64,000 nucleotides of DNA, taken from assembly GCA_946183785.1 (NCBI GenBank), contig CAMHCS010000004.1:1-64000 (forward strand), in the 5' to 3' direction. Positions within the stretch are counted from its first letter, which is position 1. Each line of letters begins with the position of its first letter. The notes under the pieces were generated by a model that saw only the letters and a program-made list of their open reading frames with translations, ran no database searches and had not been told where the DNA came from. Shown here piece by piece: positions 1-64,000 of this stretch. Source of the DNA: an uncultured Selenomonadales bacterium. Lineage in GTDB: Bacteria > Bacillota > Negativicutes > Selenomonadales > Selenomonadaceae. The position numbers were made by a program, and so were the translations under genes.

Positions 1-50
1 AGGCGGAAAAAGACCCGGCAGAGGCGCGGAGGGACTTATTCAGTGGTTCC
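1..50 (-). mobile_element. Right-hand fragment of IS5-like MITE, cut by window edge
   Basis: These 50 bases match the end of the complete 160-bp element at 49785-49944, and on the opposite strand the starts of the copies at 46106 and 60469. The terminal repeat read on the minus strand begins GGAACCACTGAATAAGTCCC. It is followed on the plus strand by TTAG (51-54), which would be one half of the 4-bp target duplication. The other half lies outside the window. The element end touches the stop codon of the small minus-strand ORF at 51-125. Confidence 0.85.
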
Positions 51-125
51 TTAGGTGAAGAGCTCGTCGTAATACATGTACGCGAGCATCGCGCAGACAA
101 GAACGAGGAGAAAGACGTCGCCCAT
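51..125 (-). CDS. Putative 24-residue single-pass membrane peptide
   Basis: A 25-codon minus-strand ORF starts at ATG (123-125) and stops at TAA (51-53). Its reverse-complement leader carries AGGGAGGC (132-139), a strong Shine-Dalgarno sequence about 6-7 bases before the ATG. The product starts MGDVFLLVLVCAMLAYMYYD: almost all hydrophobic, then a short acidic tail, as expected for one transmembrane helix. The size and shape recall KdpF and other small transporter subunits, but no kdp gene is visible and I assign no function. The stop codon overlaps the TTAG target site of the adjacent MITE. The gene is divergent from the folate genes. The ribosome binding site is the main argument that it is translated. 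Confidence 0.45.
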   Translation of the reverse strand: MGDVFLLVLVCAMLAYMYYDELFT

Positions 126-138
126 GGAAAAGCCTCCC

Positions 139-172
139 TTGCAAGACGAATCTGATATATGTATGATATAAT
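139..172 (+). promoter_or_regulatory. Promoter of the folate gene pair
   Basis: TTGCAA (139-144) and TATGAT (162-167) are separated by 17 bases. An overlapping extended -10, TGATATAAT (164-172), is an alternative. Transcription would start shortly before the Shine-Dalgarno AGGGGG at 191-196. Confidence 0.5.
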
Positions 173-203
173 CAACAGGAAGAAAAAACAAGGGGGAATG
201 CGG

Positions 204-560
204 ATGAAGCTCACACGGCTCGAGCTTGTGGATCTTGCGGCGGCGGAACGGGCGCTGCTCTCGGTTGACGCCGATCCCCGGGGCGTCGCCATCATGAAGG
301 AGAAGGCTGTCTTTCGCACGGTAAAGGTCGAGGGCGTACCGCTTCGCGCGGCGAATCTGATCAAGCAGACGTTCCTTGCCCACGGCGCGGAAGCTGCGGT
401 GTCGAGGGAGACGGCGGCGCTTTCGTCTGAGGTGACGGATATGGTCCTGATGGGGACGCTGGCCCAATACCGGGCGATTCTCACGCGGCTCCGGGAGCAG
501 CCTTTCGGCCTTCGGGCGTTTTCAGAAACATTGGGAAAATTTTTATGGGAAAATTCGTGA
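204..560 (+). CDS. DHPS-associated N-terminal-type domain protein
   Basis: This 118-residue protein lies immediately upstream of folB. From memory, its pattern (hydrophobic start, VDADPRGVAIM, AANLIKQTFLAHGAEAAVSR, TDMVLMGTLAQY, QPFGLRAF) matches the accessory domain found at the N-terminus of dihydropteroate synthases in several anaerobic Firmicutes and archaea. Here it stands alone with no TIM-barrel synthase domain. That suggests a detached or regulatory folate-pathway domain, but the role is inferred. ATG 204 is preferred over ATG 198 because AGGGGG (191-196) is 7 bases from 204 and only one base from 198. A fusion partner elsewhere in the genome is possible. Confidence 0.6.
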   Translation: MKLTRLELVDLAAAERALLSVDADPRGVAIMKEKAVFRTVKVEGVPLRAANLIKQTFLAHGAEAAVSRETAALSSEVTDMVLMGTLAQYRAILTRLREQPFGLRAFSETLGKFLWENS

Positions 561-653
561 GGACGGCAGGATTTTTTCAGGTAATCGCGAATGAAGTATA
601 CAGAATGAAAAACATTGCATACCATTATCATGGAAAGGTCAGGTGATAGCCGT

Positions 654-1019
654 ATGGCTTCGATTCGGATTCGCAATATGATGTTTTACGGATTCCACGG
701 GATTTACGAGTATGAGCGCGAGCAGGGACAGAAATTCTTCGTCGACGTCGCGCTCGAGACGAAGGACAATCACGCGGCGGATACAGACAAGGCCGAGGAT
801 GGCGTGGACGCCGCGCACGTCTATACCTTTGTGCGCGACGTGGTGGAGAATAAGCGCTTCACGCTGTTGCAGTCGCTGGCGACGGAAGTCAATCGCCAGC
901 TTTTGAAGGCGTTCCCTCAGTGCGGCTCTGCGACGACGATGATCCGCAAGCCCTCGGTGCCCATCGCGGGTCCGCTGGACTGCGTCGAGGTCGAGGTCGT
1001 CACAAAGGCGGGCGAGTGA
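654..1019 (+). CDS. folB: Dihydroneopterin aldolase
   Basis: FolB cleaves 7,8-dihydroneopterin to 6-hydroxymethyl-dihydropterin and glycolaldehyde in tetrahydrofolate synthesis. The 121-residue product has the usual family length. It carries the N-terminal signature around MFYGFHGIYEYEREQGQKF (conserved G-x-H/Y-G and E), a central TFVRDVV/LQSLATEV region, and a C-terminal K-PSVPIAGPLDCVEVEV strand. ATG 654 is chosen over ATG 615 because AGGTGA (641-646) is 7 bases upstream and the homologous N-terminus begins at MASIRIRNM. It follows the DHPS-associated domain gene by 93 bases and ends at a terminator. Confidence 0.92.
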   Translation: MASIRIRNMMFYGFHGIYEYEREQGQKFFVDVALETKDNHAADTDKAEDGVDAAHVYTFVRDVVENKRFTLLQSLATEVNRQLLKAFPQCGSATTMIRKPSVPIAGPLDCVEVEVVTKAGE

Positions 1020-1028
1020 GAATATAAG

Positions 1029-1070
1029 GAAAAAAAGGCTATGCGGGCTTTCGCTCGCATGGCTTTTTTG
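1029..1070 (+). terminator. Terminator after folB
   Basis: An imperfect stem (AAGGC-ATGCGGGC pairing with GCTCGCATGGCTT) with a TTTC loop is followed by TTTTTTG. It separates folB from the dprA promoter. Confidence 0.75.
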
Positions 1071-1077
1071 TTTTTGC

Positions 1078-1106
1078 TTGACAGAGCAAAGTTTCTTACC
1101 TATTAT
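1078..1106 (+). promoter_or_regulatory. Sigma-A promoter of the dprA-topA operon
   Basis: A perfect -35 TTGACA (1078-1083) lies 17 bases from TATTAT (1101-1106). It is placed 45 bases before the GTG of dprA and directly after the folB terminator. Confidence 0.8.
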
Positions 1107-1150
1107 ATAGGCGTTTATATTATTATTGCATTTGAAAGGCAGGTGCGTCG

Positions 1151-2269
1151 GTGGAGCTGGAAGGAGCTTTTTACGCGGCGATTCTTTCTGCGTCGGGCGT
1201 TGGTATTCCCGCCGCGGAGCGGTTGGCGTCGCAAACGGGCGGCGCGCGCGGCGCATGGGAAGCGGACGCCGGCACGATCCGCCGATGTCTGGAAGACAAC
1301 GCGGCGGCTTCTTTGCTTGCGCTTCGGCGTAAGAAACCGGAGCTGCCGTCGTCGATTGCCGAGTCTTGCGAAAAAAAGGGAATCTCGATATGGACGCGGG
1401 AGGACGAAGCGTATTCGCCGCTACTTCGGGAGATTGCCCGTCCACCGTTGGCGCTGTTCGCTCGCGGCAAGCCGATTCCCGCCGCCGAGCGTATCGCGAT
1501 CGTCGGCTCGCGGGCCGCGAGCTCCTATGGGAAGCGCGTCGCGGAGGAGATTGCGATGGATATAGCGTCGCGCGGCGTTACGGTGGTCAGCGGCGCGGCT
1601 AAAGGCATCGACTCGGCGGCGCACAAAGGGGCGCTTCGTGCGGGGCGGACCATAGCGGTGCTCGGCTGCGGCGTCGATGTGGCGTATCCGAGTTTCAACG
1701 CGGGGCTTCTGGACGAGATTGCGGCGTCCGGCCTCGTGCTTTCCGAATATCCGCCGGGGACTAAGCCTTTTCCCGCATTTTTCCCGCAGAGGAACAGAAT
1801 CATCAGCGGGCTTTCGCGAGGCACGCTCGTCGTCGAAGCGGCGGAGCGCAGCGGTTCGCTGATTACGGCGGAGCTGGCGCTCAGCGAGGGGCGCGACGTC
1901 TTCGCGGTGCCGGGCAGCATTTACTCGGATACGAGCAGGGGCTGCAACAACTTGATCCGACAGGGAGCGAAGCTCACGGCGTCGGCGGACGATATCCTGG
2001 ACGAATACGCCTGGACGAAGAAGGAGAAGCCGCGGGAGAAGCAGACATCGCTTTTCGAGGACGAGGCGCCGGAAGGGCTTTCCGAGGAGGAACGAGCGGT
2101 TTACGCGTTGCTTTCCAGGGAAGAGAAGCTTTCCGTAGACGATATCATTTACCGGCTGCATGGCCGGGGCGACGCGTCGAATGTCGCGTTTATCCTGCTC
2201 CAGATGGAGCTGAAGGGGTTTGTCGAACAGGACGAAAACCGTGCGTACAGCCGCGCGGCAGGGAAATAA
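1151..2269 (+). CDS. dprA: DNA-processing protein DprA/Smf
   Basis: DprA binds incoming single-stranded DNA and loads RecA during transformation. The 372-residue product has an N-terminal helical region (1-100), a Rossmann-like core with AIVGSRAAS (about 116-124) and VVSGAAKGIDSAAH (about 145-158), then the conserved GVDVAYP, FPQRNRIISGLS and EAAERSGSLITA segments. A winged-helix-like C-terminus (about 300-360) follows. The start is GTG 1151 with AGGTG at 1141-1145. In Bacillus the same gene precedes topA. Its presence alone does not show that the organism is naturally competent. Confidence 0.95.
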   Translation: MELEGAFYAAILSASGVGIPAAERLASQTGGARGAWEADAGTIRRCLEDNAAASLLALRRKKPELPSSIAESCEKKGISIWTREDEAYSPLLREIARPPLALFARGKPIPAAERIAIVGSRAASSYGKRVAEEIAMDIASRGVTVVSGAAKGIDSAAHKGALRAGRTIAVLGCGVDVAYPSFNAGLLDEIAASGLVLSEYPPGTKPFPAFFPQRNRIISGLSRGTLVVEAAERSGSLITAELALSEGRDVFAVPGSIYSDTSRGCNNLIRQGAKLTASADDILDEYAWTKKEKPREKQTSLFEDEAPEGLSEEERAVYALLSREEKLSVDDIIYRLHGRGDASNVAFILLQMELKGFVEQDENRAYSRAAGK

Positions 2270-2294
2270 GTCGTTCCATAAAGGAGGAGCATTT

Positions 2295-4598
2295 TTGACT
2301 ACAGCAGCAAAGAAAAGCACGGCCAAGAAAACGGCGGTGAAAAAGGCCGCCGCGAGGCAGACAGCGAGAACGGCGGAGGACAAGACGCTGGTCGTCGTGG
2401 AGTCCCCGGCGAAGGCCAAGACCATCGAGAAATATCTCGGGAAGAACTACGTCGTGCGCGCTTCCATGGGGCATTTGCGAGATTTGCCGAAAAGCCAGTT
2501 CGGCATTGACGTCGAGCACGATTTTGAGCCGAAATATATCAATATAAGGGGCAAGGGCGACCTGATCCGCGCGCTGAAAAAGGACGCGAAGGACGCGTCC
2601 CGCGTCTATCTGGCGTCCGACCCGGATCGCGAGGGGGAGGCCATCGCCTGGCATTTGGCGCATCTTCTCGAGATCGAACCGGACGCGAATTGCCGCATCG
2701 TGTTTAACGAGATCACGAAGCCGGCAATCCAGGAGGCGATCCGGACGCCGCATCCGATCGACGTCGACCGCGTGGACGCGCAGCAGGCACGCCGCATGCT
2801 TGATCGGATTGTCGGCTACAAGCTGTCGCCGCTGCTTTGGCGCAAGGTGCGTAAGGGCCTTTCCGCCGGCCGCGTGCAGTCCGTCACCGTGAAGCTGATC
2901 TGCGACCGGGAAAAGGAAGTGCAGAGTTTTGTCTCCGAGGAGTATTGGACGGTCGATCTGAAGTTCCGTAAAAAGCGTTCACGGCTCTTCACAGCAGAAT
3001 TGGTGGCCGTCGACGGCAAGAAGCCCTCGATTTCGGACCGCAAGGCGGCTTTTGCGGTGAAGGAAGCGCTGGAAAAGGAAAAATTCACCGTCACCGGGGT
3101 CAAGCGACGGGAGCGGCAGCGTAAGGCCGCGCCTCCTTTCAACACCAGCAGTCTTCAACAGGACGCCGCGCGCAGGCTCGGCTTCACCTCTCGCAAGACG
3201 ATGATGTTGGCCCAGCAGCTTTATGAAGGCATCGGACTTGGCAGGAAAGGCCCCGTCGGCTTGATTACGTATATGCGTACCGATTCGACGAGGATTTCCC
3301 CGCTCGCGACGGACGAGGCGCGCAGTTTTGTCGGCGAGCGCTTCGGATCCTCTTACGTCCCTTCGAAGCCGAACGTTTACGCTTCCGGAAAGAACGCGCA
3401 GGACGCCCACGAGGCGATCCGTCCGACTTCCGTCTTCCGCACACCGGAGGAGGTGGAGCCGTTCCTGACCGGCGATCAATTCAAGCTCTACACGTTGATT
3501 TGGCAGCGATTCGTCGCTTGTCAGATGAAGCCCGCCGTTTATGACACGCTGGGCGTCGGCATTGTCGGAGGAAAGCGATACGGTTGCCGCGCCACCGGGT
3601 CGGTTCTGAAATTCCCGGGCTTTACCGCGGTTTATGCGGAGAACGCCGGCAAGAAAGAAAAAGACGTGGTGCTGCCGGAGTTGTCCGTGGGCGACGTTCT
3701 CGACCTCTCCGCCGTTTTGCCCGAACAGCATTTTACCGAGCCGCCACCGCGCTACAACGAGGCGTCGCTTGTCAAGACGCTGGAAGAAAAGGGCATCGGC
3801 CGTCCGAGCACTTACGCGCCGATCATCGAGACGATTATCGCCCGAGGTTACGTCGTGCGCGTAGAGAAAACTTTCCGTCCTACGGAGCTGGGCGAGATTG
3901 TCGTGAAGATGCTTGAGGAATATTTCAAGGATATCGTGGACGTACAGTTCACAGCGACGCTGGAAAACGAACTGGATGAGATTGCCGAAGGAAAACGCGG
4001 AAAGAACAGGTTCTTGTCAGATTTTTACGCGCCGTTCGCGAAGACGCTGGAAAAGGCCGACGAGGCCATAGGCCATGTGGAGCTTCCCGTCGAGGAGTCG
4101 GACGTGGTCTGCGAGCTTTGCGGCAGGAAAATGGTGGTCAAGCAGGGGCGGTACGGGAAATTCCTCGCTTGCCCCGGTTTTCCGGAGTGCCGCAATACGA
4201 AGCCGTTTTTGAAGGACACGGGCGCGTTCTGCCCGCGTTGCGGCGGCAGCATTGTCGAGCGGCGTACACGGAGGGGCCGGATTTTCTACGGCTGCAAAAA
4301 TTATCCCGATTGCGATTTCGTGACCTGGGATGCGCCCGAGGCCGAGCCCTGCAAAACTTGCGGATCCCTCGTGCTGCGCCACCATTTCAAGAACGGACGC
4401 GCGCTGCGGTACTGCATCAACGACGACTGCAAGACACGGATCGATCACCCGATGAACAAGGAGCTGGAGCGTCTGCGCGCCCGCGCTGAAAAAAAGGAAA
4501 CAGAAGCTGCGGGAGGAACGACGAAGAAGGCGGCTGCGAAGAGAACGCCGACGACGAAAAAAGCAGCCTCGAAGAAAACGGCGGCGAAAAAGAAATAA
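2295..4598 (+). CDS. topA: DNA topoisomerase I with lysine/alanine-rich tails
   Basis: Type IA topoisomerase that relaxes negative supercoils. TTG 2295 is chosen because AAGGAGGAG (2281-2289) lies 6 bases upstream. The ATG at 2220 lies inside dprA. This gives 767 residues: a TOPRIM domain with [18 protein letters not shown] (catalytic Glu near 36), the active-site tyrosine in [13 protein letters not shown] (about residue 326), and three C-terminal four-cysteine zinc ribbons (CELCG...CPGFPEC, CPRCG...CKNYPDC, CKTCG...CINDDC). Unusually, both ends carry Lys/Ala/Thr-rich histone-H1-like tails (about residues 5-25 and the last 26), likely to increase nonspecific DNA binding. It is followed one base later by trmFO. 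Confidence 0.96.
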
Positions 4599-4599
4599 A

Positions 4600-5958
4600 A
4601 TGGAAGCTATCAGCAAAATTGGCCGTGTCGTCATCGTCGGCGCGGGACTGGCTGGCAGCGAAGCGGCCTGGCAGGCGGCGAAGCGCGGCGCGCGCGTAAC
4701 GCTTTACGAAATGCGCCCTGTGGAATCCACGCCCGCCCATAAGACCGGTGGCTTCGCCGAGCTCGTTTGCAGCAATTCGCTTCGGGCGGCGGGGCTGGAA
4801 AATGCCGTCGGCGTGCTGAAGGAAGAAATGCGTCGTCTCGGGTCCATCGTCATGGAGGCCGCCGACGCGACCCGCGTTCCGGCGGGCGGCGCGTTGGCCG
4901 TGGACCGTGAAGGGTTCAGCCGGTATATCACAGAGCGGGTGGAGAACCATGCGCTGATTGAGGTGCGCCGGAAGCGAGTCGACGCCGTACCGGTTGCCGA
5001 CGACGCCGTAACGATTGTCGCCAGCGGCCCATTGACGGACGGCGCGCTGGCGGAGGATGTGGCGCGGCTGACCGGCGGCAAGGGCCTTTATTTTTACGAC
5101 GCCGCCGCGCCGATCGTGACGCTGGATTCGGTGGACATGACGCGGGCATACCGCGCCTCGCGCTATGGCAAGGGAGAGGCGGCTTATATCAACTGCCCGA
5201 TGACAAAGGCGGAGTACGAGGCTTTCTGGGAGGCGCTGACAAGCGCGGAAAAAGCTCCGACCCACGACTTTGAAAGGGAAATTTTCTTCGAGGGCTGTAT
5301 GCCTGTCGAGGTCATGGCGGCGCGGGGAAAGGACACGCTGCTCTTCGGCCCGTTGAAACCTGTGGGACTGGAGCATCCGGAGACGGGGGAACGTCCGCAC
5401 GCCGTCGTGCAGCTCCGGCAGGACGACGCGGCGGGGACGCTGTACAATATCGTCGGCTTCCAGACTCATCTGACATGGCCGGAGCAGCGGCGCGTGTTCG
5501 CGATGATTCCCGCGCTGGCGCACGCGGAGTTTACCAGGTACGGCGTCATGCACAGGAATACGTTTATCAATTCGCCGTTGGTGCTTCGCCCAACGATGCA
5601 GCTTGCGGACGATCCGCGGATTTTTTTCGCGGGCCAGATGACCGGCGTAGAGGGCTATGTCGAGTCGGCGGCGGCCGGGCTGATGGCCGGAACGAATGCT
5701 GCGCGGCTCGTGAAAGGGCTTTCACCCGCCGTGTTCCCGCCGGAGACGGCTCACGGCGCGCTGGCGCACTACATCACCTCGGCGGATCCCGCGCATTTCC
5801 AGCCGATGAACGTGAATTTCGGGCTGATGCCGCCGCTCTCGGAGCGGGTGCGGGACAAGAAGCTGAAAAAGCAGAAAATCGCGGAACGGGCGCTTTCGAC
5901 GCTCGACAGTTTTTTGAAAGAAACGGAAGGGGGAGCCGCATATGGAACAGCACAATGA
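4600..5958 (+). CDS. trmFO: Folate-dependent tRNA (uracil-54-C5)-methyltransferase
   Basis: TrmFO makes 5-methyluridine at tRNA position 54 using methylenetetrahydrofolate and FAD. The 452-residue product has the N-terminal FAD-binding [14 protein letters not shown] motif, the family-specific [16 protein letters not shown] (Cys57) and a second conserved cysteine in YINCPM (Cys199). The C-terminal [13 protein letters not shown] motif closes the FAD site. ATG 4600 follows the topA stop by one base, and no strong Shine-Dalgarno is visible, so translational coupling is likely. The 3' end overlaps hslV by 17 bases. In Bacillus xerC lies between these two genes; here it is missing. Confidence 0.96.
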
Positions 5959-6496
5959 ATTTCACGCCACTACCATTGTCGCCGTCCGTCACGACGGCAG
6001 GACGGCCATCGCCGGGGACGGGCAGGTCACCTTCGGCCAGCACACGGTGATGAAAGCCAACGCCCGCAAGGTGCGCCGCCTCTATCACGACAGCGTGCTG
6101 GCGGGGTTCGCCGGATCGGTGGCCGACGCCTTCACGCTGTTCGAAAAGTTCGAGGCAAAGCTTGAGGAGTTCAACGGGAACCTTTTGCGCTCGTCGGTGG
6201 AGCTGGCGAAGGAATGGCGCACGGATAAGGTCCTTCGCCGCCTTGAGGCGCTTCTGCTCGTTGCTGACAGCGAGACGCTCCTGATGATCTCCGGCAACGG
6301 CGAGGTCATCGAGCCGGACGGCAACGTGGCGGCCATCGGCTCCGGCGGTTTCTATGCGCTGGCGGCGGCCCGCGCGCTGAAAAAACACGCCGCTTCCATG
6401 AGCGCGGCAGAGATCGCCCGGGAGTCTCTTGAGATTGCCGCTGACATTTGTGTGTTTACGAATCATAATATTAAGGTTGAGGAATTGGACGAATGA
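5942..6496 (+). CDS. hslV: ATP-dependent protease peptidase subunit HslV
   Basis: Threonine peptidase of the HslUV protease. The 184-residue precursor has a short propeptide and then [20 protein letters not shown], so processing should expose Thr10 as the nucleophile. The [14 protein letters not shown] segment and the acidic C-terminus are typical. GGAAGGGGGAG (5925-5935) supports ATG 5942 within trmFO. hslU follows after a 99-base gap that contains a short repeat cluster. Confidence 0.96.
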
Positions 6497-6498
6497 AA

Positions 6499-6578
6499 GA
6501 GTGGAGAGTGAAGCGTGGAGATAGCGCCATGAATATGTAATATCTTCACTCTCCACGCTTAATTCTTCACTCTGCAAT
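6499..6578. repeat. Inverted GAGTGAAG/GTGGAG repeat cluster between hslV and hslU
   Basis: Direct and inverted copies of a motif like GTGGAGAGTGAAGC occur here: AGTGGAGAGTGAAGCGTGGAG on the left and the reverse complement CTTCACTCTCCACGCTT on the right (about 6544-6560), then another CTTCACTCT. They can form a long hairpin in the hslVU mRNA. A degenerate relative (AGAGTAGAGAGCGAAAAGTG) lies at 51522-51541. Confidence 0.6.
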
Positions 6579-6595
6579 ACGAGGAGGATATTTCT

Positions 6596-7990
6596 TTGCA
6601 GATTAACGAGCAAACGCCTCGGCAGATTGTCGAGGAGCTGGACAAATATGTAGTTGGGCAGGAGCAGGCAAAACGCGCCGTCGCGCTTGCGCTCCGCAAC
6701 CGCTGGCGCAGCCGCCAGCTCGACGACGCCATGCGGGATGACGTAATCCCGAAGAATATTCTGATGATCGGCTCCACCGGCGTAGGCAAGACAGAGATTG
6801 CCCGCCGCCTCGCGAAGCTGGTCAAGGCTCCTTTCGTCAAGGTCGAGGCGACGAAGTTCACCGAGGTGGGCTATGTCGGGCGCGACGTGGAGTCCATCGT
6901 GCGCGACCTTGCGGAGACGGCGGTGCGTATGGTGCGCAAGGAGCGCATGGAAGAGGTGCGGGAAAAGGCGGAACAGCTCGCGGAGGAGCGAATCCTGGAC
7001 GCGTTCGTGCCCGAGACGAAGCCGTCCACGAATCCGCTGGGACGTCTTTTCGGAGCGGCGGACAGCAAAGCGGCGGCGGTCGTCGAAGAAGACAGCGAGC
7101 CGAAATACAAAGCGGGCCGCGCCTGGTGCAGGAAGCGTCTTGACGCGGGCGAGCTGGAGGAAGAGCTGATCGAGATCGAGGTCGAGGAACAGGGCCGCCC
7201 GATGGTGGGCATGTTCGCCGGGTCCAGTTTGGAAAGCATGGGCGGCGACCTGCAGGATATGCTTTCGGGTTTGATGCCGAAGAAGCGCAAGCGGCGCAAG
7301 GTCGCCGTCAGGGAAGCGCGGAAAATTTTCGCGCAGGAAGAGGCTTCGAAGCTCGTCGACATGGACGAGGTTTCTGCGGAAGCGCTTCAGGCCGCCGAGC
7401 GGAGCGGCATCGTTTTTCTCGACGAGATTGACAAGGTGGCGGTCAAGGACGGACAGACCAGCGGCCACGACGTCTCACGGGAGGGCGTGCAGCGCGATAT
7501 CCTGCCCATCGTCGAAGGCTCGACGGTCATGACGAAATACGGACCGGTCAAGACTGACCATGTGCTTTTTATCGCCGCGGGCGCGTTCCACACGGCGAAG
7601 CCTTCGGATCTGATTCCCGAGCTTCAGGGCCGCTTCCCGATCCGCGTCGAGCTGACCTCGCTGAAGGAAGAGGACTTTCGCCGCATTCTCGTGGAGCCGA
7701 AAAACGCGCTTCTGAAACAGTATCAGGCGCTTCTCGCCACCGAAGGCGTCGAGTTGTCCTTCACCGACGACGCCATTCACCGTATCGCGCAGATGGCCTG
7801 CGAGGTCAACGCGCAGACCGAGAATATCGGCGCGCGCCGGCTGCACACGCTGATGGAAAAATTGCTCGAGCAGATTTCCTTCGACGCGCCGGAGCTCGAA
7901 GAGAAGAAAATCGTGATCGACGCCGACTACGTCGGGGAAAAGCTTTCGGAGCTGGCCGAGGATCGCGATCTCAGCCGATTTATTCTGTAA
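6596..7990 (+). CDS. hslU: ATP-dependent protease ATPase subunit HslU
   Basis: AAA+ unfoldase that feeds substrates to HslV. The 464-residue product has [20 protein letters not shown] at the N-terminus, Walker [10 protein letters not shown] (about residues 59-67), an intermediate domain rich in charged residues (about 110-240), and Walker [11 protein letters not shown] (about 271-280). The sensor region [12 protein letters not shown] appears as [12 protein letters not shown], and the C-terminal DRDLSRFIL tail that docks into HslV is present. The start is TTG 6596 with GAGGAGG at 6581-6587. Confidence 0.97.
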
Positions 7991-8013
7991 AAAATATATG
8001 CGATTGTCGTTAA

Positions 8014-8057
8014 TAAATCGTATGTTTCCTAAATTTTCGGAAACATACGATTTTTTT
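8014..8057 (+). terminator. Terminator after hslU
   Basis: A perfect 15-bp stem, AAATCGTATGTTTCC with GGAAACATACGATTT, ends in TTTTTTT. It isolates codY from hslVU. Confidence 0.92.
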
Positions 8058-8076
8058 CTATGCAGAAAGGAAAAAT

Positions 8077-8108
8077 TATGATAGAATAAAAAATAATTTC
8101 TGAAAATG
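8077..8108 (+). promoter_or_regulatory. codY leader: -10 element and CodY-like box
   Basis: TATGAT (8077-8082) or TAGAAT (8082-8087) can act as the -10. The 15-mer TAATTTCTGAAAATG (8094-8108) matches the Bacillus/Lactococcus CodY box AATTTTCWGAAAATT at 12 of 15 positions. It lies just downstream of the -10, where binding would repress codY itself. No convincing -35 is visible. Confidence 0.5.
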
Positions 8109-8147
8109 GCAGTTCAGGTGTCAATGAAACGAAAGGAAGGTTGAAAA

Positions 8148-8927
8148 ATGGCGACTCTGTTGGAAAAGACGAGGAAGATCAATCGACTGCTGCAGCGAAT
8201 GGAAAACGTCGATTACGCGAGCGTTTCCCGCGTCCTCTGCAACGTCATCGGAGCAAACGTTTACATCGCGGATACGAATGGGAATATCACGGGACACGCG
8301 TTCGTCGACGACTTCGAGTGCAGGCTGATGGTGGACAAGGTGATTGACAAGGGCGTCTTTCCGAAAAAATATGCGAAATGGCTGCTGAAGATGGAGGAGA
8401 CGTCGCCGAATCTTCGGTCGAAGAGTGGAATGTGCGCGTTCACTTCGGACAATACGCCCTGCGACTTCAACGGAAAGAACACGACCATCGTTCCGATTTA
8501 CGGCGTGGGCGAGCGGATCGGCACGCTGATCCTGGCGAAATACGACGAGGAATTTACTGACGATGATTTGATTCTCGCGGAATACGGCGCGGCGGTCGTC
8601 GGCATGGAAATGCTCCGCGAGCGCAGCAAGGAGATTGAAGTCGGCGCACGGGAGCAGGCGACGGTGCAGATCGCGCTGGCGACGCTCTCGTTCTCGGAGC
8701 TCAAAGCCGCCGACGCCATTATTTCGAAGCTCGACGGCACAGAGGGACTTTTGATTGCCTCTAAGGTCGCCGACGAAAACAAGATCACGAGATCCGTCAT
8801 CGTCAACGCGCTTCGCAAGTTCGAGTCGGCGGGCATTATCGAGTCCCGTTCCCTGGGTATGAAGGGAACCTATATCAAAGTATTGAACAAACATCTGCTT
8901 GGCGAGATTGAGAAACTGAAACATTGA
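8148..8927 (+). CDS. codY: GTP- and branched-chain-amino-acid-sensing repressor CodY
   Basis: Global nutritional repressor. The 259-residue product has an N-terminal GAF domain (about 1-150) and a C-terminal winged helix (about 180-255). The recognition segment ASKVADENKITRSVIVNALR and the following FESAGIIESRSLGMKGTYIK are almost textbook CodY. ATG 8148 follows GGAAGG (8134-8139). It sits between hslU and flgB as in Bacillus, but here has its own upstream terminator and a CodY-like box, suggesting an autoregulated separate unit. Confidence 0.97.
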   Translation: MATLLEKTRKINRLLQRMENVDYASVSRVLCNVIGANVYIADTNGNITGHAFVDDFECRLMVDKVIDKGVFPKKYAKWLLKMEETSPNLRSKSGMCAFTSDNTPCDFNGKNTTIVPIYGVGERIGTLILAKYDEEFTDDDLILAEYGAAVVGMEMLRERSKEIEVGAREQATVQIALATLSFSELKAADAIISKLDGTEGLLIASKVADENKITRSVIVNALRKFESAGIIESRSLGMKGTYIKVLNKHLLGEIEKLKH

Positions 8928-9033
8928 CGCGGAGGAACCGCCGCCCGGATATTTTGGACGGCGGGACATATTGCCCATTTCTTATTTTTTGCCTCAAAAA
9001 ATGACGATTGGGGCTATTATCTGTTGAAAAAAA

Positions 9034-9042
9034 TGGTAAAAT
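9034..9042 (+). promoter_or_regulatory. Candidate extended -10 for the flgB operon
   Basis: TGGTAAAAT is an extended -10 element 129 bases before flgB, without a good -35. The leader that follows contains CACCCGGGTG, a 10-bp palindrome, within a small hairpin near 9061-9083. No sigma-28 or sigma-54 consensus was seen. Confidence 0.35.
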
Positions 9043-9170
9043 AGAGAGAGTTTTTCTAGGCGCCCGTGTTTCACCCGGGTGTTTTCGGCGTACAGAGAAG
9101 TATTGGCGCTGTCTGAGGGTGAATTATGCGTGCCTTGCTTTTGCGTGTTTATACTACGGGGGGATCAGTT

Positions 9171-9593
9171 ATGCTTGACCAGATTATGCGTTCGCCGACG
9201 TTTGACTATGCGGAGCGCGGCCTTTCGGCGGCGAATCTCAGGCATGAGGTTATCGCGGACAATCTCGCGAATATCAATACGCCAAACTTCAAGCGGAGCG
9301 AGGTCGTCTTCGAGGAGCTCCTGGCAAAGGAGCTGTACGGCGACGACGATAAGGGCAAGCTTCAGCTTGTCCGTACGCACGACAAGCATCTGCCCTTCAA
9401 GAAGTTCGAGCGTGCGCAGGCGTATGTGGAGCGTGACGACACTACGTCGATGCGCGTGGACAACAACAACGTCGACGTCGATATGGAAATGGCGAGTCTC
9501 GCGAAGAACCAGCTATACTATAATGCGCTGGCGCGCCAGCTCAGCGGCCATATCGGAAAAATCCGCTCCGTCATGCAGGGCGGAGAGAGTTAA
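9171..9593 (+). CDS. flgB: Flagellar proximal rod protein FlgB
   Basis: Proximal rod subunit. The 140-residue product has the rod/hook N-terminal motif with IADNLANINTPNFKR and a C-terminal helix with DVDMEMASLAKNQLYYNALARQL. ATG 9171 (MLDQIMRSP) is preferred over ATG 9126 because GGGGGG (9158-9163) is 7 bases upstream and the extra 15 residues are not family-like. First gene of the long fla/che region, followed 37 bases later by flgC. Confidence 0.95.
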   Translation: MLDQIMRSPTFDYAERGLSAANLRHEVIADNLANINTPNFKRSEVVFEELLAKELYGDDDKGKLQLVRTHDKHLPFKKFERAQAYVERDDTTSMRVDNNNVDVDMEMASLAKNQLYYNALARQLSGHIGKIRSVMQGGES

Positions 9594-9630
9594 CTTTCCG
9601 TACTATTATAATAAATAGAGGTGTGTCGGT

Positions 9631-10095
9631 ATGAGCATGTTCGGGGGAATTGACACGTCGGCGTCTGGTCTTACGGCGGAGCGTCTGCGCATGGACGTGA
9701 TCTCCAATAATCTGGCCAACGCGAACACGACGCGTACGCCGGAGGGCGGCGCCTATCATCGGCGGTACGTGGTGTTTCAGCCGCGCGAGTACGACGAGCA
9801 GAAAGGCTTCGGCTTCTTCATGGCCAACGCCCTGCGGAAGAACCGTAAGAACCGCGATCGCGGCAACGGCGTCCGCGCTTTGCGCATTGAGGAAGACAGA
9901 CGGCCGGGGCCTTTGGTTTACGATCCGGGTCACCCGGACGCGAACGCCGAAGGGTATGTCGAACGTCCCAACGTCAACGCCGTCGCGGAGATGGTCGACC
10001 TGATCACGGCCTCCCGCGCCTATGAAGCGAACGTGACGGCGATCAACGCCGCCAAAGCCATGGCGACGCAGGCTCTCGACATCGGAAAGAGCTGA
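9631..10095 (+). CDS. flgC: Flagellar proximal rod protein FlgC
   Basis: Proximal rod subunit of 154 residues. It has the N-terminal flg_bb_rod motif DVISNNLANANTTRTPEGG and the C-terminal AEMVDLITASRAYEANVTA helix that forms the coiled-coil rod core. The middle carries a basic KNRKNRDRGN patch, slightly unusual. ATG 9631 follows GAGGTGTG at about 9618-9625. Confidence 0.95.
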   Translation: MSMFGGIDTSASGLTAERLRMDVISNNLANANTTRTPEGGAYHRRYVVFQPREYDEQKGFGFFMANALRKNRKNRDRGNGVRALRIEEDRRPGPLVYDPGHPDANAEGYVERPNVNAVAEMVDLITASRAYEANVTAINAAKAMATQALDIGKS

Positions 10096-10154
10096 TAGGG
10101 AGAATAAGTGAGAGAATCGCTGCGGCGATTTTATATAGATTCAGAGGTGACATT

Positions 10155-10457
10155 ATGGAAATGCAACCGTTGCAGATGACGCCGGTAAAGATGAGCGCCA
10201 CAAGCCATCTGGGGGAAACGCTCCCCGAGCCGGAGGTCAAATCCTTCAGCCAGTACATGATTGACGCGCTGAAGGAAACGAATTCCTTGCAGCACAAAGC
10301 GGACGCCATGAACGCGGCGCTCGCCGCCGGTGAAGTGGACGACATTTCGCAGGTCGTCATTGCCAGCCAAAAGGCCGAGCTTGCCCTGCAGCTTACCATG
10401 CAGGTCAGGAACAAGGCTCTTTCCGCCTATCAGGAGCTCATGCGGATGCAGGTGTAA
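10155..10457 (+). CDS. fliE: Flagellar hook-basal body adaptor FliE
   Basis: FliE joins the MS ring to the rod. The 100-residue product has FSQYMIDALKETNSLQHKAD and the conserved end VVIASQKAELALQLTMQVRN followed by KALSAYQELMRMQV. ATG 10155 is preceded by AGAGGTGA (10142-10149). Same gene order as Bacillus: flgB-flgC-fliE-fliF. Confidence 0.95.
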   Translation: MEMQPLQMTPVKMSATSHLGETLPEPEVKSFSQYMIDALKETNSLQHKADAMNAALAAGEVDDISQVVIASQKAELALQLTMQVRNKALSAYQELMRMQV

Positions 10458-10498
10458 TATTTCCTGCTTTTTCGTAATGCAGCGAAGGGATGGAAAAG

Positions 10499-12181
10499 AT
10501 GGCAGACTGGAAAGAACGGTATCTGCAGCTTTGGAATAAGACGACGAAGAAGCAGCGATATATAGCTCTCGGCGCGGTGGTGCTGCTGATTGCGGCAATC
10601 GTCGGCGCCAGCTTCCTCTATGGGCGAAAACCGGATCTCGTGCCCCTCTTCACGAACATGGAGACGAAGGACGCGGGCGACGTCGTCGCAAAGCTGAACG
10701 AGCAGAAAGTTCAATATGAGGTGCAGGAGACTGACCAGGGCGTTACGGTGCTCGTCCCGTCGAAGGACGTTCATACGGTGCGCCTCGACCTCGCCACGCA
10801 GGGACTGCCGCGCGGGCACAAGGGCTTCGAGATATTCGACGACAGCAAGCTCGGCGTTACGGAGTTCCAGAACAAGGTCAACTATCTGCAAGCCTTACAA
10901 GGCGAGCTGACGCGCACCATCGAGCAAATCGCGGCGGTGGATCGGGCGCGCGTCCACATTGTGCTCGCGGAGGACAGCCTCTATAAAAAGAACGAGAAGC
11001 CGGCCACGGCTTCGATCATGCTGAAGCTGAAACCCGATCAGACGTTGACGAAGCAGGAGATCAAGGGCATCGTCAACCTGACGGCGCACAGCATTCAGGG
11101 ACTTTTGCCGGAAAATATCACCATCGTCGACGAGCGGGGCAAGATACTGAACGACCCTGACGAGGAAGAGTACGAGGAAAAAGGCGTCAGCGCCAGAACC
11201 ATCACCCAGATGGAAATGACGCGTAAAGTCCAGCAGCGTATGCAGAAGGACGTGCAGAGCCTGCTCGATCAGGCGCTGGGCGCCGGACGCGCATTCGTAC
11301 GCGTCAACGTGGAGCTTGACTTCGACCAGAAGCAGATCGACCGGCAGACCTTTACGCCGGTGGTCGAGGATTCCGGCATCATTCGCAGCCAGCAGGACAT
11401 GAGCGAGAGCTACACCGGCACCTCGAACAATCCAGGCGGCCCTGCGGGCATTCAGGCGAACGTGCCGGGCTACGTCGCGGAGGCAGAAGTCGCCAACGCG
11501 AACTATGAAAAGAAAGAATCGACGAAAAACTACGAAATCAACGAGGAGAAGCAGAAGGTCATCGCCTCCCCCGGCTCGATCCGGCGCGTGAACATCGCCG
11601 TGCTGGTCAATGACGACATCACGCAGGCGCAGCGTGACAGCATCATGCGCGCCGTCTCGTCGTCGGTGGGGCTGAACCGTGAGCGCGGGGACACGGTTTC
11701 CGTTGAGCCGCTGCCGTTCAGCACGGAGATCGCGGATCGTTTCGCGGCTGCGGAGCAGGCGGAGATCGACAGGCAGAATCGTATCATGTATGCAACAATA
11801 GCGATTATTATCCTTATCATCGCTTCCATCATCGGCTATATCATCTGGAAGCGGCGCAAGGAACGTCTGGAGCGGGAGGCCGAGGAAGCGCGTCTCGCGG
11901 AAGAAAGGCGGCTGGCGGAATTGGCGGAGCAGGAGGAACTCGAACGTCAGAGACGGGAAGAAGAGGAAGCGGAGGCGGAACGCCTGCGTCTGGAGGAAGA
12001 AGAACAGATGGCAAGACAGGAGAGCCGGGCCGCTGCCCTCGAAGCGAACGAGATTCCTGTGGAAGAACTCACGGAAGAAGAAAAACTGCTGATCGCGCAG
12101 CGTGAAGCGATTGAAAAACTGATCAATGACAAACCGGAGGAAGTTGCCCTCCTGGTCAAGACATGGCTTGCGGAGGAGTGA
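10499..12181 (+). CDS. fliF: Flagellar MS-ring protein FliF
   Basis: Forms the membrane/supramembrane ring. The 560-residue product has a first transmembrane helix near 20-42 (IALGAVVLLIAAIVGASFLY), the secretin-like YscJ/FliF ring domains (about 45-220), and a second transmembrane helix near 426-447. A long charged C-terminal coiled coil (Glu/Arg-rich) leads into the FliG-binding tail. ATG 10499 has GAAGGG (10484-10489) 9 bases upstream, whereas ATG 10490 directly abuts it. fliG follows after 6 bases. Confidence 0.95.
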   Translation: MADWKERYLQLWNKTTKKQRYIALGAVVLLIAAIVGASFLYGRKPDLVPLFTNMETKDAGDVVAKLNEQKVQYEVQETDQGVTVLVPSKDVHTVRLDLATQGLPRGHKGFEIFDDSKLGVTEFQNKVNYLQALQGELTRTIEQIAAVDRARVHIVLAEDSLYKKNEKPATASIMLKLKPDQTLTKQEIKGIVNLTAHSIQGLLPENITIVDERGKILNDPDEEEYEEKGVSARTITQMEMTRKVQQRMQKDVQSLLDQALGAGRAFVRVNVELDFDQKQIDRQTFTPVVEDSGIIRSQQDMSESYTGTSNNPGGPAGIQANVPGYVAEAEVANANYEKKESTKNYEINEEKQKVIASPGSIRRVNIAVLVNDDITQAQRDSIMRAVSSSVGLNRERGDTVSVEPLPFSTEIADRFAAAEQAEIDRQNRIMYATIAIIILIIASIIGYIIWKRRKERLEREAEEARLAEERRLAELAEQEELERQRREEEEAEAERLRLEEEEQMARQESRAAALEANEIPVEELTEEEKLLIAQREAIEKLINDKPEEVALLVKTWLAEE

Positions 12182-12187
12182 CGGAAG

Positions 12188-13213
12188 ATGCCGGATATGT
12201 ATGACGAACCCTTAGAGGAGATGTCAAACCAGCAAAAGGCGGCAATTCTCTTCATCACTCTCGGGCCGGAACTTTCCGCGCCTGTGTTCAAGCATCTGAG
12301 CGACGACGAGATCGAGCGTATCACGTTGGAGATCGCCAGCCAGAAGCAGGTCACGCCCGCCCAGAAGGCGTATGTCATCGGCGAGTTTTATCAGCTCGCG
12401 ATGGCGAAGGACTTCCTCTCGGAAGGCGGTCTCGAGTACGCGCAGAACGTTCTCGAAAAGGCCCTTGGCTCCGAGAAGGCGGCCAGCATTTTGAGCCGCC
12501 TGACTACGAGCCTTCAGGTACGCCCCTTCGATTTTCTCAGGAAGACCGACCCGTCTCAGCTTTTGAACTTTATCCAAAACGAGCACCCGCAGACAATCGC
12601 GCTGGTCATGGCCTATCTCGACGCCGATCAGGCGGCGATGATTCTGACGGCGCTCCCGTCGGACAAGCAGGCTGACGTTGCGCGGCGCATCGCCGAGATG
12701 GACCGCACCTCGCCGGACGTCATTCGCGAGGTCGAGCGCGTTTTGGAGCGCAAGCTCTCTTCGCTTGTCACGCAGGATTTCACCACGGCGGGCGGCGTAA
12801 AGGCCATCGTCGAAATCCTGAACCGCGTCGACCGCACCTCCGAGAAAGCTATCATCGAGACCCTCGAAATCGACAACCCGGAGCTCACCGAGGAAATCAA
12901 GAAGCTCATGTTCGTCTTCGAGGATATCGTCATGATCGACGACCGCTCGATCCAGCGGATCCTGCGCGACGTCGACAACAAGGATTTGTCTCTCGCTCTG
13001 AAGGCGACGCCGAAGGAAGTCGCCGACAAGGTATTCAAGAATATGTCCAGCCGCGCTGCCGATATGCTGCGCGAGGAAATCGAGTTCATGGGACCGGTCA
13101 AGATCCGCGACGTCGAAGAAGCGCAGCAGAGAATCGTCAACGTCATCCGCAATTTGGAGGACAAGGGCGAGATCGTCGTCGCACGCGGAAAGGGAGAAGA
13201 AATGATTGTCTAA
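12188..13213 (+). CDS. fliG: Flagellar motor switch protein FliG
   Basis: C-ring protein that contacts the stator and sets the rotation direction. The 341-residue product begins with QQKAAILFITLGPELSAPVF (FliF-binding domain), has the middle-domain NEHPQTIALVMAYLDADQAA, and the charged C-terminal torque helix with DDRSIQRILRDVDNKDLSLA. It ends in the typical MGPVKIRDVEEAQQRIVNVI helix. It overlaps fliH by 8 bases. Confidence 0.97.
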   Translation: MPDMYDEPLEEMSNQQKAAILFITLGPELSAPVFKHLSDDEIERITLEIASQKQVTPAQKAYVIGEFYQLAMAKDFLSEGGLEYAQNVLEKALGSEKAASILSRLTTSLQVRPFDFLRKTDPSQLLNFIQNEHPQTIALVMAYLDADQAAMILTALPSDKQADVARRIAEMDRTSPDVIREVERVLERKLSSLVTQDFTTAGGVKAIVEILNRVDRTSEKAIIETLEIDNPELTEEIKKLMFVFEDIVMIDDRSIQRILRDVDNKDLSLALKATPKEVADKVFKNMSSRAADMLREEIEFMGPVKIRDVEEAQQRIVNVIRNLEDKGEIVVARGKGEEMIV

Positions 13214-14165
13214 GATCATTAAAGGCTCCGTTTGGGGCGATCCCGTCGTCATCGAGGCTCCGCCCCCGCCGCCTCCGCCGGAGGGAAAGGCGAACGCGAA
13301 GAAGCAGGATTCCGAGGAGGAACAGCTTTCCCCGGAAGAAACGATGGGCCTGGTAGCGGCGCTGCAGCATAAGAAAGAGACGCTGCAGGCGGAAATCGAG
13401 ACCATGCGGGAAAGCGCGATTGCGGCGATGGCCGAAGCCAAAGCGGAAGCGGAAAAAGAAATCGCCGAAGCGAAGGAAGAGACGAAAAAAGCCCGGGAGG
13501 CCATGATGGCCGAATGCGCCGCCAGGAAGAAGGAAGCGGAGCAGATGCTGTCCAAAGCGAAAACGGACAGCGCGGTTATGCGCGCCGACGCCGAGCAGGA
13601 GACGAAGGCGATTCTCGACGACGCCCGCGAGCAGGCGCGCCATATCATGGAGGACGCGCAGAAGAAAGGGCACGAGGAAGGCGTCGCCGAGGGGCGGGAG
13701 GAAGGAATCCGCCAGGTTCGCGAGGAAGAAAAGCAGGCAATCCTCGACGCGAACGCCAAAGCGGAAAAGACGCTGGCGGACGCGAAGGAAGAATGCCGCG
13801 TCTATGTGCAGAACGCGGAAAACGAGATCGCGACGCTGGCGATGGAGATCGCCGACCGTGTGTTGCCCCAGCATTTCATCGACATGCCGACGCTGATCCT
13901 GCCGCTGGTACGGACGGCGCTGCTGAAGGTCAAGGACCAGAGCGAGGTTCACGTGCGCGTCGCGCCGGAGTATTACGACCTCGTTTTGATGGGACGCTCC
14001 GAATTCCAGGGGCTTCTCGAAGGGCAGGCGCTTTTGGAGGTCCATTCCGACGACAATCTTTCCACGGGGGACGTCGTGATCGAGACGCCGAACGGCAACG
14101 TCGACGCGCGCCTCTCGACGCAGCTTGACTTGATTCGAAAATCCATACAGGACGCCATGAAATGA
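13206..14165 (+). CDS. fliH: Flagellar export ATPase regulator FliH
   Basis: FliH binds the FliI ATPase and delivers it to the export gate. The 319-residue product has a proline-rich N-terminus, a long Ala/Glu/Lys coiled coil (about 55-215), and a C-terminal globular FliH/VpsE-like domain with EIADRVLPQHFIDMPTLILP and VHVRVAPEYYDLV. The start is TTG 13206 inside the fliG end, preceded by GGGAGAAG. Stop and start overlap by 4 bases with fliI. Confidence 0.9.
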   Translation: MSKIIKGSVWGDPVVIEAPPPPPPPEGKANAKKQDSEEEQLSPEETMGLVAALQHKKETLQAEIETMRESAIAAMAEAKAEAEKEIAEAKEETKKAREAMMAECAARKKEAEQMLSKAKTDSAVMRADAEQETKAILDDAREQARHIMEDAQKKGHEEGVAEGREEGIRQVREEEKQAILDANAKAEKTLADAKEECRVYVQNAENEIATLAMEIADRVLPQHFIDMPTLILPLVRTALLKVKDQSEVHVRVAPEYYDLVLMGRSEFQGLLEGQALLEVHSDDNLSTGDVVIETPNGNVDARLSTQLDLIRKSIQDAMK

Positions 14166-15472
14166 TGGAACTGAATCTCAGGAAATTTTCCCGCGCGATT
14201 GAGGATACCGAGTCGATCAAAATGAGCGGCAAGGTTACGCAGGTCATCGGGCTTGTCATCGAGTCCAAGGGGCCGAACGTCAGCCTTGGCGAGCTTTGTT
14301 ATATCAAATCGCGCTTTTCAAACGTCGAGCCGATCCCGGCGGAGGTCGTGGGCTTCCGTGAGGGATTGGTGCTTTTGATGCCCATCGGCGAGATGCAGGG
14401 CATCGGCCCCGGCTGCGAGGTCGTCGCGGCGCAAAAGACATTGCAGGTCAAGGTCGGCATGGAGCTTTTAGGCCGCGTGCTGGACGGCCTCGGCAACCCG
14501 ATGGATGGCAAAGGGCCGATCCTTTCAAAGATTGAATATCCGCTGCATGCGGAGCCGCCCGATCCATTGCAGCGCCCGCGCATTAAGGATTCACTGTACG
14601 TCGGCGTGCGGGCCATCGACGGGCTGATTACCCTCGGCTCCGGCCAGCGTATCGGTATCATGGCGGGCAGCGGCGTCGGAAAGTCGACGCTGCTTTCGAT
14701 GATCGCCCGCAATACCGAGGCGGACATCAGCGTGATTTCCCTCGTCGGCGAGCGCGGCCGCGAGGTTCGCGACTTCATTGAGCGCGATCTCGGCGAGGAA
14801 GGCCTGAAGCGTTCCGTCGTCGTCGTTGCCACCTCGGACAAGCCGGCGCTTGTCCGTATCAAGGGCGCGATGACCGCCACGGCCATCGCCGAGTATTTCC
14901 GCGACCAGGGACGGCGCGTCGTGTTGATGATGGATTCCGTCACGCGATTCGCGATGGCCCAGCGCGAGGTCGGACTGACCATCGGCGAGCCGCCGGCGAC
15001 GCGGGGCTATACGCCGTCGGTATTCGCGCTTTTGCCGCGGCTGCTGGAGCGGGCGGGCACCAGCGCCCGCGGGTCGATCACCGGCATTTACACGGTTCTC
15101 GTGGATGGCGACGATATGAACGAGCCGATTGCCGACGCCGTGCGAAGCATTCTCGACGGGCATATCGTGCTTTCCCGCGCGATCGCCGCGCAGAACCACT
15201 TTCCCGCCATCGACATATTGGCCAGCGTCAGCCGCGTCATGACCGACGTCGTGACAAAGGAGCACCGCGAGGCCGCCCAGCATATGCGCGCGCTGATGGC
15301 GGTCTACAAGGAAGCTGAGGATTTGATCCACATCGGCGCCTACGTCAAGGGCTCCAGCAAAAAAATCGACGAGGCCATAGAAAAAATCGACGCCATCAAC
15401 GATTTCCTCTGCCAGGGCGTCTTCGACGTCACCAGCTTTGAGGACATGAGAAAGACGCTGGAAAGCATATGA
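14162..15472 (+). CDS. fliI: Flagellum-specific export ATPase FliI
   Basis: Hexameric ATPase of the flagellar type III exporter, related to F1 beta. The 436-residue product has Walker A MAGSGVGKSTLLSM (about 167-180), SLVGERGREVRDFIE, Walker B VVLMMDSVTRFAMAQREV and PPATRGYTPSVFALLPRLLE. The ATGATG start overlaps the fliH stop. Confidence 0.97.
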   Translation: MMELNLRKFSRAIEDTESIKMSGKVTQVIGLVIESKGPNVSLGELCYIKSRFSNVEPIPAEVVGFREGLVLLMPIGEMQGIGPGCEVVAAQKTLQVKVGMELLGRVLDGLGNPMDGKGPILSKIEYPLHAEPPDPLQRPRIKDSLYVGVRAIDGLITLGSGQRIGIMAGSGVGKSTLLSMIARNTEADISVISLVGERGREVRDFIERDLGEEGLKRSVVVVATSDKPALVRIKGAMTATAIAEYFRDQGRRVVLMMDSVTRFAMAQREVGLTIGEPPATRGYTPSVFALLPRLLERAGTSARGSITGIYTVLVDGDDMNEPIADAVRSILDGHIVLSRAIAAQNHFPAIDILASVSRVMTDVVTKEHREAAQHMRALMAVYKEAEDLIHIGAYVKGSSKKIDEAIEKIDAINDFLCQGVFDVTSFEDMRKTLESI

Positions 15473-15489
15473 AGTTTGATGATATTTAG

Positions 15490-15527
15490 CCCTCCCCTCC
15501 GGGGAGGGGGGGACCGCCGCAGGCGGT
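15490..15527. repeat. Double-hairpin intergenic palindromic repeat between fliI and fliJ
   Basis: Two adjacent perfect hairpins: CCCTCCCC-TCC-GGGGAGGG (15490-15508) and ACCGCC-GCA-GGCGGT (15513-15527). There is no T-run, so it is not a classical terminator. I remember very similar CCCTCCCC/ACCGCC double hairpins as dispersed repeats in other Firmicutes. It lies in the 73-base fliI-fliJ gap and would be transcribed as part of the operon mRNA. Confidence 0.8.
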
Positions 15528-15545
15528 GGGTGAGGTTTGGCGTTT

Positions 15546-16001
15546 ATGAAAAAATTCCGTTTCAAACTCGAAACGCTTCTTTCCGTCACGCGCCGCAAAA
15601 AAGAGGACGCCGAGCGCCTTTTCGCGGAGGCTACGCGAAAACTGGAGGAAGAGCGGGCAAAGCTCGCCGAATACCTGGCGGAAATGCAGCGGGTGCAGGC
15701 CGAATATGCCGAGCAGACTTCGGAGGGCAAGCGGATCAGCGTTGGCAGGCTGATGAGCTACACCAGCTATGTGAACTGGAAGCGCCAGCAGATCGAGCGG
15801 CAGCAGCAGGTTATTCTCAACGCGCAAAACGAGCGGCAGAAGCGGCTCAAGGAGCTTCTGAAGGTGATGTCGAAGCTCAAGAGCATCGAACAGCTCAAGG
15901 AAAAACGATTGCAGCAATATAAGGAAGAGGTTTTGGCCGAGGAGAGCAAGATGCTCGACGAAATCGGCCTGCAGCTTTACATGAGAAAGGCGGGCGCGTA
16001 A
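15546..16001 (+). CDS. fliJ: Flagellar export chaperone FliJ
   Basis: FliJ is the coiled-coil stalk of the export ATPase. The 151-residue product begins MKKFRFKLETLLSVTRRKKE, as in the family, and is predicted coiled coil throughout (heptad-rich Arg/Glu/Leu). ATG 15546 is chosen, although the GAGG at 15532-15535 is about 10 bases away. TTG 15537 in the same frame would add three residues. It sits between fliI and a transglycosylase gene that it overlaps by one base. Confidence 0.88.
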   Translation: MKKFRFKLETLLSVTRRKKEDAERLFAEATRKLEEERAKLAEYLAEMQRVQAEYAEQTSEGKRISVGRLMSYTSYVNWKRQQIERQQQVILNAQNERQKRLKELLKVMSKLKSIEQLKEKRLQQYKEEVLAEESKMLDEIGLQLYMRKAGA

Positions 16002-16633
16002 TGGATTTTTCTTCGATTAACGCCGTCGTAAACCGCATACAGGATATCGAATACAAGGTCGGGCTTCGTCGTTCCGGCGGCGGGGCGGCGAGCTTTCAGC
16101 AGACCCTCGCGAACGAGATGCAGGCGAGAACGCAGAAACCGGTCGGCAGGTCGAATTCGCAGGCGGCGCAGCCAATCCGCCCTTCGGAGACGGCGCAGGA
16201 CGCGGGAAAGACTTCAGAGGCGAGGGCGGCGTCCGACATTCGCGAGACGGCGTTTCCGCCGGACAGCGTCTATTTTGATACAATCCGGGAAGCCGCCGGG
16301 AAATACGGCGTCGACCCGAAGCTCGTTTCGGCGGTAGCCGAGGTCGAGTCAGGATTCGAACAGAGCGCGATATCGGCTACGGGCGCGGTCGGCGTCATGC
16401 AGCTGATGCCGGAGACGGCGGAGTCGCTGGGCGTCAATCCTTATGACGCGACGCAAAATATCAACGGCGGCGCGCAATATTTGAAAAAGATGCTCGACAC
16501 TTTCGACGGCGATCTTCGCAAGGCCGTCGCGGCATACAACGCCGGGCCGGAGGCCGTGCGCGAATACGGCGGCGTCCCGCCGTACAGCGAGACGCAGCAA
16601 TACGTCGCATCCGTTCTCGATTTGTATCGGTGA
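16001..16633 (+). CDS. Lytic transglycosylase of the flagellar operon
   Basis: A 210-residue protein with a flexible Gln/Ala/Ser-rich N-terminus (1-85) and a C-terminal SLT domain (about 90-208). The domain shows SAVAEVESGFEQSAISATG (catalytic Glu in EVESGF), GVMQLMPETAESLGVNPYD, NINGGAQYLKKMLDTF and AVAAYNAGPEAV. It probably cuts peptidoglycan locally so that the rod can pass. No clear signal peptide is seen, so export through the flagellar apparatus or FlgJ-like use is possible. Its start overlaps the fliJ stop. Confidence 0.88.
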   Translation: MDFSSINAVVNRIQDIEYKVGLRRSGGGAASFQQTLANEMQARTQKPVGRSNSQAAQPIRPSETAQDAGKTSEARAASDIRETAFPPDSVYFDTIREAAGKYGVDPKLVSAVAEVESGFEQSAISATGAVGVMQLMPETAESLGVNPYDATQNINGGAQYLKKMLDTFDGDLRKAVAAYNAGPEAVREYGGVPPYSETQQYVASVLDLYR

Positions 16634-16683
16634 ACGGCGTGCTGTTTTGAATGAATTGACGTCGCCATAAGGGTGGTGAGACG

Positions 16684-17472
16684 ATGGCAGAGAAGCCGAA
16701 GAATGAGGCGGAGACAACCGAACAGGTGGAACAGGACGGCGCGGAACTGGAACAGGAAGAGTCTGCCGCGAAAAGGGCGGCACGGCGCATCCTAAAATTT
16801 ATCGGCGTCCTGCTTGTCCTGGCGGGCATTGTTCTCGCCGGGTTCTTCGCGGGCATTTATCTCCGCGTGCTTGACGTTTACGAAGTAAATGAAAAGATCG
16901 ATCTCTACGCTTTGCCGTTTATCGGCGAAAACTTTGTGGAGCCGGCGAAAAAAGCGCCGGGTATTTTCGACGAGTACGTCTTTCAGCCGACCAAGAAATT
17001 GATCGAAGAGAAGCTTTCTTCGCCGCCGCCGGAGGAACCGCCCCCGGAGGAGGAGAAAAAGCCGGAGGACGGCAAAAAGGACGACAGGAAAGAGGAAAAG
17101 AAGGACGAAAAGAAGACTGAGCAGCCGAAGCCTGAGAAAAAAGAAGAGGAGAAGCCGGCTGTGCTGACGCAGGAGGAAATCGAGAAGAAGCAGAAAGAGG
17201 CGGAGGCCGCCGAGCGCAAGCGCGTCTCGAAGCTGGCGCGCGTCTATAATGAGATGAAGCCGGAAGCGGCCGCCGACATCATGGTCGACCTCGACGACGA
17301 GATCGCGATCGCCGTCCTGCAAAAAATGGACGAGTCTCAGGCGGCGAAAGTGCTTGCGGCTCTCGACCCGGCCCAGTCCGCCCGGCTGACACGGAGCATT
17401 TACACGGGCCAGCGTTCCAGCATGGCTTCGCCCGGCGATCAAATGCTGCCGATTCCGCCTTCGGAGGAGTAA
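16684..17472 (+). CDS. YlxF/MotE-like membrane protein with MgtE_N-like C-terminus
   Basis: A 262-residue protein: an acidic cytoplasmic N-terminus, one transmembrane helix (about 40-62, FIGVLLVLAGIVLAGFFAGI), a long Pro/Glu/Lys-rich linker (about 100-170), and a C-terminal MgtE-N-like module with RVYNEMKPEAAADIMVDLDD and AIAVLQKMDESQAAKVLAAL. The position after fliJ is that of Bacillus ylxF. MotE-like proteins help stator function, but the role here is inferred. ATG 16684 is preceded by GGTGGTGAG. Confidence 0.75.
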   Translation: MAEKPKNEAETTEQVEQDGAELEQEESAAKRAARRILKFIGVLLVLAGIVLAGFFAGIYLRVLDVYEVNEKIDLYALPFIGENFVEPAKKAPGIFDEYVFQPTKKLIEEKLSSPPPEEPPPEEEKKPEDGKKDDRKEEKKDEKKTEQPKPEKKEEEKPAVLTQEEIEKKQKEAEAAERKRVSKLARVYNEMKPEAAADIMVDLDDEIAIAVLQKMDESQAAKVLAALDPAQSARLTRSIYTGQRSSMASPGDQMLPIPPSEE

Positions 17473-17590
17473 TTTTCTTTTAACAAAAATTTAACTTAAG
17501 ATTTTTTGGCTTTTCTACGATATACAAATTGGATGGTGATTTCTTCCAAAAGAGAAATTTCCATAAAAATGGTACAGAGGAGGTGACTTG

Positions 17591-19468
17591 ATGAAAGCAG
17601 AGAATCTCATGGTGCAGTCGGCTCCGGCGGCGAAAGGCGCGGGCGCGAATCTCCGTTCCGCCGTGCAGGCCAAGACGGCGGCGCAGAGCGCAAAGGCCGA
17701 TAAAAACGATTTCGGCAGCGCGCTGGACAATGCGAAAAACGCGCAAAAGAGCGGGCACACCGAAACGAAGGACGCTCCACGAGCGGAAGTGAAAGAGGCC
17801 CCGAAGCCGGACGCAAGTGATGCGAAGCAGTCGGAGGCTGAGAACGTCGCGAAAACGAAAGACGCAGACGTCAGATCTTCCGAGACGGAAGGAGCGGACG
17901 CCGGGACGTCTGACGCGAACGGAGCTGAAACGGCAAGCGCCGTCGAGGAGGCGGCGGAAGCGGCAAAAGACCTTCCGAAAACTCAAAAGAAGGATAAAAC
18001 CGGGAAGTCGGACGACGCCAAGGACGTGAAAAGCGACGACGCAGCGGAGGCGGAGCCGACGACAAGGGAAGCGGCGACGACGCTGAACGCAATGCTGATG
18101 GCGATGGCGGGTGAAGCGCAGGCGAATGCCGCGCAGACCGGAGCCGAGCAAGCGAAAGTCGAGACTACGGATGGGTTGCAAATTCAGCCGACGGTCGCGG
18201 AACCGCAGATAGAAGCGGCGGCGCCGACATTCGCGACGGGCTCTCTCGACGCGCTCCTCCCGCAGGACGCGGCGAAGGAACAGCAGGCAGCGCAGAATCA
18301 GCAGCTCATGGACATGCTCTCCGGCAATGGCGCGGAAATGCGGCTCACCGACGAGCAAATCGCAAGCCTTTCATCGAAACCGCAGGAGGCTGCAGCAAAT
18401 TCTGCAGCAGAACTGACAGAGCAGGCAGTGTTGAACGAGGAAACGATGGTTACGCAGCCGCAGGCGGTGAAAAATCAGCCTGTTTTGGATGAGGCGCAGC
18501 TTTCCCCGCAGGCACAGACGACGGAGCCGGTCATCAAGACGGGCGAGGCCGTGCTGGAGCAGCCGGAAACGGCGGCAGTCCTGCAGGACGCGTCAGCCCA
18601 GACGCAGTTGAGACCTGTCGCGCAGGAAAATCGTGCAGAGACGCGCGGCGGGAAACCGGAAAGCCTTTTTGCGGGCGTACCGCTCACCGTCGAAGACGTC
18701 GTGCTCGACAAGGTGCAGACGGACGTGCGGCAGAATCTCGCCGATATGCCTGGACGCCAGCCCCAGCAGCACCCGCAGGGACAGACGGACGAAGCGACGC
18801 CGGAGGTTACGAGGGTTTCGGGCGGCAAAGAACTCGACGGAGCGCGTGAAGCACGTCAAAGCGTTAGCGAGTCCCCGACGGGCGCGCAGCAGACGCAAGC
18901 GAATGGAGCGGGCGCAATTCCGCAGGGCATGAGCTTCTCGGAGACGCTAAGCGCGGCGGGGAACGTCGAGGCGGCTCCCGTGCAGCAGCCGCAGGATCCG
19001 TACAACGTCATGCGGCAGATTGTCGACCAGGCGCGGCTCATTCGTTCCGACGCGAACACCGAAATGGTCATCCGGCTGAACCCGGAGCACCTTGGCGAGC
19101 TTACCCTTCGCGTGGCGGTCACGGCAAGCGGCGCAATCAACGCGACGTTCCACACCGAGAACGCGCAGGTGCGCGGCCTGCTCGAAAGCTCGATGATCCA
19201 GCTCAAGCAAGAGCTCCAGCAGCAGGGCCTGAAAGTCAACAACGTGGACGTGCAGTCCGGGCTTTCCCAGGATTTCTTCGCGCAGAGCCAAGCCGGACAG
19301 CAGGGGTATCCGCAGTCCCAACACTTCGCAAGGAATCAGGCGGCGGATCGGCGGGCTTTTGAAAACGACGCCGACACATTGACGATCAACGCGGCAGTGG
19401 AAGGCGCGGCGGCTGCAGATCCTGCAGCAAACACGGACGCCTCCGACGGCGTCAATTATCTCGTTTAA
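17591..19468 (+). CDS. fliK: Flagellar hook-length control protein FliK
   Basis: Secreted ruler and substrate-specificity switch. The 625-residue product is an Ala/Gln/Glu/Asp-rich, low-complexity ruler (about 1-470) followed by the conserved Flg_hook domain (about 475-560) with RLNPEHLGELTLRVAV and ESSMIQLKQELQQQGLKVNN. ATG 17591 follows AGGAGGTGA (17579-17586). TTG 17588 would put the start too close. fliK precedes flgD and flgE, as expected for a hook module. Confidence 0.93.
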   Translation: MKAENLMVQSAPAAKGAGANLRSAVQAKTAAQSAKADKNDFGSALDNAKNAQKSGHTETKDAPRAEVKEAPKPDASDAKQSEAENVAKTKDADVRSSETEGADAGTSDANGAETASAVEEAAEAAKDLPKTQKKDKTGKSDDAKDVKSDDAAEAEPTTREAATTLNAMLMAMAGEAQANAAQTGAEQAKVETTDGLQIQPTVAEPQIEAAAPTFATGSLDALLPQDAAKEQQAAQNQQLMDMLSGNGAEMRLTDEQIASLSSKPQEAAANSAAELTEQAVLNEETMVTQPQAVKNQPVLDEAQLSPQAQTTEPVIKTGEAVLEQPETAAVLQDASAQTQLRPVAQENRAETRGGKPESLFAGVPLTVEDVVLDKVQTDVRQNLADMPGRQPQQHPQGQTDEATPEVTRVSGGKELDGAREARQSVSESPTGAQQTQANGAGAIPQGMSFSETLSAAGNVEAAPVQQPQDPYNVMRQIVDQARLIRSDANTEMVIRLNPEHLGELTLRVAVTASGAINATFHTENAQVRGLLESSMIQLKQELQQQGLKVNNVDVQSGLSQDFFAQSQAGQQGYPQSQHFARNQAADRRAFENDADTLTINAAVEGAAAADPAANTDASDGVNYLV

Positions 19469-19483
19469 AAGGGGGAATAATCT

Positions 19484-20026
19484 ATGGCAAATGATCTCAA
19501 CACTGTAACCGTAGGCGGCGTGACATATTCGAAAGCCGACTACGACGCGATGCAGGCCTCCAAGACCACGGCTCGTGCGAATGACGCCCTTGACAAGGAC
19601 GCGTTTTTGCAGCTTCTCGTGACCCAGATGCAATATCAGGATCCTCTCGATCCGCAGGACAATTCCGAGTATGTGGCGCAGCTTGCGCAGTTCTCGGCGC
19701 TGGAGCAGATGACGAACGTTTACAAGTCCGTCGAAGAAGTATCCCAGCTTGTCGCGAATATCGACACCTCGGTGCTTGTCGGGCAGCTCAGCAGCATGAT
19801 CGGCAAGGATATCGCGTGGACGCAGGAAACCATCCAGACCGATGAAAATGGCAAGGCTATCGTCGACGCCAATGGAAACGCCGTAACTGCGAAAACGGAT
19901 TTTGTGGGCACGGTCAAGGGCGTCAATATTGTGGACGGCAACCCGAAGATTGTCGCCGAGTACAACGGGCAGACATATCAGGTCGCGATCAGCGACGTGC
20001 GGCAGGTGGCCGATTCGGTCCTGTAA
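19484..20026 (+). CDS. flgD: Flagellar hook assembly (cap) protein FlgD
   Basis: Hook-cap scaffold. The 180-residue product has the diagnostic N-terminal DKDAFLQLLVTQMQYQDPLD and NSEYVAQLAQFSALEQMTNV. A short C-terminal beta domain (FVGTVKGVNIVDGNPKIVAE) follows. AGGGGGAAT lies upstream of ATG 19484. It sits 15 bases after fliK. Confidence 0.96.
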   Translation: MANDLNTVTVGGVTYSKADYDAMQASKTTARANDALDKDAFLQLLVTQMQYQDPLDPQDNSEYVAQLAQFSALEQMTNVYKSVEEVSQLVANIDTSVLVGQLSSMIGKDIAWTQETIQTDENGKAIVDANGNAVTAKTDFVGTVKGVNIVDGNPKIVAEYNGQTYQVAISDVRQVADSVL

Positions 20027-20047
20027 GCAGTGGAAGGAATGAGGGAT

Positions 20048-20428
20048 ATGGCGGACAACAAAATATTTTGGTCGTCCCAGCCCATATTGCCCATCGGGAA
20101 TCCGGCAGCGGGACAAGCGAAGCGGAGCGAAAAAACCGGCGATGATTTCGCCGACGTCCTCGCGAGGCAGGAAACGAAGGTCAAATTTTCCAAGCACGCG
20201 AACGAGCGGCTGCGGGACAGATGTATCGACCTCAGCGACCAGGACCTCGCGAAGCTCGACGACACGGTGGAGCGCATGGCCGCGAAAGGCGCGCGGGAGT
20301 CGCTGATCTACATGAACGACCTGGCCTTCCTCGTCAGCGTCAAGAACCGTACCGTGATTACCGCCATGGATGGAACGAGCGCAAAGGAAAACATCTTTAC
20401 GAACATCGACAGTGCGGCGATCCTTTAA
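20048..20428 (+). CDS. TIGR02530-like flagellar operon protein
   Basis: A 126-residue conserved protein between flgD and flgE, the position of the TIGR02530 family in Firmicutes. Recognisable segments are KFSKHANERLRDRCIDLSDQ, LAKLDDTVERMAAKGARESL and a final VKNRTVITAMDG. It is soluble, with no signal or membrane segment. Function is unknown; a role in hook export or assembly is only inferred from position. ATG 20048 has GGAAGGA (20032-20038) 9 bases upstream, better than the ORF start at 20030. Confidence 0.8.
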   Translation: MADNKIFWSSQPILPIGNPAAGQAKRSEKTGDDFADVLARQETKVKFSKHANERLRDRCIDLSDQDLAKLDDTVERMAAKGARESLIYMNDLAFLVSVKNRTVITAMDGTSAKENIFTNIDSAAIL

Positions 20429-20538
20429 GGCTGGACCTTTCAGGGGGCTTCGGGAAGCGTGGAAGGATGGAAGCGCTTCCATCGGCGCACTTGGGCAAAG
20501 CGGCGAAAGCCGCAGACAAATGAAAGGAATGATACTTT

Positions 20539-22524
20539 ATGATGCGTTCCCTTTTCTCCGGCGTTTCCGGACTGAAAAATCATCAGACGCGCATGGACGT
20601 CATCGGCAACAACATCTCGAACGTCAACACGACCGGTTTCAAGTCCAGCCGTGTCACATTCACCGATATGCTGTCCCAGAATCTTACGGGCGCAGCGGCT
20701 CCGTCGGATAATCGAGGCGGTACGAACCCGAAGCAGATTGGTCTCGGTTCTTCGGTGGCCGCAGTGGATCTTCTCTTCACCAATGGCTCTGTTCAGTCCA
20801 CGGGCAAGAATACGGATCTTTGCATTTCCGGCAACGCGCTGTTCCAGGTAAAGGACAACAGCGGTACCTATTATACGCGCAACGGCGCCTTTGAGTTTGA
20901 CGCGGACGGCAACTATGTATTGCCGGGCAGTGGCCTTTACGTGCAGGGGTGGATGGCGAATGAAGGTGTCTTATCTACCACGGGTGAAACCACGAATATA
21001 AAGATTCCTGCAGGCAAATCCATGGAATCGCAGGCCACGCAGACAGCAACATATACGAAAAATCTTAACGGAACTCCCGACGGGTATAAAGTGTCCAATA
21101 TCCAAATCAACTATGTTGATGGAACGACGGAAACGACTAGTAGTTATTCGCCTACCAATTTGGCTGGTGCAACGATTTCTCTCGAAACCAGTTTAGGCAA
21201 CATTTACACTTTGGACGCCAGCAAAGCCGGGACATATGTACTTGATCAGAATTTGAACGGTGTCTATTTATATACTGGCCAAATCCAATCAGTTACAGCA
21301 AAAACGACCGGAACCGTTGGATTGGATTTTAAAATTCCTGAAGACTCGCCATATTTGAGTGTATCTCCAATGTCCATATCCAATTTGAATAGCGGGACAT
21401 ACAGTGTTGGTGGGGAATACGAAGTCACACAAAAAATCAAGAATGCAACTGCCGACAACGCTGCAAAGACAATCAAATTGGATCTATATAATACTGACGG
21501 CAAAGGTTTTGACTCGGTAACAATTCCTTGGCCGGGAAATAGTCCCATGTATCATGAAAATGATAATTTTACTGTGACAATGGAAATTACCCAAATTAAT
21601 GCGGCCACAGGTGCTGATGTCACACTGAAAGATGGACATAAGGAGACTTTGACAGCCGCATTAGTTGTAAACAAGCCTGATCAAGACTATCCAGTGTATG
21701 GCAAGAACGAAACGGTTACAGGTGAAAAACGAAATGACATTGTTTCGTCGATTATTGTCAATACGACTGACGGGCAGGCGTTGTCCGGCTTGGCGGGGCA
21801 GACATACACGGCAGGCGATACCTTTTACCCGTCCGTTGTTACAACAGTTTCTGTGTATGATAGTTTAGGCGGTGCTCACGATCTTCCCATTCTTTTCACC
21901 AAAACGGGAGAAAATACATGGACATTGAGCCTGAATGACGGCAAAGATGAGTATATCATCAAAGAGGACGATGGAACCGAGACGAAAGTGAAGCTCCAAA
22001 GTAAGACTTTGAAGTTTGACGCTGCAGGGGCATACGTAGATGGTGATGGGACGCTTTCTTTTGAGTGCCAAAACGGCGCAGCAGATCAGCAAGTGAATAT
22101 TAATCTTGGCGGATTGACTCAGTATATTGGATCCAGTACGATTAATGCTGATACAAACGGTCATGCGGCGGGTACGCTTTCCTCTATTTCCATTGATACT
22201 TCCGGAATCATTACCGGAACGTATACGAACGGCGTGAAACAGGCGGAAGCTCAAGTGGCCGTGGCGCAGTTCAACAACGCCTCCGGTCTTACCAAGACGG
22301 GCGACAGCCTCTATCAGGAGTCGAATAACTCCGGTACGGCGAACGTCAAGACGGCGGCTGATCTCGGCGTGACGATTACTCCGTCTGCCCTCGAAATGTC
22401 CAACGTCGACGTAGCCAACGAGTTCACCGACATGATCATCACCCAGCGCGGGTTCCAGGGCAACTCGAAGATCATCACGGTCTCCGATGAAATGCTGGAG
22501 ACGCTGATCAACATGAAGCGGTAA
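20539..22524 (+). CDS. flgE: Flagellar hook protein FlgE, large variable-domain form
   Basis: Hook subunit of 661 residues, longer than the usual 400-500. It begins MMRSLFSGVSGLKNHQTRMD with GNNISNVNTTGFKSSR and ends with the D0 helix DVANEFTDMIITQRGFQGNS, both at normal base composition. The middle (about 20990-22200) is clearly richer in A/T with different codon choice (AAT, ATA, TTG, ACA), and encodes the surface-exposed D2/D3-type domain. This suggests insertion or exchange of a variable antigenic domain. GAAAGGAA (20522-20529) supports ATG 20539; ATG 20542 is also possible. A terminator follows. Confidence 0.95.
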   Translation: MMRSLFSGVSGLKNHQTRMDVIGNNISNVNTTGFKSSRVTFTDMLSQNLTGAAAPSDNRGGTNPKQIGLGSSVAAVDLLFTNGSVQSTGKNTDLCISGNALFQVKDNSGTYYTRNGAFEFDADGNYVLPGSGLYVQGWMANEGVLSTTGETTNIKIPAGKSMESQATQTATYTKNLNGTPDGYKVSNIQINYVDGTTETTSSYSPTNLAGATISLETSLGNIYTLDASKAGTYVLDQNLNGVYLYTGQIQSVTAKTTGTVGLDFKIPEDSPYLSVSPMSISNLNSGTYSVGGEYEVTQKIKNATADNAAKTIKLDLYNTDGKGFDSVTIPWPGNSPMYHENDNFTVTMEITQINAATGADVTLKDGHKETLTAALVVNKPDQDYPVYGKNETVTGEKRNDIVSSIIVNTTDGQALSGLAGQTYTAGDTFYPSVVTTVSVYDSLGGAHDLPILFTKTGENTWTLSLNDGKDEYIIKEDDGTETKVKLQSKTLKFDAAGAYVDGDGTLSFECQNGAADQQVNINLGGLTQYIGSSTINADTNGHAAGTLSSISIDTSGIITGTYTNGVKQAEAQVAVAQFNNASGLTKTGDSLYQESNNSGTANVKTAADLGVTITPSALEMSNVDVANEFTDMIITQRGFQGNSKIITVSDEMLETLINMKR

Positions 22525-22542
22525 TAAGAAGAACAGGCATGT

Positions 22543-22571
22543 AAAAATCCCCGGCGACGCCGGGGATTTTT
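22543..22571 (+). terminator. Intrinsic terminator after flgE
   Basis: A perfect stem AAAAATCCCCGGC-GAC-GCCGGGGATTTTT lies 18 bases after the flgE stop. It marks the end of the flgB-flgE unit. Confidence 0.93.
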
Positions 22572-22610
22572 GCCGCATTCTTTTCGACGTCGCGCGAAGG
22601 CGCTTTTTTG

Positions 22611-22639
22611 TTGTCTATGCCGGAATTAAATGTTATAAT
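22611..22639 (+). promoter_or_regulatory. Promoter restarting the fla operon before flbD
   Basis: TTGTCT (22611-22616), a 17-base spacer and an extended -10 TGTTATAAT (22631-22639). A second -10, TATAAT (22738-22743), lies nearer to flbD but without a good -35. The leader of about 150 bases has no obvious ORF. Confidence 0.6.
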
Positions 22640-22787
22640 TCAGAAATGAAGCTGTAAGAAATAAATTTGAATAAGACTTTTTTCCTTGTTTCTCGCGAAA
22701 GTCCTTTTTAGGCTTTTCGTGAGGGCGGATTTTGTTGTATAATAGGTTAGTCAATCTATATTATAAGCAGAAATGGGAGCGTGTCCT

Positions 22788-22985
22788 ATGATAAAGCTTA
22801 CGAAGTTCAATTCCGAGGTCAACAAGAAAGGTATTTTTATCCTGAACGCAGAAGTCATCGAGACGATCGAGGAGACGCCGGATACGGTGGTCACGCTGAT
22901 TAACGGCAAGAAGCTGATCGTGGACGAGCCGATGGACGAGGTGGTCCGGCGGGTGATGGCGTATCGGCGCGCGCTGCATAAGTAA
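22788..22985 (+). CDS. flbD: FlbD-family flagellar protein
   Basis: A 65-residue protein of the FlbD family (Bacillus YlzI): MIKLTKFN...FILNAEVIETIEETPDTVV, TLINGKKLIVDEPMDEVVRR. It is normally next to flgE in Firmicute fla operons; function is unclear. ATG 22788 has GGGAG (22775-22779) 8 bases upstream, better than ATG 22773. Here a terminator and a promoter separate it from flgE, and it leads the fliL-fliM-fliY group. Confidence 0.9.
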   Translation: MIKLTKFNSEVNKKGIFILNAEVIETIEETPDTVVTLINGKKLIVDEPMDEVVRRVMAYRRALHK

Positions 22986-23073
22986 AGGATTTGCCTGTGA
23001 CGGGCGGTTGCCCGCTGGGATATAAAGGAGTAATACCAAATACGGCAAGCGAGCTTGCGGAGGAGTGATTTTC

Positions 23074-23640
23074 ATGGCGGACGAGAAGAAGCCGGCGGCC
23101 GAGGAAGAGGAAAAGGAAAAAACGGAAGGCGCCGAAGGCGCGGAAGGCGCGGAAGAAAAACCGAAAAAGAAAATTCCCGTAATGGCGATCGCGATTGTCG
23201 TGCTGGTATTGGTGGGTATAGCGCTGGCGGGCGGCATCGCGTATTTCGTGGCGTCGAAGCTGGTAACGAGCTCGAAGAACGATGACGGCGGCGCCGCCGC
23301 GCGTTATCATGATCCGGGCGTGTTCGTGAAGCTTGGCGATCCGAAGGAAGGCATCCTTGTCAATGTCGGCGGCGTGAAGGCCGGTCATTTCCTGAAGATC
23401 GGCATCATGATTGAGTTGAACCCCGGCAAGAAGGAAGTTATCACGGAAGGAAAGCTGAATCCCATCGCGGAGACGAAGCTGATGGATACGGTGCTTCATA
23501 TCCTGCGCTCCGAGCCTCTCGACGGCTATGACGCGTCGAAGCAGGACGCGCTGAAGGAAAAGATCAAGACCGAGATCAACCACGAGCTCGGTGAGGGCAC
23601 GGTTTACGGCGTATATATTACGAGCTTTGTCCTGCAGTGA
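23074..23640 (+). CDS. fliL: Flagellar basal-body-associated protein FliL
   Basis: Single-pass inner-membrane protein that surrounds the stator. The 188-residue product has an acidic N-terminus with GAE repeats, one transmembrane helix (about 32-58, VMAIAIVVLVLVGIALAGGI), and the periplasmic FliL domain ending in INHELGEGTVYGVYITSFVL. ATG 23074 follows GGAGGAGTG (23059-23067). Confidence 0.93.
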   Translation: MADEKKPAAEEEEKEKTEGAEGAEGAEEKPKKKIPVMAIAIVVLVLVGIALAGGIAYFVASKLVTSSKNDDGGAAARYHDPGVFVKLGDPKEGILVNVGGVKAGHFLKIGIMIELNPGKKEVITEGKLNPIAETKLMDTVLHILRSEPLDGYDASKQDALKEKIKTEINHELGEGTVYGVYITSFVLQ

Positions 23641-23676
23641 TGAGGGCGCACTCCATTGCCGAAAGGGGGGTGAAGA

Positions 23677-24681
23677 TTGGCAGAGGACGTACTTTCACAG
23701 TCTGAGATAGATAAGCTGCTGTCGGCATTGTCCGACGGCTCCGTGGACGCGAATCAGGTCAAGGCCGAGGAGGACCAGAAGAAAGTCAAGGTCTACGATT
23801 TCAAGAGGCCGGACAAGTTTTCCAAGGACCAGATCCGAACGCTTCAAATGCTTCATGACAATTTCGGGCGTCTCCTGAATACGTATTTATCTACCAGTCT
23901 TCGCACTATGGTGGACGTCGAGGTGGCCTCGGTCGAGCAGCTCACCTATCAGGAATTTGTCCAGTCGCTGGCAAACCCGAGCGTTATCGGGGTGCTGGCG
24001 GTTCCGCCGCTGAAGGGCAACGTGGTGATGGAGCTCAATACGAGCATCGCGTTTTCGATCATCGACCGCGTTTTTGGCGGCACGGGATCGAATACCATCA
24101 AGCCGCGGAGCCTGACGGAGATCGAAGAGGCGGTCATCCGCAAGACTTTTGCGAAAGCCATTGATTTTTTCCGGGATGCGTGGGAAAATGTTGTGAAGAT
24201 GGATCCGCGCCTCGAGGTCATGGAGTCGAATCCCGTATTTGTGCAGATTGTCCCGCCGAGCGATATGGTGGTTATCATCACGCTGAAAATCGTGACCGGC
24301 GAGGTAGAGGGATTCATGAACATCTGTATTCCGTATCTCGTGCTGGAGCCTATCATGTCGAAACTGACGACGACCTTCTGGGTGGCGTCGTCGGTGTCGA
24401 AGGAAAGCCATCCTGAGCAGGTGGAAATCCTGCAGAAGAAGATAGAGAAAACCAAGGTGCCTTTGATTGTCGAGATGGGAACGATCGATATATCGATTCG
24501 GGAGTTCCTGATGCTGGGCTACGGGGACGTGTTGCAGCTTGATACCAAGGTGCAGTCGGAACTGCCGGTCATGGTGGGGACGCGACGAAAGTTTTTCTGC
24601 CGTCCGGGTACTTTCGGGAAAAAAACTGCCATTCAGATAACGCGAGTGGCGCCAGAGGGAGATGAAGGAACCGATGAGTGA
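23677..24681 (+). CDS. fliM: Flagellar motor switch protein FliM
   Basis: C-ring protein that binds CheY-P. The 334-residue product starts with the CheY-binding peptide LSQSEIDKLLSAL, has the CheC-like middle domain (about 45-230) with DNFGRLLNTYLSTSLRTMVD, and the C-terminal SpoA/FliN-like domain (about 250-325). The start is TTG 23677 after AAGGGGGGTG. It overlaps fliY by 8 bases. Confidence 0.96.
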   Translation: MAEDVLSQSEIDKLLSALSDGSVDANQVKAEEDQKKVKVYDFKRPDKFSKDQIRTLQMLHDNFGRLLNTYLSTSLRTMVDVEVASVEQLTYQEFVQSLANPSVIGVLAVPPLKGNVVMELNTSIAFSIIDRVFGGTGSNTIKPRSLTEIEEAVIRKTFAKAIDFFRDAWENVVKMDPRLEVMESNPVFVQIVPPSDMVVIITLKIVTGEVEGFMNICIPYLVLEPIMSKLTTTFWVASSVSKESHPEQVEILQKKIEKTKVPLIVEMGTIDISIREFLMLGYGDVLQLDTKVQSELPVMVGTRRKFFCRPGTFGKKTAIQITRVAPEGDEGTDE

Positions 24682-25948
24682 CGATATGATTTCGCAGGAG
24701 GAGATAGATGCCCTGTTGAATGGCGGCGGTTTGCCGTCGGGCGACGCTCCGGCTGCGGACGCTCCGGCTGCGGAAGCTCCGCCTGCGGAAGCTCCGCCTG
24801 CGGGTGGCAACGCGCCTCCGGTCGTCGACGATCCGCTGACTGACATGCAGAAGGACGCTCTCGGCGAGATCGGGAATATTTCGATGGGAAGCGCGGCGAC
24901 GACGTTGTCCGTGCTCCTGGGACACAAGGTTTCCATCACGACTCCGTCGGTGTCTATCGCGACGATGAGCGCGATACGGGAAAGCTACCCGATGCCGTAT
25001 CTGATCGTCGAGGTCGGTTATACGGTCGGCATTGACGGTAATAATATCCTGGCGATTCAGGCGAGCGATGCCTGCATCATCGCTGATCTGATGATGGGCG
25101 GCGACGGCACCGCGCCGCCGGCCGATCTGAACGAGATCCATATGAGCGCGGTGGGCGAGGCGATGAACCAGATGATGGGCGCCGTCGCGACGTCGCTCTC
25201 GTCCATGTTCAATAAGAAGATCGATATTTCGCCGCCGAAGGTGAATTTGATTGATCTCGGCTCGGAAGAGAAGGTCACGGAGATTGTCGGCTCGGACGAG
25301 ACGATCGTGAAGACGTCCTTCCGCATGGAGGTCGACGGGCTGATCGACAGCGAGATCATGCAGATCCTGCCGGTCGGCATCGCGACGGAAATGGTGGACA
25401 GCCTGATGAACAGCGGCGCGGCAGATGAAGAGGAAGCGGCTCCGCCGCCCCCGCCGCCCCCGCCGCCCGCTCCTGCTCCGGCAGCGGCTCCGCCGCCTCC
25501 ACCTCCCCCTCCGGCGCCCGCGGCAGCTCCGCCGCCGATGCCACAGGCCGCTCCGCCTCCGGCCGCGGCTCCGATGCCGATGGCGCCGCCGCCTCCGATG
25601 TACGGGCAACAGGCGCGTGTGGCGGCAGGCGTTCCGGTGCAGGCGGCACAGTTCACACCGCTGTCGACGGCTCCGCTCCAGGTCAACGATGCGAATATCG
25701 GGCTGATTCTCGACGTTCCGCTTCAGGTGACGGTGGAACTTGGCCGGACACGGAAGTCGATCAAGGAGATCCTGGAGTTGACGAACGGCTCCATCGTGGA
25801 GCTCGACAAACTCGCCGGAGAGCCGGTCGATATCCACGTCAACGGCAAGTTCCTGGCGAAAGGCGAGGTCGTCGTCATCGACGAAAACTTCGGCGTCCGT
25901 ATTACGGACATTGTAAGTCCCGAGGAGCGCGCGGCGAAATTGCAATAG
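24674..25948 (+). CDS. fliY: Flagellar motor switch phosphatase FliY
   Basis: CheY-P phosphatase of the C-ring, replacing FliN in Firmicutes. The 424-residue product has a short FliM-like N-terminal peptide (MISQEEIDALLNGGG), and a CheC-type domain with two phosphatase motifs (DALGEIGNISMGSAATTLSV and SAVGEAMNQMMGAVATSLSS). A striking Pro/Ala-rich linker of about 60 residues (about 252-312) follows, then the C-terminal FliN/SpoA domain (about 335-422). ATG 24674 is chosen; ATG 24662 is possible. A MITE begins 14 bases after the stop. Confidence 0.94.
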   Translation: MSDDMISQEEIDALLNGGGLPSGDAPAADAPAAEAPPAEAPPAGGNAPPVVDDPLTDMQKDALGEIGNISMGSAATTLSVLLGHKVSITTPSVSIATMSAIRESYPMPYLIVEVGYTVGIDGNNILAIQASDACIIADLMMGGDGTAPPADLNEIHMSAVGEAMNQMMGAVATSLSSMFNKKIDISPPKVNLIDLGSEEKVTEIVGSDETIVKTSFRMEVDGLIDSEIMQILPVGIATEMVDSLMNSGAADEEEAAPPPPPPPPPAPAPAAAPPPPPPPPAPAAAPPPMPQAAPPPAAAPMPMAPPPPMYGQQARVAAGVPVQAAQFTPLSTAPLQVNDANIGLILDVPLQVTVELGRTRKSIKEILELTNGSIVELDKLAGEPVDIHVNGKFLAKGEVVVIDENFGVRITDIVSPEERAAKLQ

Positions 25949-25961
25949 CAGTTTTGCCTTG

Positions 25962-26120
25962 GGAAACGCTAAACAAGTCCCTTCGGCCCATGTCGGGTCT
26001 TTTCCCGCCATGCAGCGTCAGAAGCCGCTCGACGTAGCTCTGCTACGCCTTCGCGCCTTCATCCTTGCCTGACGGCAAAATCCCTCGACATGGTCTCGAA
26101 TTGACTTATTCATCGTTTCC
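25962..26120 (+). mobile_element. Diverged IS5-like MITE between fliY and cheY
   Basis: A 159-bp element starts GGAAACGCTAAACAAGTCCC and ends TTGACTTATTCATCGTTTCC, with inverted terminal repeats. It is flanked by perfect 4-bp direct repeats CTTG (25958-25961 and 26121-26124). The centre holds CGTAGC-TCT-GCTACG. It is the same family as the copies at 46106, 49785 and 60469 but more diverged, so an older insertion. It sits inside the fla/che region directly before the cheY promoter. Confidence 0.85.
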
Positions 26121-26121
26121 C

Positions 26122-26150
26122 TTGTGCAAATCGTAAGATTTTTATATAAT
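26122..26150 (+). promoter_or_regulatory. Promoter of the cheY-fliO-fliP unit at the MITE junction
   Basis: TTGTGC (26122-26127), 17 bases, TATAAT (26145-26150). The -35 overlaps the right-hand CTTG target duplication, so the insertion may have created or altered this promoter. Confidence 0.6.
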
Positions 26151-26199
26151 AGGTTTAGTGGAGTTTCATATTCCAAACGAAAGAGGAGAGATGGACAAC

Positions 26200-26562
26200 A
26201 TGGCAGTCAGAGTTTTGGTTGTTGATGACGCGGCGTTCATGCGGATGATGGTCAAGGATATTCTGTCCAAAAACGGCTATGAGGTCGTCGGCGAGGCGGA
26301 GAACGGCATGAAGGCTGTCGAGAAGTATCAGGAGCTGAAGCCCGATCTTACGACGATGGATATCACGATGCCGGAAATGGACGGCATCAGCGCCGTCAAG
26401 GAAATCAAGAAAATCGACGCGAACGCAAAAATCGTCATGTGCAGCGCTATGGGCCAGCAGGCGATGGTCATAGAGGCAATCCAGGCGGGCGCGCGTGACT
26501 TTATCGTTAAGCCGTTCCAGGCGGATCGCGTGCTCGAGGCTGTCCGTAAAGCCGTGGGCTGA
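26200..26562 (+). CDS. cheY: Chemotaxis response regulator CheY
   Basis: Single receiver domain of 120 residues that carries the phosphoryl signal from CheA to FliM/FliY. It shows VVDDAAFMR (acidic pair Asp9, Asp10), phosphoacceptor Asp54 in TTMDITMPEMDG, CSAMGQQ and the conserved Lys in FIVKPF. ATG 26200 gives the family length. ATG 26191 is nearer AGGAG (26184-26188), so the exact start is uncertain. The stop overlaps the fliO start. Confidence 0.94.
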   Translation: MAVRVLVVDDAAFMRMMVKDILSKNGYEVVGEAENGMKAVEKYQELKPDLTTMDITMPEMDGISAVKEIKKIDANAKIVMCSAMGQQAMVIEAIQAGARDFIVKPFQADRVLEAVRKAVG

Positions 26563-27095
26563 TGGTTCGCCTTTTGCCCCGACTGGCGGCGATTGTTGCG
26601 CTGGCCGCGCTTTTCGCGGCATTTCCGGACGGGTTTGCGTTTGCGGCGGAGGGCGGATACCTCTCCGGGTATGCGGAGCCTGATCCGAGACCGACTGGGG
26701 TTTCATGGTGGTCGACGCTGGCTTATTTGCTGAGCCTTCTTGCGGTGTTCGTGTTCGTCCTGCTTTTGGCTTACGGCGCGGCGAGACTTTTGAGTTCTCA
26801 TTTCACGAAGGCGACGGGCGCGACGGGCGGGCATTTGCTGTCGCATCTTCCTCTCGGCCCGAACCGTTCGGTCTGCGTTGTTGAGCTGGCGGAGCGTGTG
26901 TTTGTGCTTGGGGTGACCGAGCATTCGATTACGCTTCTTACGGAGATCACGGATTCGGAGGAGATTGAGCGGTTGCACCGCAACTCTTTGGCGGTATCCG
27001 GCGATATGAATATTTTTTCTTCACAAATGGGAACGCTGGAACAGCTTGCGAAGCGGATTCCGACGCTTTTTCGCGACGGAGGATATCGCAGATGA
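26562..27095 (+). CDS. fliO: Flagellar biosynthesis protein FliO (FliZ)
   Basis: Stabilises FliP during export-gate assembly. The 177-residue product has an N-terminal signal-like hydrophobic stretch (about 8-28), one transmembrane helix (about 50-72, TLAYLLSLLAVFVFVLLLAY), and a small cytoplasmic beta domain with LPLGPNRSVCVVELAERVFV and LGVTEHSITLL. It starts within the cheY stop and is followed by fliP. Confidence 0.88.
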   Translation: MVRLLPRLAAIVALAALFAAFPDGFAFAAEGGYLSGYAEPDPRPTGVSWWSTLAYLLSLLAVFVFVLLLAYGAARLLSSHFTKATGATGGHLLSHLPLGPNRSVCVVELAERVFVLGVTEHSITLLTEITDSEEIERLHRNSLAVSGDMNIFSSQMGTLEQLAKRIPTLFRDGGYRR

Positions 27096-27111
27096 GAAGG
27101 GGTTGTGAGGT

Positions 27112-27870
27112 GTGTTGAATAAGCGGCGGACTCTCATCTGGGTGGGAGCCCTGCTTTCTTTTTTGCTGACGGCAAAAATCGGCTGGGCCGCGCCGCTGAT
27201 CCCGAATATCGACATCAACGTCGGCACGTCGAACAATCCGCAGGACGTGGCGGTGACGCTGCAGATTCTTGCGGTCCTGACGATTATGTCGATTGCGCCG
27301 TCCATTCTTTTGATGACGACGGCCTTTATTCGCATCGTAGTGGTTATCGGGTTTCTGCGGAACGCGCTCTCCACGCAGAATGTGCCTCCAAACCAGGTGG
27401 TCATTGCGCTGTCGCTGTTTTTGACGGCCTATATCATGGGCCCGTATTGGAGCGCGGCGAATGATCAGGGATTGCAGCCGTATCTGGCGGGGCAGATTTC
27501 CCAGGAGGAAGCGCTGAAAAATGTGGTCGCCCCGATGCGGGAGTTCATGTTCAAGCAGACCCGAGAGGCGGATTTGGCGCTTTTCGTGAATCTCGCGAAC
27601 GATCCGAGGCCGGACACGCAGGAGGACGTTTCGACGTTCACCCTGATTCCCGCGTATGTGATCAGCGAGCTGAAAACGGCGTTCCAGATCGGCTTCATGA
27701 TTTATATCCCGTTTATCGTGATTGACATGATCGTCGCGAGTACCCTGATGGGCATGGGCATGATGATGCTTCCGCCGGTCATGATTTCGATGCCGTTCAA
27801 GATCCTTCTGTTCGTCATGGTGGACGGCTGGCAACTCTTGATACGGTCGCTGATCGTAAGCTTCAAGTAA
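27112..27870 (+). CDS. fliP: Flagellar export-gate protein FliP
   Basis: Core of the type III export gate. The 252-residue product has a cleavable signal sequence (about 1-26), four transmembrane helices, and the family motifs LMTTAFIRIVVVIGFLRNAL, VISELKTAFQIGFMIYIPF and VIDMIVASTLMGMGMMMLPP. The start is GTG 27112 (or TTG 27115), with AGAAGGGG about 9 bases upstream. Confidence 0.96.
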   Translation: MLNKRRTLIWVGALLSFLLTAKIGWAAPLIPNIDINVGTSNNPQDVAVTLQILAVLTIMSIAPSILLMTTAFIRIVVVIGFLRNALSTQNVPPNQVVIALSLFLTAYIMGPYWSAANDQGLQPYLAGQISQEEALKNVVAPMREFMFKQTREADLALFVNLANDPRPDTQEDVSTFTLIPAYVISELKTAFQIGFMIYIPFIVIDMIVASTLMGMGMMMLPPVMISMPFKILLFVMVDGWQLLIRSLIVSFK

Positions 27871-27890
27871 GGAACTGGAAGCAAAAAAGT

Positions 27891-28004
27891 TAGGAAGATT
27901 GCGCAGGATAAATTTTTGCTGTCGAGGCGGAGGAAGGAGGCATAGCGGGCTATGCTGACTGACGACAACGAAGACAGCGGAAATTTAGACAAGCAAGATT
28001 CCTG
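27891..28004. repeat. 114-bp palindromic element between fliP and fliQ
   Basis: The ends form imperfect inverted repeats. The left (TAGGAAGATTGC...TAAATTTTTGCTGTC) pairs with the reverse complement of the right (CAGGAATCTTGC...TAAATTTCCGCTGTC). The centre is a perfect palindrome GCATAGC-GG-GCTATGC (27940-27955). AGT flanks both ends (27888-27890, 28005-28007), a possible 3-bp duplication. It is unrelated in sequence to the IS5-like MITE but has the same overall design. Only one copy was found in the window. Confidence 0.6.
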
Positions 28005-28045
28005 AGTTATTTGTGGACAGTTCCAAGCGGCAAGGAGATGAGGGA

Positions 28046-28315
28046 ATGTCCGGCGATGTGGTCGTCCAAATCGGTCAGCAGGCGCTGATGGTCGTTCTTC
28101 TCGTCGCGGCGCCGATGCTTGGGCTTGGACTTCTCGTGGGCCTTGCGGTCAGCATTTTTCAGACGACGACTTCCATCCAGGAGCAGACGCTGGCGTTTAT
28201 CCCGAAGATTATCGCGGTGTTTGTGGCGATCTTGATTTTCGGGCCGTGGATGCTTCGCATCATGGTGGAATATGTGTCGGGTATGTTTATAAATCTGCCG
28301 ATGTATATCGGCTGA
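28046..28315 (+). CDS. fliQ: Flagellar export-gate protein FliQ
   Basis: Two-helix export-gate subunit. The 89-residue product has VVVQIGQQALMVVLLVAAPM, GLLVGLAVSIFQTTTSIQEQ and TLAFIPKIIAVFVAILIFGP. ATG 28046 has AAGGAG (28032-28037) 8 bases upstream; the in-frame upstream codons to 28013 are not family-like. It is separated from fliP by the palindromic element. Confidence 0.95.
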   Translation: MSGDVVVQIGQQALMVVLLVAAPMLGLGLLVGLAVSIFQTTTSIQEQTLAFIPKIIAVFVAILIFGPWMLRIMVEYVSGMFINLPMYIG

Positions 28316-28331
28316 ATCTGGAGAGGGCGTC

Positions 28332-29114
28332 GTGGATTTTTACGATCTGATGCAGAACCACGCGGCGGTATTCCTGTTGATGCTGACGAGGGTGACGGGG
28401 CTCTTTATCCTCGCGCCGTTTTTCGGAAGCCTCAACGTGCCGCAGACAATCCGCGTGGGCGCTGCGGTGGCCTTTTCCTTCGCGATTTTTCCCATGGTGG
28501 ACGGCATGGGCGCCGTCACGGCGCCGGCGACTGTAATCGGCTTTGCGGCGGCAGTCGTTCGTGAACTTTTTGTCGGCTGGCTTATCGGCTTCGTGGCCTT
28601 TATCTCATTTGCTGCGATCAATATGGCGGGCAAGATGATGGATATGCAGGTGGGATTTTCGATCGTCAATGTCATGGATCCGACTTCCGGTCAGCAGATA
28701 CCGCTTATCGGAAGTTTTCTTTATAATCTGGGGCTCATCGTTTTCGTCGTGACCAACGGCCATCATGTGCTGATTTCCGCGCTGGTGGAGAGCTTTCGAT
28801 TCATCCCGCTTCTGGCGATGAATCCGGATATTTCTCTCGTGGAGATGATCGCGCGGTTTACGGTCGGCATTTTCACCACGGGCGTGCAGATTGCGATTCC
28901 GGTCACGTTTGCGATACTGATGACGAACGTGGGACTTGGAATCCTGGCGCGGACGATGCCGCAGCTCAATATTTTCGTCGTCGGCGTGCCGATGCATATC
29001 ATCATTGGTCTTAGCGTACTTTCCATCGTGATTCCGTTTTACGTTTTGTTTTTGGATGTGTTGTTCAATGCGATGTACGGAAATATCACCGTCGCCCTCA
29101 GAGCTTTACGATAG
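28332..29114 (+). CDS. fliR: Flagellar export-gate protein FliR
   Basis: Completes the FliPQR gate. The 260-residue, multi-helix membrane protein shows LMLTRVTGLFILAPFFGSLN, VPQTIRVGAAVAFSFAIFP and MDMQVGFSIVNVMDPTSGQQ. The start is GTG 28332 after GAGAGGG. It overlaps the likely flhB start by about 50 bases. Confidence 0.95.
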   Translation: MDFYDLMQNHAAVFLLMLTRVTGLFILAPFFGSLNVPQTIRVGAAVAFSFAIFPMVDGMGAVTAPATVIGFAAAVVRELFVGWLIGFVAFISFAAINMAGKMMDMQVGFSIVNVMDPTSGQQIPLIGSFLYNLGLIVFVVTNGHHVLISALVESFRFIPLLAMNPDISLVEMIARFTVGIFTTGVQIAIPVTFAILMTNVGLGILARTMPQLNIFVVGVPMHIIIGLSVLSIVIPFYVLFLDVLFNAMYGNITVALRALR

Positions 29115-30210
29115 CCGCTTTGTCTTCGACCTTCAGCTTTTTGCGGACGACGGCAGCGGGGAAAAGACTGAGGAGCCTACCGCAAAGAAAAAATCGGACG
29201 CCAGAGAAAAGGGCCAGGTGGCGAAGAGCCAGGAGCTGAACGCGGCTTTCGTCCTGTTCATCGGCTTCTGGTCGATGAAAATTCTCGGCGCTATTACTTA
29301 TCGTGAGATTGCGGACTATACGGCCTATATTTTCGGCCATTTGAATACGACGGTCGACACCGAGACGGTGATGCGTCTATTCCTCAGCATCGTCATGGTG
29401 CTTCTGAAGACGTCGTTCCCGATCATGGTGGCGATCATGCTGATCGGCCTCGCCATTAATCTGGTGCAGGTCGGATGGCATTTCACAACAGAGCCTTTGG
29501 GCTTCGATCTGAACAAGCTGAATCCGATCAGCGGCTTCGGAAAAATCTTTTCGAAACGCTCTCTGGTAGAGCTGATCAAGTCGCTGTTCAAGATTTTGAT
29601 TATCGGCCTTTTCCTTTACGAGAATCTGAAGGATGAGATCCTGCAGATGCCGAAGCTGCTGTATCTCGACCTTGCGGCGAGCATGACGCAGATCGCCGAT
29701 ATCATTTTCATGATGGCGTTTAAGATATGCGCGATCTTCTTTGCGCTGGCGATTCTCGACTATATGTACCAGAAATGGGACCACAACGAGAATCTGAAAA
29801 TGACCAAGCAGGAAGTCAAGGAAGAGTTCAAGCAGATGGAAGGCGACCCGCAGATCAAGGGCAAGATCAAGCAGAAACAGAGAGAAATGGCCATGTCGCG
29901 CATGATGCGCGAAGTGCCGCAGGCGGACGTCATCGTGACGAACCCGACGCATTTTGCGGTCGCGCTTCGCTATGCGGACGGCATGCGCGCGCCGATGGTC
30001 GTGGCGAAAGGCCAGGATCTTGTGGCGCTGAAAATTAAGGACGTCGCCCGGGAGGCGGGCGTCGTAATCGTCGAGAACAAGCCTCTGGCCCGCGCGCTCT
30101 TCGCGTCGGTGGAAATCGGAGACACGGTGCCGCCGGAACTTTACAAGGCGGTGGCGGAGGTTCTCGCCTATGTCTATCACCTGAAACACCCTTACCGTTA
30201 CGCCGGGTGA
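29056..30210 (+). CDS. flhB: Flagellar export switch protein FlhB
   Basis: Substrate-specificity switch of the exporter. It has DLQLFADDGSGEKTEEPTAK at the N-terminus, four transmembrane helices, and the autocleavage motif NPTH in DVIVTNPTHFAVALRY. The family N-terminus should begin near the LQLFA segment, but this frame has no ATG, GTG or TTG there. The nearest starts are ATG 29068 and ATG 29056 inside fliR, neither with a clear Shine-Dalgarno. The start is therefore uncertain; translational coupling to fliR is likely. Confidence 0.93.
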   Translation: MCCSMRCTEISPSPSELYDSRFVFDLQLFADDGSGEKTEEPTAKKKSDAREKGQVAKSQELNAAFVLFIGFWSMKILGAITYREIADYTAYIFGHLNTTVDTETVMRLFLSIVMVLLKTSFPIMVAIMLIGLAINLVQVGWHFTTEPLGFDLNKLNPISGFGKIFSKRSLVELIKSLFKILIIGLFLYENLKDEILQMPKLLYLDLAASMTQIADIIFMMAFKICAIFFALAILDYMYQKWDHNENLKMTKQEVKEEFKQMEGDPQIKGKIKQKQREMAMSRMMREVPQADVIVTNPTHFAVALRYADGMRAPMVVAKGQDLVALKIKDVAREAGVVIVENKPLARALFASVEIGDTVPPELYKAVAEVLAYVYHLKHPYRYAG

Positions 30211-30258
30211 TTCCGATTCGGAACGAAGCGCGTTGATATAGATTAAAGGAGCCGGAAA

Positions 30259-32322
30259 ATGGAAGAGAAGGGCAGCTTCATACAACAGCATAGCGATGTG
30301 CTGGTCGCGGCCGTTCTCATCATGATCGTCCTGATGATGATTATTCCTTTGCCGACAATGCTCCTGGATATTTTGCTTTGCGTCAATATCACGCTGTCGC
30401 TGGTCATCGTCCTCGTGACGATTTACAATTCGGAGGCGCTGGATTTTTCCGTTTTTCCGTCGCTCCTCCTGATTACAACCCTCTTTCGTCTGGCGCTGAA
30501 CATTTCCTCGACGCGCCTGATTCTTCTGGAGGGTTACGCCGGCGAGGTCATTACCGCATTTGGCAACTTCGTTGTGGGCGGCAATGCCGTCGTCGGCTTT
30601 ATTGTATTCCTGATTCTGGTCGTCATTCAGTTCGTGGTTATCACGAAAGGCGCGGAGCGCGTGTCCGAGGTTGCGGCAAGATTTACGCTGGACGCGATGC
30701 CGGGCAAGCAGATGGCCATCGACGCCGACCTGAACCAGGGCGCGATCTCTGACGCCGAGGCAAAGCGCCGGCGCGAAAAAATTCAGGCTGAGGCCAGTTT
30801 TTACGGGGCGATGGACGGCGCATCGAAGTTCGTCAAGGGCGACGCGATCGCGTCAATCATCATTACGCTGATCAATATCGGCGGCGGCTTCATCATCGGC
30901 ATGCTGATGCGGAATCTGTCGGCGGTGCAGTCGCTGCAGACATACACGCTGCTGACGGTGGGCGACGGTCTCGTCGGTCAGATCGCCGCGCTTCTGATTT
31001 CTACGGCGACGGGCATTATCGTCACCAGAGCCGCTTCGGAGGGGGACAACCTCGGCGCGGACCTCGTGTCCCAGCTTTTTCGGAATCCGCGCGTGTTTTT
31101 CATTGCCTGCGGCGTGCTGACGCTTTTGTCGATCGTCCCGGGCCTTCCGGGCATTCCGTTCTTTGTGTTGGCGGTTCTCGCTGCGTTTATCGGTTATTCC
31201 CTGCGGCAGAAGACGGAGACGCCGGCCGAGCAGACCGAGGCGCAGAAGCAGCAGGCGGCGAAAGAAAAGCAGGCGGCGACGAAGCCGGAGAATATCGTTT
31301 CGCTTTTGCAGGTTGACCCGATGGAGCTTGAGATCGGCTACAGCCTGATTCCGCTGGTCGATACCGGACAGGGCGGCGACCTTCTGGAGCGTATCGTCAT
31401 GATCCGCCGTCAGTGCGCGCTGGAGCTCGGCCTTGTGGTGCCGACAATCCGTATCCGGGACAATATTCAAATTAAACCTAACTCATATATTATAAAATTA
31501 AAAGGAATTGAGATAGCAAAGGGCGAATTATTACTTGATCACTTCCTCGCGATGAATTCCGGAACGGTGTTCGAGGAAGTGCCGGGAATCGAGACGATCG
31601 AGCCGGCTTTCGGCCTGCCCGCCCTTTGGATTACCGAGCAGCAGAGAGAGCAGGCCGAGCTGAACGGCTATACCGTCGTCGATGCGGTCTCGGTGCTGGC
31701 GACCCATCTGACCGAGGTCATCAAGGCCCACGCGGACGAGATCCTCGGCCGCAAAGAGACGCAGGATCTCGTGGACAACCTCAAGAAGACGAACGAAACG
31801 CTCGTCGAGGAAGTCATGTCGCAGATGCCGTCGGTGGGCGAGATTCAAAAAGTGTTGGCGAATCTTTTGCGGGAGCGCATCTCGATCCGCGACATGAGTA
31901 CGATTTTCGAGGTATTGGCCGATTACGCGCGGGCGACAAAGGATACGGACATTTTGACAGAATACGTCCGGCATGCAATGGCGCGCCAGATTACGCAGCA
32001 AAACCTGCAAAACAATACGATTCCATGCATTACGCTCGATCCCGCGCTGGAAAACCGGATCGCGGGCGCGGTGCAGCGCACGGATCGGGGCTCCTATGTC
32101 AGCCTTGATCCCGATACGATGCAGAAGCTTCTGACAGTGCTGAACACAGAGCTGACGAAGCTGACGAATATGGGGTATCAGCCGATCGTGCTGACGAGCC
32201 CTGCAGTCCGCCCGTATTTCCGGAAGCTCGTCGAGCGTTCCATCGAAGGAGTCATTATCCTTTCGCACGCGGAAATCGAGCAAAGCGTGGAGCTGCAAAT
32301 TCTTGGGGTGGTGAAGATATAA
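30259..32322 (+). CDS. flhA: Flagellar export protein FlhA
   Basis: Nonameric export-gate ring. The 687-residue product has eight N-terminal transmembrane helices (about 10-310) with the FHIPEP-type signature ARFTLDAMPGKQMAIDADLN, and a large cytoplasmic domain (about 345-687). An A/T-rich patch at about 31460-31542 encodes the conserved KPNSYIIKLKGIEIAKGELL segment in codons unlike the rest of the gene. TAAAGGAG (30243-30250) precedes ATG 30259. flhF starts directly after its stop. Confidence 0.97.
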   Translation: MEEKGSFIQQHSDVLVAAVLIMIVLMMIIPLPTMLLDILLCVNITLSLVIVLVTIYNSEALDFSVFPSLLLITTLFRLALNISSTRLILLEGYAGEVITAFGNFVVGGNAVVGFIVFLILVVIQFVVITKGAERVSEVAARFTLDAMPGKQMAIDADLNQGAISDAEAKRRREKIQAEASFYGAMDGASKFVKGDAIASIIITLINIGGGFIIGMLMRNLSAVQSLQTYTLLTVGDGLVGQIAALLISTATGIIVTRAASEGDNLGADLVSQLFRNPRVFFIACGVLTLLSIVPGLPGIPFFVLAVLAAFIGYSLRQKTETPAEQTEAQKQQAAKEKQAATKPENIVSLLQVDPMELEIGYSLIPLVDTGQGGDLLERIVMIRRQCALELGLVVPTIRIRDNIQIKPNSYIIKLKGIEIAKGELLLDHFLAMNSGTVFEEVPGIETIEPAFGLPALWITEQQREQAELNGYTVVDAVSVLATHLTEVIKAHADEILGRKETQDLVDNLKKTNETLVEEVMSQMPSVGEIQKVLANLLRERISIRDMSTIFEVLADYARATKDTDILTEYVRHAMARQITQQNLQNNTIPCITLDPALENRIAGAVQRTDRGSYVSLDPDTMQKLLTVLNTELTKLTNMGYQPIVLTSPAVRPYFRKLVERSIEGVIILSHAEIEQSVELQILGVVKI

Positions 32323-34011
32323 TTGCGGATCAAGGTTTTTAAAGCGGCCGATCTCAAAGAGGCCATGGCAATGGTCAAAGACGAGCTGGGTCGCGACGCG
32401 GTCATTCTTCATACAAAACGATATAAGCAGGGCGGTTTCCTGGGCATACAGAGCAAGGAGGTCGTGGAAGTGACGGCGGCCGTGGACGACGTGCCGCGCC
32501 GTCCGAGGGTAAAGCTTCCCGCAATGCCGCGGCCAAGCCGGCAGCCCGCAGCGAGCACTGCCGAGCCTTCGCAGACGCAGGTCGCCTCCCGTCCGCGCAA
32601 CGTGCTGTCGCAGTACAAGACGGCGGGCACCGAGGAAGGCGTTTCGATGGCCCGGGCGCAAAGTGCGGCGGTGAGCCAGCAAACGACGGAGGAAAATTTC
32701 ACGCCGCTGACGCCGGAGCCGCTTTTAAGAACTTCGCCGACGATGCAGTCGGCGCGCAGGCAGACGAAAATGCGTCAGCCCCGCGCGGATGCGCAGTCCA
32801 TACACGCGGAGAAAGAGCCGCAGGCTGAGCGTGCGCGCCCGAATATAGAAGAACTGGAGCCGGCGATGGCGGAACCGATCTTGCCTCGCATCGAGCCGGA
32901 GCCGCTTCGGGAGCCTGCGAGCGAGCCGACGTCTCAGCGCGCTGTGCCGCGAAAGGCGGAAGCAGCGGCGCCCAACAAGGAAAAGACACGGATCATCAAG
33001 GCGGAGACGCTGGCGGGACAGTCCGCGAAAACGGCGAAAACCGCGCCCGCCGCAAAAGCGCCGGAGCATCCGCAGCTGGAGGCTCTTTCCTCCGTACAGG
33101 CGGAAGAGCAGGCAGACATTCCGGATCAAACCGCGCATCAGACGAGCGGATCGCAGGAGAAAATTCACGCGTTGGAAGACGAGTTGGCGCAGATGCGTCA
33201 AATGCTGCGGCAGGTGATGAGCCAGTCGGCCAACGGCGAGGACGTTACGACGCTGAAGGATGCGCTGAGATATCAAGAGCTTCGCGAAGATGTGATGCAG
33301 GATATCATTCGGAAAGTCCCGCCGGCGACGATGATGCTCGGCAAGGATTCTCCCGAGGCGGTGAAGGCGCTGGGCGACTATCTGCACAGCGTGCTGAAAA
33401 CGGGGGACGGCATCGGGCTGAAAGACGGACGTCCCAAGATCGTCGCGCTGATCGGCACGACGGGCGTGGGCAAAACAACGACCATCGCGAAGATCGCGGC
33501 GAAGTTCGTGCTGGAGCGGGGGATCAGCGTCGCCCTGGTCACGGCCGACACTTACCGTATCTCGGCAGTGGATCAGCTTCGCACGTATTCCGATATCATC
33601 GGACTTCCGCTGGAGATTGTCTATTCGCCCGCCGAGCTGAAGCCCGCGCTCCGGAAGCACCGGGGCAAAAAGCTGATTTTGATTGACACGGCGGGACGCA
33701 GCCAAAACAACGACTATCAGATGGAGGAGCTGCAGGAGTTTCTCGCGGCGGAGCCGTCCATTGAGAAGCATCTCGTATTGAGCGCGACGACGAAGGAACG
33801 TGACGCGGAGGCCATTCTGGAACGCTTCGCGGCCTGCCGTCCCGACCGGATATTGTTGACAAAGACGGACGAGACGGAAAACGTCGGCTTCATCGTAAAC
33901 CTTCTTTTTGACCGGCGGCTGGCGCTTTCCTATTTGACGACGGGACAGAGCGTGCCCGACGATATCGAGCCTGCGAAGCCGGAGGCTTTGGCGAGACTCA
34001 TGCTGAGGTAA
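32323..34011 (+). CDS. flhF: Flagellar SRP-type GTPase FlhF
   Basis: SRP-family GTPase that sets the number and place of flagella. The 562-residue product has the N-terminal B domain MRIKVFKAADLKEAMAMVKD, a long low-complexity Ala/Pro/Glu linker (about 60-285), an N domain, and a G domain with IGTTGVGKTTTIAKIAAKF (about 375-393), TADTYRISAVDQLRTY, LIDTAGRS and LTKTDET. The start is TTG 32323, abutting the flhA stop with GGTGG upstream. flhG follows after 6 bases. Confidence 0.95.
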   Translation: MRIKVFKAADLKEAMAMVKDELGRDAVILHTKRYKQGGFLGIQSKEVVEVTAAVDDVPRRPRVKLPAMPRPSRQPAASTAEPSQTQVASRPRNVLSQYKTAGTEEGVSMARAQSAAVSQQTTEENFTPLTPEPLLRTSPTMQSARRQTKMRQPRADAQSIHAEKEPQAERARPNIEELEPAMAEPILPRIEPEPLREPASEPTSQRAVPRKAEAAAPNKEKTRIIKAETLAGQSAKTAKTAPAAKAPEHPQLEALSSVQAEEQADIPDQTAHQTSGSQEKIHALEDELAQMRQMLRQVMSQSANGEDVTTLKDALRYQELREDVMQDIIRKVPPATMMLGKDSPEAVKALGDYLHSVLKTGDGIGLKDGRPKIVALIGTTGVGKTTTIAKIAAKFVLERGISVALVTADTYRISAVDQLRTYSDIIGLPLEIVYSPAELKPALRKHRGKKLILIDTAGRSQNNDYQMEELQEFLAAEPSIEKHLVLSATTKERDAEAILERFAACRPDRILLTKTDETENVGFIVNLLFDRRLALSYLTTGQSVPDDIEPAKPEALARLMLR

Positions 34012-34017
34012 CGAAGA

Positions 34018-34995
34018 ATGAAAGATCAGGCGTCGAGCCTGCGAGAGCTCGTTCAGGAAAAAAATGAATACAACGGGCCGCAGGCCGCTCCGCCTGCTCC
34101 GCCCCCTCCGCCGTCCGTCGTGGTCATGCCGCCGGCGGACGACGCACAAACCGTCGTGCCGGCGTACAAAAGGGTTTTTCGCCCGACCATACGGACGAGC
34201 GCGCGGGTTATTGCGATTACGAGCGGTAAGGGCGGCGTCGGGAAGACGAATTTAACTGTGAATCTGGCGTTTGCGATGAAAAAGATCGGGCGTCGCGTCA
34301 TGATTATCGACGCCGACCTCGGCATGGCCAACGTGGACGTGGTGCTCGGCACGGTCTCGAAGCATCATCTGCTGCATCTTTTACAGCCGGAGGTGACGCT
34401 GCAGGACGTTTTGATTCATGGCCCCTACGGCATCAATTACATTTCCGGCGGTTCGGCCATAGAGCGCGCAGTGGATTTTACGCCGCAGGAACGCCAATGC
34501 CTGATGGACAAGCTGACCGCCTGTGAGACGATGGCGGATATCGTGCTGATCGACACGGGGGCGGGGCTTGGACGGAATGTGCTCGATTTTATTCTCGCGG
34601 CGGACGAGGTCGTGCTTGTGACGACGCCGGAGCCAACTGCGCTGACCGACGCTTATGCGGTCATGAAAGCCTACAGCAAAAATTCCGAAAAAAAAGACTT
34701 GAAGATAGTGGTCAATCGCGTATATGATGAAGAGGAGAGCAACGAGGTCCTGATGAAGCTCCAGCGGACGTCGGAAAAATTCCTCTCGATGTCGCTGACG
34801 AGCCTCGGCATGATTTACGAAGACAGGAGCGTGATGAACGCGGTCAAGCGGCAGCAGCCGATTTTGGCGGCGTATCCGGACGCGATGGCGGCTCGATGCA
34901 TCGAGGCGGTGGCAAAAAATATTCTTTATGGCGGAGATCACGAAATTCGTCTCGGCTGGAAAGGATTTTTGCAAAAGTTGTTGAATTTCTCCTAG
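34018..34995 (+). CDS. flhG: MinD-like ATPase FlhG (YlxH)
   Basis: Partner and GTPase activator of FlhF. The 325-residue product has an N-terminal peptide with Gln/Leu-rich and PPAPPPPPS segments (about 1-55) and a deviant Walker A SGKGGVGKTN. IIDADLGMANVDVVLG and VLIDTGAGLGRNVLDF follow, and the C-terminal amphipathic region WKGFLQKLLNF may be a membrane-targeting helix. ATG 34018 lies 6 bases after flhF. Confidence 0.94.
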   Translation: MKDQASSLRELVQEKNEYNGPQAAPPAPPPPPSVVVMPPADDAQTVVPAYKRVFRPTIRTSARVIAITSGKGGVGKTNLTVNLAFAMKKIGRRVMIIDADLGMANVDVVLGTVSKHHLLHLLQPEVTLQDVLIHGPYGINYISGGSAIERAVDFTPQERQCLMDKLTACETMADIVLIDTGAGLGRNVLDFILAADEVVLVTTPEPTALTDAYAVMKAYSKNSEKKDLKIVVNRVYDEEESNEVLMKLQRTSEKFLSMSLTSLGMIYEDRSVMNAVKRQQPILAAYPDAMAARCIEAVAKNILYGGDHEIRLGWKGFLQKLLNFS

Positions 34996-35063
34996 AGGAG
35001 GTTTTTGATTTTCGCGTCGAAGACGCTTAATGATAAAAGAATTTTGAACAGGGGGTGCCGACG

Positions 35064-35231
35064 ATGCCAAACGACGCTGTCATGGCATACTGCGCGATGA
35101 GAAGCGGGCAAGGGAATGACCGGGGATTGGTTCTGTGCGCGCGCAGGGATCGCGGGAAGAGTATGCAAGGTTACCTTATACCCCGCAGGATTAGTCTGGC
35201 ACGGTCGATTGGAAATCGGTGGCGGAATTGA
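35064..35231 (+). CDS. Possible small protein of 55 residues between flhG and cheB
   Basis: The 281-base gap between flhG and cheB holds one small ORF with AGGGGGTG (35050-35057) 6 bases before ATG 35064. It encodes a basic peptide starting MPNDAVMAYCAMRSGQGNDR, with many Arg residues near the end. I recognise no family. The ribosome binding site is good, but Arg-rich composition can arise by chance in G/C-rich DNA. The remaining gap has GACTCGGAAGAGTC, a small hairpin (35246-35259), and no obvious promoter or terminator. Confidence 0.3.
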   Translation: MPNDAVMAYCAMRSGQGNDRGLVLCARRDRGKSMQGYLIPRRISLARSIGNRWRN

Positions 35232-35276
35232 CAGCCGGAGACGGAGACTCGGAAGAGTCAGATAGGGGTGCAGACA

Positions 35277-36446
35277 ATGATTCGAGTAGTGATCGCCGAC
35301 GACTCTGCGTTCATGCGCATGGTGCTGTCGGATATGTTCAAGAAACAGCCTGATTTTGAGGTCGCCGGCGTTGCAATGAACGGCAAGGAAGCGGTCGAAA
35401 AGGTCAAGCAGCTGAAGCCCGATCTTGTGACGATGGACGTCAATATGCCCGTCATGGACGGACTGAAAGCGTTGGAAATCATCATGAAGGATTCTCCGAC
35501 GCCGGTTCTGATGTTTTCCAGCCTCACGCAGGAAGGGGCGAAAGCGACAATCACTGCGCTGTCTCTCGGCGCGGTGGATTTTGTCAGCAAGGTTGGCGGT
35601 TCCATTTCGAAAGTGGATACCGTCGAGGATGAGATCCTGGCGAAGGCGAGAGCGGCGGCCGGGGCAGGGAAAGTCTTACGGCGGTCAGTTACCCCTTCGG
35701 CTCCTCCGCCGTCACAGCCAAAGGAGCCTGAGCCGAAGAAACCCGAGCCGGAGCCGGTTTCAAGGCCGGTGATGCGTCGGATAGCCTTGCCAACGCGTAA
35801 AGGATATACGCCGCCGCCGTCGCCGCCTCCGCTCACACCGCGACCACAGCCGACTGTGAGCGTTCGGCCTTCGGGCGGCAGCGGCAGAAAGCTCGTGGTG
35901 CTCGGGTGCTCGACGGGAGGGCCGAAAGCGCTCCAGACGGTGGTGGCGGGCCTGCCAAAGCGATTGCCCTGCGGCGTCCTCATCGTTCAGCATATGCCGC
36001 CGGGCTTCACAAAGTCTTTGGCGGAAAGATTGGACGAAATATCACAAATTTCCGTGAAAGAAGCGGAAAATCATGATATGATAGAAGCAGGTCGTGTGTA
36101 TATCGCGCCGGGAAATTATCATATGACGGTTTCGGGCACCGGCCGGGAGATTCTCCTGAACCAGGACCCGCCGATCGGGACGCTTCGTCCGGCGGCGGAC
36201 GTGCTGTTTAAGTCGGCGGCTCCGCTTGGCAGGGACATCGTTTCGGTGATCCTGACGGGCATGGGAAGCGACGGGGCCATCGGCATGACGGATATTAAGA
36301 AAACAGGCGGCTACGTGATCGCGGAAAGCGAAGAGACCGCCATAGTTTACGGGATGCCAAAGGCCGTAGTCGACCTTGGTCTCGCCGATGAGATAAAGCC
36401 GTTGCAGCAAATTGCGGGCGCAATCGTAAACGCAGTCAGCCATTAA
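35277..36446 (+). CDS. cheB: Chemotaxis methylesterase CheB
   Basis: Demethylates chemoreceptors when phosphorylated. The 389-residue product has a receiver domain (1-120; Asp8/Asp9, phosphoacceptor Asp54 in VTMDVNMPVMDG), a Pro-rich linker (about 135-195), and the CheB esterase domain with the catalytic triad in GCSTGGPKAL (Ser), VQHMPPGFTKSLAERL (His) and TGMGSDGAIGM (Asp). ATG 35277 has AGGGG (35264-35268) 8 bases upstream. First gene of the cheB-A-W-C-D group. Confidence 0.96.
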   Translation: MIRVVIADDSAFMRMVLSDMFKKQPDFEVAGVAMNGKEAVEKVKQLKPDLVTMDVNMPVMDGLKALEIIMKDSPTPVLMFSSLTQEGAKATITALSLGAVDFVSKVGGSISKVDTVEDEILAKARAAAGAGKVLRRSVTPSAPPPSQPKEPEPKKPEPEPVSRPVMRRIALPTRKGYTPPPSPPPLTPRPQPTVSVRPSGGSGRKLVVLGCSTGGPKALQTVVAGLPKRLPCGVLIVQHMPPGFTKSLAERLDEISQISVKEAENHDMIEAGRVYIAPGNYHMTVSGTGREILLNQDPPIGTLRPAADVLFKSAAPLGRDIVSVILTGMGSDGAIGMTDIKKTGGYVIAESEETAIVYGMPKAVVDLGLADEIKPLQQIAGAIVNAVSH

Positions 36447-36468
36447 GGAAGAAATAGGGGGAATAAAA

Positions 36469-38562
36469 ATGGACACAAATCAGTACATGGAAATGTTTTT
36501 GGAAGAGTCTCGTGAACATTTGCAGTCGCTGAACGATGGCCTCTTGGCATTGGAGAACGATCCGGAAGAGGTATCGGTCGTCAATGACATCTTCCGCAAC
36601 GCGCATACGATCAAGGGAATGTCGGCGACGATGGGCTTCACGAAAATCGCCGAGCTGACCCATGATATGGAAAATGTTTTCGACCTCCTCCGCAAAGAGC
36701 AGATGAAGGTCAACGACGACATTATGGATACTCTGTTCAAGACAATCGATTCCCTGGAGCAGATGATCGAGAGCGTCGGCGCCGGCGGCCCGGAAGACGT
36801 CGTCGATATTACGAGCTTTGCCTCGAAACTCAGCGCGCTGGCCAGCGGCAAATCGATCTCGGAGGCCGAGCCCGCCCCGGCGGCTGCCGCGCCCGCACCT
36901 GCCGCTCCTGCGGCTACGTCTATCGAGTATTCGGATACGGATAAGGACGTCATCTCGGAGGCGGCGAACAGCGGCATGCGCGTTTACCATATCAAGGTGA
37001 CGCTTTCTTCGAGCTGCGTGCTGAAATCGGCGCGCTCCTATATGGTAATGAACGCGCTCGACCAGCTGGGCGAGGTCGTGAAATCTGTGCCGTCTGCGGA
37101 AGATCTTGAGCAGGAAAAATTCGAGAATTCTTTCGACGTCGTCGTTGTGACAGACGCCGAAATGAAAGCCGTCGAAGAGGCGATGCTTGCCATTTCGGAA
37201 GTGGATTCGGCAGACATCACGGATGCGGCGGAAGAAATCAAGGCTTCTGAAGCCGCGCCTGCGGCGGCTCCGGCTGCTGAAGCGGCTCCGGCTGCTGAAG
37301 CGGCTGCGCCTGCGGCGAACGTACCCGTGCCGGCCGCGCCGGCCGCGCCTGCTGCAAAACCTGTAGCTGCGCCGCCCGCAAAGAAGCCTGCGGCGGACGC
37401 GAAGAAGCTCAAGAGCGGTCAGTCGGTTCGCGTGGATATCGAAAAACTCGATACGCTGATGAATCTCATGGGAGAGCTGGTCATCAACAAGGTCCGTCTG
37501 GAACAGATCGGCACCACCCATCGCCTGACGGAGCTGACAGAGACGCTGGAGCAGATGGATCGCGTGACGACGGATCTGCAGACGGTCGTCATGAAGGTCC
37601 GCATGGTTCCTGTCGGCCAGGTGTTCAACCGCTTCCCGCGCATGGTCCGCGACCTCGCGAAGGAACTGGGCAAGGAACTGAACCTGACCATCGAGGGCGA
37701 AGAGACAGAACTCGACCGTACGGTTATCGACGAGATCGGCGATCCGATCATGCACCTTTTGCGCAACTCGCTCGACCATGGCCTCGAGCATCCGGACGAT
37801 CGCGAGGCGAAAGGCAAGCCGCGCATCGGCGAGGTCGGCCTCATTGCGCGTCACGAGGGCAACAACGTCGTCATCATGGTTACGGACGACGGCAAGGGCA
37901 TCGACGCCGATGTGATTCGCCGCAAGGCTGTCGAGAAGGGCATGATTTCGGAGGATGAGGCGAACAGCCTTGACGACGCCGACGCGGTGCGGCTGATTTT
38001 CCTGCCCGGTTTCTCCACGGCGGAAAAGATTACGGACGTTTCGGGGCGCGGCGTCGGCATGGACGTCGTTCGGAGCAAGATCGAGACGTTGGGCGGCCAT
38101 GTGGACGTCGAGACGAAGATCGACGAGGGCAGCGTGTTCAAGATCAAGCTGCCGCTGACACTGGCCATCATTCAGGCGCTCCTGGTCAAGGTGCAGGAAG
38201 AAATGTACGCGATTCCGCTGGGATCCATCGACAGCACCATCAACATTACGCAAGAGGATATCAAGACGGTCCGCAACAAGGAAGTCATCGTTCTGCGCGG
38301 GCAGATTATCCCCATTATCCGCCTCGGCGACATGCTCAACGTGCCGCGTGTGCATGAGACGGATAGCGACGACATTTTCGTCGTCGTCGTCCATATCGGC
38401 GAGCGCAAGGCTGGCATCGTGGTCGACAATTTGATCGGCCAGCAGGAGATTGTCATCAAGACGCTCGGAAAGCTCCTGGCGGGGCTTAAGGTAATTTCCG
38501 GCGCGACGGTGCTCGGCGACGGACGCGTGGCGATGATTCTCGACGTCAGCGCGTTGATGTGA
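36469..38562 (+). CDS. cheA: Chemotaxis histidine kinase CheA
   Basis: Receptor-coupled kinase. The 697-residue product has an N-terminal HPt domain with phospho-His46 in NAHTIKGMSATMGF, a CheY/CheB-binding P2-like region (about 165-255), an Ala/Pro linker (about 260-312), and the dimerisation domain with MNLMGELVINKVRL. The HATPase domain (DEIGDPIMHLLRNSLDHGLE, MVTDDGKGID, GRGVGMDVV) and a C-terminal CheW-like domain follow. A GGGGGAAT ribosome binding site precedes ATG 36469. Confidence 0.97.
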   Translation: MDTNQYMEMFLEESREHLQSLNDGLLALENDPEEVSVVNDIFRNAHTIKGMSATMGFTKIAELTHDMENVFDLLRKEQMKVNDDIMDTLFKTIDSLEQMIESVGAGGPEDVVDITSFASKLSALASGKSISEAEPAPAAAAPAPAAPAATSIEYSDTDKDVISEAANSGMRVYHIKVTLSSSCVLKSARSYMVMNALDQLGEVVKSVPSAEDLEQEKFENSFDVVVVTDAEMKAVEEAMLAISEVDSADITDAAEEIKASEAAPAAAPAAEAAPAAEAAAPAANVPVPAAPAAPAAKPVAAPPAKKPAADAKKLKSGQSVRVDIEKLDTLMNLMGELVINKVRLEQIGTTHRLTELTETLEQMDRVTTDLQTVVMKVRMVPVGQVFNRFPRMVRDLAKELGKELNLTIEGEETELDRTVIDEIGDPIMHLLRNSLDHGLEHPDDREAKGKPRIGEVGLIARHEGNNVVIMVTDDGKGIDADVIRRKAVEKGMISEDEANSLDDADAVRLIFLPGFSTAEKITDVSGRGVGMDVVRSKIETLGGHVDVETKIDEGSVFKIKLPLTLAIIQALLVKVQEEMYAIPLGSIDSTINITQEDIKTVRNKEVIVLRGQIIPIIRLGDMLNVPRVHETDSDDIFVVVVHIGERKAGIVVDNLIGQQEIVIKTLGKLLAGLKVISGATVLGDGRVAMILDVSALM

Positions 38563-38581
38563 TCGGAAGGGGGAATTAGCG

Positions 38582-39052
38582 ATGGCAAAAGAATTGATGA
38601 CTGTGACGGAAGGCGAGACACAGGTCCAGGTCGTGGCCTTCAAGCTGCGCAAGGAAGAGTACGGCTTCAACATACTGAATGTGAAAGAAATCAAAGGGTT
38701 GACAGATATTACGCGAGTGCCCTTCGCGTCAGACTTTATCAAGGGCGTTATCAACCTGCGCGGTTCGGTGCTTCCTGTCATCGACCTGAAGAAGCGTCTT
38801 GGCCTTCAGGACATGGAGTATACGGACGACACGCGTATCGTCGTCGTGCGCGAGGACGATCTGGAGGTCGGTATGATTGTCGACGCGGTGACGGGCGTCA
38901 TTACGCTGAACGGCGAGCATATCGACGCGGCAAAATCAGTGGATAATGAGAACAGCCGTTTTATCACGGGCGTCGGCAAGGTGGAGGAGGAACGCCTGAT
39001 TATCCTGCTGAATCTGGAGGCCATTATCGGGCTTCAGGACGAGATCAAGTGA
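38582..39052 (+). CDS. cheW: Chemotaxis coupling protein CheW
   Basis: Links chemoreceptors to CheA. The 156-residue SH3-like protein shows QVVAFKLRKEEYGFNILNVK, PFASDFIKGVINLRGSVLPV and DLKKRLGLQ, all standard CheW. It lies 19 bases after cheA with AAGGGGGA upstream. Confidence 0.96.
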   Translation: MAKELMTVTEGETQVQVVAFKLRKEEYGFNILNVKEIKGLTDITRVPFASDFIKGVINLRGSVLPVIDLKKRLGLQDMEYTDDTRIVVVREDDLEVGMIVDAVTGVITLNGEHIDAAKSVDNENSRFITGVGKVEEERLIILLNLEAIIGLQDEIK

Positions 39053-39070
39053 CGAAAGCGAGGAGCAGCC

Positions 39071-39694
39071 ATGGCAATATCAGATGATATTTTGGAGCTG
39101 AGTCCTGTTCAGCTTGACGCCTTGCGGGAGATTGGCAACGTAGGCGCCGGAAATTCCGCGACGGCGTTGTCGCAGATTATCAATCACAGGATTGATATGA
39201 ATGTGCCGCAGGTCTCCATCGTTCCGATCACGGAAGTGCCGGATCTCGTGGGCGGCCCTGACGTGATGGTCGCGGGCGTATTCCTCCGCGTCTACGGCGC
39301 GGCGCCGAGCAATATTTTGTTCCTTCTGCCGCAGGAGAGCGCATTTTATCTTGTGGACATGATCCTGGGCAAGCCGCACGGAGAGACGAAGACTTTAGAT
39401 TTCATGGATGAGTCCGCGTTGATGGAGATTGGCAATATTCTTGCAGGCGCATATTTGAACGCGCTTTTCAATCTGACGAAGCTGTCCCTGTTGCCGTCGA
39501 TTCCTGCGCTGGCGATGGATATGGCGGGCGCGATCCTGTCCGTTGTATTAATTCAGCTCGGCCAGATGGGCGATCATGCGCTTGTCATTGAGACGGAATT
39601 CCAGGCGGACGAGGACGGGATCAAGGGACATTTCTTCCTCGTACCGGATCCGGGTTCCCTCGATACGATTCTGACGGCTGTGGGAGTGGGATAA
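39071..39694 (+). CDS. cheC: CheY-P phosphatase CheC
   Basis: Dephosphorylates CheY-P and is activated by CheD. The 207-residue product has both phosphatase motifs: LREIGNVGAGNSATALSQ and LMEIGNILAGAYLNALFNLT. It sits directly upstream of cheD (2-base gap), as in Bacillus. GAGGAG precedes ATG 39071. Confidence 0.96.
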   Translation: MAISDDILELSPVQLDALREIGNVGAGNSATALSQIINHRIDMNVPQVSIVPITEVPDLVGGPDVMVAGVFLRVYGAAPSNILFLLPQESAFYLVDMILGKPHGETKTLDFMDESALMEIGNILAGAYLNALFNLTKLSLLPSIPALAMDMAGAILSVVLIQLGQMGDHALVIETEFQADEDGIKGHFFLVPDPGSLDTILTAVGVG

Positions 39695-39696
39695 AG

Positions 39697-40182
39697 ATGG
39701 CAGAACTGATCAAGGTCGGCATGGCTGACTACAAGGTCGGTCGTGCGCCAGCAATACTTATCAGCTACGGCCTGGGATCCTGTATCGGGGTGTCGTTGTA
39801 CGATCCGACGGCGAAAGTCGGGGGGCTTCTCCACATCATGCTGCCTGACAGCAGACAGTCGAGAACGACTGAAAACCCGGCAAAATTCGCGGATACAGGG
39901 ATGCCGCTTATGCTGAAGGACGTCCTGGCGCTCGGGGCCTCAAAAAGCCGTCTTGTTGCGAAGATGGCGGGCGGCGCGCAGATGTTCGCGTTTGCGAAGG
40001 CTACGGATATCATGAAGGTCGGACAGCGCAATGCCGATACTGTCAAGAGCATTCTGAAGGACATGGGCATTCGGCTGTTGGCGGAAGATACGGGTGAGAA
40101 CTATGGCCGCACGGTGCAGATCAATCTGGAAAACGGGGTCTATACCGTGAAGACAATGGTAAAAGGTGAGAAGGATATTTAA
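39697..40182 (+). CDS. cheD: Chemoreceptor glutamine deamidase CheD
   Basis: Deamidates receptor glutamines and binds CheC. The 161-residue product has the catalytic Cys in GLGSCIGVSLYD and the His in GGLLHIMLPDS. GARDFIVK-like elements are absent, as expected. AAAGATGG spacing suggests coupling to cheC. The next gene begins with GTG directly after its stop. Confidence 0.95.
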   Translation: MAELIKVGMADYKVGRAPAILISYGLGSCIGVSLYDPTAKVGGLLHIMLPDSRQSRTTENPAKFADTGMPLMLKDVLALGASKSRLVAKMAGGAQMFAFAKATDIMKVGQRNADTVKSILKDMGIRLLAEDTGENYGRTVQINLENGVYTVKTMVKGEKDI

Positions 40183-41169
40183 GTGAGCGAAGAGGATCGT
40201 ATAGAGATTCCTGACGAGACGGCGGAGGCTGTTGCGGCGCAGGAACCGGACGCTGCGTCCGCATCCGGGGCGCAATCGGAGCCGGGAACAGAAGCGGCTG
40301 CAGAGGTCGAGCTTTCAAGACCGCCGGGCGAGGAAGATCCTCCGGAGGCGGAAGCGGCGGAGGGCGGTCTGACACACGGGTTGAGCGGCGCCACGCTGGA
40401 AGCGATGTCCCGGACAGATCCTCAGTCTGTGGCGAAGGCCGAAGCGGAAAGAACGAAATGGGAACGCCGGAGAGCTGAAGTACGCGAGCGTTTTGCCCGC
40501 TGGTACAGCCTGTATATGGCGGACGGCGGATTCAAACTTGGGATTTCTCTCGTGACGGCGGTCATAGCCGCCGCAATTATTGTGATTGCGGGCATTTTTT
40601 CGGATCGTCAGCTTGGCGTCGTTTTTTGGCGCGCGGTTATTGGTTTTTTTGTGTCCGGCGTTTTTATGGGCGGCGTGCTGTATTGGCTCGATCGAATCGG
40701 GATCCCGCTGTTTATCTCAAAGCATGAAGAACAGATCCAGATGGAATGGCTGAGCGAGGCGGAGGAATCAGCCGACGAGGGAGAACAGGCGGAATCCGGC
40801 GAGGAGGCTGCGGAAGAAGAAACGACCTCCGAAGAAGATATGGAAGAGCTCATGCCGCAGGAGGGGGACGAAGCCCCGACGGAAGGGACGGAGAGCCCGG
40901 AGACAGCACAGAGCGGCGGGGAAGAAGAGACGGCGGAGCAAGGAGAAAATGGCGCGGCGCAGACAGAAAACGCCGAGTCGGGCGACGAATCTTCGCAGGA
41001 GAATTCGGAAGCGGAGGAACGGCAGGAGGATATGGGCGGCTTGGAAGACGCCGTCCTGGATGATGCATTCTCTTCCGAAGGCGCGGACGAGGATGAAAAC
41101 GCGGAGCCTCCGACATTTGCGCCGATGACGGCAGATAATCTCGAAACGCTTAACGTGCCGGAAGCTTGA
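40183..41169 (+). CDS. Acidic two-helix membrane protein between cheD and fliA
   Basis: A 328-residue protein with no recognised family. An acidic N-terminus (about 1-95) is followed by a charged RKWERRRAEVRERF-like helix, two transmembrane helices (about 110-135, ISLVTAVIAAAIIVIAGIF, and 142-165), and a very acidic C-terminal half (about 185-328, Glu/Ala/Asp-rich). GTG 40183 abuts the cheD stop and the preceding AAAGGTGAGAAGG region provides the ribosome binding site. Its place in the operon suggests a motility role, possibly at the flagellar pole or stator, but this is inference. Confidence 0.7.
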   Translation: MSEEDRIEIPDETAEAVAAQEPDAASASGAQSEPGTEAAAEVELSRPPGEEDPPEAEAAEGGLTHGLSGATLEAMSRTDPQSVAKAEAERTKWERRRAEVRERFARWYSLYMADGGFKLGISLVTAVIAAAIIVIAGIFSDRQLGVVFWRAVIGFFVSGVFMGGVLYWLDRIGIPLFISKHEEQIQMEWLSEAEESADEGEQAESGEEAAEEETTSEEDMEELMPQEGDEAPTEGTESPETAQSGGEEETAEQGENGAAQTENAESGDESSQENSEAEERQEDMGGLEDAVLDDAFSSEGADEDENAEPPTFAPMTADNLETLNVPEA

Positions 41170-41218
41170 GACAGGGAACGGCCGATGAGGTCGGAGGGGA
41201 AAGGAGGGACGGCTTTCA

Positions 41219-41974
41219 ATGGAAGCGAAGCTCAGCGAGCAGGAAAGCGAGTCCCTTTGGAAAGAATACGCGAAGAACCATACGAAAGCAATCAGGGATC
41301 GGCTGGTAGAGAATTATCTTCCGCTTGTCAACATTATCGCCGGGCGGATTGCTATTAGCCTGCCCTCGCATATCGATCGCGACGATTTAATCAGCAGCGG
41401 CTTCTTTGGCCTTTTGGACGCGGTCGAACGGTACGACCATAAACGGCAGAACAAATTTGAAACGTATGCGGGAGTTCGTATACGCGGCGCGATGATCGAT
41501 TATCTTCGCTCAAAGGATTGGCTTCCCATTTCCATGCGGCAGAAAATACGGTCGTATGAAAACTGTGTCAGCCAGCTGGAGGGGACGCTGGGGCGGAGCG
41601 CGACGGACGAGGAAATCGCCGAAGCGATGGGCGTCAGCATCGATGAATTTACAAAGGTCGTGACGCAGCTTAATGTCGCGACGATAATCCCGCTTGACGA
41701 ATATATGCGCGCGGAGACTGCGATGAACGCCGTTCCGTCTCCGCAGGAAACGATTGAAAAACAGGAGCGTCAGGAGACGCTGGCGAAAGCCATCGAGCGC
41801 TTGCCGGAGAGAGAACGGCATGTCGTCTCGCTGTATTACCATGAAGAGCTGACGATGAAAGAGATAAGCCTCGTTCTTGGGATTTCGGAGGCGCGCGTTT
41901 GCCAGCTTCATACAAAGGCTATTTTTCGGTTGCGGGGTTATCTGGCTCGCGAAAAGGCAAACTTGGTCGGCTGA
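41219..41974 (+). CDS. fliA: Flagellar sigma factor FliA (sigma-28/SigD)
   Basis: Directs late flagellar and chemotaxis transcription. The 251-residue product has region 2 with DRLVENYLPLVNIIAGRIAI and DLISSGFFGLLDAVERYDHK, region 3 with SMRQKIRSYENCVSQLEGTL, and region 4 with LPERERHVVSLYYHEELTMK. AAAGGAGG precedes ATG 41219. No anti-sigma flgM is in the window. Confidence 0.96.
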   Translation: MEAKLSEQESESLWKEYAKNHTKAIRDRLVENYLPLVNIIAGRIAISLPSHIDRDDLISSGFFGLLDAVERYDHKRQNKFETYAGVRIRGAMIDYLRSKDWLPISMRQKIRSYENCVSQLEGTLGRSATDEEIAEAMGVSIDEFTKVVTQLNVATIIPLDEYMRAETAMNAVPSPQETIEKQERQETLAKAIERLPERERHVVSLYYHEELTMKEISLVLGISEARVCQLHTKAIFRLRGYLAREKANLVG

Positions 41975-41993
41975 GGCGTAAAGGGGGATACAC

Positions 41994-43685
41994 ATGGCGG
42001 AAGGATTGAAAAGCGCGACAGTCGGCGGCCGGGAGGCCGGTTATCTTTTCGAGTTCAAGCCGGATGGTGTATTTCTTACAGTGTATCCGGTAGACGACAG
42101 CGGTATGCTCTTTGAGCTGTCGGATATGCGGCAGATTTTAAAAGAATATGGCGTAATGGATTACGATATGGGGGATCTGGCTCACGCCGTACGGGCGGCG
42201 GACGGAAAGCCCTGCCTTCTGGCGAAGACCTTTGAGGCGTCGATTGCGCCTCAGGCTTCGGCGGAGAAGAGCGTCGAAGGAACGCAGCCGTCGGCGCCCG
42301 CGGAGCAACCGACGAAACAACAATCGGTCATGAAGTTCCAGATCGAGGTCTCCAAAGACAGAATGACGGCCACGCTGAAGATTGACCGTCAGCCGGGGCA
42401 GATTCCGCCGACCAAGGAAGATGTCCTGGCGGAACTGGAAGCAAGGCGCATCATCTTCGGTATTGACGAGGCGGCTATCGAGAGCGTCCTCGAGCACGGC
42501 TCTCAGGTCGTCGTCGCACGGGGGAAACAGCCGGAGGCCGGCAAGGATGCGGTGGTCGTCCCTAAATTCGACGCGTCGCAAAAAGGCAAAATGGCGGTCG
42601 ATAAGTACGGCAGGGTCGATTATAAAAATATGAACCTGTTCCTCATCGCGAAAAAAGGCGACGTAATCGCGGAACGAATTCCGCATACGATGGGCGTAGA
42701 GGGTACCAATATATTCGGCGACATGATCAAGCCGAAGCCCGGAAAGCCGAAGCCGGTACCTGCCGGGAAAAACACGGAAATCAAGGATGAGAATTTTGTC
42801 GTCGCCGCGATAGACGGGCAAATCATCGAGGCGAACAATAAGTTCAGCATCGATCCGCGCCTTGAGATCCGGGGCGACGTCGGCGTCGGGACGGGCAATA
42901 TCGATTTTATCGGCGCGGTGGACATCAGCGGCAGCGTACAGCAGGGCTTTTCCGTCAAAGCGACCGGCAACGTCGAAATCAAAGGCGGCGTCAACGGCGG
43001 AACCGTGGAAGGCTACAACGTCTTCATCAAGGGCGGTATTATCGGTGTGGACGGCAAGGGCAAGGTCGTGGCGGAAGAGGACGTGCAGGCGGCTTTTGTC
43101 GAGAACGGGTCAATCGAGGCCGGAGCCGTCATTACGATTACGGACGTGGCTCTCCATTCCGACCTTCGGGCAGGAATCCGGATCGTGGTCGAAGGCAAGC
43201 GGGGTCTGGTAACGGGCGGTTATCTGGCGGCGGGCGAGGAAATCCGCGCAAAGGTAATCGGAAATCCCGCGCTGGTCGCGTCACGGCTCGTCGTCGGCGT
43301 GAACCCGAGTCTCCAGAAAAAATATCAGGAAGCCTGCAAAGACTATTCCGAGTCGAAAAAGAAGCTGCAGCAGCTTACGCAGGCGCTCAATACGCTGGGA
43401 AAGATTGACGTTTCCATGTTGCCGCCGCAGCGCGCGGAGCAGATCGCGCAGCTGACGCGTTCCCAGTTTCCGCTGGCGGGACGGGTGGAGCGCGCCGAGC
43501 GGCTGATCAGAGAATTGGAAGAGCAGATCGCGCAAATGAAGAATGGGCGTATTTGCGTTTCGGATCGCGTTTATCCGGGGCAGAAGCTCATCGTCAATTC
43601 CGTCGTCAAGCAAATCCAGACGGAGGAACAGCATTGCACCTTCCGGGTGGAAGAAGATGAGGTCCGAGTCGGGCCGTATGAGTAA
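41994..43685 (+). CDS. FapA/DUF342-family polymer-scaffold protein
   Basis: A 563-residue protein with an N-terminal region (about 1-110), a FapA-type central domain, and a parallel beta-helix region rich in Gly-Val-Ile repeats (about 280-430; DPRLEIRGDVGVGTGNID, VKATGNVEIKGGVNGGTVEG). A C-terminal coiled coil (about 440-520) follows. DUF342/FapA proteins occur in many motile Firmicutes and Proteobacteria. The function is not settled; a role in polar organisation has been proposed for relatives. It lies 19 bases after fliA. Confidence 0.85.
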   Translation: MAEGLKSATVGGREAGYLFEFKPDGVFLTVYPVDDSGMLFELSDMRQILKEYGVMDYDMGDLAHAVRAADGKPCLLAKTFEASIAPQASAEKSVEGTQPSAPAEQPTKQQSVMKFQIEVSKDRMTATLKIDRQPGQIPPTKEDVLAELEARRIIFGIDEAAIESVLEHGSQVVVARGKQPEAGKDAVVVPKFDASQKGKMAVDKYGRVDYKNMNLFLIAKKGDVIAERIPHTMGVEGTNIFGDMIKPKPGKPKPVPAGKNTEIKDENFVVAAIDGQIIEANNKFSIDPRLEIRGDVGVGTGNIDFIGAVDISGSVQQGFSVKATGNVEIKGGVNGGTVEGYNVFIKGGIIGVDGKGKVVAEEDVQAAFVENGSIEAGAVITITDVALHSDLRAGIRIVVEGKRGLVTGGYLAAGEEIRAKVIGNPALVASRLVVGVNPSLQKKYQEACKDYSESKKKLQQLTQALNTLGKIDVSMLPPQRAEQIAQLTRSQFPLAGRVERAERLIRELEEQIAQMKNGRICVSDRVYPGQKLIVNSVVKQIQTEEQHCTFRVEEDEVRVGPYE

Positions 43686-43710
43686 GCCTTGAAATCGGGA
43701 GGCGAAGAAC

Positions 43711-44037
43711 GTGGCTATGGATATCAATCCGATCAGTCTTCAGATGGTCGTGCCGCGGGCGACGGACGCCGGGCAGGTGCAGCATAATCTGAACCAGCAG
43801 CCGAACATGCAGCAGGATTTCGCGATGATGCGCGAGCAGGCGGAAGTCAAGACGAGGATGGAAACGGTTCAGACCCGCGACAATCCCGAGGATGGACGCA
43901 TTAAGGACGATCCGGAGCGCCAGTCGCGGGGCGGCGGCTATTCCGGCGGCGGAGGAAAACGTCGGCAGCGCGACGAGGACGAAGATCGTCCGGCCATCGA
44001 CCTTTTGCGCGGCCACAATATTGATATTTCACTTTGA
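43711..44037 (+). CDS. Small hypothetical protein of the flagellar cluster
   Basis: A 108-residue hydrophilic protein with Met/Gln-rich N-terminal half (QQPNMQQDFAMMREQAEVKT), a Gly-rich stretch (GGGYSGGGGKRR) and an acidic end. It resembles nothing I can name. The start is GTG 43711 with GGGAGG 7 bases upstream; ATG 43717 is an alternative. It follows the FapA-like gene and is ended by a terminator, so it is the last gene of that unit. Confidence 0.6.
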   Translation: MAMDINPISLQMVVPRATDAGQVQHNLNQQPNMQQDFAMMREQAEVKTRMETVQTRDNPEDGRIKDDPERQSRGGGYSGGGGKRRQRDEDEDRPAIDLLRGHNIDISL

Positions 44038-44047
44038 GAGCAAGAAA

Positions 44048-44110
44048 CGGCAGACGGGAGAGGTATGCGCGTCCTGCGAGTGTGCGCGTTCGCGTCTGCC
44101 TCTTTTTTTG
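44048..44110 (+). terminator. Terminator after the fliA-FapA unit
   Basis: GGCAGACG (44049-44056) pairs with CGTCTGCC (44093-44100), with further internal pairing of GCGCG segments, followed by TCTTTTTTT. The SwrB-like gene begins 20 bases later. Confidence 0.8.
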
Positions 44111-44129
44111 ATTCTGATTGGGAGCTAGT

Positions 44130-45767
44130 ATGGCGACGGAAATTTTAGGGTTCCTCATCATCGTGGGGATATTGATCGTGTTCATCGTGCGGCGCGATCT
44201 TTGGAACGGATCGGCTTCCTCCAGCAAGGCGGAGGAAGTCGAAGAGGCGTCGGTGAAGATGCGCCTCCAGATGGAACATTCCGCAGACGCGATCATCACG
44301 CGCATGGAATCGCATATTCATCAGCTGGAAAACCTTGTGGCGGCAGCGGACGAGCGTGCGAGAGTGTTGGAACAGCAGCTGGCGGCGGTGCGCGAAGATC
44401 AGGAGCGGGCGCAGCGGAAAGCAGAGCAGGAATTCGCGGCTATGCGCGCCGCGCAGCAGGCTTCGTATTATCCGCCGCGGGAAGGCGCGTATCCGGCTGG
44501 TTACGGCGACGAAATGCGGCGGCAGTCGTGGGGCGAACGGGAGGACTATCGGGCGCGCATGACGAGGCCGCAGTATTCGATGCAGCCTATCGGGGGAGTC
44601 TCGTCCGTGCACAGGCCGGAATATTCCATGAGGGATCGGCCGGACATGCGCGGCCGGGACGACGGTTTTGCCGAAGCTTTGTCGGCGTCGATGTACGCGG
44701 CGCAGCATACTTACGGAAACTTGCCGCAGGGCGAGCCGACTGCTTATTATGAAGGGGCGCGTGCACGCCGTTATCCTGAGAGATATGAGACGGCGGCATA
44801 TCCGGCGGAGCCGGCTTCGCCGACGGAGACTTGGGAGCAGTACGTAGAGGAGCCGCGGCGCGCCGCATTGCCGAGAGACGATCGCACGTACCAGCGGGCG
44901 GCCGCAGTGCCGGCCGAGATGGTGGCGGAGGAAACCCCGGCGGTCATCGTAGATTCGCACATGACGGAGAGACACGACGATTACTGGCATGAGGAGCCGG
45001 AGGAGGAAGGACCGGCATTCTCGCAGGAGCAGCTGGAAGAGCTCGCGAAAACGCCGGCGGAGGTCGTCGTTTCCTCCAGCGTGGCGGACGTGGTCGATTT
45101 GCCGATGGAACAGGAGGACGCGCACGCCTTCGCGGAAGCGGAAGGCTCGGAAGAAAACGAGCCGGCTTTTGATGAAGCGGAGGCTGCGGAAGAAGGCGCG
45201 CAAGCATTCACGGAAGCGGAAGACGCGGATGCGTCGGAAAAAGCTCGCATTTATGCGGCCCCGGATGAAGCTGATGTTTCAGCGGAGGAGGACGCGCCGG
45301 ATTTGAAGCCGGAAGAGGAGCCCGAGATATCGGACGATTTGGATTCGGGCGAAGAAGATCGTCGGCTTGAACTTGCAGATGAGGAACCGGCGGAGTTTGC
45401 GAAGAAGGAAGAAACGCTTCAGGCGTACGCCGGGGAAGCGGCGGAGCCGTCGATCGGCGACGAAGAGCAGCAGGGCGAAGCGCCTTTTGCACGATGGGAC
45501 GAAGCTGCCCAGGACGGAGTTTGGTCCGGCGAGGAGGAAAGCGAAGAGCCCGTGGACAGCGTCGATGAGGAGACGGAGATTTCCGCACGTGAAGTACAGT
45601 CCGCAGTCGTAAATTCCGATTCGTCGTCTCCGGCGCAGCGCGCGCGGGAGCTTTTGGCGCAGGGCATGGATCCCCAGGACGTAGCGCGGGAAACGGGCAT
45701 GGGCCGGGGCGCCGTCGAACTGCTCGCGCAGATGGTGAAGAGCAAAAGCAAGCCGCAGGAAGATTGA
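44130..45767 (+). CDS. SwrB/YlxL-like membrane coiled-coil protein (large, acidic)
   Basis: A 545-residue protein: one N-terminal transmembrane helix (about 3-22, ILGFLIIVGILIVFIVRRDL), a coiled coil (about 35-110), a Tyr/Arg/Pro-rich region (about 115-260), a very acidic stretch (about 265-490), and a C-terminal helical motif AQRARELLAQGMDPQDVARE with GMGRGAVELLAQM. The helix-coil-HTH-like plan and the place after fliA match Bacillus SwrB, which promotes export-apparatus maturation, but SwrB has only about 170 residues. Its stop codon lies inside the tRNA promoter -35. ATG 44130 follows GGGAG. Confidence 0.6.
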   Translation: MATEILGFLIIVGILIVFIVRRDLWNGSASSSKAEEVEEASVKMRLQMEHSADAIITRMESHIHQLENLVAAADERARVLEQQLAAVREDQERAQRKAEQEFAAMRAAQQASYYPPREGAYPAGYGDEMRRQSWGEREDYRARMTRPQYSMQPIGGVSSVHRPEYSMRDRPDMRGRDDGFAEALSASMYAAQHTYGNLPQGEPTAYYEGARARRYPERYETAAYPAEPASPTETWEQYVEEPRRAALPRDDRTYQRAAAVPAEMVAEETPAVIVDSHMTERHDDYWHEEPEEEGPAFSQEQLEELAKTPAEVVVSSSVADVVDLPMEQEDAHAFAEAEGSEENEPAFDEAEAAEEGAQAFTEAEDADASEKARIYAAPDEADVSAEEDAPDLKPEEEPEISDDLDSGEEDRRLELADEEPAEFAKKEETLQAYAGEAAEPSIGDEEQQGEAPFARWDEAAQDGVWSGEEESEEPVDSVDEETEISAREVQSAVVNSDSSSPAQRARELLAQGMDPQDVARETGMGRGAVELLAQMVKSKSKPQED

Positions 45768-45792
45768 CAGCGCTTTTGAGCATCGCTATAAT
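45764..45792 (+). promoter_or_regulatory. Consensus promoter of the tRNA operon
   Basis: TTGACA (45764-45769), 17 bases, TATAAT (45787-45792): a perfect sigma-A promoter 17 bases before tRNA-Pro. The TGA stop of the preceding gene is part of the -35. Confidence 0.92.
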
Positions 45793-45808
45793 ATATTCGT
45801 ATCATTTT

Positions 45809-45885
45809 CGGGGCATAGCTCAATTTGGTAGAGCACCTGCTTTGGGAGCAGGGGGTCGCAGGTTCAAATCCTGTTGCTCCGACCA
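45809..45885 (+). tRNA. tRNA-Pro (anticodon TGG)
   Basis: A 77-nt cloverleaf: acceptor CGGGGCA with TGCTCCG, anticodon stem CCTGC-TTTGGGA-GCAGG giving TGG, T arm with GGTTCAAATCC, encoded CCA. It is followed after 3 bases by tRNA-Arg. Confidence 0.97.
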
Positions 45886-45888
45886 TTC

Positions 45889-45965
45889 GCACCCGTAGCT
45901 CAGCTGGATAGAGCATCGGTCTTCTAAACCGAGGGTCGCGCGTTCGAATCGCGCCGGGCGCACCA
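45889..45965 (+). tRNA. tRNA-Arg (anticodon TCT)
   Basis: A 77-nt cloverleaf with anticodon stem TCGGT-CTTCTAA-ACCGA giving TCT, T arm GCGCG-TTCGAAT-CGCGC, encoded CCA. The acceptor stem GCACCCG/CGGGCGC has an A3.C70 mismatch where G-C is expected. Confidence 0.95.
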
Positions 45966-45975
45966 GAAATGAGTA

Positions 45976-46020
45976 CCCCTCCGGCTCTTGCGGTGCAACG
46001 GTTGGAGGGGATTTGATTTT
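45976..46020 (+). terminator. Terminator of the tRNA operon
   Basis: CCCCTCC (45976-45982) pairs with GGAGGGG (46004-46010), followed by ATTTGATTTT. The region 46021-46105 holds no gene; TATAAT (46084-46089) without a -35 lies just before the MITE. Confidence 0.7.
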
Positions 46021-46105
46021 GAAAATTGCGTTTGGAGATTTTCCTGTTTCGGACGCATATGCAAGATTTGTGAGCAAAATGGGTATAATATGCGGCGAAA
46101 GTAAA

Positions 46106-46265
46106 GGAACCACTGAATAAGTCCCTCCGCGCCTCTGCCGGGTCTTTTTCCGCCTGTCGTTGTCAAATCCCTCTCGACGTAGCGATGCTACGCCTTCGAG
46201 GGATTTTCCTAGACAGTCGAAAAAATCCCTCGACAGATGCACGAATTGACTTAATCAGTGTTTCC
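46106..46265 (+). mobile_element. IS5-like MITE, complete copy
   Basis: 160 bp with inverted ends GGAACCACTGAATAAGTC and the reverse complement GGAAACACTGATTAAGTC, flanked by TAAA on both sides (46102-46105, 46266-46269). It differs by a single base from the copy at 49785-49944, so the insertions are recent. The centre carries CGTAGC-GAT-GCTACG and a longer stem TCGACGTAGC...GCTACGCCTTCGA. No ORF is encoded. The following 46270-46437 holds a small GCGGAA/TTCCGC hairpin and no gene. Confidence 0.93.
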
Positions 46266-46437
46266 TAAAGGCGGAAAGTTTTGCATTCCGCTTGGTCCAC
46301 ATAGTTTTCATGTAAAAATACAAATGATGTATGGCACAGTCGGCCTGGCAGGGGACGAGCTGTTTGTTTGGCAGGTCGGCGCTTAGTTTGGAAACAGTAA
46401 AGAATCATCATCGAATCATCAGATCGGAGCAGATACG

Positions 46438-48057
46438 TTGATACAGACTTATACAATAACCGCGCCGGAATACGGTAAGGTCGTGGACTGGCTGGAGGAA
46501 ATCCTGCCCGGGATGAAGGTGACGCGTCGGGAGATTTTAGTGGCGGAGCTTCTTCTGGAAGAAAACTTCTATCGCCTGGCCGAGGCGTCGGGGGACGCGT
46601 CCTCTTTTTCCGCCCGGCTCGACGTCCGGAAGCGTTTCGGCGACGTCGACCTCCGGCTCTCGGCGCATGGAGAACCGTTCAATCCCCTCGAAGAATTGAA
46701 CGAGGCGACGGAGGACACGGCGGAGCTTTACAGCCTTGCCATCCTGAAAGCCCATCGGGACAAGATCAGCCATTCGTGGAAAAAGGGCGAGAACGTCATT
46801 TCCATGCGTATCCACCGTTCCGACAGCAAGACTGCCGTCCATACGCTGATCGCCCTCGTTCTGGGCGTCGTCTTGGGGGTCGCCATGAAAGCGGGGCTCG
46901 GCGCCGAAACGATCCGCTGGGTGGGCGACAATCTTTTCCTGCCCGTCGAGACGATCTTCATGAACGCGCTCCTGATGGTGGCTGCGCCGTTGATTTTTTT
47001 CTCGGTGACGGCGGGTATCACCGGTATGTCTGACACGGCGGACATCGGGCGCATGGGGGGGAAGCTCCTCATGATCTCCCTGGCGAAGCTGGCAATCATG
47101 CTGGGACTCGCCGTTTTTCTCGGAATTCGGATGGGCGCCATGCCGGAGCTGTTGGCTATGGATACGGTGAACGTTGCTTCCGGGGGCGCAACCGTTTCCG
47201 TCCGGGACGTGATCATGAGCATCGTGCCGAAGAATATCATCGCGCCCTTTGAAGGAAACAACCTTTTGCAGGTGCTGTTCCTCGCCCTGTTCTTCGGCAT
47301 GCTTTTGGCGAAAGCGGCGGAACGGGCGGCCTGGGTGCGGGACTTCGTCAGCTTTTGCAACCGCTTCTTTACTGACGCCATGGGCACGATCCTGCCGCTG
47401 ATGCCTGTCGTGGTGGCTGTCTCCATGGCAAAACTGATGATGAATACCGAGCTTACCGTGCTGCTCCTCTATGGGCGCATCATCGGGGGCGCCTTTGTGG
47501 AGCTCCTGCTGGTGCTCACCGTTTGCGCCGTGTTCGTGACGGTCGTCGGGCGGTTGTCGCCGGCGCCGTTCCTCAGGAAATTCCTGACCTTCAGCATCCT
47601 GCCCTTTTCCCTGCGCAGCTCCAACGGCTGTCTGCCGGACACGTTGAACTTCTGCTCGAAAAAGCTCGGCATGGAGAAAAAAGTCGCGATGTTTTCCGTT
47701 CCTGTAGGCATCCAGTTCAATATGATGGGCAGCGGGAGCTACGTCGTCATGTTGGCGATCCTCCTTCGGCTGACGGTCGGCCTGACCGTGGACGCGGAGT
47801 TCCTGGTCTCGTTCTTTTTCGCCGTGCTGCTTTTGGCATTCACCTTCCCCAGTGTACCGGGCGCGACAATCCTCGTCATGGCCTCCGTCTTCGGCATGGC
47901 CGGGGTTCCCGCGTCGGCGGTCACGCTCTTCATCGGCATCGATCCGCTGGTGGACGGGTTCCGGACCGTGGGCAACGTAGCCGGGAACACTGTCTCTTCA
48001 TTACTGCTGGCGAGGACGGAGGGAAAAGTGGACGAAGAGATATACGGAGCGGATTGA
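46438..48057 (+). CDS. RsbW-like ATPase domain fused to DAACS dicarboxylate symporter
   Basis: A 539-residue protein in two parts. Residues 1-130 resemble an anti-sigma/HATPase domain: VAELLLEENFYRLAEASG at the N-box, DLRLSAHGEPFNPLEE at the G1 position, and KISHSWKKGENVISMRI at the last strand. Residues 132-535 form a multi-helix DAACS transporter with LPFSLRSSNGCLPDTLNF (HP1 serine loop), NMMGSG (normally NMDGT) and DPLVDGFRTVGNVAGN (normally DxxxDMxRTxxNVxGD). The family's two Na+-site aspartates thus appear as Met and Asn. The start is TTG 46438 with CGGAG 8 bases upstream. Substrate unknown. Confidence 0.8.
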   Translation: MIQTYTITAPEYGKVVDWLEEILPGMKVTRREILVAELLLEENFYRLAEASGDASSFSARLDVRKRFGDVDLRLSAHGEPFNPLEELNEATEDTAELYSLAILKAHRDKISHSWKKGENVISMRIHRSDSKTAVHTLIALVLGVVLGVAMKAGLGAETIRWVGDNLFLPVETIFMNALLMVAAPLIFFSVTAGITGMSDTADIGRMGGKLLMISLAKLAIMLGLAVFLGIRMGAMPELLAMDTVNVASGGATVSVRDVIMSIVPKNIIAPFEGNNLLQVLFLALFFGMLLAKAAERAAWVRDFVSFCNRFFTDAMGTILPLMPVVVAVSMAKLMMNTELTVLLLYGRIIGGAFVELLLVLTVCAVFVTVVGRLSPAPFLRKFLTFSILPFSLRSSNGCLPDTLNFCSKKLGMEKKVAMFSVPVGIQFNMMGSGSYVVMLAILLRLTVGLTVDAEFLVSFFFAVLLLAFTFPSVPGATILVMASVFGMAGVPASAVTLFIGIDPLVDGFRTVGNVAGNTVSSLLLARTEGKVDEEIYGAD

Positions 48058-48063
48058 AAATAG

Positions 48064-48549
48064 ATAGATCGCCCGGACCGGGGCTATGATTTCGTGTTCC
48101 CGGATCGGGATTTCATCCGCCGTGCGGTACACCTCTTCGCGCCGGAGGACCCGGAGGAGCTGGCGAAATACTACGACTACCGACGCATCGGCCCGTCCTA
48201 TGAGAAGCTGTACCGTCTTTCCGAGGACTGGCGGAACATACCGCAGATGCTCTTCATGAAAGACTGCGGCGATAAGATCAAGATCCTCGACACGCGGCTG
48301 ATCGCCCAATCCCCGCTAAACCATATCAAAGGGGCGGAGGCGGACGTGCTGCGCGCCTGCCGCAGCACGATGAAAGAGAGCGCGGTCTGTCGGCAACTTT
48401 CGGACCGCTACCCGCCGAAGGAAATCCGGGAGGCGTTGGAGCAGATGGAGAAAGAAAACCTGTTGCTCCATATCGGGGAAGCGTATCTGACGCTGCCCGT
48501 GGATCGGGTGGGGAGCAAAGGAAATAGGAAGGACAGAGCAGATTCCTGA
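48064..48549 (+). pseudogene. C-terminal remnant of a RiPP maturation radical SAM protein
   Basis: The open frame runs from 48064 (after an in-frame TAG) to TGA 48549. It has no good start or Shine-Dalgarno; GTG 48094 is the first start codon. The sequence (YDFVFPDRDFIRRAVHLFAP, ELAKYYDYRRIGPSYEKLYR, KIKILDTRLIAQSPLNHIKG, IREALEQMEKENLLLHIGEA) fits, from memory, the C-terminus of the TIGR03975 group of B12/radical SAM RiPP maturases. The B12-binding and CxxxCxxC parts are missing. It begins 6 bases after the symporter stop, as if a deletion joined the two. A free-standing protein cannot be excluded. Confidence 0.5.
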
Positions 48550-48690
48550 CGGAGGAGATTTCTGACGGGCAGCGGCGCTTGTACCGTCTGCCGGCTTTTC
48601 TTTGGCAAGGCTGAAGGGCCAGGCGGACGAGGGCGGGAAACAACGCGGGATAAAGACGGATCTCGGACGCAGGACCATCTTTCCGGGGCG
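48550..48690. other. Gap after the radical SAM remnant
   Basis: No ORF is supported here. A weak hairpin (CGGGCAG near 48566 with CTGCCG near 48588) followed by CTTTTCTTT may terminate transcription. The rest is G/C-rich and probably decayed coding sequence. Confidence 0.35.
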
Positions 48691-48719
48691 TAGACCTTCC
48701 ACGGCAGATATGGTATGAT
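48691..48719 (+). promoter_or_regulatory. Promoter of the glycosyltransferase gene
   Basis: TAGACC (48691-48696), 17 bases, TATGAT (48714-48719) with an extended TGG. It is 31 bases before the TTG start. Confidence 0.55.
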
Positions 48720-48750
48720 AGACAGGATTTGAAACGAAGAAGGGGATTTC

Positions 48751-49719
48751 TTGAAGCTGATTTCAATTGTGGTTCCGGTTTACAACGAGGAAGTGAATAT
48801 TCGCCATTTTTACGAGGCAATCAGGGACGTGATGGAGCCGTTGCCTTATACTTTTGAACTGGTGTTCGTCGACGACGGATCGACGGATTCGAGCCGGAGC
48901 ATCCTGCGCGAGCTGGAAGCGCAGGACGAGCGCGTGCAGTCGATTTTCCTCGCGAAAAATTCAGGACATCAGCTCGCGCTGACCTGCGGGCTCGATTATG
49001 CCGACGGCGACGCGGTCATCATGATGGACGGCGATATGCAGCACCCGCCGGAATTGATTCCGACGTTCCTCGCGGAGTGGGAAAACGGCTATGAGGTCGT
49101 GCAGACGATACGCGCGACGACGGAAGGCGTGTCGTTCATCAAAAAAGCGACTTCCAATCTTTATTACAAGCTCCTGAACATGATCTCCACTGTGCCGATC
49201 CAGCCGGGCGGCTCTGATTTTCGCCTGATGGACCGCGTGGCGGTGCGGGCTTTCCGCCGCTACCGCGAGCACGCGCGATTCATTCGCGGCATGGTGGGCG
49301 CGATGGGCTATCGGCAGAAAAAAATAACCTTCGTCGCGCCGCCGCGATATGCCGGCGTATCGAAATTTTCCCCGAAAAAAATGCTGAACTTCGCCGTGGA
49401 CGGCATTCTCGCCTACTCGACGCTGCCGCTCCGGTTCGGGCTGTACGGCGGCGTGATTTGCGGCTTCGTCAGCTTCTGCCTGTTCCTGCACGTGCTCTTC
49501 GTCAAGTATGTGGAAAACGACGCTGTGCCGGGCTGGGCGACAATCCTCGGCTGCATCTTGTTTTTCGGCGGATTCCAGCTCATCATTCTCGGTATCCTGG
49601 GCGAGTATATCGGGCGCATCTTCGAGGAAACGAAGGCCCGTCCGCTGTACCTGATCGCGAGAGGCAAGCCGAAGGACGAGGCGGGAAACGGCCCTTCGTC
49701 GGTAGGGGCACGAGGATAA
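48751..49719 (+). CDS. Family 2 glycosyltransferase with two C-terminal membrane helices
   Basis: A 322-residue polyprenyl-phosphate glycosyltransferase-type protein (DPM1/GtrB/ArnC-like). The GT-A domain shows SIVVPVYNEEVNIRHF, VFVDDGSTDSSRSIL, AVIMMDGDMQHPPELIPTFL and a KATSNLYYKLLN helix. Two transmembrane helices lie near 235-260 and 272-296, then a basic tail. It likely loads a sugar onto undecaprenyl phosphate for surface glycan modification; the sugar is unknown. The start is TTG 48751 with AAGGGG about 7 bases upstream. A single-gene unit by its promoter and terminator. Confidence 0.88.
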   Translation: MKLISIVVPVYNEEVNIRHFYEAIRDVMEPLPYTFELVFVDDGSTDSSRSILRELEAQDERVQSIFLAKNSGHQLALTCGLDYADGDAVIMMDGDMQHPPELIPTFLAEWENGYEVVQTIRATTEGVSFIKKATSNLYYKLLNMISTVPIQPGGSDFRLMDRVAVRAFRRYREHARFIRGMVGAMGYRQKKITFVAPPRYAGVSKFSPKKMLNFAVDGILAYSTLPLRFGLYGGVICGFVSFCLFLHVLFVKYVENDAVPGWATILGCILFFGGFQLIILGILGEYIGRIFEETKARPLYLIARGKPKDEAGNGPSSVGARG

Positions 49720-49726
49720 AGGCATA

Positions 49727-49771
49727 TAAAAAAGGACGTCGTGCAGATGAAAATGCGCGACGTTCTTTTTT
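49727..49771 (+). terminator. Terminator after the glycosyltransferase gene
   Basis: AAAAAAGGACGTCG pairs with CGACGTTCTTTTTT around a 16-base loop. It lies just before the MITE and faces the convergent putP. Confidence 0.88.
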
Positions 49772-49784
49772 GAGGACTCCTTAA

Positions 49785-49944
49785 GGAAACACTGATTAAG
49801 ACAATTCGTGCATCTGTCGAGGGATTTTTTCGACTGTCTAGGAAAATCCCTCGAAGGCGTAGCATCGCTACGTCGAGAGGGATTTGACAACGACAGGCGG
49901 AAAAAGACCCGGCAGAGGCGCGGAGGGACTTATTCAGTGGTTCC
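49785..49944 (-). mobile_element. IS5-like MITE inserted at the putP stop codon
   Basis: A 160-bp complete copy, differing by one base from that at 46106-46265 (in inverse orientation), flanked by TTAA on both sides (49781-49784, 49945-49948). The duplicated TTAA contains the TAA stop of putP (49945-49947), so the gene ends exactly at the element. It separates the convergent glycosyltransferase and putP genes. Confidence 0.94.
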
Positions 49945-51423
49945 TTAAATCCCGCTCTTTTCCACTTCGTCAAAAACAGCGGTGATTTCTTTCGAGGGCG
50001 GGGCGTCGAGTTTGCTTACGATATAGATGGCAAGCAAGGAAAGGAAGAAGCCGGGAATGATCTCATAGAGGCCGAAAAGGGCAAGCTGCTTCCAGATCAG
50101 CACTGTCAGGCCGCCGACAATGATGCCGGCGAGGACGCCGTTTCTCGTGGCGCGGCGCCAGAACAGGGAGACGAGAATCGCCGGGCCGAAGGCAGCGCCG
50201 AAGCCGGCCCACGCGTAGGCAACGATATCGAGAATAAAGCTGTCCGGGTTCAGCGCCAGTGCAAGGGCGATGGCGGAAATCACGAAAGTGGAGACGCGCC
50301 CGACCCAGACCAGCTCGTTTTCGCCGGCGTCCTTCCGCATCATGGTATGATAGATATCCTGTGCGAAAGCGGAGGACGCTACGAGGAGCTGGGAGGATAC
50401 GGTGCTCATGATGGCCGCCAGTACGGCGGAGAGAATCAGTCCCGCGAAGAACGGGGAAAAGATCTCGTTCGTCATCACAAGAAACACGGTTTCGGCGCTC
50501 GCGCCGCTCAACTCTTGGGAGAGGAACGGCCGTCCCACCATACCGACGGCGACGGCGGCGGCAAGGGAGACGACGACCCAAGTCATCGCGATTCGCGTGG
50601 CGTGGCGCAATGCGCCAGGAGAATGAATCGCCATGAAGCGCACGAGGATATGCGGCTGGCCGAAGTAGCCGAGCCCCCAGCCCAGAAGGGAAATCAGCTC
50701 AATAAAGTTCATGGCGGAGCCGTCGGGCTTTGTCAACGGCTCAAAGAACGCCGGATTGACGGCGCGGACGGCGGCTTCCGTCGCTGAAATGCCGCCCATG
50801 GCATAGGCTGCCAGCGTGGGTACGAGGAAAATCGCGCAAAACATCATAATGCCCTGAATGAAGTCGGTCCAGACCACGGCGAGGAAACCGCCGACGCTGG
50901 TGTAGAAGACAACCACCGAAGCGCCCAGGAGAAGCGCCCAGACATAGGGCAGGCCGAAGACCGTCTCAAAGAGTTTGCCGCCCGCGACAAAGCTCGACGA
51001 TGTGTAGATGATGAAGAAAATCAGGATGAAGACGGCGGGAATGATCCGCAAAAGATTGCTCTTGTCGCCGTAGCGGTTCAGCAGGAAATCAGGCAGCGTC
51101 AGTGAGTTGTTCGCCAGCTCCGTGTATTTCCGGAGACGCGCAGCGACCAGTTTCCAGTTCGCCAATGTGCCGAGCCCAAGCCCGAGCGCAATCCATCCCG
51201 CGTTCAGTCCGGCGACGTAGGCGTAGCCCGGCAGGCCCATCAGCATCCAGCCGCTCATGTCGGACGCCTCGGCGCTCATGGAGATGACCCATGCGCCGAG
51301 TTTTCGGCTGCCGAGGATATAGTCGGACATATTCCTCGTGCGCCGGTAAAAATAAATACCGATGACCATCATCACGGACAGATACAGGATGAATGCGAAA
51401 ATGATAGACGTATTGTGCAGCAA
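49945..51423 (-). CDS. putP: Sodium/proline symporter PutP
   Basis: Na+:solute symporter of 492 residues, about 13 membrane helices. Family features: SVMMVIGIYFYRRTRNMSDY, GSRKLGAWVISMSAEASDMS (Na+ site region), GWMLMGLPGYAY, TSVGGFLAVVWTDFIQGIMM and ILSAVLAAIMSTVSSQLLVA. TTG 51423 is chosen because AGGAGG lies 7 bases before it on the minus strand, and this gives the family N-terminus; ATG 51483 would add 20 unlikely residues. The substrate is probably proline, though related solutes are possible. The last codon and stop lie in the MITE target site. Confidence 0.92.
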   Translation of the reverse strand: MLHNTSIIFAFILYLSVMMVIGIYFYRRTRNMSDYILGSRKLGAWVISMSAEASDMSGWMLMGLPGYAYVAGLNAGWIALGLGLGTLANWKLVAARLRKYTELANNSLTLPDFLLNRYGDKSNLLRIIPAVFILIFFIIYTSSSFVAGGKLFETVFGLPYVWALLLGASVVVFYTSVGGFLAVVWTDFIQGIMMFCAIFLVPTLAAYAMGGISATEAAVRAVNPAFFEPLTKPDGSAMNFIELISLLGWGLGYFGQPHILVRFMAIHSPGALRHATRIAMTWVVVSLAAAVAVGMVGRPFLSQELSGASAETVFLVMTNEIFSPFFAGLILSAVLAAIMSTVSSQLLVASSAFAQDIYHTMMRKDAGENELVWVGRVSTFVISAIALALALNPDSFILDIVAYAWAGFGAAFGPAILVSLFWRRATRNGVLAGIIVGGLTVLIWKQLALFGLYEIIPGFFLSLLAIYIVSKLDAPPSKEITAVFDEVEKSGI

Positions 51424-51453
51424 AAAAAGGCCTCCTATCTCAGTAATGGTCAT

Positions 51454-51483
51454 ATTATACAGGAATTGACGATATAAACGCAA
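51454..51483 (-). promoter_or_regulatory. putP promoter
   Basis: Minus-strand TTGCGT (51478-51483), 18 bases, TATAAT (51454-51459), 30 bases before the TTG start. Confidence 0.55.
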
Positions 51484-51486
51484 GCA

Positions 51487-51515
51487 TTGGAAGTAAACGG
51501 AAAATATGGTATATT
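51487..51515 (+). promoter_or_regulatory. Promoter of the FAD-dependent oxidoreductase gene
   Basis: TTGGAA (51487-51492), 17 bases, TATATT (51510-51515) with an upstream TGG. It is back-to-back with the putP promoter, separated by 3 bases. Confidence 0.6.
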
Positions 51516-51561
51516 TATAAAAGAGTAGAGAGCGAAAAGTGGAGACAGGGAGAGGAATGGA

Positions 51562-52941
51562 ATGAAGAAGTATGACGTGGCTATCGTCGGCGCGGGGCCG
51601 GCCGGGTCCTTTGCGGCCTATGAGCTGCTCGAGAAAAAGCCGGGACTCAAAGTCATCGTGTTGGAAAGCGGCAAGGACATTGACCAGCGGAGCTGTCCCA
51701 TCGCTCAGGGTAAAGCGAAGCGGTGCATCGGCTGTACGCCCTGCAGCATCATGCGGGGCTTCGGCGGCGCGGGCGCGTTTTCAGATGGAAAGTACAATTT
51801 TACTACCCAGTTCGGCGGCTGGCTTAACGAGTACCTCGACGACGAGGAAGTCATGCGGCTCATCTACTATGTGGATGAGATCAACCAGAAACACGGCGCG
51901 CCGTCGAAAGTTTTCAGCACTGAAGGCAGCGAGATCAAAAAGTTCGCGCTGGCATACGACCTGCATCTCCTGGACGCCAGCGTGCGTCACCTCGGCACCG
52001 AGAACAATCTGAAGATGCTGCATAAGATGTACGGCGATTTGCGGGAAAAAGCGGAGTTTCGTTTCCTTTCGCCGGTCGCGCATATCGAGGCCGACGGCGC
52101 AGGTACGCACGCGCTGGTACTGGAGAGCGGCGAGCGCATCGAGGCGGAATACCTGATTATCGCGCCGGGGCGCGCGGGCGCGGAGTGGTTCAGCGACGAA
52201 TGCCGCCGCCTTGGCGTCGATCTGTTGAACAATCAGGTGGACGTCGGCGTTCGCGTCGAGGTGCCCGACGAGGTCTGGGATCACATCACCTCGAAGGTCT
52301 ATGAGGCGAAGCTGGTTTACCGCACGAAGCGATACGGCGATCTCGTGCGGACATTCTGCATGAATCCTCACGGCCACGTCGTCATGGAAAACACCGACGG
52401 CGTTATCACGGTCAACGGCCACTCCTACAGTGATCCGAAGCTCCAAAGCCACAACACGAACTTTGCGCTCCTGGTGTCGAACCGCTTCACCGAGCCGTTT
52501 AAGGAGCCGTACAAGTACGGCAAGCGCATCGCGTCCTTCTCGAATATGCTGGCGGGCGGCGCGCTTTTGCAGCGGTACGGAGATCTCTACAAAGGGCGGC
52601 GCACCGACATGGACCGCCTGTCCAAGAGCTTCACGAAGCCGACGCTGCAGGCGACGCCGGGCGACCTCTCGCTGGTATTGCCCAAGCGCCACATGGACAA
52701 TATTCTCGAAATGATCCAGGCGCTGAACAACATCGCGCCGGGCATGACGAATGACGACACGCTGCTGTACGGCGTCGAGGTCAAATTCTACAGCTCTCGG
52801 ATCACGCTGACAAAGGAGCTGGAAATGCCGTTGAAGAACATCTTTGCGGCGGGCGACGGCGCGGGGGTGACCCGCGGACTTTCGCAGGCGGGCGCCAGTG
52901 GTGTCTACGTAGCGAGGACAATCCTCTCACGTATGAAGTAG
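51562..52941 (+). CDS. Uncharacterized FAD-dependent dehydrogenase (COG2509-like)
   Basis: A 459-residue flavoprotein. It has the N-terminal Rossmann motif VAIVGAGPAGSFAAYELL, a cysteine cluster RSCPIAQGKAKRCIGCTPCS (Cys45, 55, 58, 61) leading into GFGGAGAFSDGKYN, and a C-terminal FAAGDGAGVTRGLSQAGASG that closes the FAD site. The Cys spacing could bind a metal or Fe-S cluster, but that is unproven for the family. Physiological substrate unknown. A single-gene unit with its own promoter and terminator. GGGAGAGGAA lies before ATG 51562. Confidence 0.85.
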   Translation: MKKYDVAIVGAGPAGSFAAYELLEKKPGLKVIVLESGKDIDQRSCPIAQGKAKRCIGCTPCSIMRGFGGAGAFSDGKYNFTTQFGGWLNEYLDDEEVMRLIYYVDEINQKHGAPSKVFSTEGSEIKKFALAYDLHLLDASVRHLGTENNLKMLHKMYGDLREKAEFRFLSPVAHIEADGAGTHALVLESGERIEAEYLIIAPGRAGAEWFSDECRRLGVDLLNNQVDVGVRVEVPDEVWDHITSKVYEAKLVYRTKRYGDLVRTFCMNPHGHVVMENTDGVITVNGHSYSDPKLQSHNTNFALLVSNRFTEPFKEPYKYGKRIASFSNMLAGGALLQRYGDLYKGRRTDMDRLSKSFTKPTLQATPGDLSLVLPKRHMDNILEMIQALNNIAPGMTNDDTLLYGVEVKFYSSRITLTKELEMPLKNIFAAGDGAGVTRGLSQAGASGVYVARTILSRMK

Positions 52942-52942
52942 G

Positions 52943-52983
52943 TAAAAAATGCCGATAATGCTCTTGTGCGCCCGGCGTTTTTT
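52943..52983 (+). terminator. Terminator after the FAD oxidoreductase gene
   Basis: AAAAAATGCCG pairs with CGGCGTTTTTT around a loop of about 18 bases. The remaining gap to 53114 is A/T-rich with TATTAT/TATACT (53080-53089) as possible -10 elements and no clear -35. Confidence 0.75.
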
Positions 52984-53114
52984 CTATATACTATATATTG
53001 TGAGGGAAAAAATCATGCCCTTTTTCTCATGGAAGCAGGGATTTTAGTTTTGGCGGCGAATATATATTTTTTGAGAACATATTATACTGTTCACAGATAA
53101 GGTAGGGAAGCGCT

Positions 53115-53981
53115 ATGGAACGAATCAAGGTACTTGTGGTGGACGACTCGCGCGTGAGCTGCGCGATGCTTTCTAACATGATGGCGAAGACGAATTTTGA
53201 GGTTTGCGGTATGGCTTCCAACGCTGCGGACGCCGTCCTCAAATATGAGACGCTCCGTCCGATGGCGGTCACCATGGATATGAACCTTCCAGACGCTGAC
53301 GGCATCGAGTGCAGCCGCCGTATTCGGGAGATCGATCCCGACGCGCGCATCGTCATGATCAGTGCCATGAAAGACGCGAGCCTGATGGAGCGTGGCCGCG
53401 AGGCAGGTATTACCGCTTTTTTGCAAAAGCCGGTCAGCCCCTACGAGCTGATCGACGCGCTTTCTTCCATTGTCTCCAACGACATCAAGCGCACGACGGG
53501 TCTTCGCGACCTTTATATCCAGTCCTTCACTAAGGTTCTCAAGCAGAGTCTCTTCAGCCTTGTCGGCGTACACAGCGAAATGTCGATGGAGCGCGCGGAG
53601 GGCGCTTATCTTGATATTCCTATGGGTATTGCCGTCATCATCGGTCTGACCGGTTCGCCGATGGGGCGCGCTATCGTTTATATGGACACCGATACCATGT
53701 ACGGCGTGGCGCGGGCGATCCTGATGAAGAACGATAACGAGAAGATGACCGCCGAAGAAGCCAGTGACGTCATCGAGGAAGCGGCCAATATCATCGTCGG
53801 CCGCTGCGCTTCTGTGGTCAACGACCTGAAGGACGTCGATATGCGCATTTCGCCGCCGGGAACCATTGTCGGCAAAAATATCCGCATTGCGAATTTCAAG
53901 ATCACGTCTTACTATATTGAAGCCAAGACGCGGTTCGGCAACGTCTGCATGAACGTAGGGTTCGCGGAGGGGGAGGAATGA
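53115..53981 (+). CDS. Receiver domain fused to a CheX-like phosphatase domain
   Basis: A 288-residue protein. The receiver (1-120) has VLVVDDSRVS, phosphoacceptor Asp55 in VTMDMNLPDADGIE and Lys in FLQKPVSPYE. The C-terminal CheX-like domain (about 140-285) has SDVIEEAANIIVGRCASVV, matching the E-x2-N phosphatase signature (E-A-A-N). It may be a CheY-like protein that carries its own phosphatase, or a phosphate sink. It is directly followed by a CheX gene (4-base gap). GGTAGGGAAG precedes ATG 53115. Confidence 0.85.
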   Translation: MERIKVLVVDDSRVSCAMLSNMMAKTNFEVCGMASNAADAVLKYETLRPMAVTMDMNLPDADGIECSRRIREIDPDARIVMISAMKDASLMERGREAGITAFLQKPVSPYELIDALSSIVSNDIKRTTGLRDLYIQSFTKVLKQSLFSLVGVHSEMSMERAEGAYLDIPMGIAVIIGLTGSPMGRAIVYMDTDTMYGVARAILMKNDNEKMTAEEASDVIEEAANIIVGRCASVVNDLKDVDMRISPPGTIVGKNIRIANFKITSYYIEAKTRFGNVCMNVGFAEGEE

Positions 53982-53985
53982 GAGC

Positions 53986-54447
53986 ATGGATGCAAAATTA
54001 GTCAATCCGTTCATCGACGCCCTCGTTTCCGTTATGCCGCAGATGGGATTCGACGTACCGAAGCGCACGAAAATGGGCGTAAAGAATCAGACCTGCAAAA
54101 GCCTTGGCGTATCCATCATCGTCGGCTTCACGAAAGGACTGCGGGGCAACGTCGTCTACAATATGTCGACGGACACGGCGAAATTCGTCGCTTCCAAGAT
54201 GATGATGGGCATGCCAGTAGCGGAGCTTGACGAAATGGCGCAAAGCGCACTGTCGGAAATGAGCAATATGCTGACCGCCAACGCCGCGACGAACCTCGCG
54301 GCTATGGGGTACACCGTGGATATTTCCACGCCGAGCCTGACGGTCGGCCAGGACTTTCAGATCAAGATCAGCAGCGAGAACTACCTCGTCGTGGACATGG
54401 ACCTCGGCGGGCAGGTCATGGAGCTCAATATTGCAGTACAGGCGTAA
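53986..54447 (+). CDS. cheX: CheY-P phosphatase CheX
   Basis: A 153-residue CheX-family protein: MDAKLVNPFIDALVSVMPQM, SIIVGFTKGLRGNVVYNMST, and the phosphatase motif LSEMSNMLTANAATNLAAMG (Glu and Asn two apart). It dephosphorylates CheY-P, perhaps with or against the preceding receiver-CheX fusion. It is located outside the main che cluster. GGGGGAGGAATG (53969-53980) supplies the ribosome binding site. Confidence 0.9.
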   Translation: MDAKLVNPFIDALVSVMPQMGFDVPKRTKMGVKNQTCKSLGVSIIVGFTKGLRGNVVYNMSTDTAKFVASKMMMGMPVAELDEMAQSALSEMSNMLTANAATNLAAMGYTVDISTPSLTVGQDFQIKISSENYLVVDMDLGGQVMELNIAVQA

Positions 54448-54449
54448 CA

Positions 54450-54484
54450 AAAAATCAGCGGGGCGTGCGCTTCGCTGATTTTCG
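54450..54484 (+). terminator. Terminator after cheX
   Basis: AAAATCAGCG pairs with CGCTGATTTT around GGGCGTGCGCTT. It ends the two-gene unit. Confidence 0.85.
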
Positions 54485-54521
54485 CGTTTATGAAAAGCAG
54501 TATATTTGGAGGGATTATTAT

Positions 54522-55073
54522 ATGGCGACTCGGTTTCATGAACTTAAAATTGCGGGCTGCACGCGGCAGCTTCCGATTTTGAATCTCTCGGAGACGGAGG
54601 CCATCGCGGCTTTTGTCATGCTCGGCGATGTGGAGCTGACGGAGAGCTGCGCGAAGGCGCTGGCGGAGAAAGCTCCGAAGGAGACGGAGATCATCATGAC
54701 CGCCGAGACGAAGGGAATCCCGCTGGCGGAGGAGCTTTCGCGGATTATGGGCTTTCCTCGCTATGTGACGGCGCGCAAGTCCGTCAAGGCGTATATGGAA
54801 AATCCGCTGTGCGTCGAGGATCGGTCGATCACGACGAAGGGCAAGCAGAAGCTCTATATCATGCAGGAGGATGTGGAGCGCGTCAGGGGGAAGCACGTGC
54901 TGTTGCTGGACGACGTCATCAGCCGGGGCGGCTCGATGAAAGCGCTTCGCGGTCTTGCGGAGGCGGCGGGCGGAATCGTCGTCGGAGAGGCCGCCGCGGT
55001 GGCGGAAGGAGACGCCGCCAAGCGCACGGATATCATCTTCCTGGCGTCGATGCCGCTGTTTACGGCGGAGTAA
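54522..55073 (+). CDS. Adenine-phosphoribosyltransferase-like protein
   Basis: A 183-residue type I phosphoribosyltransferase: MTAETKGIPLAEELSRIMGF, RKSVKAYMENP and the PRPP loop VLLLDDVISRGGSMKALRGL. It differs from true Apt at the PRPP loop (DDVISRGGS rather than DDLLATGGT), so the substrate base is uncertain. Purine salvage or a regulatory role is likely. ATG 54522 has GGAGGG (54508-54513) 8 bases upstream, better than ATG 54465. Confidence 0.85.
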   Translation: MATRFHELKIAGCTRQLPILNLSETEAIAAFVMLGDVELTESCAKALAEKAPKETEIIMTAETKGIPLAEELSRIMGFPRYVTARKSVKAYMENPLCVEDRSITTKGKQKLYIMQEDVERVRGKHVLLLDDVISRGGSMKALRGLAEAAGGIVVGEAAAVAEGDAAKRTDIIFLASMPLFTAE

Positions 55074-55087
55074 TACGAAGAACAAGT

Positions 55088-55126
55088 AAATCTCGCTGGC
55101 TGCGTAAAAAGTCGGCGAGATTTTTA
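55088..55126 (+). terminator. Terminator after the phosphoribosyltransferase gene
   Basis: AAATCTCGC pairs with GCGAGATTT, followed by TTAATTT. It insulates the zinc regulon that follows. Confidence 0.8.
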
Positions 55127-55130
55127 ATTT

Positions 55131-55193
55131 GGAAATTGTTTCCGTATTCATTGACAGGGACATCTTTGACTGCTAGAATAGAAAATGGTTTCC
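55131..55193 (+). promoter_or_regulatory. Promoter and paired Zur/Fur-type operators of the zinc operon
   Basis: TTGACA (55151-55156), 17 bases, TAGAAT (55174-55179) with an upstream TGC. Two copies of a 13-bp near-palindrome flank the promoter: GGAAATTGTTTCC (55131-55143) and GAAAATGGTTTCC (55181-55193), alike at 11 of 13 positions with centres 50 bp apart. Their position suggests repression by the Fur-family protein encoded next. Confidence 0.7.
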
Positions 55194-55225
55194 GATTTCG
55201 AATTGTGTTGGGAAGGAGAGACGCG

Positions 55226-55621
55226 ATGAAGTACAAGACGAAGCAGCGGGCGGCGCTGCTTGATTATTTGGAGACGAGGCGCGGCGAGCATATCACTGTG
55301 GCGGACATCCGTGCGCATTTCGAGGCATTGGGGCGGCCCATCGGCACGACGACGCTTTACCGTCAGACCGACGAACTGGTGCGTGAGGGATTGCTCCGCA
55401 AATATATCGTGGATGAGAACAGCGCGGCCTGCTTCGAGTTTACGGGCGAGCAGCCGACGAAGGAGACGCTCGTGCATTGCAAATGCGAGGGCTGCGGAAA
55501 GCTTCTGCATATCCGCTGCGGCCAGTTTGAGGAAATGCGGCGGCACATTTCAGCCGACCATGATTTTGCCGTCGACGCGCGGCGTACGGTGCTTTACGGT
55601 CTGTGCTCCGACTGTAGATAA
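55226..55621 (+). CDS. zur: Fur-family zinc-uptake regulator (Zur-like)
   Basis: A 131-residue Fur-family repressor with a winged helix (about 1-75; TVADIRAHFEALGRPIGTTT, LYRQTDELVREGLLRKYIVD) and a metal-binding C-terminal domain with CKCEGCGKLLHIRCGQFEE and a final LCSDCR, giving the structural Zn(Cys)4 site. Zur is favoured over Fur or PerR because znuACB follows directly; this is inference from context. ATG 55226 follows GGAAGGAGAG. Confidence 0.85.
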   Translation: MKYKTKQRAALLDYLETRRGEHITVADIRAHFEALGRPIGTTTLYRQTDELVREGLLRKYIVDENSAACFEFTGEQPTKETLVHCKCEGCGKLLHIRCGQFEEMRRHISADHDFAVDARRTVLYGLCSDCR

Positions 55622-55652
55622 TTCCATTTGAAGATAATTGGAGGTTCACACC

Positions 55653-56753
55653 ATGAAAAAAATAGTTTCGATTCTTATGTGCTTGCTGCTGTTGGCGGCG
55701 CTTGGCGGCTGCGGTTCCCGGCCCCGGAACGCGCAGACGCCCGAGCCGAAAACCGAGCCGAAAAAACTGAAAATCGTTACGACGATTTTCCCAATCCATG
55801 ACTGGACATGGGAAGTCCTCGGCGGCGAGGCGGCGAACGCCGAACTGACCATGCTGCTCCGAAGCGGCGTCGATATGCACAGCTACCAGCCCACGGCCGA
55901 CGACCTCGTGAAGCTGTCCTCCTGCGACGTGCTGATCTATGTGGGCGGTGAGTCGGACAAGTGGATCGAGGATGCGCGCAAGGAGGCCGTCAATCAGAAC
56001 ATGGTCGCCCTGCGGCTGATGGACGTGCTCGGCGATCGCCTGAAGCAGGAGGAAACCATCGAGGGGATGGATGCGCACCATCACCATGACCACGACAAGG
56101 ACGACCACAGGCATGAAGAGCATAAACATGAAGAACATAAACACGAAGAGCACAAACACGAAGAACATAAACACGAAGAACACGGCCGCGACAAAGAAGG
56201 CCATGAGCATCATGACGAATACGACGAGCATATCTGGCTGTCGCTGAAAAACGCTCAGCTTTGCGTCGACGCCATCGCTGACGCGCTGGCACGCGCCGAC
56301 GCTGCCCATGCGCAGGCGTACAGGGATAATGCCGAAGTTTACCGCGCTAAGCTCTCCGCCGTGGACAAAGAGTACGAGGCCGCTGTCGCCGCCGCGCCGA
56401 AAAAGACGCTGCTGTTCGGCGACCGGTTCCCGTTCCGCTATCTCGTGGACGATTACGGTCTAAAATATTACGCTGCGTTCCCCGGCTGTTCCGCCGAGAC
56501 CGAGGCCAGCTTTGAGACCATCGCTTTCCTGTCGGCGAAGCTTGACGAGCTGAAGCTCCCGGCCGTTCTGACCATCGAGGGCGGTTCCCGCAAAGTCGCC
56601 GAGACGATTCTTTACAACACGCCGACGCATGACCAGAAAATCCTCGTCCTGGACTCCATGCAGTCCACCGTCGGGGATAAGGCGGCCTATGGTCGAAATT
56701 ACCTCGCGGTCATGCGGAAAAATCTCGACGTGTTGAAGGAAGCGCTGCAATAA
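55653..56753 (+). CDS. znuA: Zinc ABC transporter substrate-binding lipoprotein with His-rich loop
   Basis: Captures Zn2+ outside the membrane for ZnuBC. The 366-residue product has a lipoprotein signal (LLLLAALGGCG, lipid on Cys24 or so), LKIVTTIFPIHDWTWEVLGG, GVDMHSYQPTADDLVKLSSC (first metal His), and a His/Glu/Lys-rich loop (about 145-190) built of repeated EEHKH units. The later HIWLSLKNAQ and IEGGSRKVAET positions follow the family. ATG 55653 has GGAGG at 55640-55644, 8 bases upstream. The stop overlaps the znuC ATG. Confidence 0.94.
   Translation: MKKIVSILMCLLLLAALGGCGSRPRNAQTPEPKTEPKKLKIVTTIFPIHDWTWEVLGGEAANAELTMLLRSGVDMHSYQPTADDLVKLSSCDVLIYVGGESDKWIEDARKEAVNQNMVALRLMDVLGDRLKQEETIEGMDAHHHHDHDKDDHRHEEHKHEEHKHEEHKHEEHKHEEHGRDKEGHEHHDEYDEHIWLSLKNAQLCVDAIADALARADAAHAQAYRDNAEVYRAKLSAVDKEYEAAVAAAPKKTLLFGDRFPFRYLVDDYGLKYYAAFPGCSAETEASFETIAFLSAKLDELKLPAVLTIEGGSRKVAETILYNTPTHDQKILVLDSMQSTVGDKAAYGRNYLAVMRKNLDVLKEALQ
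56115..56183 (+). repeat. 15-bp tandem repeat in znuA
   Basis: Four and a half copies of a unit like GAAGAACATAAACAC encode EEHKH repeats in the metal-binding loop. In-frame 15-bp units allow loop-length change without frameshift. Confidence 0.9.
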
Positions 56754-57466
56754 TGCCCCAGATTGTCTGTGAAAACCTGTCCCTCGGCTACGAAGGCGAA
56801 ACCATCGTCAGGGATTTGAGCGTTTCCGTCGAGACCGGCATGTACCTCTGTATCGTCGGCGAAAACGGCGCGGGCAAATCCACGCTGATGAAGGCGATTC
56901 TCGGGCTTCGGGCGCCGCTCTCGGGGCGTGTCGCGTTCGGCGACGGCCTCAAAAAGCGGGAAATCGGATACCTTTCCCAGCAGACCGACGTGCAAAAGGA
57001 TTTCCCCGCTTCCGTGCGGGAAATCGTGTTGTCCGGTTTTCAGGGGCGCATGGGCTTTTGGCCGTTTTACAAACGGGAGGAACAAGAACGCGCGGAGAGA
57101 AACATGGAGCGCATGGGCGTCGCCGATCTTGCCGACCGGTGCTATCGCGACCTTTCCGGCGGTCAGCAGCAGCGCGTCCTTTTGGCGCGGGCGCTTTGCG
57201 CGACGGAAAAGCTGCTGCTGCTTGACGAGCCGGTGTCGGGGCTCGACCCCGTCGTTACCGCCGATATGTATCGGATTATCGGCGAGCTCCATCGGTCCGG
57301 CGTGACAATCGTCATGATCACCCATGACGTGGCCGAGGCACTGCCCTGCGCCACCCATATCCTGCACCTCGGGCGCCGTGTCTTTTTTGGGACGCGGGAC
57401 GAATACCTGCGCGAAATGCAGGATGCGCAGGGGGAAAAGGAGGATCGCTCCGCATGGAAGCCGTAA
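56753..57466 (+). CDS. znuC: Zinc ABC transporter ATP-binding protein
   Basis: ATPase of ZnuABC, 237 residues. Walker A VGENGAGKSTLMKAI (about 42-56), Q-loop YLSQQTDVQKDFPASVREIV, signature DLSGGQQQRVLLARAL, Walker B LLLLDEPVSGLDP, and the H-loop His in MITHDV. It overlaps both znuA and znuB (13 bases). Confidence 0.96.
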   Translation: MPQIVCENLSLGYEGETIVRDLSVSVETGMYLCIVGENGAGKSTLMKAILGLRAPLSGRVAFGDGLKKREIGYLSQQTDVQKDFPASVREIVLSGFQGRMGFWPFYKREEQERAERNMERMGVADLADRCYRDLSGGQQQRVLLARALCATEKLLLLDEPVSGLDPVVTADMYRIIGELHRSGVTIVMITHDVAEALPCATHILHLGRRVFFGTRDEYLREMQDAQGEKEDRSAWKP

Positions 57467-58299
57467 TCGACAAACTCGCGCTCTATATGCAGTACCCGTT
57501 TGTGCGCTACGCGTTGATCGTTGGCGTGCTGATCGCTCTTTGCTCGTCGCTGCTCGGCGTCACGCTGGTGCTGAAGCGGTTTTCCTTCATTGGCGACGGG
57601 CTCTCTCATGTGGCCTTCGGCGCGTTGGCCGTCGCCACCGTGCTGCAGGCCGCGAATAAAATGACCGTTGTACTGCCATTGACTCTCTTGACTGCCGTGT
57701 TGCTGCTCCGCACCGGCAAGGACACGAAAATCAAGGGAGACGCTGCTGTCGCCATGATCTCGGTCACTTCGCTGGCTTTCGGGTATCTCCTGATGAACGT
57801 CTTTTCCTCCTCGCCGAACGTTTCCGGAGACGTCTGCAGCACCCTTTTCGGCTCCACTTCGATCCTGACGCTGACGAAGCACGAGGTCTGGTTTTCCGTC
57901 TTTCTTTCCGTTGCGGTGCTGCTGCTGTTTGGTTTTTTCTATCAAAAAATCTTCGCGATTACTTTCGATGAGGACTTCGCCCGGGCCGTCGGCATCAACG
58001 TGAGCCGCTACAACCTGATGCTTGCCGTCATCATTGCCGTCATCATCGTGCTGGCGATGAATCTCGTGGGTTCGCTTCTGATCTCGGCTTTCGTGATTTT
58101 CCCGGCGTTGTCGGCCATGCGGATTTTCCGTACCTTCTTCGCCGTGACGATATGTTCGGCAACGCTCTCCGTTGTCTGTGCGCTGGCGGGTATCCTCGCG
58201 TCGATCCTCGCGGGGACTCCCGTGGGTGCCACCGTCGTCGCGATGGACGCGGCGGCGTTTCTTCTCTGCTGTCTCGCAGGACGGCTGCGGGGTGCGTGA
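57454..58299 (+). CDS. znuB: Zinc ABC transporter permease
   Basis: Membrane subunit of ZnuABC, 281 residues, about eight helices. It shows the ABC-3 family start MQYPFVRYALIVGVLIALCS, FIGDGLSHVAFGALAVATVL, and AVGINVSRYNLMLAVIIAVI. ATG 57454 lies inside znuC, after AAAAGGAGGA (57438-57447). Confidence 0.95.
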   Translation: MEAVIDKLALYMQYPFVRYALIVGVLIALCSSLLGVTLVLKRFSFIGDGLSHVAFGALAVATVLQAANKMTVVLPLTLLTAVLLLRTGKDTKIKGDAAVAMISVTSLAFGYLLMNVFSSSPNVSGDVCSTLFGSTSILTLTKHEVWFSVFLSVAVLLLFGFFYQKIFAITFDEDFARAVGINVSRYNLMLAVIIAVIIVLAMNLVGSLLISAFVIFPALSAMRIFRTFFAVTICSATLSVVCALAGILASILAGTPVGATVVAMDAAAFLLCCLAGRLRGA

Positions 58300-58323
58300 C
58301 GCCGACTCGGCTGTCAAACCAAT

Positions 58324-58358
58324 AAAAAGCGTCCCGCTTTTGACAGGCGGGACGTTTT
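58324..58358. terminator. Bidirectional terminator between znuB and metF
   Basis: AAAAGCGTCCCGC pairs with GCGGGACGTTTT around TTTTGACAG. It has A- and T-runs on both sides, so it can serve both convergent genes. Confidence 0.85.
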
Positions 58359-58369
58359 AATTTGCGCCG

Positions 58370-59236
58370 TTACAGCAGCGTGCGGACGGTTTCACTGATT
58401 TTTCGGGCGATGTACGGGTTGTTCATCGTATAGAGATGAATACCGTCGACGCCGTGGGCGAGGAGGTCGACGATCTGTGCGGTGGCGAAGGCGATGCCCG
58501 CGTCGCGAAGGGCTTCGGGCTGGGCCTCGTATTTTGCCAGCACGCGCTGGAATTTTCGCGGCAGCGTCGCGCCGCAGAGCGTCACCATGCGCTCAATCTG
58601 CTTCTTGTTCGTGACAGGCATGATGCCGGCTTCGATGGGAACCTTGATTCCGGCTTTCGCCGTTTTCTCCTGAAATTCATAGAAAAATTCGTTGTCGAAG
58701 AAGAGCTGGGTGATCAGACGGTCGACGCCCGCGTCCACTTTCCTGCGAAGGTTTTGGATATCCGTTTCGAGGTCGGGGGCCTCGGTGTGCCCTTCGGGAT
58801 AGCAGGCGGCGAAAATCTGGAAGCGGTCGCCTGCGTGGGCGCGAATGAACGCGACGAGGTCGCTGGCGTGGCGGAAATCCTCTTTCGGCGTCAGATCCGG
58901 CACGCGGTCGCCGCGCAGTGCGAGGATTTTCCGCACGCCGTTTGCTTCCAGCTCGTCGAGCATGGACAGGACGTCGGCGCGGGTGAAATGAATACAGGGC
59001 AAGTGTGCGATACCCTCTCGGTGGTATTTGTTTTGAATGGCGGAAGCGACCTCGATGGTGCGCCGGTTTGAGCCGTCCGCCGAGCCGCCTGCGCCGCAGG
59101 TGACACTGATGAAGTCCGGCTCGAGATCCGTCAGCTCGTCGAGGGTGCGGTAGACAGTGTCGATGGGCATGTCCCGTTTTGGCGGGAAGATCTCAAAGGA
59201 AAAAATCGCGCGCTTTCGCTTGTCGTCGGTCGGCAT
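58370..59236 (-). CDS. metF: Methylenetetrahydrofolate reductase
   Basis: Reduces 5,10-methylene-THF to 5-methyl-THF for methionine synthesis (FAD enzyme). The 288-residue product has SFEIFPPKRDMPIDTVYRTL, DFISVTCGAGGS, AHLPCIHFTRADVLSMLDEL, ALRGD, and QLFFDNEFFYEF with GIMPVTN. It has family length. Minus-strand AAAGGAGTCC precedes the ATG by about 9 bases. It lies 26 bases after the HD-GYP gene, so they are probably co-transcribed. Confidence 0.95.
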   Translation of the reverse strand: MPTDDKRKRAIFSFEIFPPKRDMPIDTVYRTLDELTDLEPDFISVTCGAGGSADGSNRRTIEVASAIQNKYHREGIAHLPCIHFTRADVLSMLDELEANGVRKILALRGDRVPDLTPKEDFRHASDLVAFIRAHAGDRFQIFAACYPEGHTEAPDLETDIQNLRRKVDAGVDRLITQLFFDNEFFYEFQEKTAKAGIKVPIEAGIMPVTNKKQIERMVTLCGATLPRKFQRVLAKYEAQPEALRDAGIAFATAQIVDLLAHGVDGIHLYTMNNPYIARKISETVRTLL

Positions 59237-59262
59237 GGGAGAGGACTCCTTTCGTTTTCGAA

Positions 59263-60315
59263 TCAGTCTGTTTCGTCGCGCATGGTGAAATCTTTATCCT
59301 CGTCGATCAGCTGCAGCATCAAATCGGCGAAATGGGGGTCGAACTGCGTGCCTTTTCCTTTTTCAATCTCCGCGCGGGCGACTGCCTGCGGCAGCCCTTT
59401 GCGGTAGCTGCGGCTGGAGGTCATGGCGTCGTAAGTGTCGGCGACGGCGATGATTCGCGCGGGGCGTGGAATCGCCTCGCCTGCCAGTTTGTCCGGATAG
59501 CCTTTGCCGTCGTAACGCTCATGATGGGAACGCGCGCCGATGGAGAGGTCGGGAAATTGTTGGATCGTGCGCAAAATGTCGGAGCCGATAATGGTGTGGG
59601 ATTGGATCGTGTGGAATTCCTCATCGTCCAGTCGGCCGGGTTTGTTGATGATGTTTCCGGCGACGCCGATCTTTCCAATGTCGTGCAGCAGGCCCATATA
59701 GTAAATGCGTTTCTGGGCCTCCTCGTCGTCTCCGGCGCGCTGTGCGATGAGCTTCGCATAGTCCGCGACGCGCTCGGAATGGCCATGTGTGTAGTTGTCT
59801 TTCGCGTCGATGGTCTTGGCCAGGGCGATGGCCATTTCCCGGAAGAGCTCGCGGCTCTCAGCGAGGCGGGTTTCTGCAAGGGAGGTCTGTCGGTTGACTT
59901 CCTGCTCCAGATGCTCCTGCAGATATTCGTAACGGAGCACGCGGCGCACACGCTGGCGCATGACCTCGGGAATGAATGGCTTCCGCACGAAGTCGGTCGC
60001 GCCTTCAATGAAGCCCTTGGACTCCAGTTCTACGCTGATGTCGCCAGTCAGCATGATGACCGGGATATCGGCCGTGTGGGGGTCGTGCTTCAGCACGCGC
60101 AGGACGTCAAAGCCGTCCATGCCGGGCATGCGGAAATCGAGCATTACGAGATCTGCGTTATTCTCGGCAATCCACGCCAGTCCTTCCGGGCCGGATCTCA
60201 TGGTCGTCACTTCCGCTTCGTTTTTGAACGCGCGGGAAATCATCATCAGGTTCATGTCGTCATCGTCGATGGCGAGCAGATGCGGCGTTCTTTCGCCGTA
60301 AAAGGAATCTGTCAT
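59263..60315 (-). CDS. Response regulator with HD-GYP c-di-GMP phosphodiesterase domain
   Basis: A 350-residue protein: receiver (about 10-130; LLAIDDDDMN, phosphoacceptor Asp60 in VMLDFRMPGMDGFD, Lys in FVRKPFIPE), a coiled linker, and an HD-GYP domain (about 165-340). The domain has HGHSERVADYAKLI, YYMGLLHDIGKIGV, NKPGRL, HHERYDGKGYPDKL and IIAVADTYDAM, so the metal and GYP motifs are complete. It likely degrades cyclic di-GMP under control of an unseen sensor. ATG 60315 (MTDSFYG) has AAAGGACG upstream; ATG 60363 would add 16 residues. Confidence 0.93.
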   Translation of the reverse strand: MTDSFYGERTPHLLAIDDDDMNLMMISRAFKNEAEVTTMRSGPEGLAWIAENNADLVMLDFRMPGMDGFDVLRVLKHDPHTADIPVIMLTGDISVELESKGFIEGATDFVRKPFIPEVMRQRVRRVLRYEYLQEHLEQEVNRQTSLAETRLAESRELFREMAIALAKTIDAKDNYTHGHSERVADYAKLIAQRAGDDEEAQKRIYYMGLLHDIGKIGVAGNIINKPGRLDDEEFHTIQSHTIIGSDILRTIQQFPDLSIGARSHHERYDGKGYPDKLAGEAIPRPARIIAVADTYDAMTSSRSYRKGLPQAVARAEIEKGKGTQFDPHFADLMLQLIDEDKDFTMRDETD

Positions 60316-60468
60316 GGGAAGTCGTCCTTTCACTAGGGTACTGACACGATGGTATTTTACCAAACGCTGCCGCTGATACCGCCGTCTGCGTCAGAGCCGT
60401 CAGTCGGCATATGACGACATATGCGGCGCTGTTTTTGGCAATGATTATCGTGGTATACTGGTCGTAAA

Positions 60469-60648
60469 GGAACCACTGAATAAGTCCCTCCGCGCCTCTG
60501 CCGGGTCTTTTTCCGCCTGTCGTCGTCAAATCCCTCTCGACGTAGCGATGCTACGCCTTCGAGGCGTGATATGCCACTGGCATGTCACGTCCTAGACAGT
60601 CGAAAAAATCCCTCGACAGATGCACGAATTGACTTAATCAGTGTTTCC
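60469..60648 (+). mobile_element. IS5-like MITE, 180-bp variant with nested hairpin
   Basis: The same ends and body as the copy at 46106, flanked by TAAA on both sides (60465-60468, 60649-60652). In the middle, GGATTTTCC is replaced by an extra palindrome of about 25 bases (CGTGATATGCCACTGGCATG followed by TCACG), making this copy 20 bp longer. Confidence 0.93.
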
Positions 60649-60699
60649 TAAAATCTGTACGTCTATATAATAGCAGGAATGCGACGGAAAGAAAATAGC

Positions 60700-60736
60700 A
60701 AAAAAAGACGCCTTTGCGTTTTTGCAAAAGGCGTCT
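60700..60736 (-). terminator. Terminator of the hydrogenase operon
   Basis: On the minus strand AGACGCCTTTT pairs with AAAGGCGTCT and is followed by TTTTTTGC. It lies 20 bases after the cytochrome gene. Confidence 0.88.
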
Positions 60737-60756
60737 GCACCAGGTTTCCTGTATTG

Positions 60757-61470
60757 TTAAACTTTTTCCGTAGTGTCCACTTCGTTGGCGTCCACAGGGA
60801 CATGCTCGAGAAGCTTAGATCCGGAGAACATGCTCGAGACCTCGCTTTCGCCTTCCATGAACTCTGCTCTCGTGACCATGTAAAGATGGCCTGAGGTGAA
60901 GAGGACGATCGCCCATGCGGTGTAATGGTGGACCAGGTGCGTCATCATCTCGCCGCCGAGCCAGACGTTGATCCAGCCGAAGAGCGTGCCGCCGATGCCG
61001 TCCGGGTTTGTCATGTAGTACATCGCGAATCCGGTCAGCACCTCGATCCCAACCAGCACATAGAGCCCTGCGTAGGACATGCGGGCCAGCGGATTCCTGA
61101 GGTATGATTTGTGGAAGCGCTTGACGAGCATATAGTGAAGTGCGACGTCAACCGTTTCCGCGTAGAAATGTCCTTCCCAAAAGCGGGGGAAAAGACGGTC
61201 GCCCTTGTTCACGATAAAGCCGTAGACCCGCAAAATGAACGCAGCGCAAAAGGCATAGGCTGCGAGGAAGTGGATGTTCCGCACCCAGTTCATCAGCATG
61301 CTGGTCTGTGTCGGCTCCAGCGCCATGATCTCCAGAGGCTTTCCAATCAGGATGCCCGTCACGAAAAGCACGATAATCGAGTCCACCATGACCCAGTGGA
61401 AGATGCGGAGCCACGGACTGAAAAGGTAATATTCCCGCCGTTTCTGGATCTTCATGTTATCATGTTCCAT
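60757..61470 (-). CDS. hyaC: NiFe hydrogenase b-type cytochrome subunit
   Basis: Membrane diheme cytochrome b that passes electrons from the hydrogenase to quinone. The 237-residue product has about four helices with YLFSPWLRIFHWVMVDSIIV, NIHFLAAYAFCAAFILRVYG, and THLVHHYTAWAIVLFTSGHL, including the expected paired His ligands. ATG 61470 has AAGGAGGG 6-7 bases upstream, overlapping the hyaB stop region. Last gene of the operon. Confidence 0.93.
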   Translation of the reverse strand: MEHDNMKIQKRREYYLFSPWLRIFHWVMVDSIIVLFVTGILIGKPLEIMALEPTQTSMLMNWVRNIHFLAAYAFCAAFILRVYGFIVNKGDRLFPRFWEGHFYAETVDVALHYMLVKRFHKSYLRNPLARMSYAGLYVLVGIEVLTGFAMYYMTNPDGIGGTLFGWINVWLGGEMMTHLVHHYTAWAIVLFTSGHLYMVTRAEFMEGESEVSSMFSGSKLLEHVPVDANEVDTTEKV

Positions 61471-61482
61471 GCGGATCCCTCC

Positions 61483-63399
61483 TTACGATTCGACGCGGGT
61501 CCCCGTGTAGGGATCGGTGGTGACGACCTGGAGCTTTTCGCCTTTCGGATTGAAAATGTGTGTCGCGCAAGCCATGCACGGATCGAAAGAGCGAACGACT
61601 TTGACGATTTCGAGAGGCTTGTCGGGCACCTTGACGCGGGTGTCCATCATCGCCAGTTCGTAGGCTCCGTGTCCGGCGCTGTCGTCGCGCGGGCAGGCGT
61701 TCCATGTCGTCGGGACGATGCACTGGTAATTCGTAATGCTGCCGTTTTCGATGTTCACCCAATGGCTGAGCGCGCCGCGCGGCGCCTCGTAAAGCCCAAC
61801 GCCCTTCGCCAGTTTCGGCCACTGCGCCGGTTCCCATTTCGACATGTTCGCGACCTGCGTGTCGCCGGATCTGAGGTTTGCGATGAGCTGGTCGAAGAAG
61901 AACTTGGCAATCTCGGCGTGAAGCTGCGCGTCGAGTCCGCGCGCCGCCGTGCGGCCCACCATCGTCGGCAGCCAGACGTGGGGCGGCAGGTTCAACACCT
62001 TCGACACTGCGTCGATCTGGTCGATCATCATTTTCTCCGCCCATGTCGGGTCAGGCAGCATGCCTTGCTGGGCGCGGGTGTAGATTATGATATAGCGCGC
62101 CAGCGGACCGACTTCGCAGAGCTTGCCGTGCCATTTCGGCGTCTTGAGCCAGGAGTACTTGCCCTTTTCGTCGAGTTCCTTCCAGTCGGTGGGCGTGCCG
62201 ACTTTCGGCGCAGTGTATTTCGCTTCGGTGACGCCGTCCCAGGGGTGGAGCGCCTTGTCCGCTTTCGCGCCCGGATATTCATACCAGGCATGGGTGACGC
62301 CTTCGTTGAACACTTCGGGATTGCTGAGATCCTCGGCGGTCAGCTCGGTGAACTTCGCCTGCGCAACGCCCGCGCCGAAGTTCTCGACGACGCCGTTACA
62401 GCGGATCAGGCATTGACGGAAGAAGTCGCCGTTCGACGTGCCGGAGTAAGCGTCTTTCGGGTAGGCGCCAAAGCCCAGCACCCGCGTCTTCGCGAGACCG
62501 CCGCCGTCCGTCATGCCCTTCTGGACGTAGATGTGTCCGACGGCGAGCAGGTCAGGCAGATAGAAGGCGTTTGCCAGCGTGCGGCCAAGATTGATCGCGC
62601 GGTCGACGATGGCGAGACGTGCCGTGTTGACCGGGGCGTTGCCGTCTTCGAGGGAAATCGAGCAGGGCATGCCGCCGACGATATAGTGCGGGTGCGGGTT
62701 CTTGCCGCCGAATACGACGTGCGGCGTGACGAGTTCACGCTGCTTGTCCAGCATTTCGAGGTAATGAGCCACCGCTATCAAATGGACTTCCGGCGGCAGC
62801 AGCTGATAGTCGGGGTGATCCCACCACTGGGCGGCGAAAATGCCGAGCTGTCCGCTGGAAACGATCGCCTGCACCTTGTCCTTGATTGCCTTGAAATAGG
62901 CGGGCGTCGCCTCAGGGAAGGCCTTCGGGTACGCTTCGGTGTCCGAGGTGTTGGGGGCGCGGAACGGAAGCTGGTAGGTGTTCAGTATCGTGTTTTGCAG
63001 GTTTGCCGTTGCGTTGGGATCGGCCTTCAGGGCCTCGACGGGGCTGACCCAGTCGAGGGCGTGCAGATGGTAGAAATGGACGATATGGTCCTGCACCGTC
63101 AGCGACGCCGCCATGATATTCCGGATATAATTTGCGTTTTTCGGGATCTTGATGCCGAGGGCGTCCTCGACTGCACGAACCGACGCCAGCGCATGGGCTG
63201 TCGTGCAGACGCCGCAGATGCGCTGGATATATGCCCAGGCGTCGCGCGGATCGCGCCCGTTCATGATGAGCTCCAGTCCGCGCCAAGCCGTGCCGCTGGA
63301 AAGCGCGTCGGTGACCTTGCCGCTGCCTTCGTCCACCGTCATTTCAACGCGCAGATGACCTTCGATACGCGTGACCGGATCAACAGTTACATGTTTCAT
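61483..63399 (-). CDS. hyaB: NiFe hydrogenase large (catalytic) subunit
   Basis: Group 1 membrane-bound hydrogenase large subunit, 638 residues. The Ni-Fe ligands are complete: RICGVCTTAH (Cys62, Cys65) and DPCMACATH (Cys608, Cys611). A maturation protease should cut after His614 and remove a 24-residue tail, longer than the usual about 15. The N-terminus VDPVTRIEGHLRVEMTVDEG is typical. The start overlaps the hyaA stop (ATGA). Works with the small subunit and cytochrome b to oxidise H2. No hyp genes are in the window. Confidence 0.97.
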   Translation of the reverse strand: MKHVTVDPVTRIEGHLRVEMTVDEGSGKVTDALSSGTAWRGLELIMNGRDPRDAWAYIQRICGVCTTAHALASVRAVEDALGIKIPKNANYIRNIMAASLTVQDHIVHFYHLHALDWVSPVEALKADPNATANLQNTILNTYQLPFRAPNTSDTEAYPKAFPEATPAYFKAIKDKVQAIVSSGQLGIFAAQWWDHPDYQLLPPEVHLIAVAHYLEMLDKQRELVTPHVVFGGKNPHPHYIVGGMPCSISLEDGNAPVNTARLAIVDRAINLGRTLANAFYLPDLLAVGHIYVQKGMTDGGGLAKTRVLGFGAYPKDAYSGTSNGDFFRQCLIRCNGVVENFGAGVAQAKFTELTAEDLSNPEVFNEGVTHAWYEYPGAKADKALHPWDGVTEAKYTAPKVGTPTDWKELDEKGKYSWLKTPKWHGKLCEVGPLARYIIIYTRAQQGMLPDPTWAEKMMIDQIDAVSKVLNLPPHVWLPTMVGRTAARGLDAQLHAEIAKFFFDQLIANLRSGDTQVANMSKWEPAQWPKLAKGVGLYEAPRGALSHWVNIENGSITNYQCIVPTTWNACPRDDSAGHGAYELAMMDTRVKVPDKPLEIVKVVRSFDPCMACATHIFNPKGEKLQVVTTDPYTGTRVES

Positions 63400-64000
63400 T
63401 TATGCGCTCCTCCCTCCGCTTCGGCTTCCTTGGCCTCGCGCTTCTGCTTTTGGATGACGCTCATTGCGCCGTGCAGGGCAACGCCGGCCGTCGACGCGAT
63501 GGCCAGCCCGGCGCCGATGGTGTCTACATCGCCCAGCGGGCCGTACTTCGGCAGACGCTCCGAGAAGGACGCGCCGGAATCCCAGAAATTGTTGTTCGCG
63601 CAGCCGATGCAGGCAGCGCCCGACTGGATCGGATAGCTCATACCCTGATACCAGCGAAGGTTTCCACAGGAGGCGTAAGTCTCCGGCCCGCGACAGCCGA
63701 GACGGTACAGGCACCAGCCCGCCTTCGCCCCCGCGTCGTCATAGCGGTCGGCGAACATTCCCGCGTCGAAGAACGGGCGGCGGTAACAGGTGTCGTGAAT
63801 GCGATTGCCGAAAAACTGCTTCGGGCGGTTCTCGCTGTCCAGCGGCGGCACTTTGCCAAACAGCGCGACATGCATGACCACGCCGGTCATGACTTCGGGA
63901 ATCGGCGGGCAGCCCGGAACATTCACAATCGGCTTCGTACCGACGTAATGACCGACGCCGCTGGAACCAGTCGGGTTCGGCTTCGCCCCCTGGATGCCAC
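63396..64000 (-). CDS. hyaA: NiFe hydrogenase small subunit, 5' end outside window
   Basis: The C-terminal 200 or so residues of the Fe-S subunit. The frame is open to the edge (GIQGAKPNPTGSSGV then VNVPGCPPIPEV). It has cluster cysteines in HDTCYRRPFFD, CLYRLGCRGPETYASCGN and AACIGCANNNFWD, and a C-terminal membrane anchor (IGAGLAIASTAGVALHGAMS). The N-terminus, Tat signal and proximal cluster ligands lie beyond position 64000. First gene of the hyaABC operon. Confidence 0.95.
   Translation of the reverse strand, partial: GIQGAKPNPTGSSGVGHYVGTKPIVNVPGCPPIPEVMTGVVMHVALFGKVPPLDSENRPKQFFGNRIHDTCYRRPFFDAGMFADRYDDAGAKAGWCLYRLGCRGPETYASCGNLRWYQGMSYPIQSGAACIGCANNNFWDSGASFSERLPKYGPLGDVDTIGAGLAIASTAGVALHGAMSVIQKQKREAKEAEAEGGAHK

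Follow-up and report, generated by a model that had tools for sequence, protein, structure and literature searches.

The gene at 46438–48057 of the window (the whole 64,000-nucleotide stretch of DNA analyzed, from an uncultured Selenomonadales bacterium of the gut, namely the rumen) joins a domain resembling an anti-sigma factor kinase to a membrane carrier, which raises the question of what such a domain does on a transporter and which ion the carrier would use. The initial annotation had read the product as a transporter with altered ion coupling governed or read out by an ATPase-like sensor, or as a transporter turned receptor.

The fusion gene and its two domains

The fusion gene starts with TTG, and GGAG is found ∼8 nt upstream. 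Its features are given below; the transporter residues were placed by alignment with AncInt, GltTk, and E. coli DctA, GltP, and SstT, and follow GltPh numbering.

46438–48057, + strand: fusion gene, pseudo-HATPase domain and DAACS (SDF) transporter, 539 aa, single open frame
46438–46827, + strand: degenerate RsbW/SpoIIAB-type HATPase domain, residues 1–130 (AlphaFold2, Foldseek, and HMM link to stand-alone HATPase_c_2 proteins)
46573–46575, + strand: R46 where kinases have the N-box Asn (alignment)
46663–46674, + strand: A76-HG-E79, remnant of the G1 box (DxG), Asp replaced by Ala (alignment)
46729–46740, + strand: Y98-S99-L100-A101 at the GGLG lid position, glycines gone (alignment)
46837–48015, + strand: DAACS/SDF transporter domain, Pfam PF00375 (Pfam match; Foldseek to GltPh 6x15, TMt 0.82)
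47086–47088, + strand: K217, position 92, a Na+-site Thr/Ser in GltPh (alignment)
47614–47625, + strand: R393-S394-S395-N396, HP1 positions 276–279, the H+-coupling mark Glu absent at 279 (alignment)
47719–47727, + strand: N428-M429-M430, NMD motif 310–312, Asp312 replaced by Met (alignment)
47941–47976, + strand: D502, D506, R509, T510, and N513, substrate-site positions 390, 394, 397, 398, and 401, kept (alignment)
47986–47988, + strand: N517, position 405, Asn in place of Asp (alignment)

The body of the window protein is an elevator-type DAACS carrier, as first annotated. The Pfam SDF model gave a full-length match to residues 134–526 (E 2e-68), and the full-length structural model (pLDDT 83) matched GltPh/GltTk and AncInt in Foldseek. 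The substrate-site Asp, Arg, and Asn of TM8 were indeed retained, and the substrate side resembles that of acidic amino acid carriers.

Direct searches of residues 1–130 against Pfam and NCBIfam matched no model; hence, HMM and fold comparisons were used. The anti-sigma/HATPase fold proposed earlier for the first ∼130 residues was borne out by AlphaFold2 (residues 1–132, pLDDT 93, pTM 0.86, from an alignment of 17 fusion sequences only), and the top Foldseek matches of this model in the PDB were SpoIIAB 1tid (E 1e-5, TM 0.70), RsbW 6m37, and UsfX 8ih8. An HMM built from the N-terminal domains of the fusions alone recovered stand-alone RsbW-like proteins, which Pfam identified as HATPase_c_2 (E 1e-17 to 1e-26). 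The N-terminal domain of a sister fusion (L046) matched PF13581 with E 8e-5 and 23.1 bits, under the cut-off of 27.4. A plasmid search with the domain gave no match.

The ATPase-like sensor envisaged at the outset, if taken to mean a nucleotide-binding one, finds no support in this domain. The N-box Asn, the Asp of the G1 DxG motif, and the GGLG lid are absent from every fusion aligned, whereas they are present in stand-alone kinases, including those within fusion operons. Owing to the loss of all three features, the N-terminal domain of the fusions is predicted to be a catalytically dead RsbW-like pseudo-kinase and not an ATPase. Since these ATP-site features were looked for and found to be gone, the window domain is best classed outside the RsbW kinases. 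It shares with the SpoIIAB/RsbW anti-sigma kinases (PF13581) the fold of residues 1–130 and, in many relatives, the proximity of STAS and SpoIIE-type genes, but differs from them in being fused to a transporter, in lacking the N-box Asn, DxG, and GGLG, and in that no sigma factor is involved.

Orthologues with 80–98% identity were found in metagenome-assembled genomes of rumen Selenomonadales/Selenomonadaceae and of Schwartzia. The dN/dS values among them were 0.1–0.3 in both domains, ∼0.2 in the N-terminal domain, showing that purifying selection acts on the N-terminal and transporter domains alike. A pseudogene or an assembly chimera was ruled out by these values, by the orthologues from separate assemblies, and by fusions in single-contig genomes (G588 and G075). 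The substitutions in the carrier are not chance events, as they are kept in orthologues (NMM/NMV with N405), the dN/dS is low, and the architecture recurs in many genomes, single-contig ones included. The window genome (2.93 Mb, 94 contigs) encodes seven SDF proteins, three of which carry this N-terminal extension.

In the Schwartzia orthologue from roe deer (L011:5001-6617), R397C and T398A replacements (FCAVGN) were observed along with a higher transporter dN/dS of ∼0.25; its substrate has possibly changed. Downstream of the window gene, a 151-aa ORF (48094–48549, + strand) showed 40% identity to the last 145 residues of a radical-SAM-like protein (638 aa) adjoining the L161 orthologue, and is a stranded piece of a larger gene.

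The fusion family and partner-switching genes

A search of ∼1,000 genomes for the same two-domain order showed fusions in many families of Bacillota, and ∼80 sequences were examined. The pseudo-HATPase-DAACS fusion is an old family. In a quick tree with long branches, the fusions formed three broad groups, namely, those with intact Na+ sites, a clade with Lys at position 92 (K92) together with its sisters, and a degenerate group in which R397 and more have been lost. Conventional DAACS proteins, including E. coli GltP, DctA, and SstT, formed a separate clade (support 99). The fusion/non-fusion label changed three times on the tree, two of these in rows that look eroded or split, which is consistent with few fusion events.

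Several variants were seen within the family. In one fusion clade (L190, L191, L193, and L194), Asn310 is replaced by Lys (KMDG) and Asp405 by Gly, and all four members lie within 3 kb of a STAS gene. In genome G006 (L166:5556-8560), an intact-Na+ fusion gene overlaps the end of a same-strand conventional DAACS gene by 4 nt.

The neighbors of the fusions were often STAS or SpoIIE genes, a link that, like K217, did not figure in the initial annotation. An RsbV-like STAS gene and/or a SpoIIE phosphatase gene lies within 3 kb of 33/77 fusions, and 42 of the 48 such neighbors are co-directional, the counts including related genomes and some regions chosen for holding several matches. Within the same 18 genomes, SpoIIE was found within 7 kb of 10/42 fusions as against 1/57 non-fusion DAACS genes (p = 7e-4). 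A large, strong SpoIIE match was present in all 25 fusion genomes checked and in 7 of the 33 genomes of the family without a fusion, counts that ignore kinship and include some genomes picked by genus. The operon order STAS-kinase-fusion-SpoIIE occurs in L171/L172 and, on the opposite strand, in L122/L123 (domains confirmed with Pfam); an intact kinase is also located near many fusions. The STAS proteins of the fusion operons keep the phosphorylatable Ser motif (SSAG), and the linked SpoIIE protein tested as an example has the architecture dCache-HAMP-SpoIIE. Amino-acid ABC ATPases whose C-terminus is a degenerate HATPase_c_2-like domain were also found near some fusions (L118:8760-9920, L119:8858-9976, and L126:6653-9385). 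In the genus and its relatives, several fusions have in their vicinity small ORFs that look like peptide precursors, with ends similar to Gly-Gly leaders (VAGG/KAAGG; L161:6964-9343, L132:3514-4807, and L133:8669-9049).

Gene linkage in the family suggests that the on/off partner switch may also control transporters directly. In the mechanism proposed, an RsbV-like STAS protein would dock onto the cytoplasmic, dead RsbW-like N-terminus. Phosphate would be added to the STAS protein by another RsbW-like kinase, an intact one, and removed by a sensor phosphatase of the SpoIIE type; the unphosphorylated form, seated on the pseudo-kinase, would switch the carrier either on or off. That a STAS-docking pseudo-kinase thus places an acidic-amino-acid-type carrier, no longer using Na+ at sites 1 and 3, under partner switching is the reading we favor, at about an even chance.

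The signal could instead run inward, with the carrier-like part sensing an external amino acid and binding or releasing STAS so as to alter other partner-switching outputs, transport being minor or lost. There is a precedent in CbrA, a transporter-kinase transceptor (PMC13022988), and the degenerate relatives argue for it. In such fusions at L120, L121, L131, L171, L172, and L126, several of them in tandem, R397, N310, and further site residues are gone from the transporter, and yet it stays full length; these parts are putative pseudo-transporters, many of them linked to STAS/SpoIIE genes. The window protein, however, retains D394, R397, T398, and N401 along with the HP1 serines, and the dCache/HAMP sensor of the linked SpoIIE example already houses the signal input, so that the transporter is the more natural output. 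The receptor role raised in the initial annotation suits the most degenerate relatives more than it does the window protein, for which it is considered unlikely.

Within the window, no STAS, SpoIIE, or kinase gene accompanies the fusion gene, and none was found near its closest relative (L162); in G006, SpoIIE lies 4.5 kb from the fusion. The main intact-Na+ clade likewise has no STAS/SpoIIE neighbors at any of its 13 loci, from which it follows that the N-terminal domain may work without a linked switch. This absence of switch genes, together with the loss of all ATP motifs, favors the view that the domain is a structural or trafficking leftover, making dimer or trimer contacts without a STAS partner on a DAACS carrier whose ion coupling is unusual. 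The purifying selection on the domain and its retention across families speak against this, as do the linkage of the fusion family to STAS/SpoIIE genes and its presence in the same genomes as these, and it is judged quite improbable. Partner switching could reach the window protein only through switch genes acting in trans, as none lies beside it. All the RsbU/V/W parts that adjoin the fusion in many relatives (STAS, SpoIIE, and HATPase kinase) are encoded in the window genome, where seven SpoIIE, five STAS_2, and two HATPase_c_2 kinase genes were found away from the fusion gene; L158:2128-2463, L155:6717-7016, and L157:4757-5059 are examples of its STAS genes.

Ion coupling and the lysine at position 92

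Both aspartates thought lost on first annotation are indeed replaced, by M430 at position 312 and N517 at position 405. Altered ion coupling is still likely, but these two replacements are weaker evidence for it than they first seemed. Of 44 non-fusion DAACS rows sampled from related genomes, 35 (∼80%) lack Asp312, nine keep D312, and 41 keep D405; one row of the sample is a wrong ORF (L224) and one an eroded fusion. E. coli SstT, which is Na+-coupled, lacks D312, and E. coli GltP and DctA carry N405. The loss of Asp312 was therefore rejected as a remarkable feature. At the Na1/Na3 positions of the GltPh type (Y89, T92, S/T93, D312, and D405), the window protein has S, K, L, M, and N, and so departs from the Na+-coupled set.

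The distinctive change of the window clade appears to be an invariant Lys at Na+-site position 92, gained once. It is present in 28/28 members (clade support 97) and none elsewhere, a single change on the tree, its placement following a TM3 alignment that runs without gaps from the GGK motif, where phmmer put a two-residue gap. Some K92 members retain Asp312 or Asp405, and the Lys is therefore not simply a consequence of aspartate loss and does not strictly depend on it. K92 also occurs in one nominally non-fusion DAACS protein (L255), upstream of which the DNA looks, by eye, like the eroded end of an N-terminal domain. In a K92 subclade (L122:6232-7839, L123:4139-5746, L170, L192, and L198), five residues are missing in the HP2 gate loop (T-----G) while NMDG is kept.

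A Lys occupies the Na+ site in the Na+-independent LeuT-fold carriers BasC, ApcT, and GkApcT (PMC6472337) and in CbrA (PMC13022988); that of the window protein would sit in a fold unrelated to LeuT. By analogy, Lys217 may act as a tethered cation that makes the window carrier Na+-independent, which we give about an even chance. Under the proposed mechanism, the carrier would retain its acidic-amino-acid-type site and abandon Na+ at sites 1 and 3; Lys217 would probably replace the cation, leading to Na+-independent exchange, facilitation, or H+-linked transport.

H+-coupled DAACS members are marked by a hydrophobic residue at 92, M311L, D405N, and S279E (PMC12668577). A GltP/DctA-like carrier with ordinary H+ coupling and a regulatory domain that binds nucleotide is very improbable here, and the known H+-coupled type was rejected, because D405N is the only mark found (as in E. 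coli GltP and DctA), while K217 is not hydrophobic, M429 keeps Met311, and N396 places Asn instead of Glu at 279; moreover, the nucleotide-site residues are gone and GltP/DctA branch within conventional DAACS, far from the fusions.

Compared with the DAACS/SLC1 carriers at large (GltPh, GltTk, AncInt, and E. coli GltP, DctA, and SstT), the window protein has the same transporter fold and acidic-substrate residues but differs in bearing a pseudo-kinase at its N-terminus, in the residues at 92 (Lys), 312 (Met), and 405 (Asn), and in the absence of Glu at 279. The Na+-uncoupled aspartate carriers of the AncInt group (PMC12668577) are similar in having an acidic amino acid site that, in the window protein too, is likely Na+-independent; however, AncInt retains the Na+-site residues (YTT, NMDG, and D405) that are replaced here.

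Partner switching and possible transporter control

Partner switching is known mainly for freeing sigma factors. No description of a HATPase-transporter or partner-switching-transporter system was found in the open-access literature; each part is known, and the combination represents a variation on both partner switching and DAACS. STAS proteins act on transporters in MlaB-MlaF and SLC26/SulP (PMC7367683), and phosphoregulation has been proposed for MlaB. In those systems, the transporter contains or binds the STAS part, whereas the window transporter carries the fold of the STAS partner. CbrA (SLC5-STAC-histidine kinase) likewise joins a transporter to a GHKL-related kinase part, with Lys in the Na+ site; it differs in transporter fold and domain order and in having an active histidine kinase (DHp and CA) with two-component output, whereas the window protein lacks DHp and bears a dead HATPase at its N-terminus.

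A widespread Bacillota system could exist in which RsbU/RsbV/RsbW controls transporters directly through pseudo-kinase docking domains on DAACS carriers and amino-acid ABC ATPases, and in which the elevator carrier of one clade is Na+-independent through a Lys in its Na+ site; this broader proposal is held tentatively, at somewhat below an even chance. The transporter-borne pseudo-kinase and its linkage to STAS/SpoIIE suggest post-translational control of uptake proteins by partner switching, and, with a docking module of similar kind on ABC ATPases, such control of transporters would be general. Given the single gain of Lys92 and the variation of the aspartates within its clade, one-residue swaps would offer a test of how ion coupling evolved in the glutamate-transporter family.
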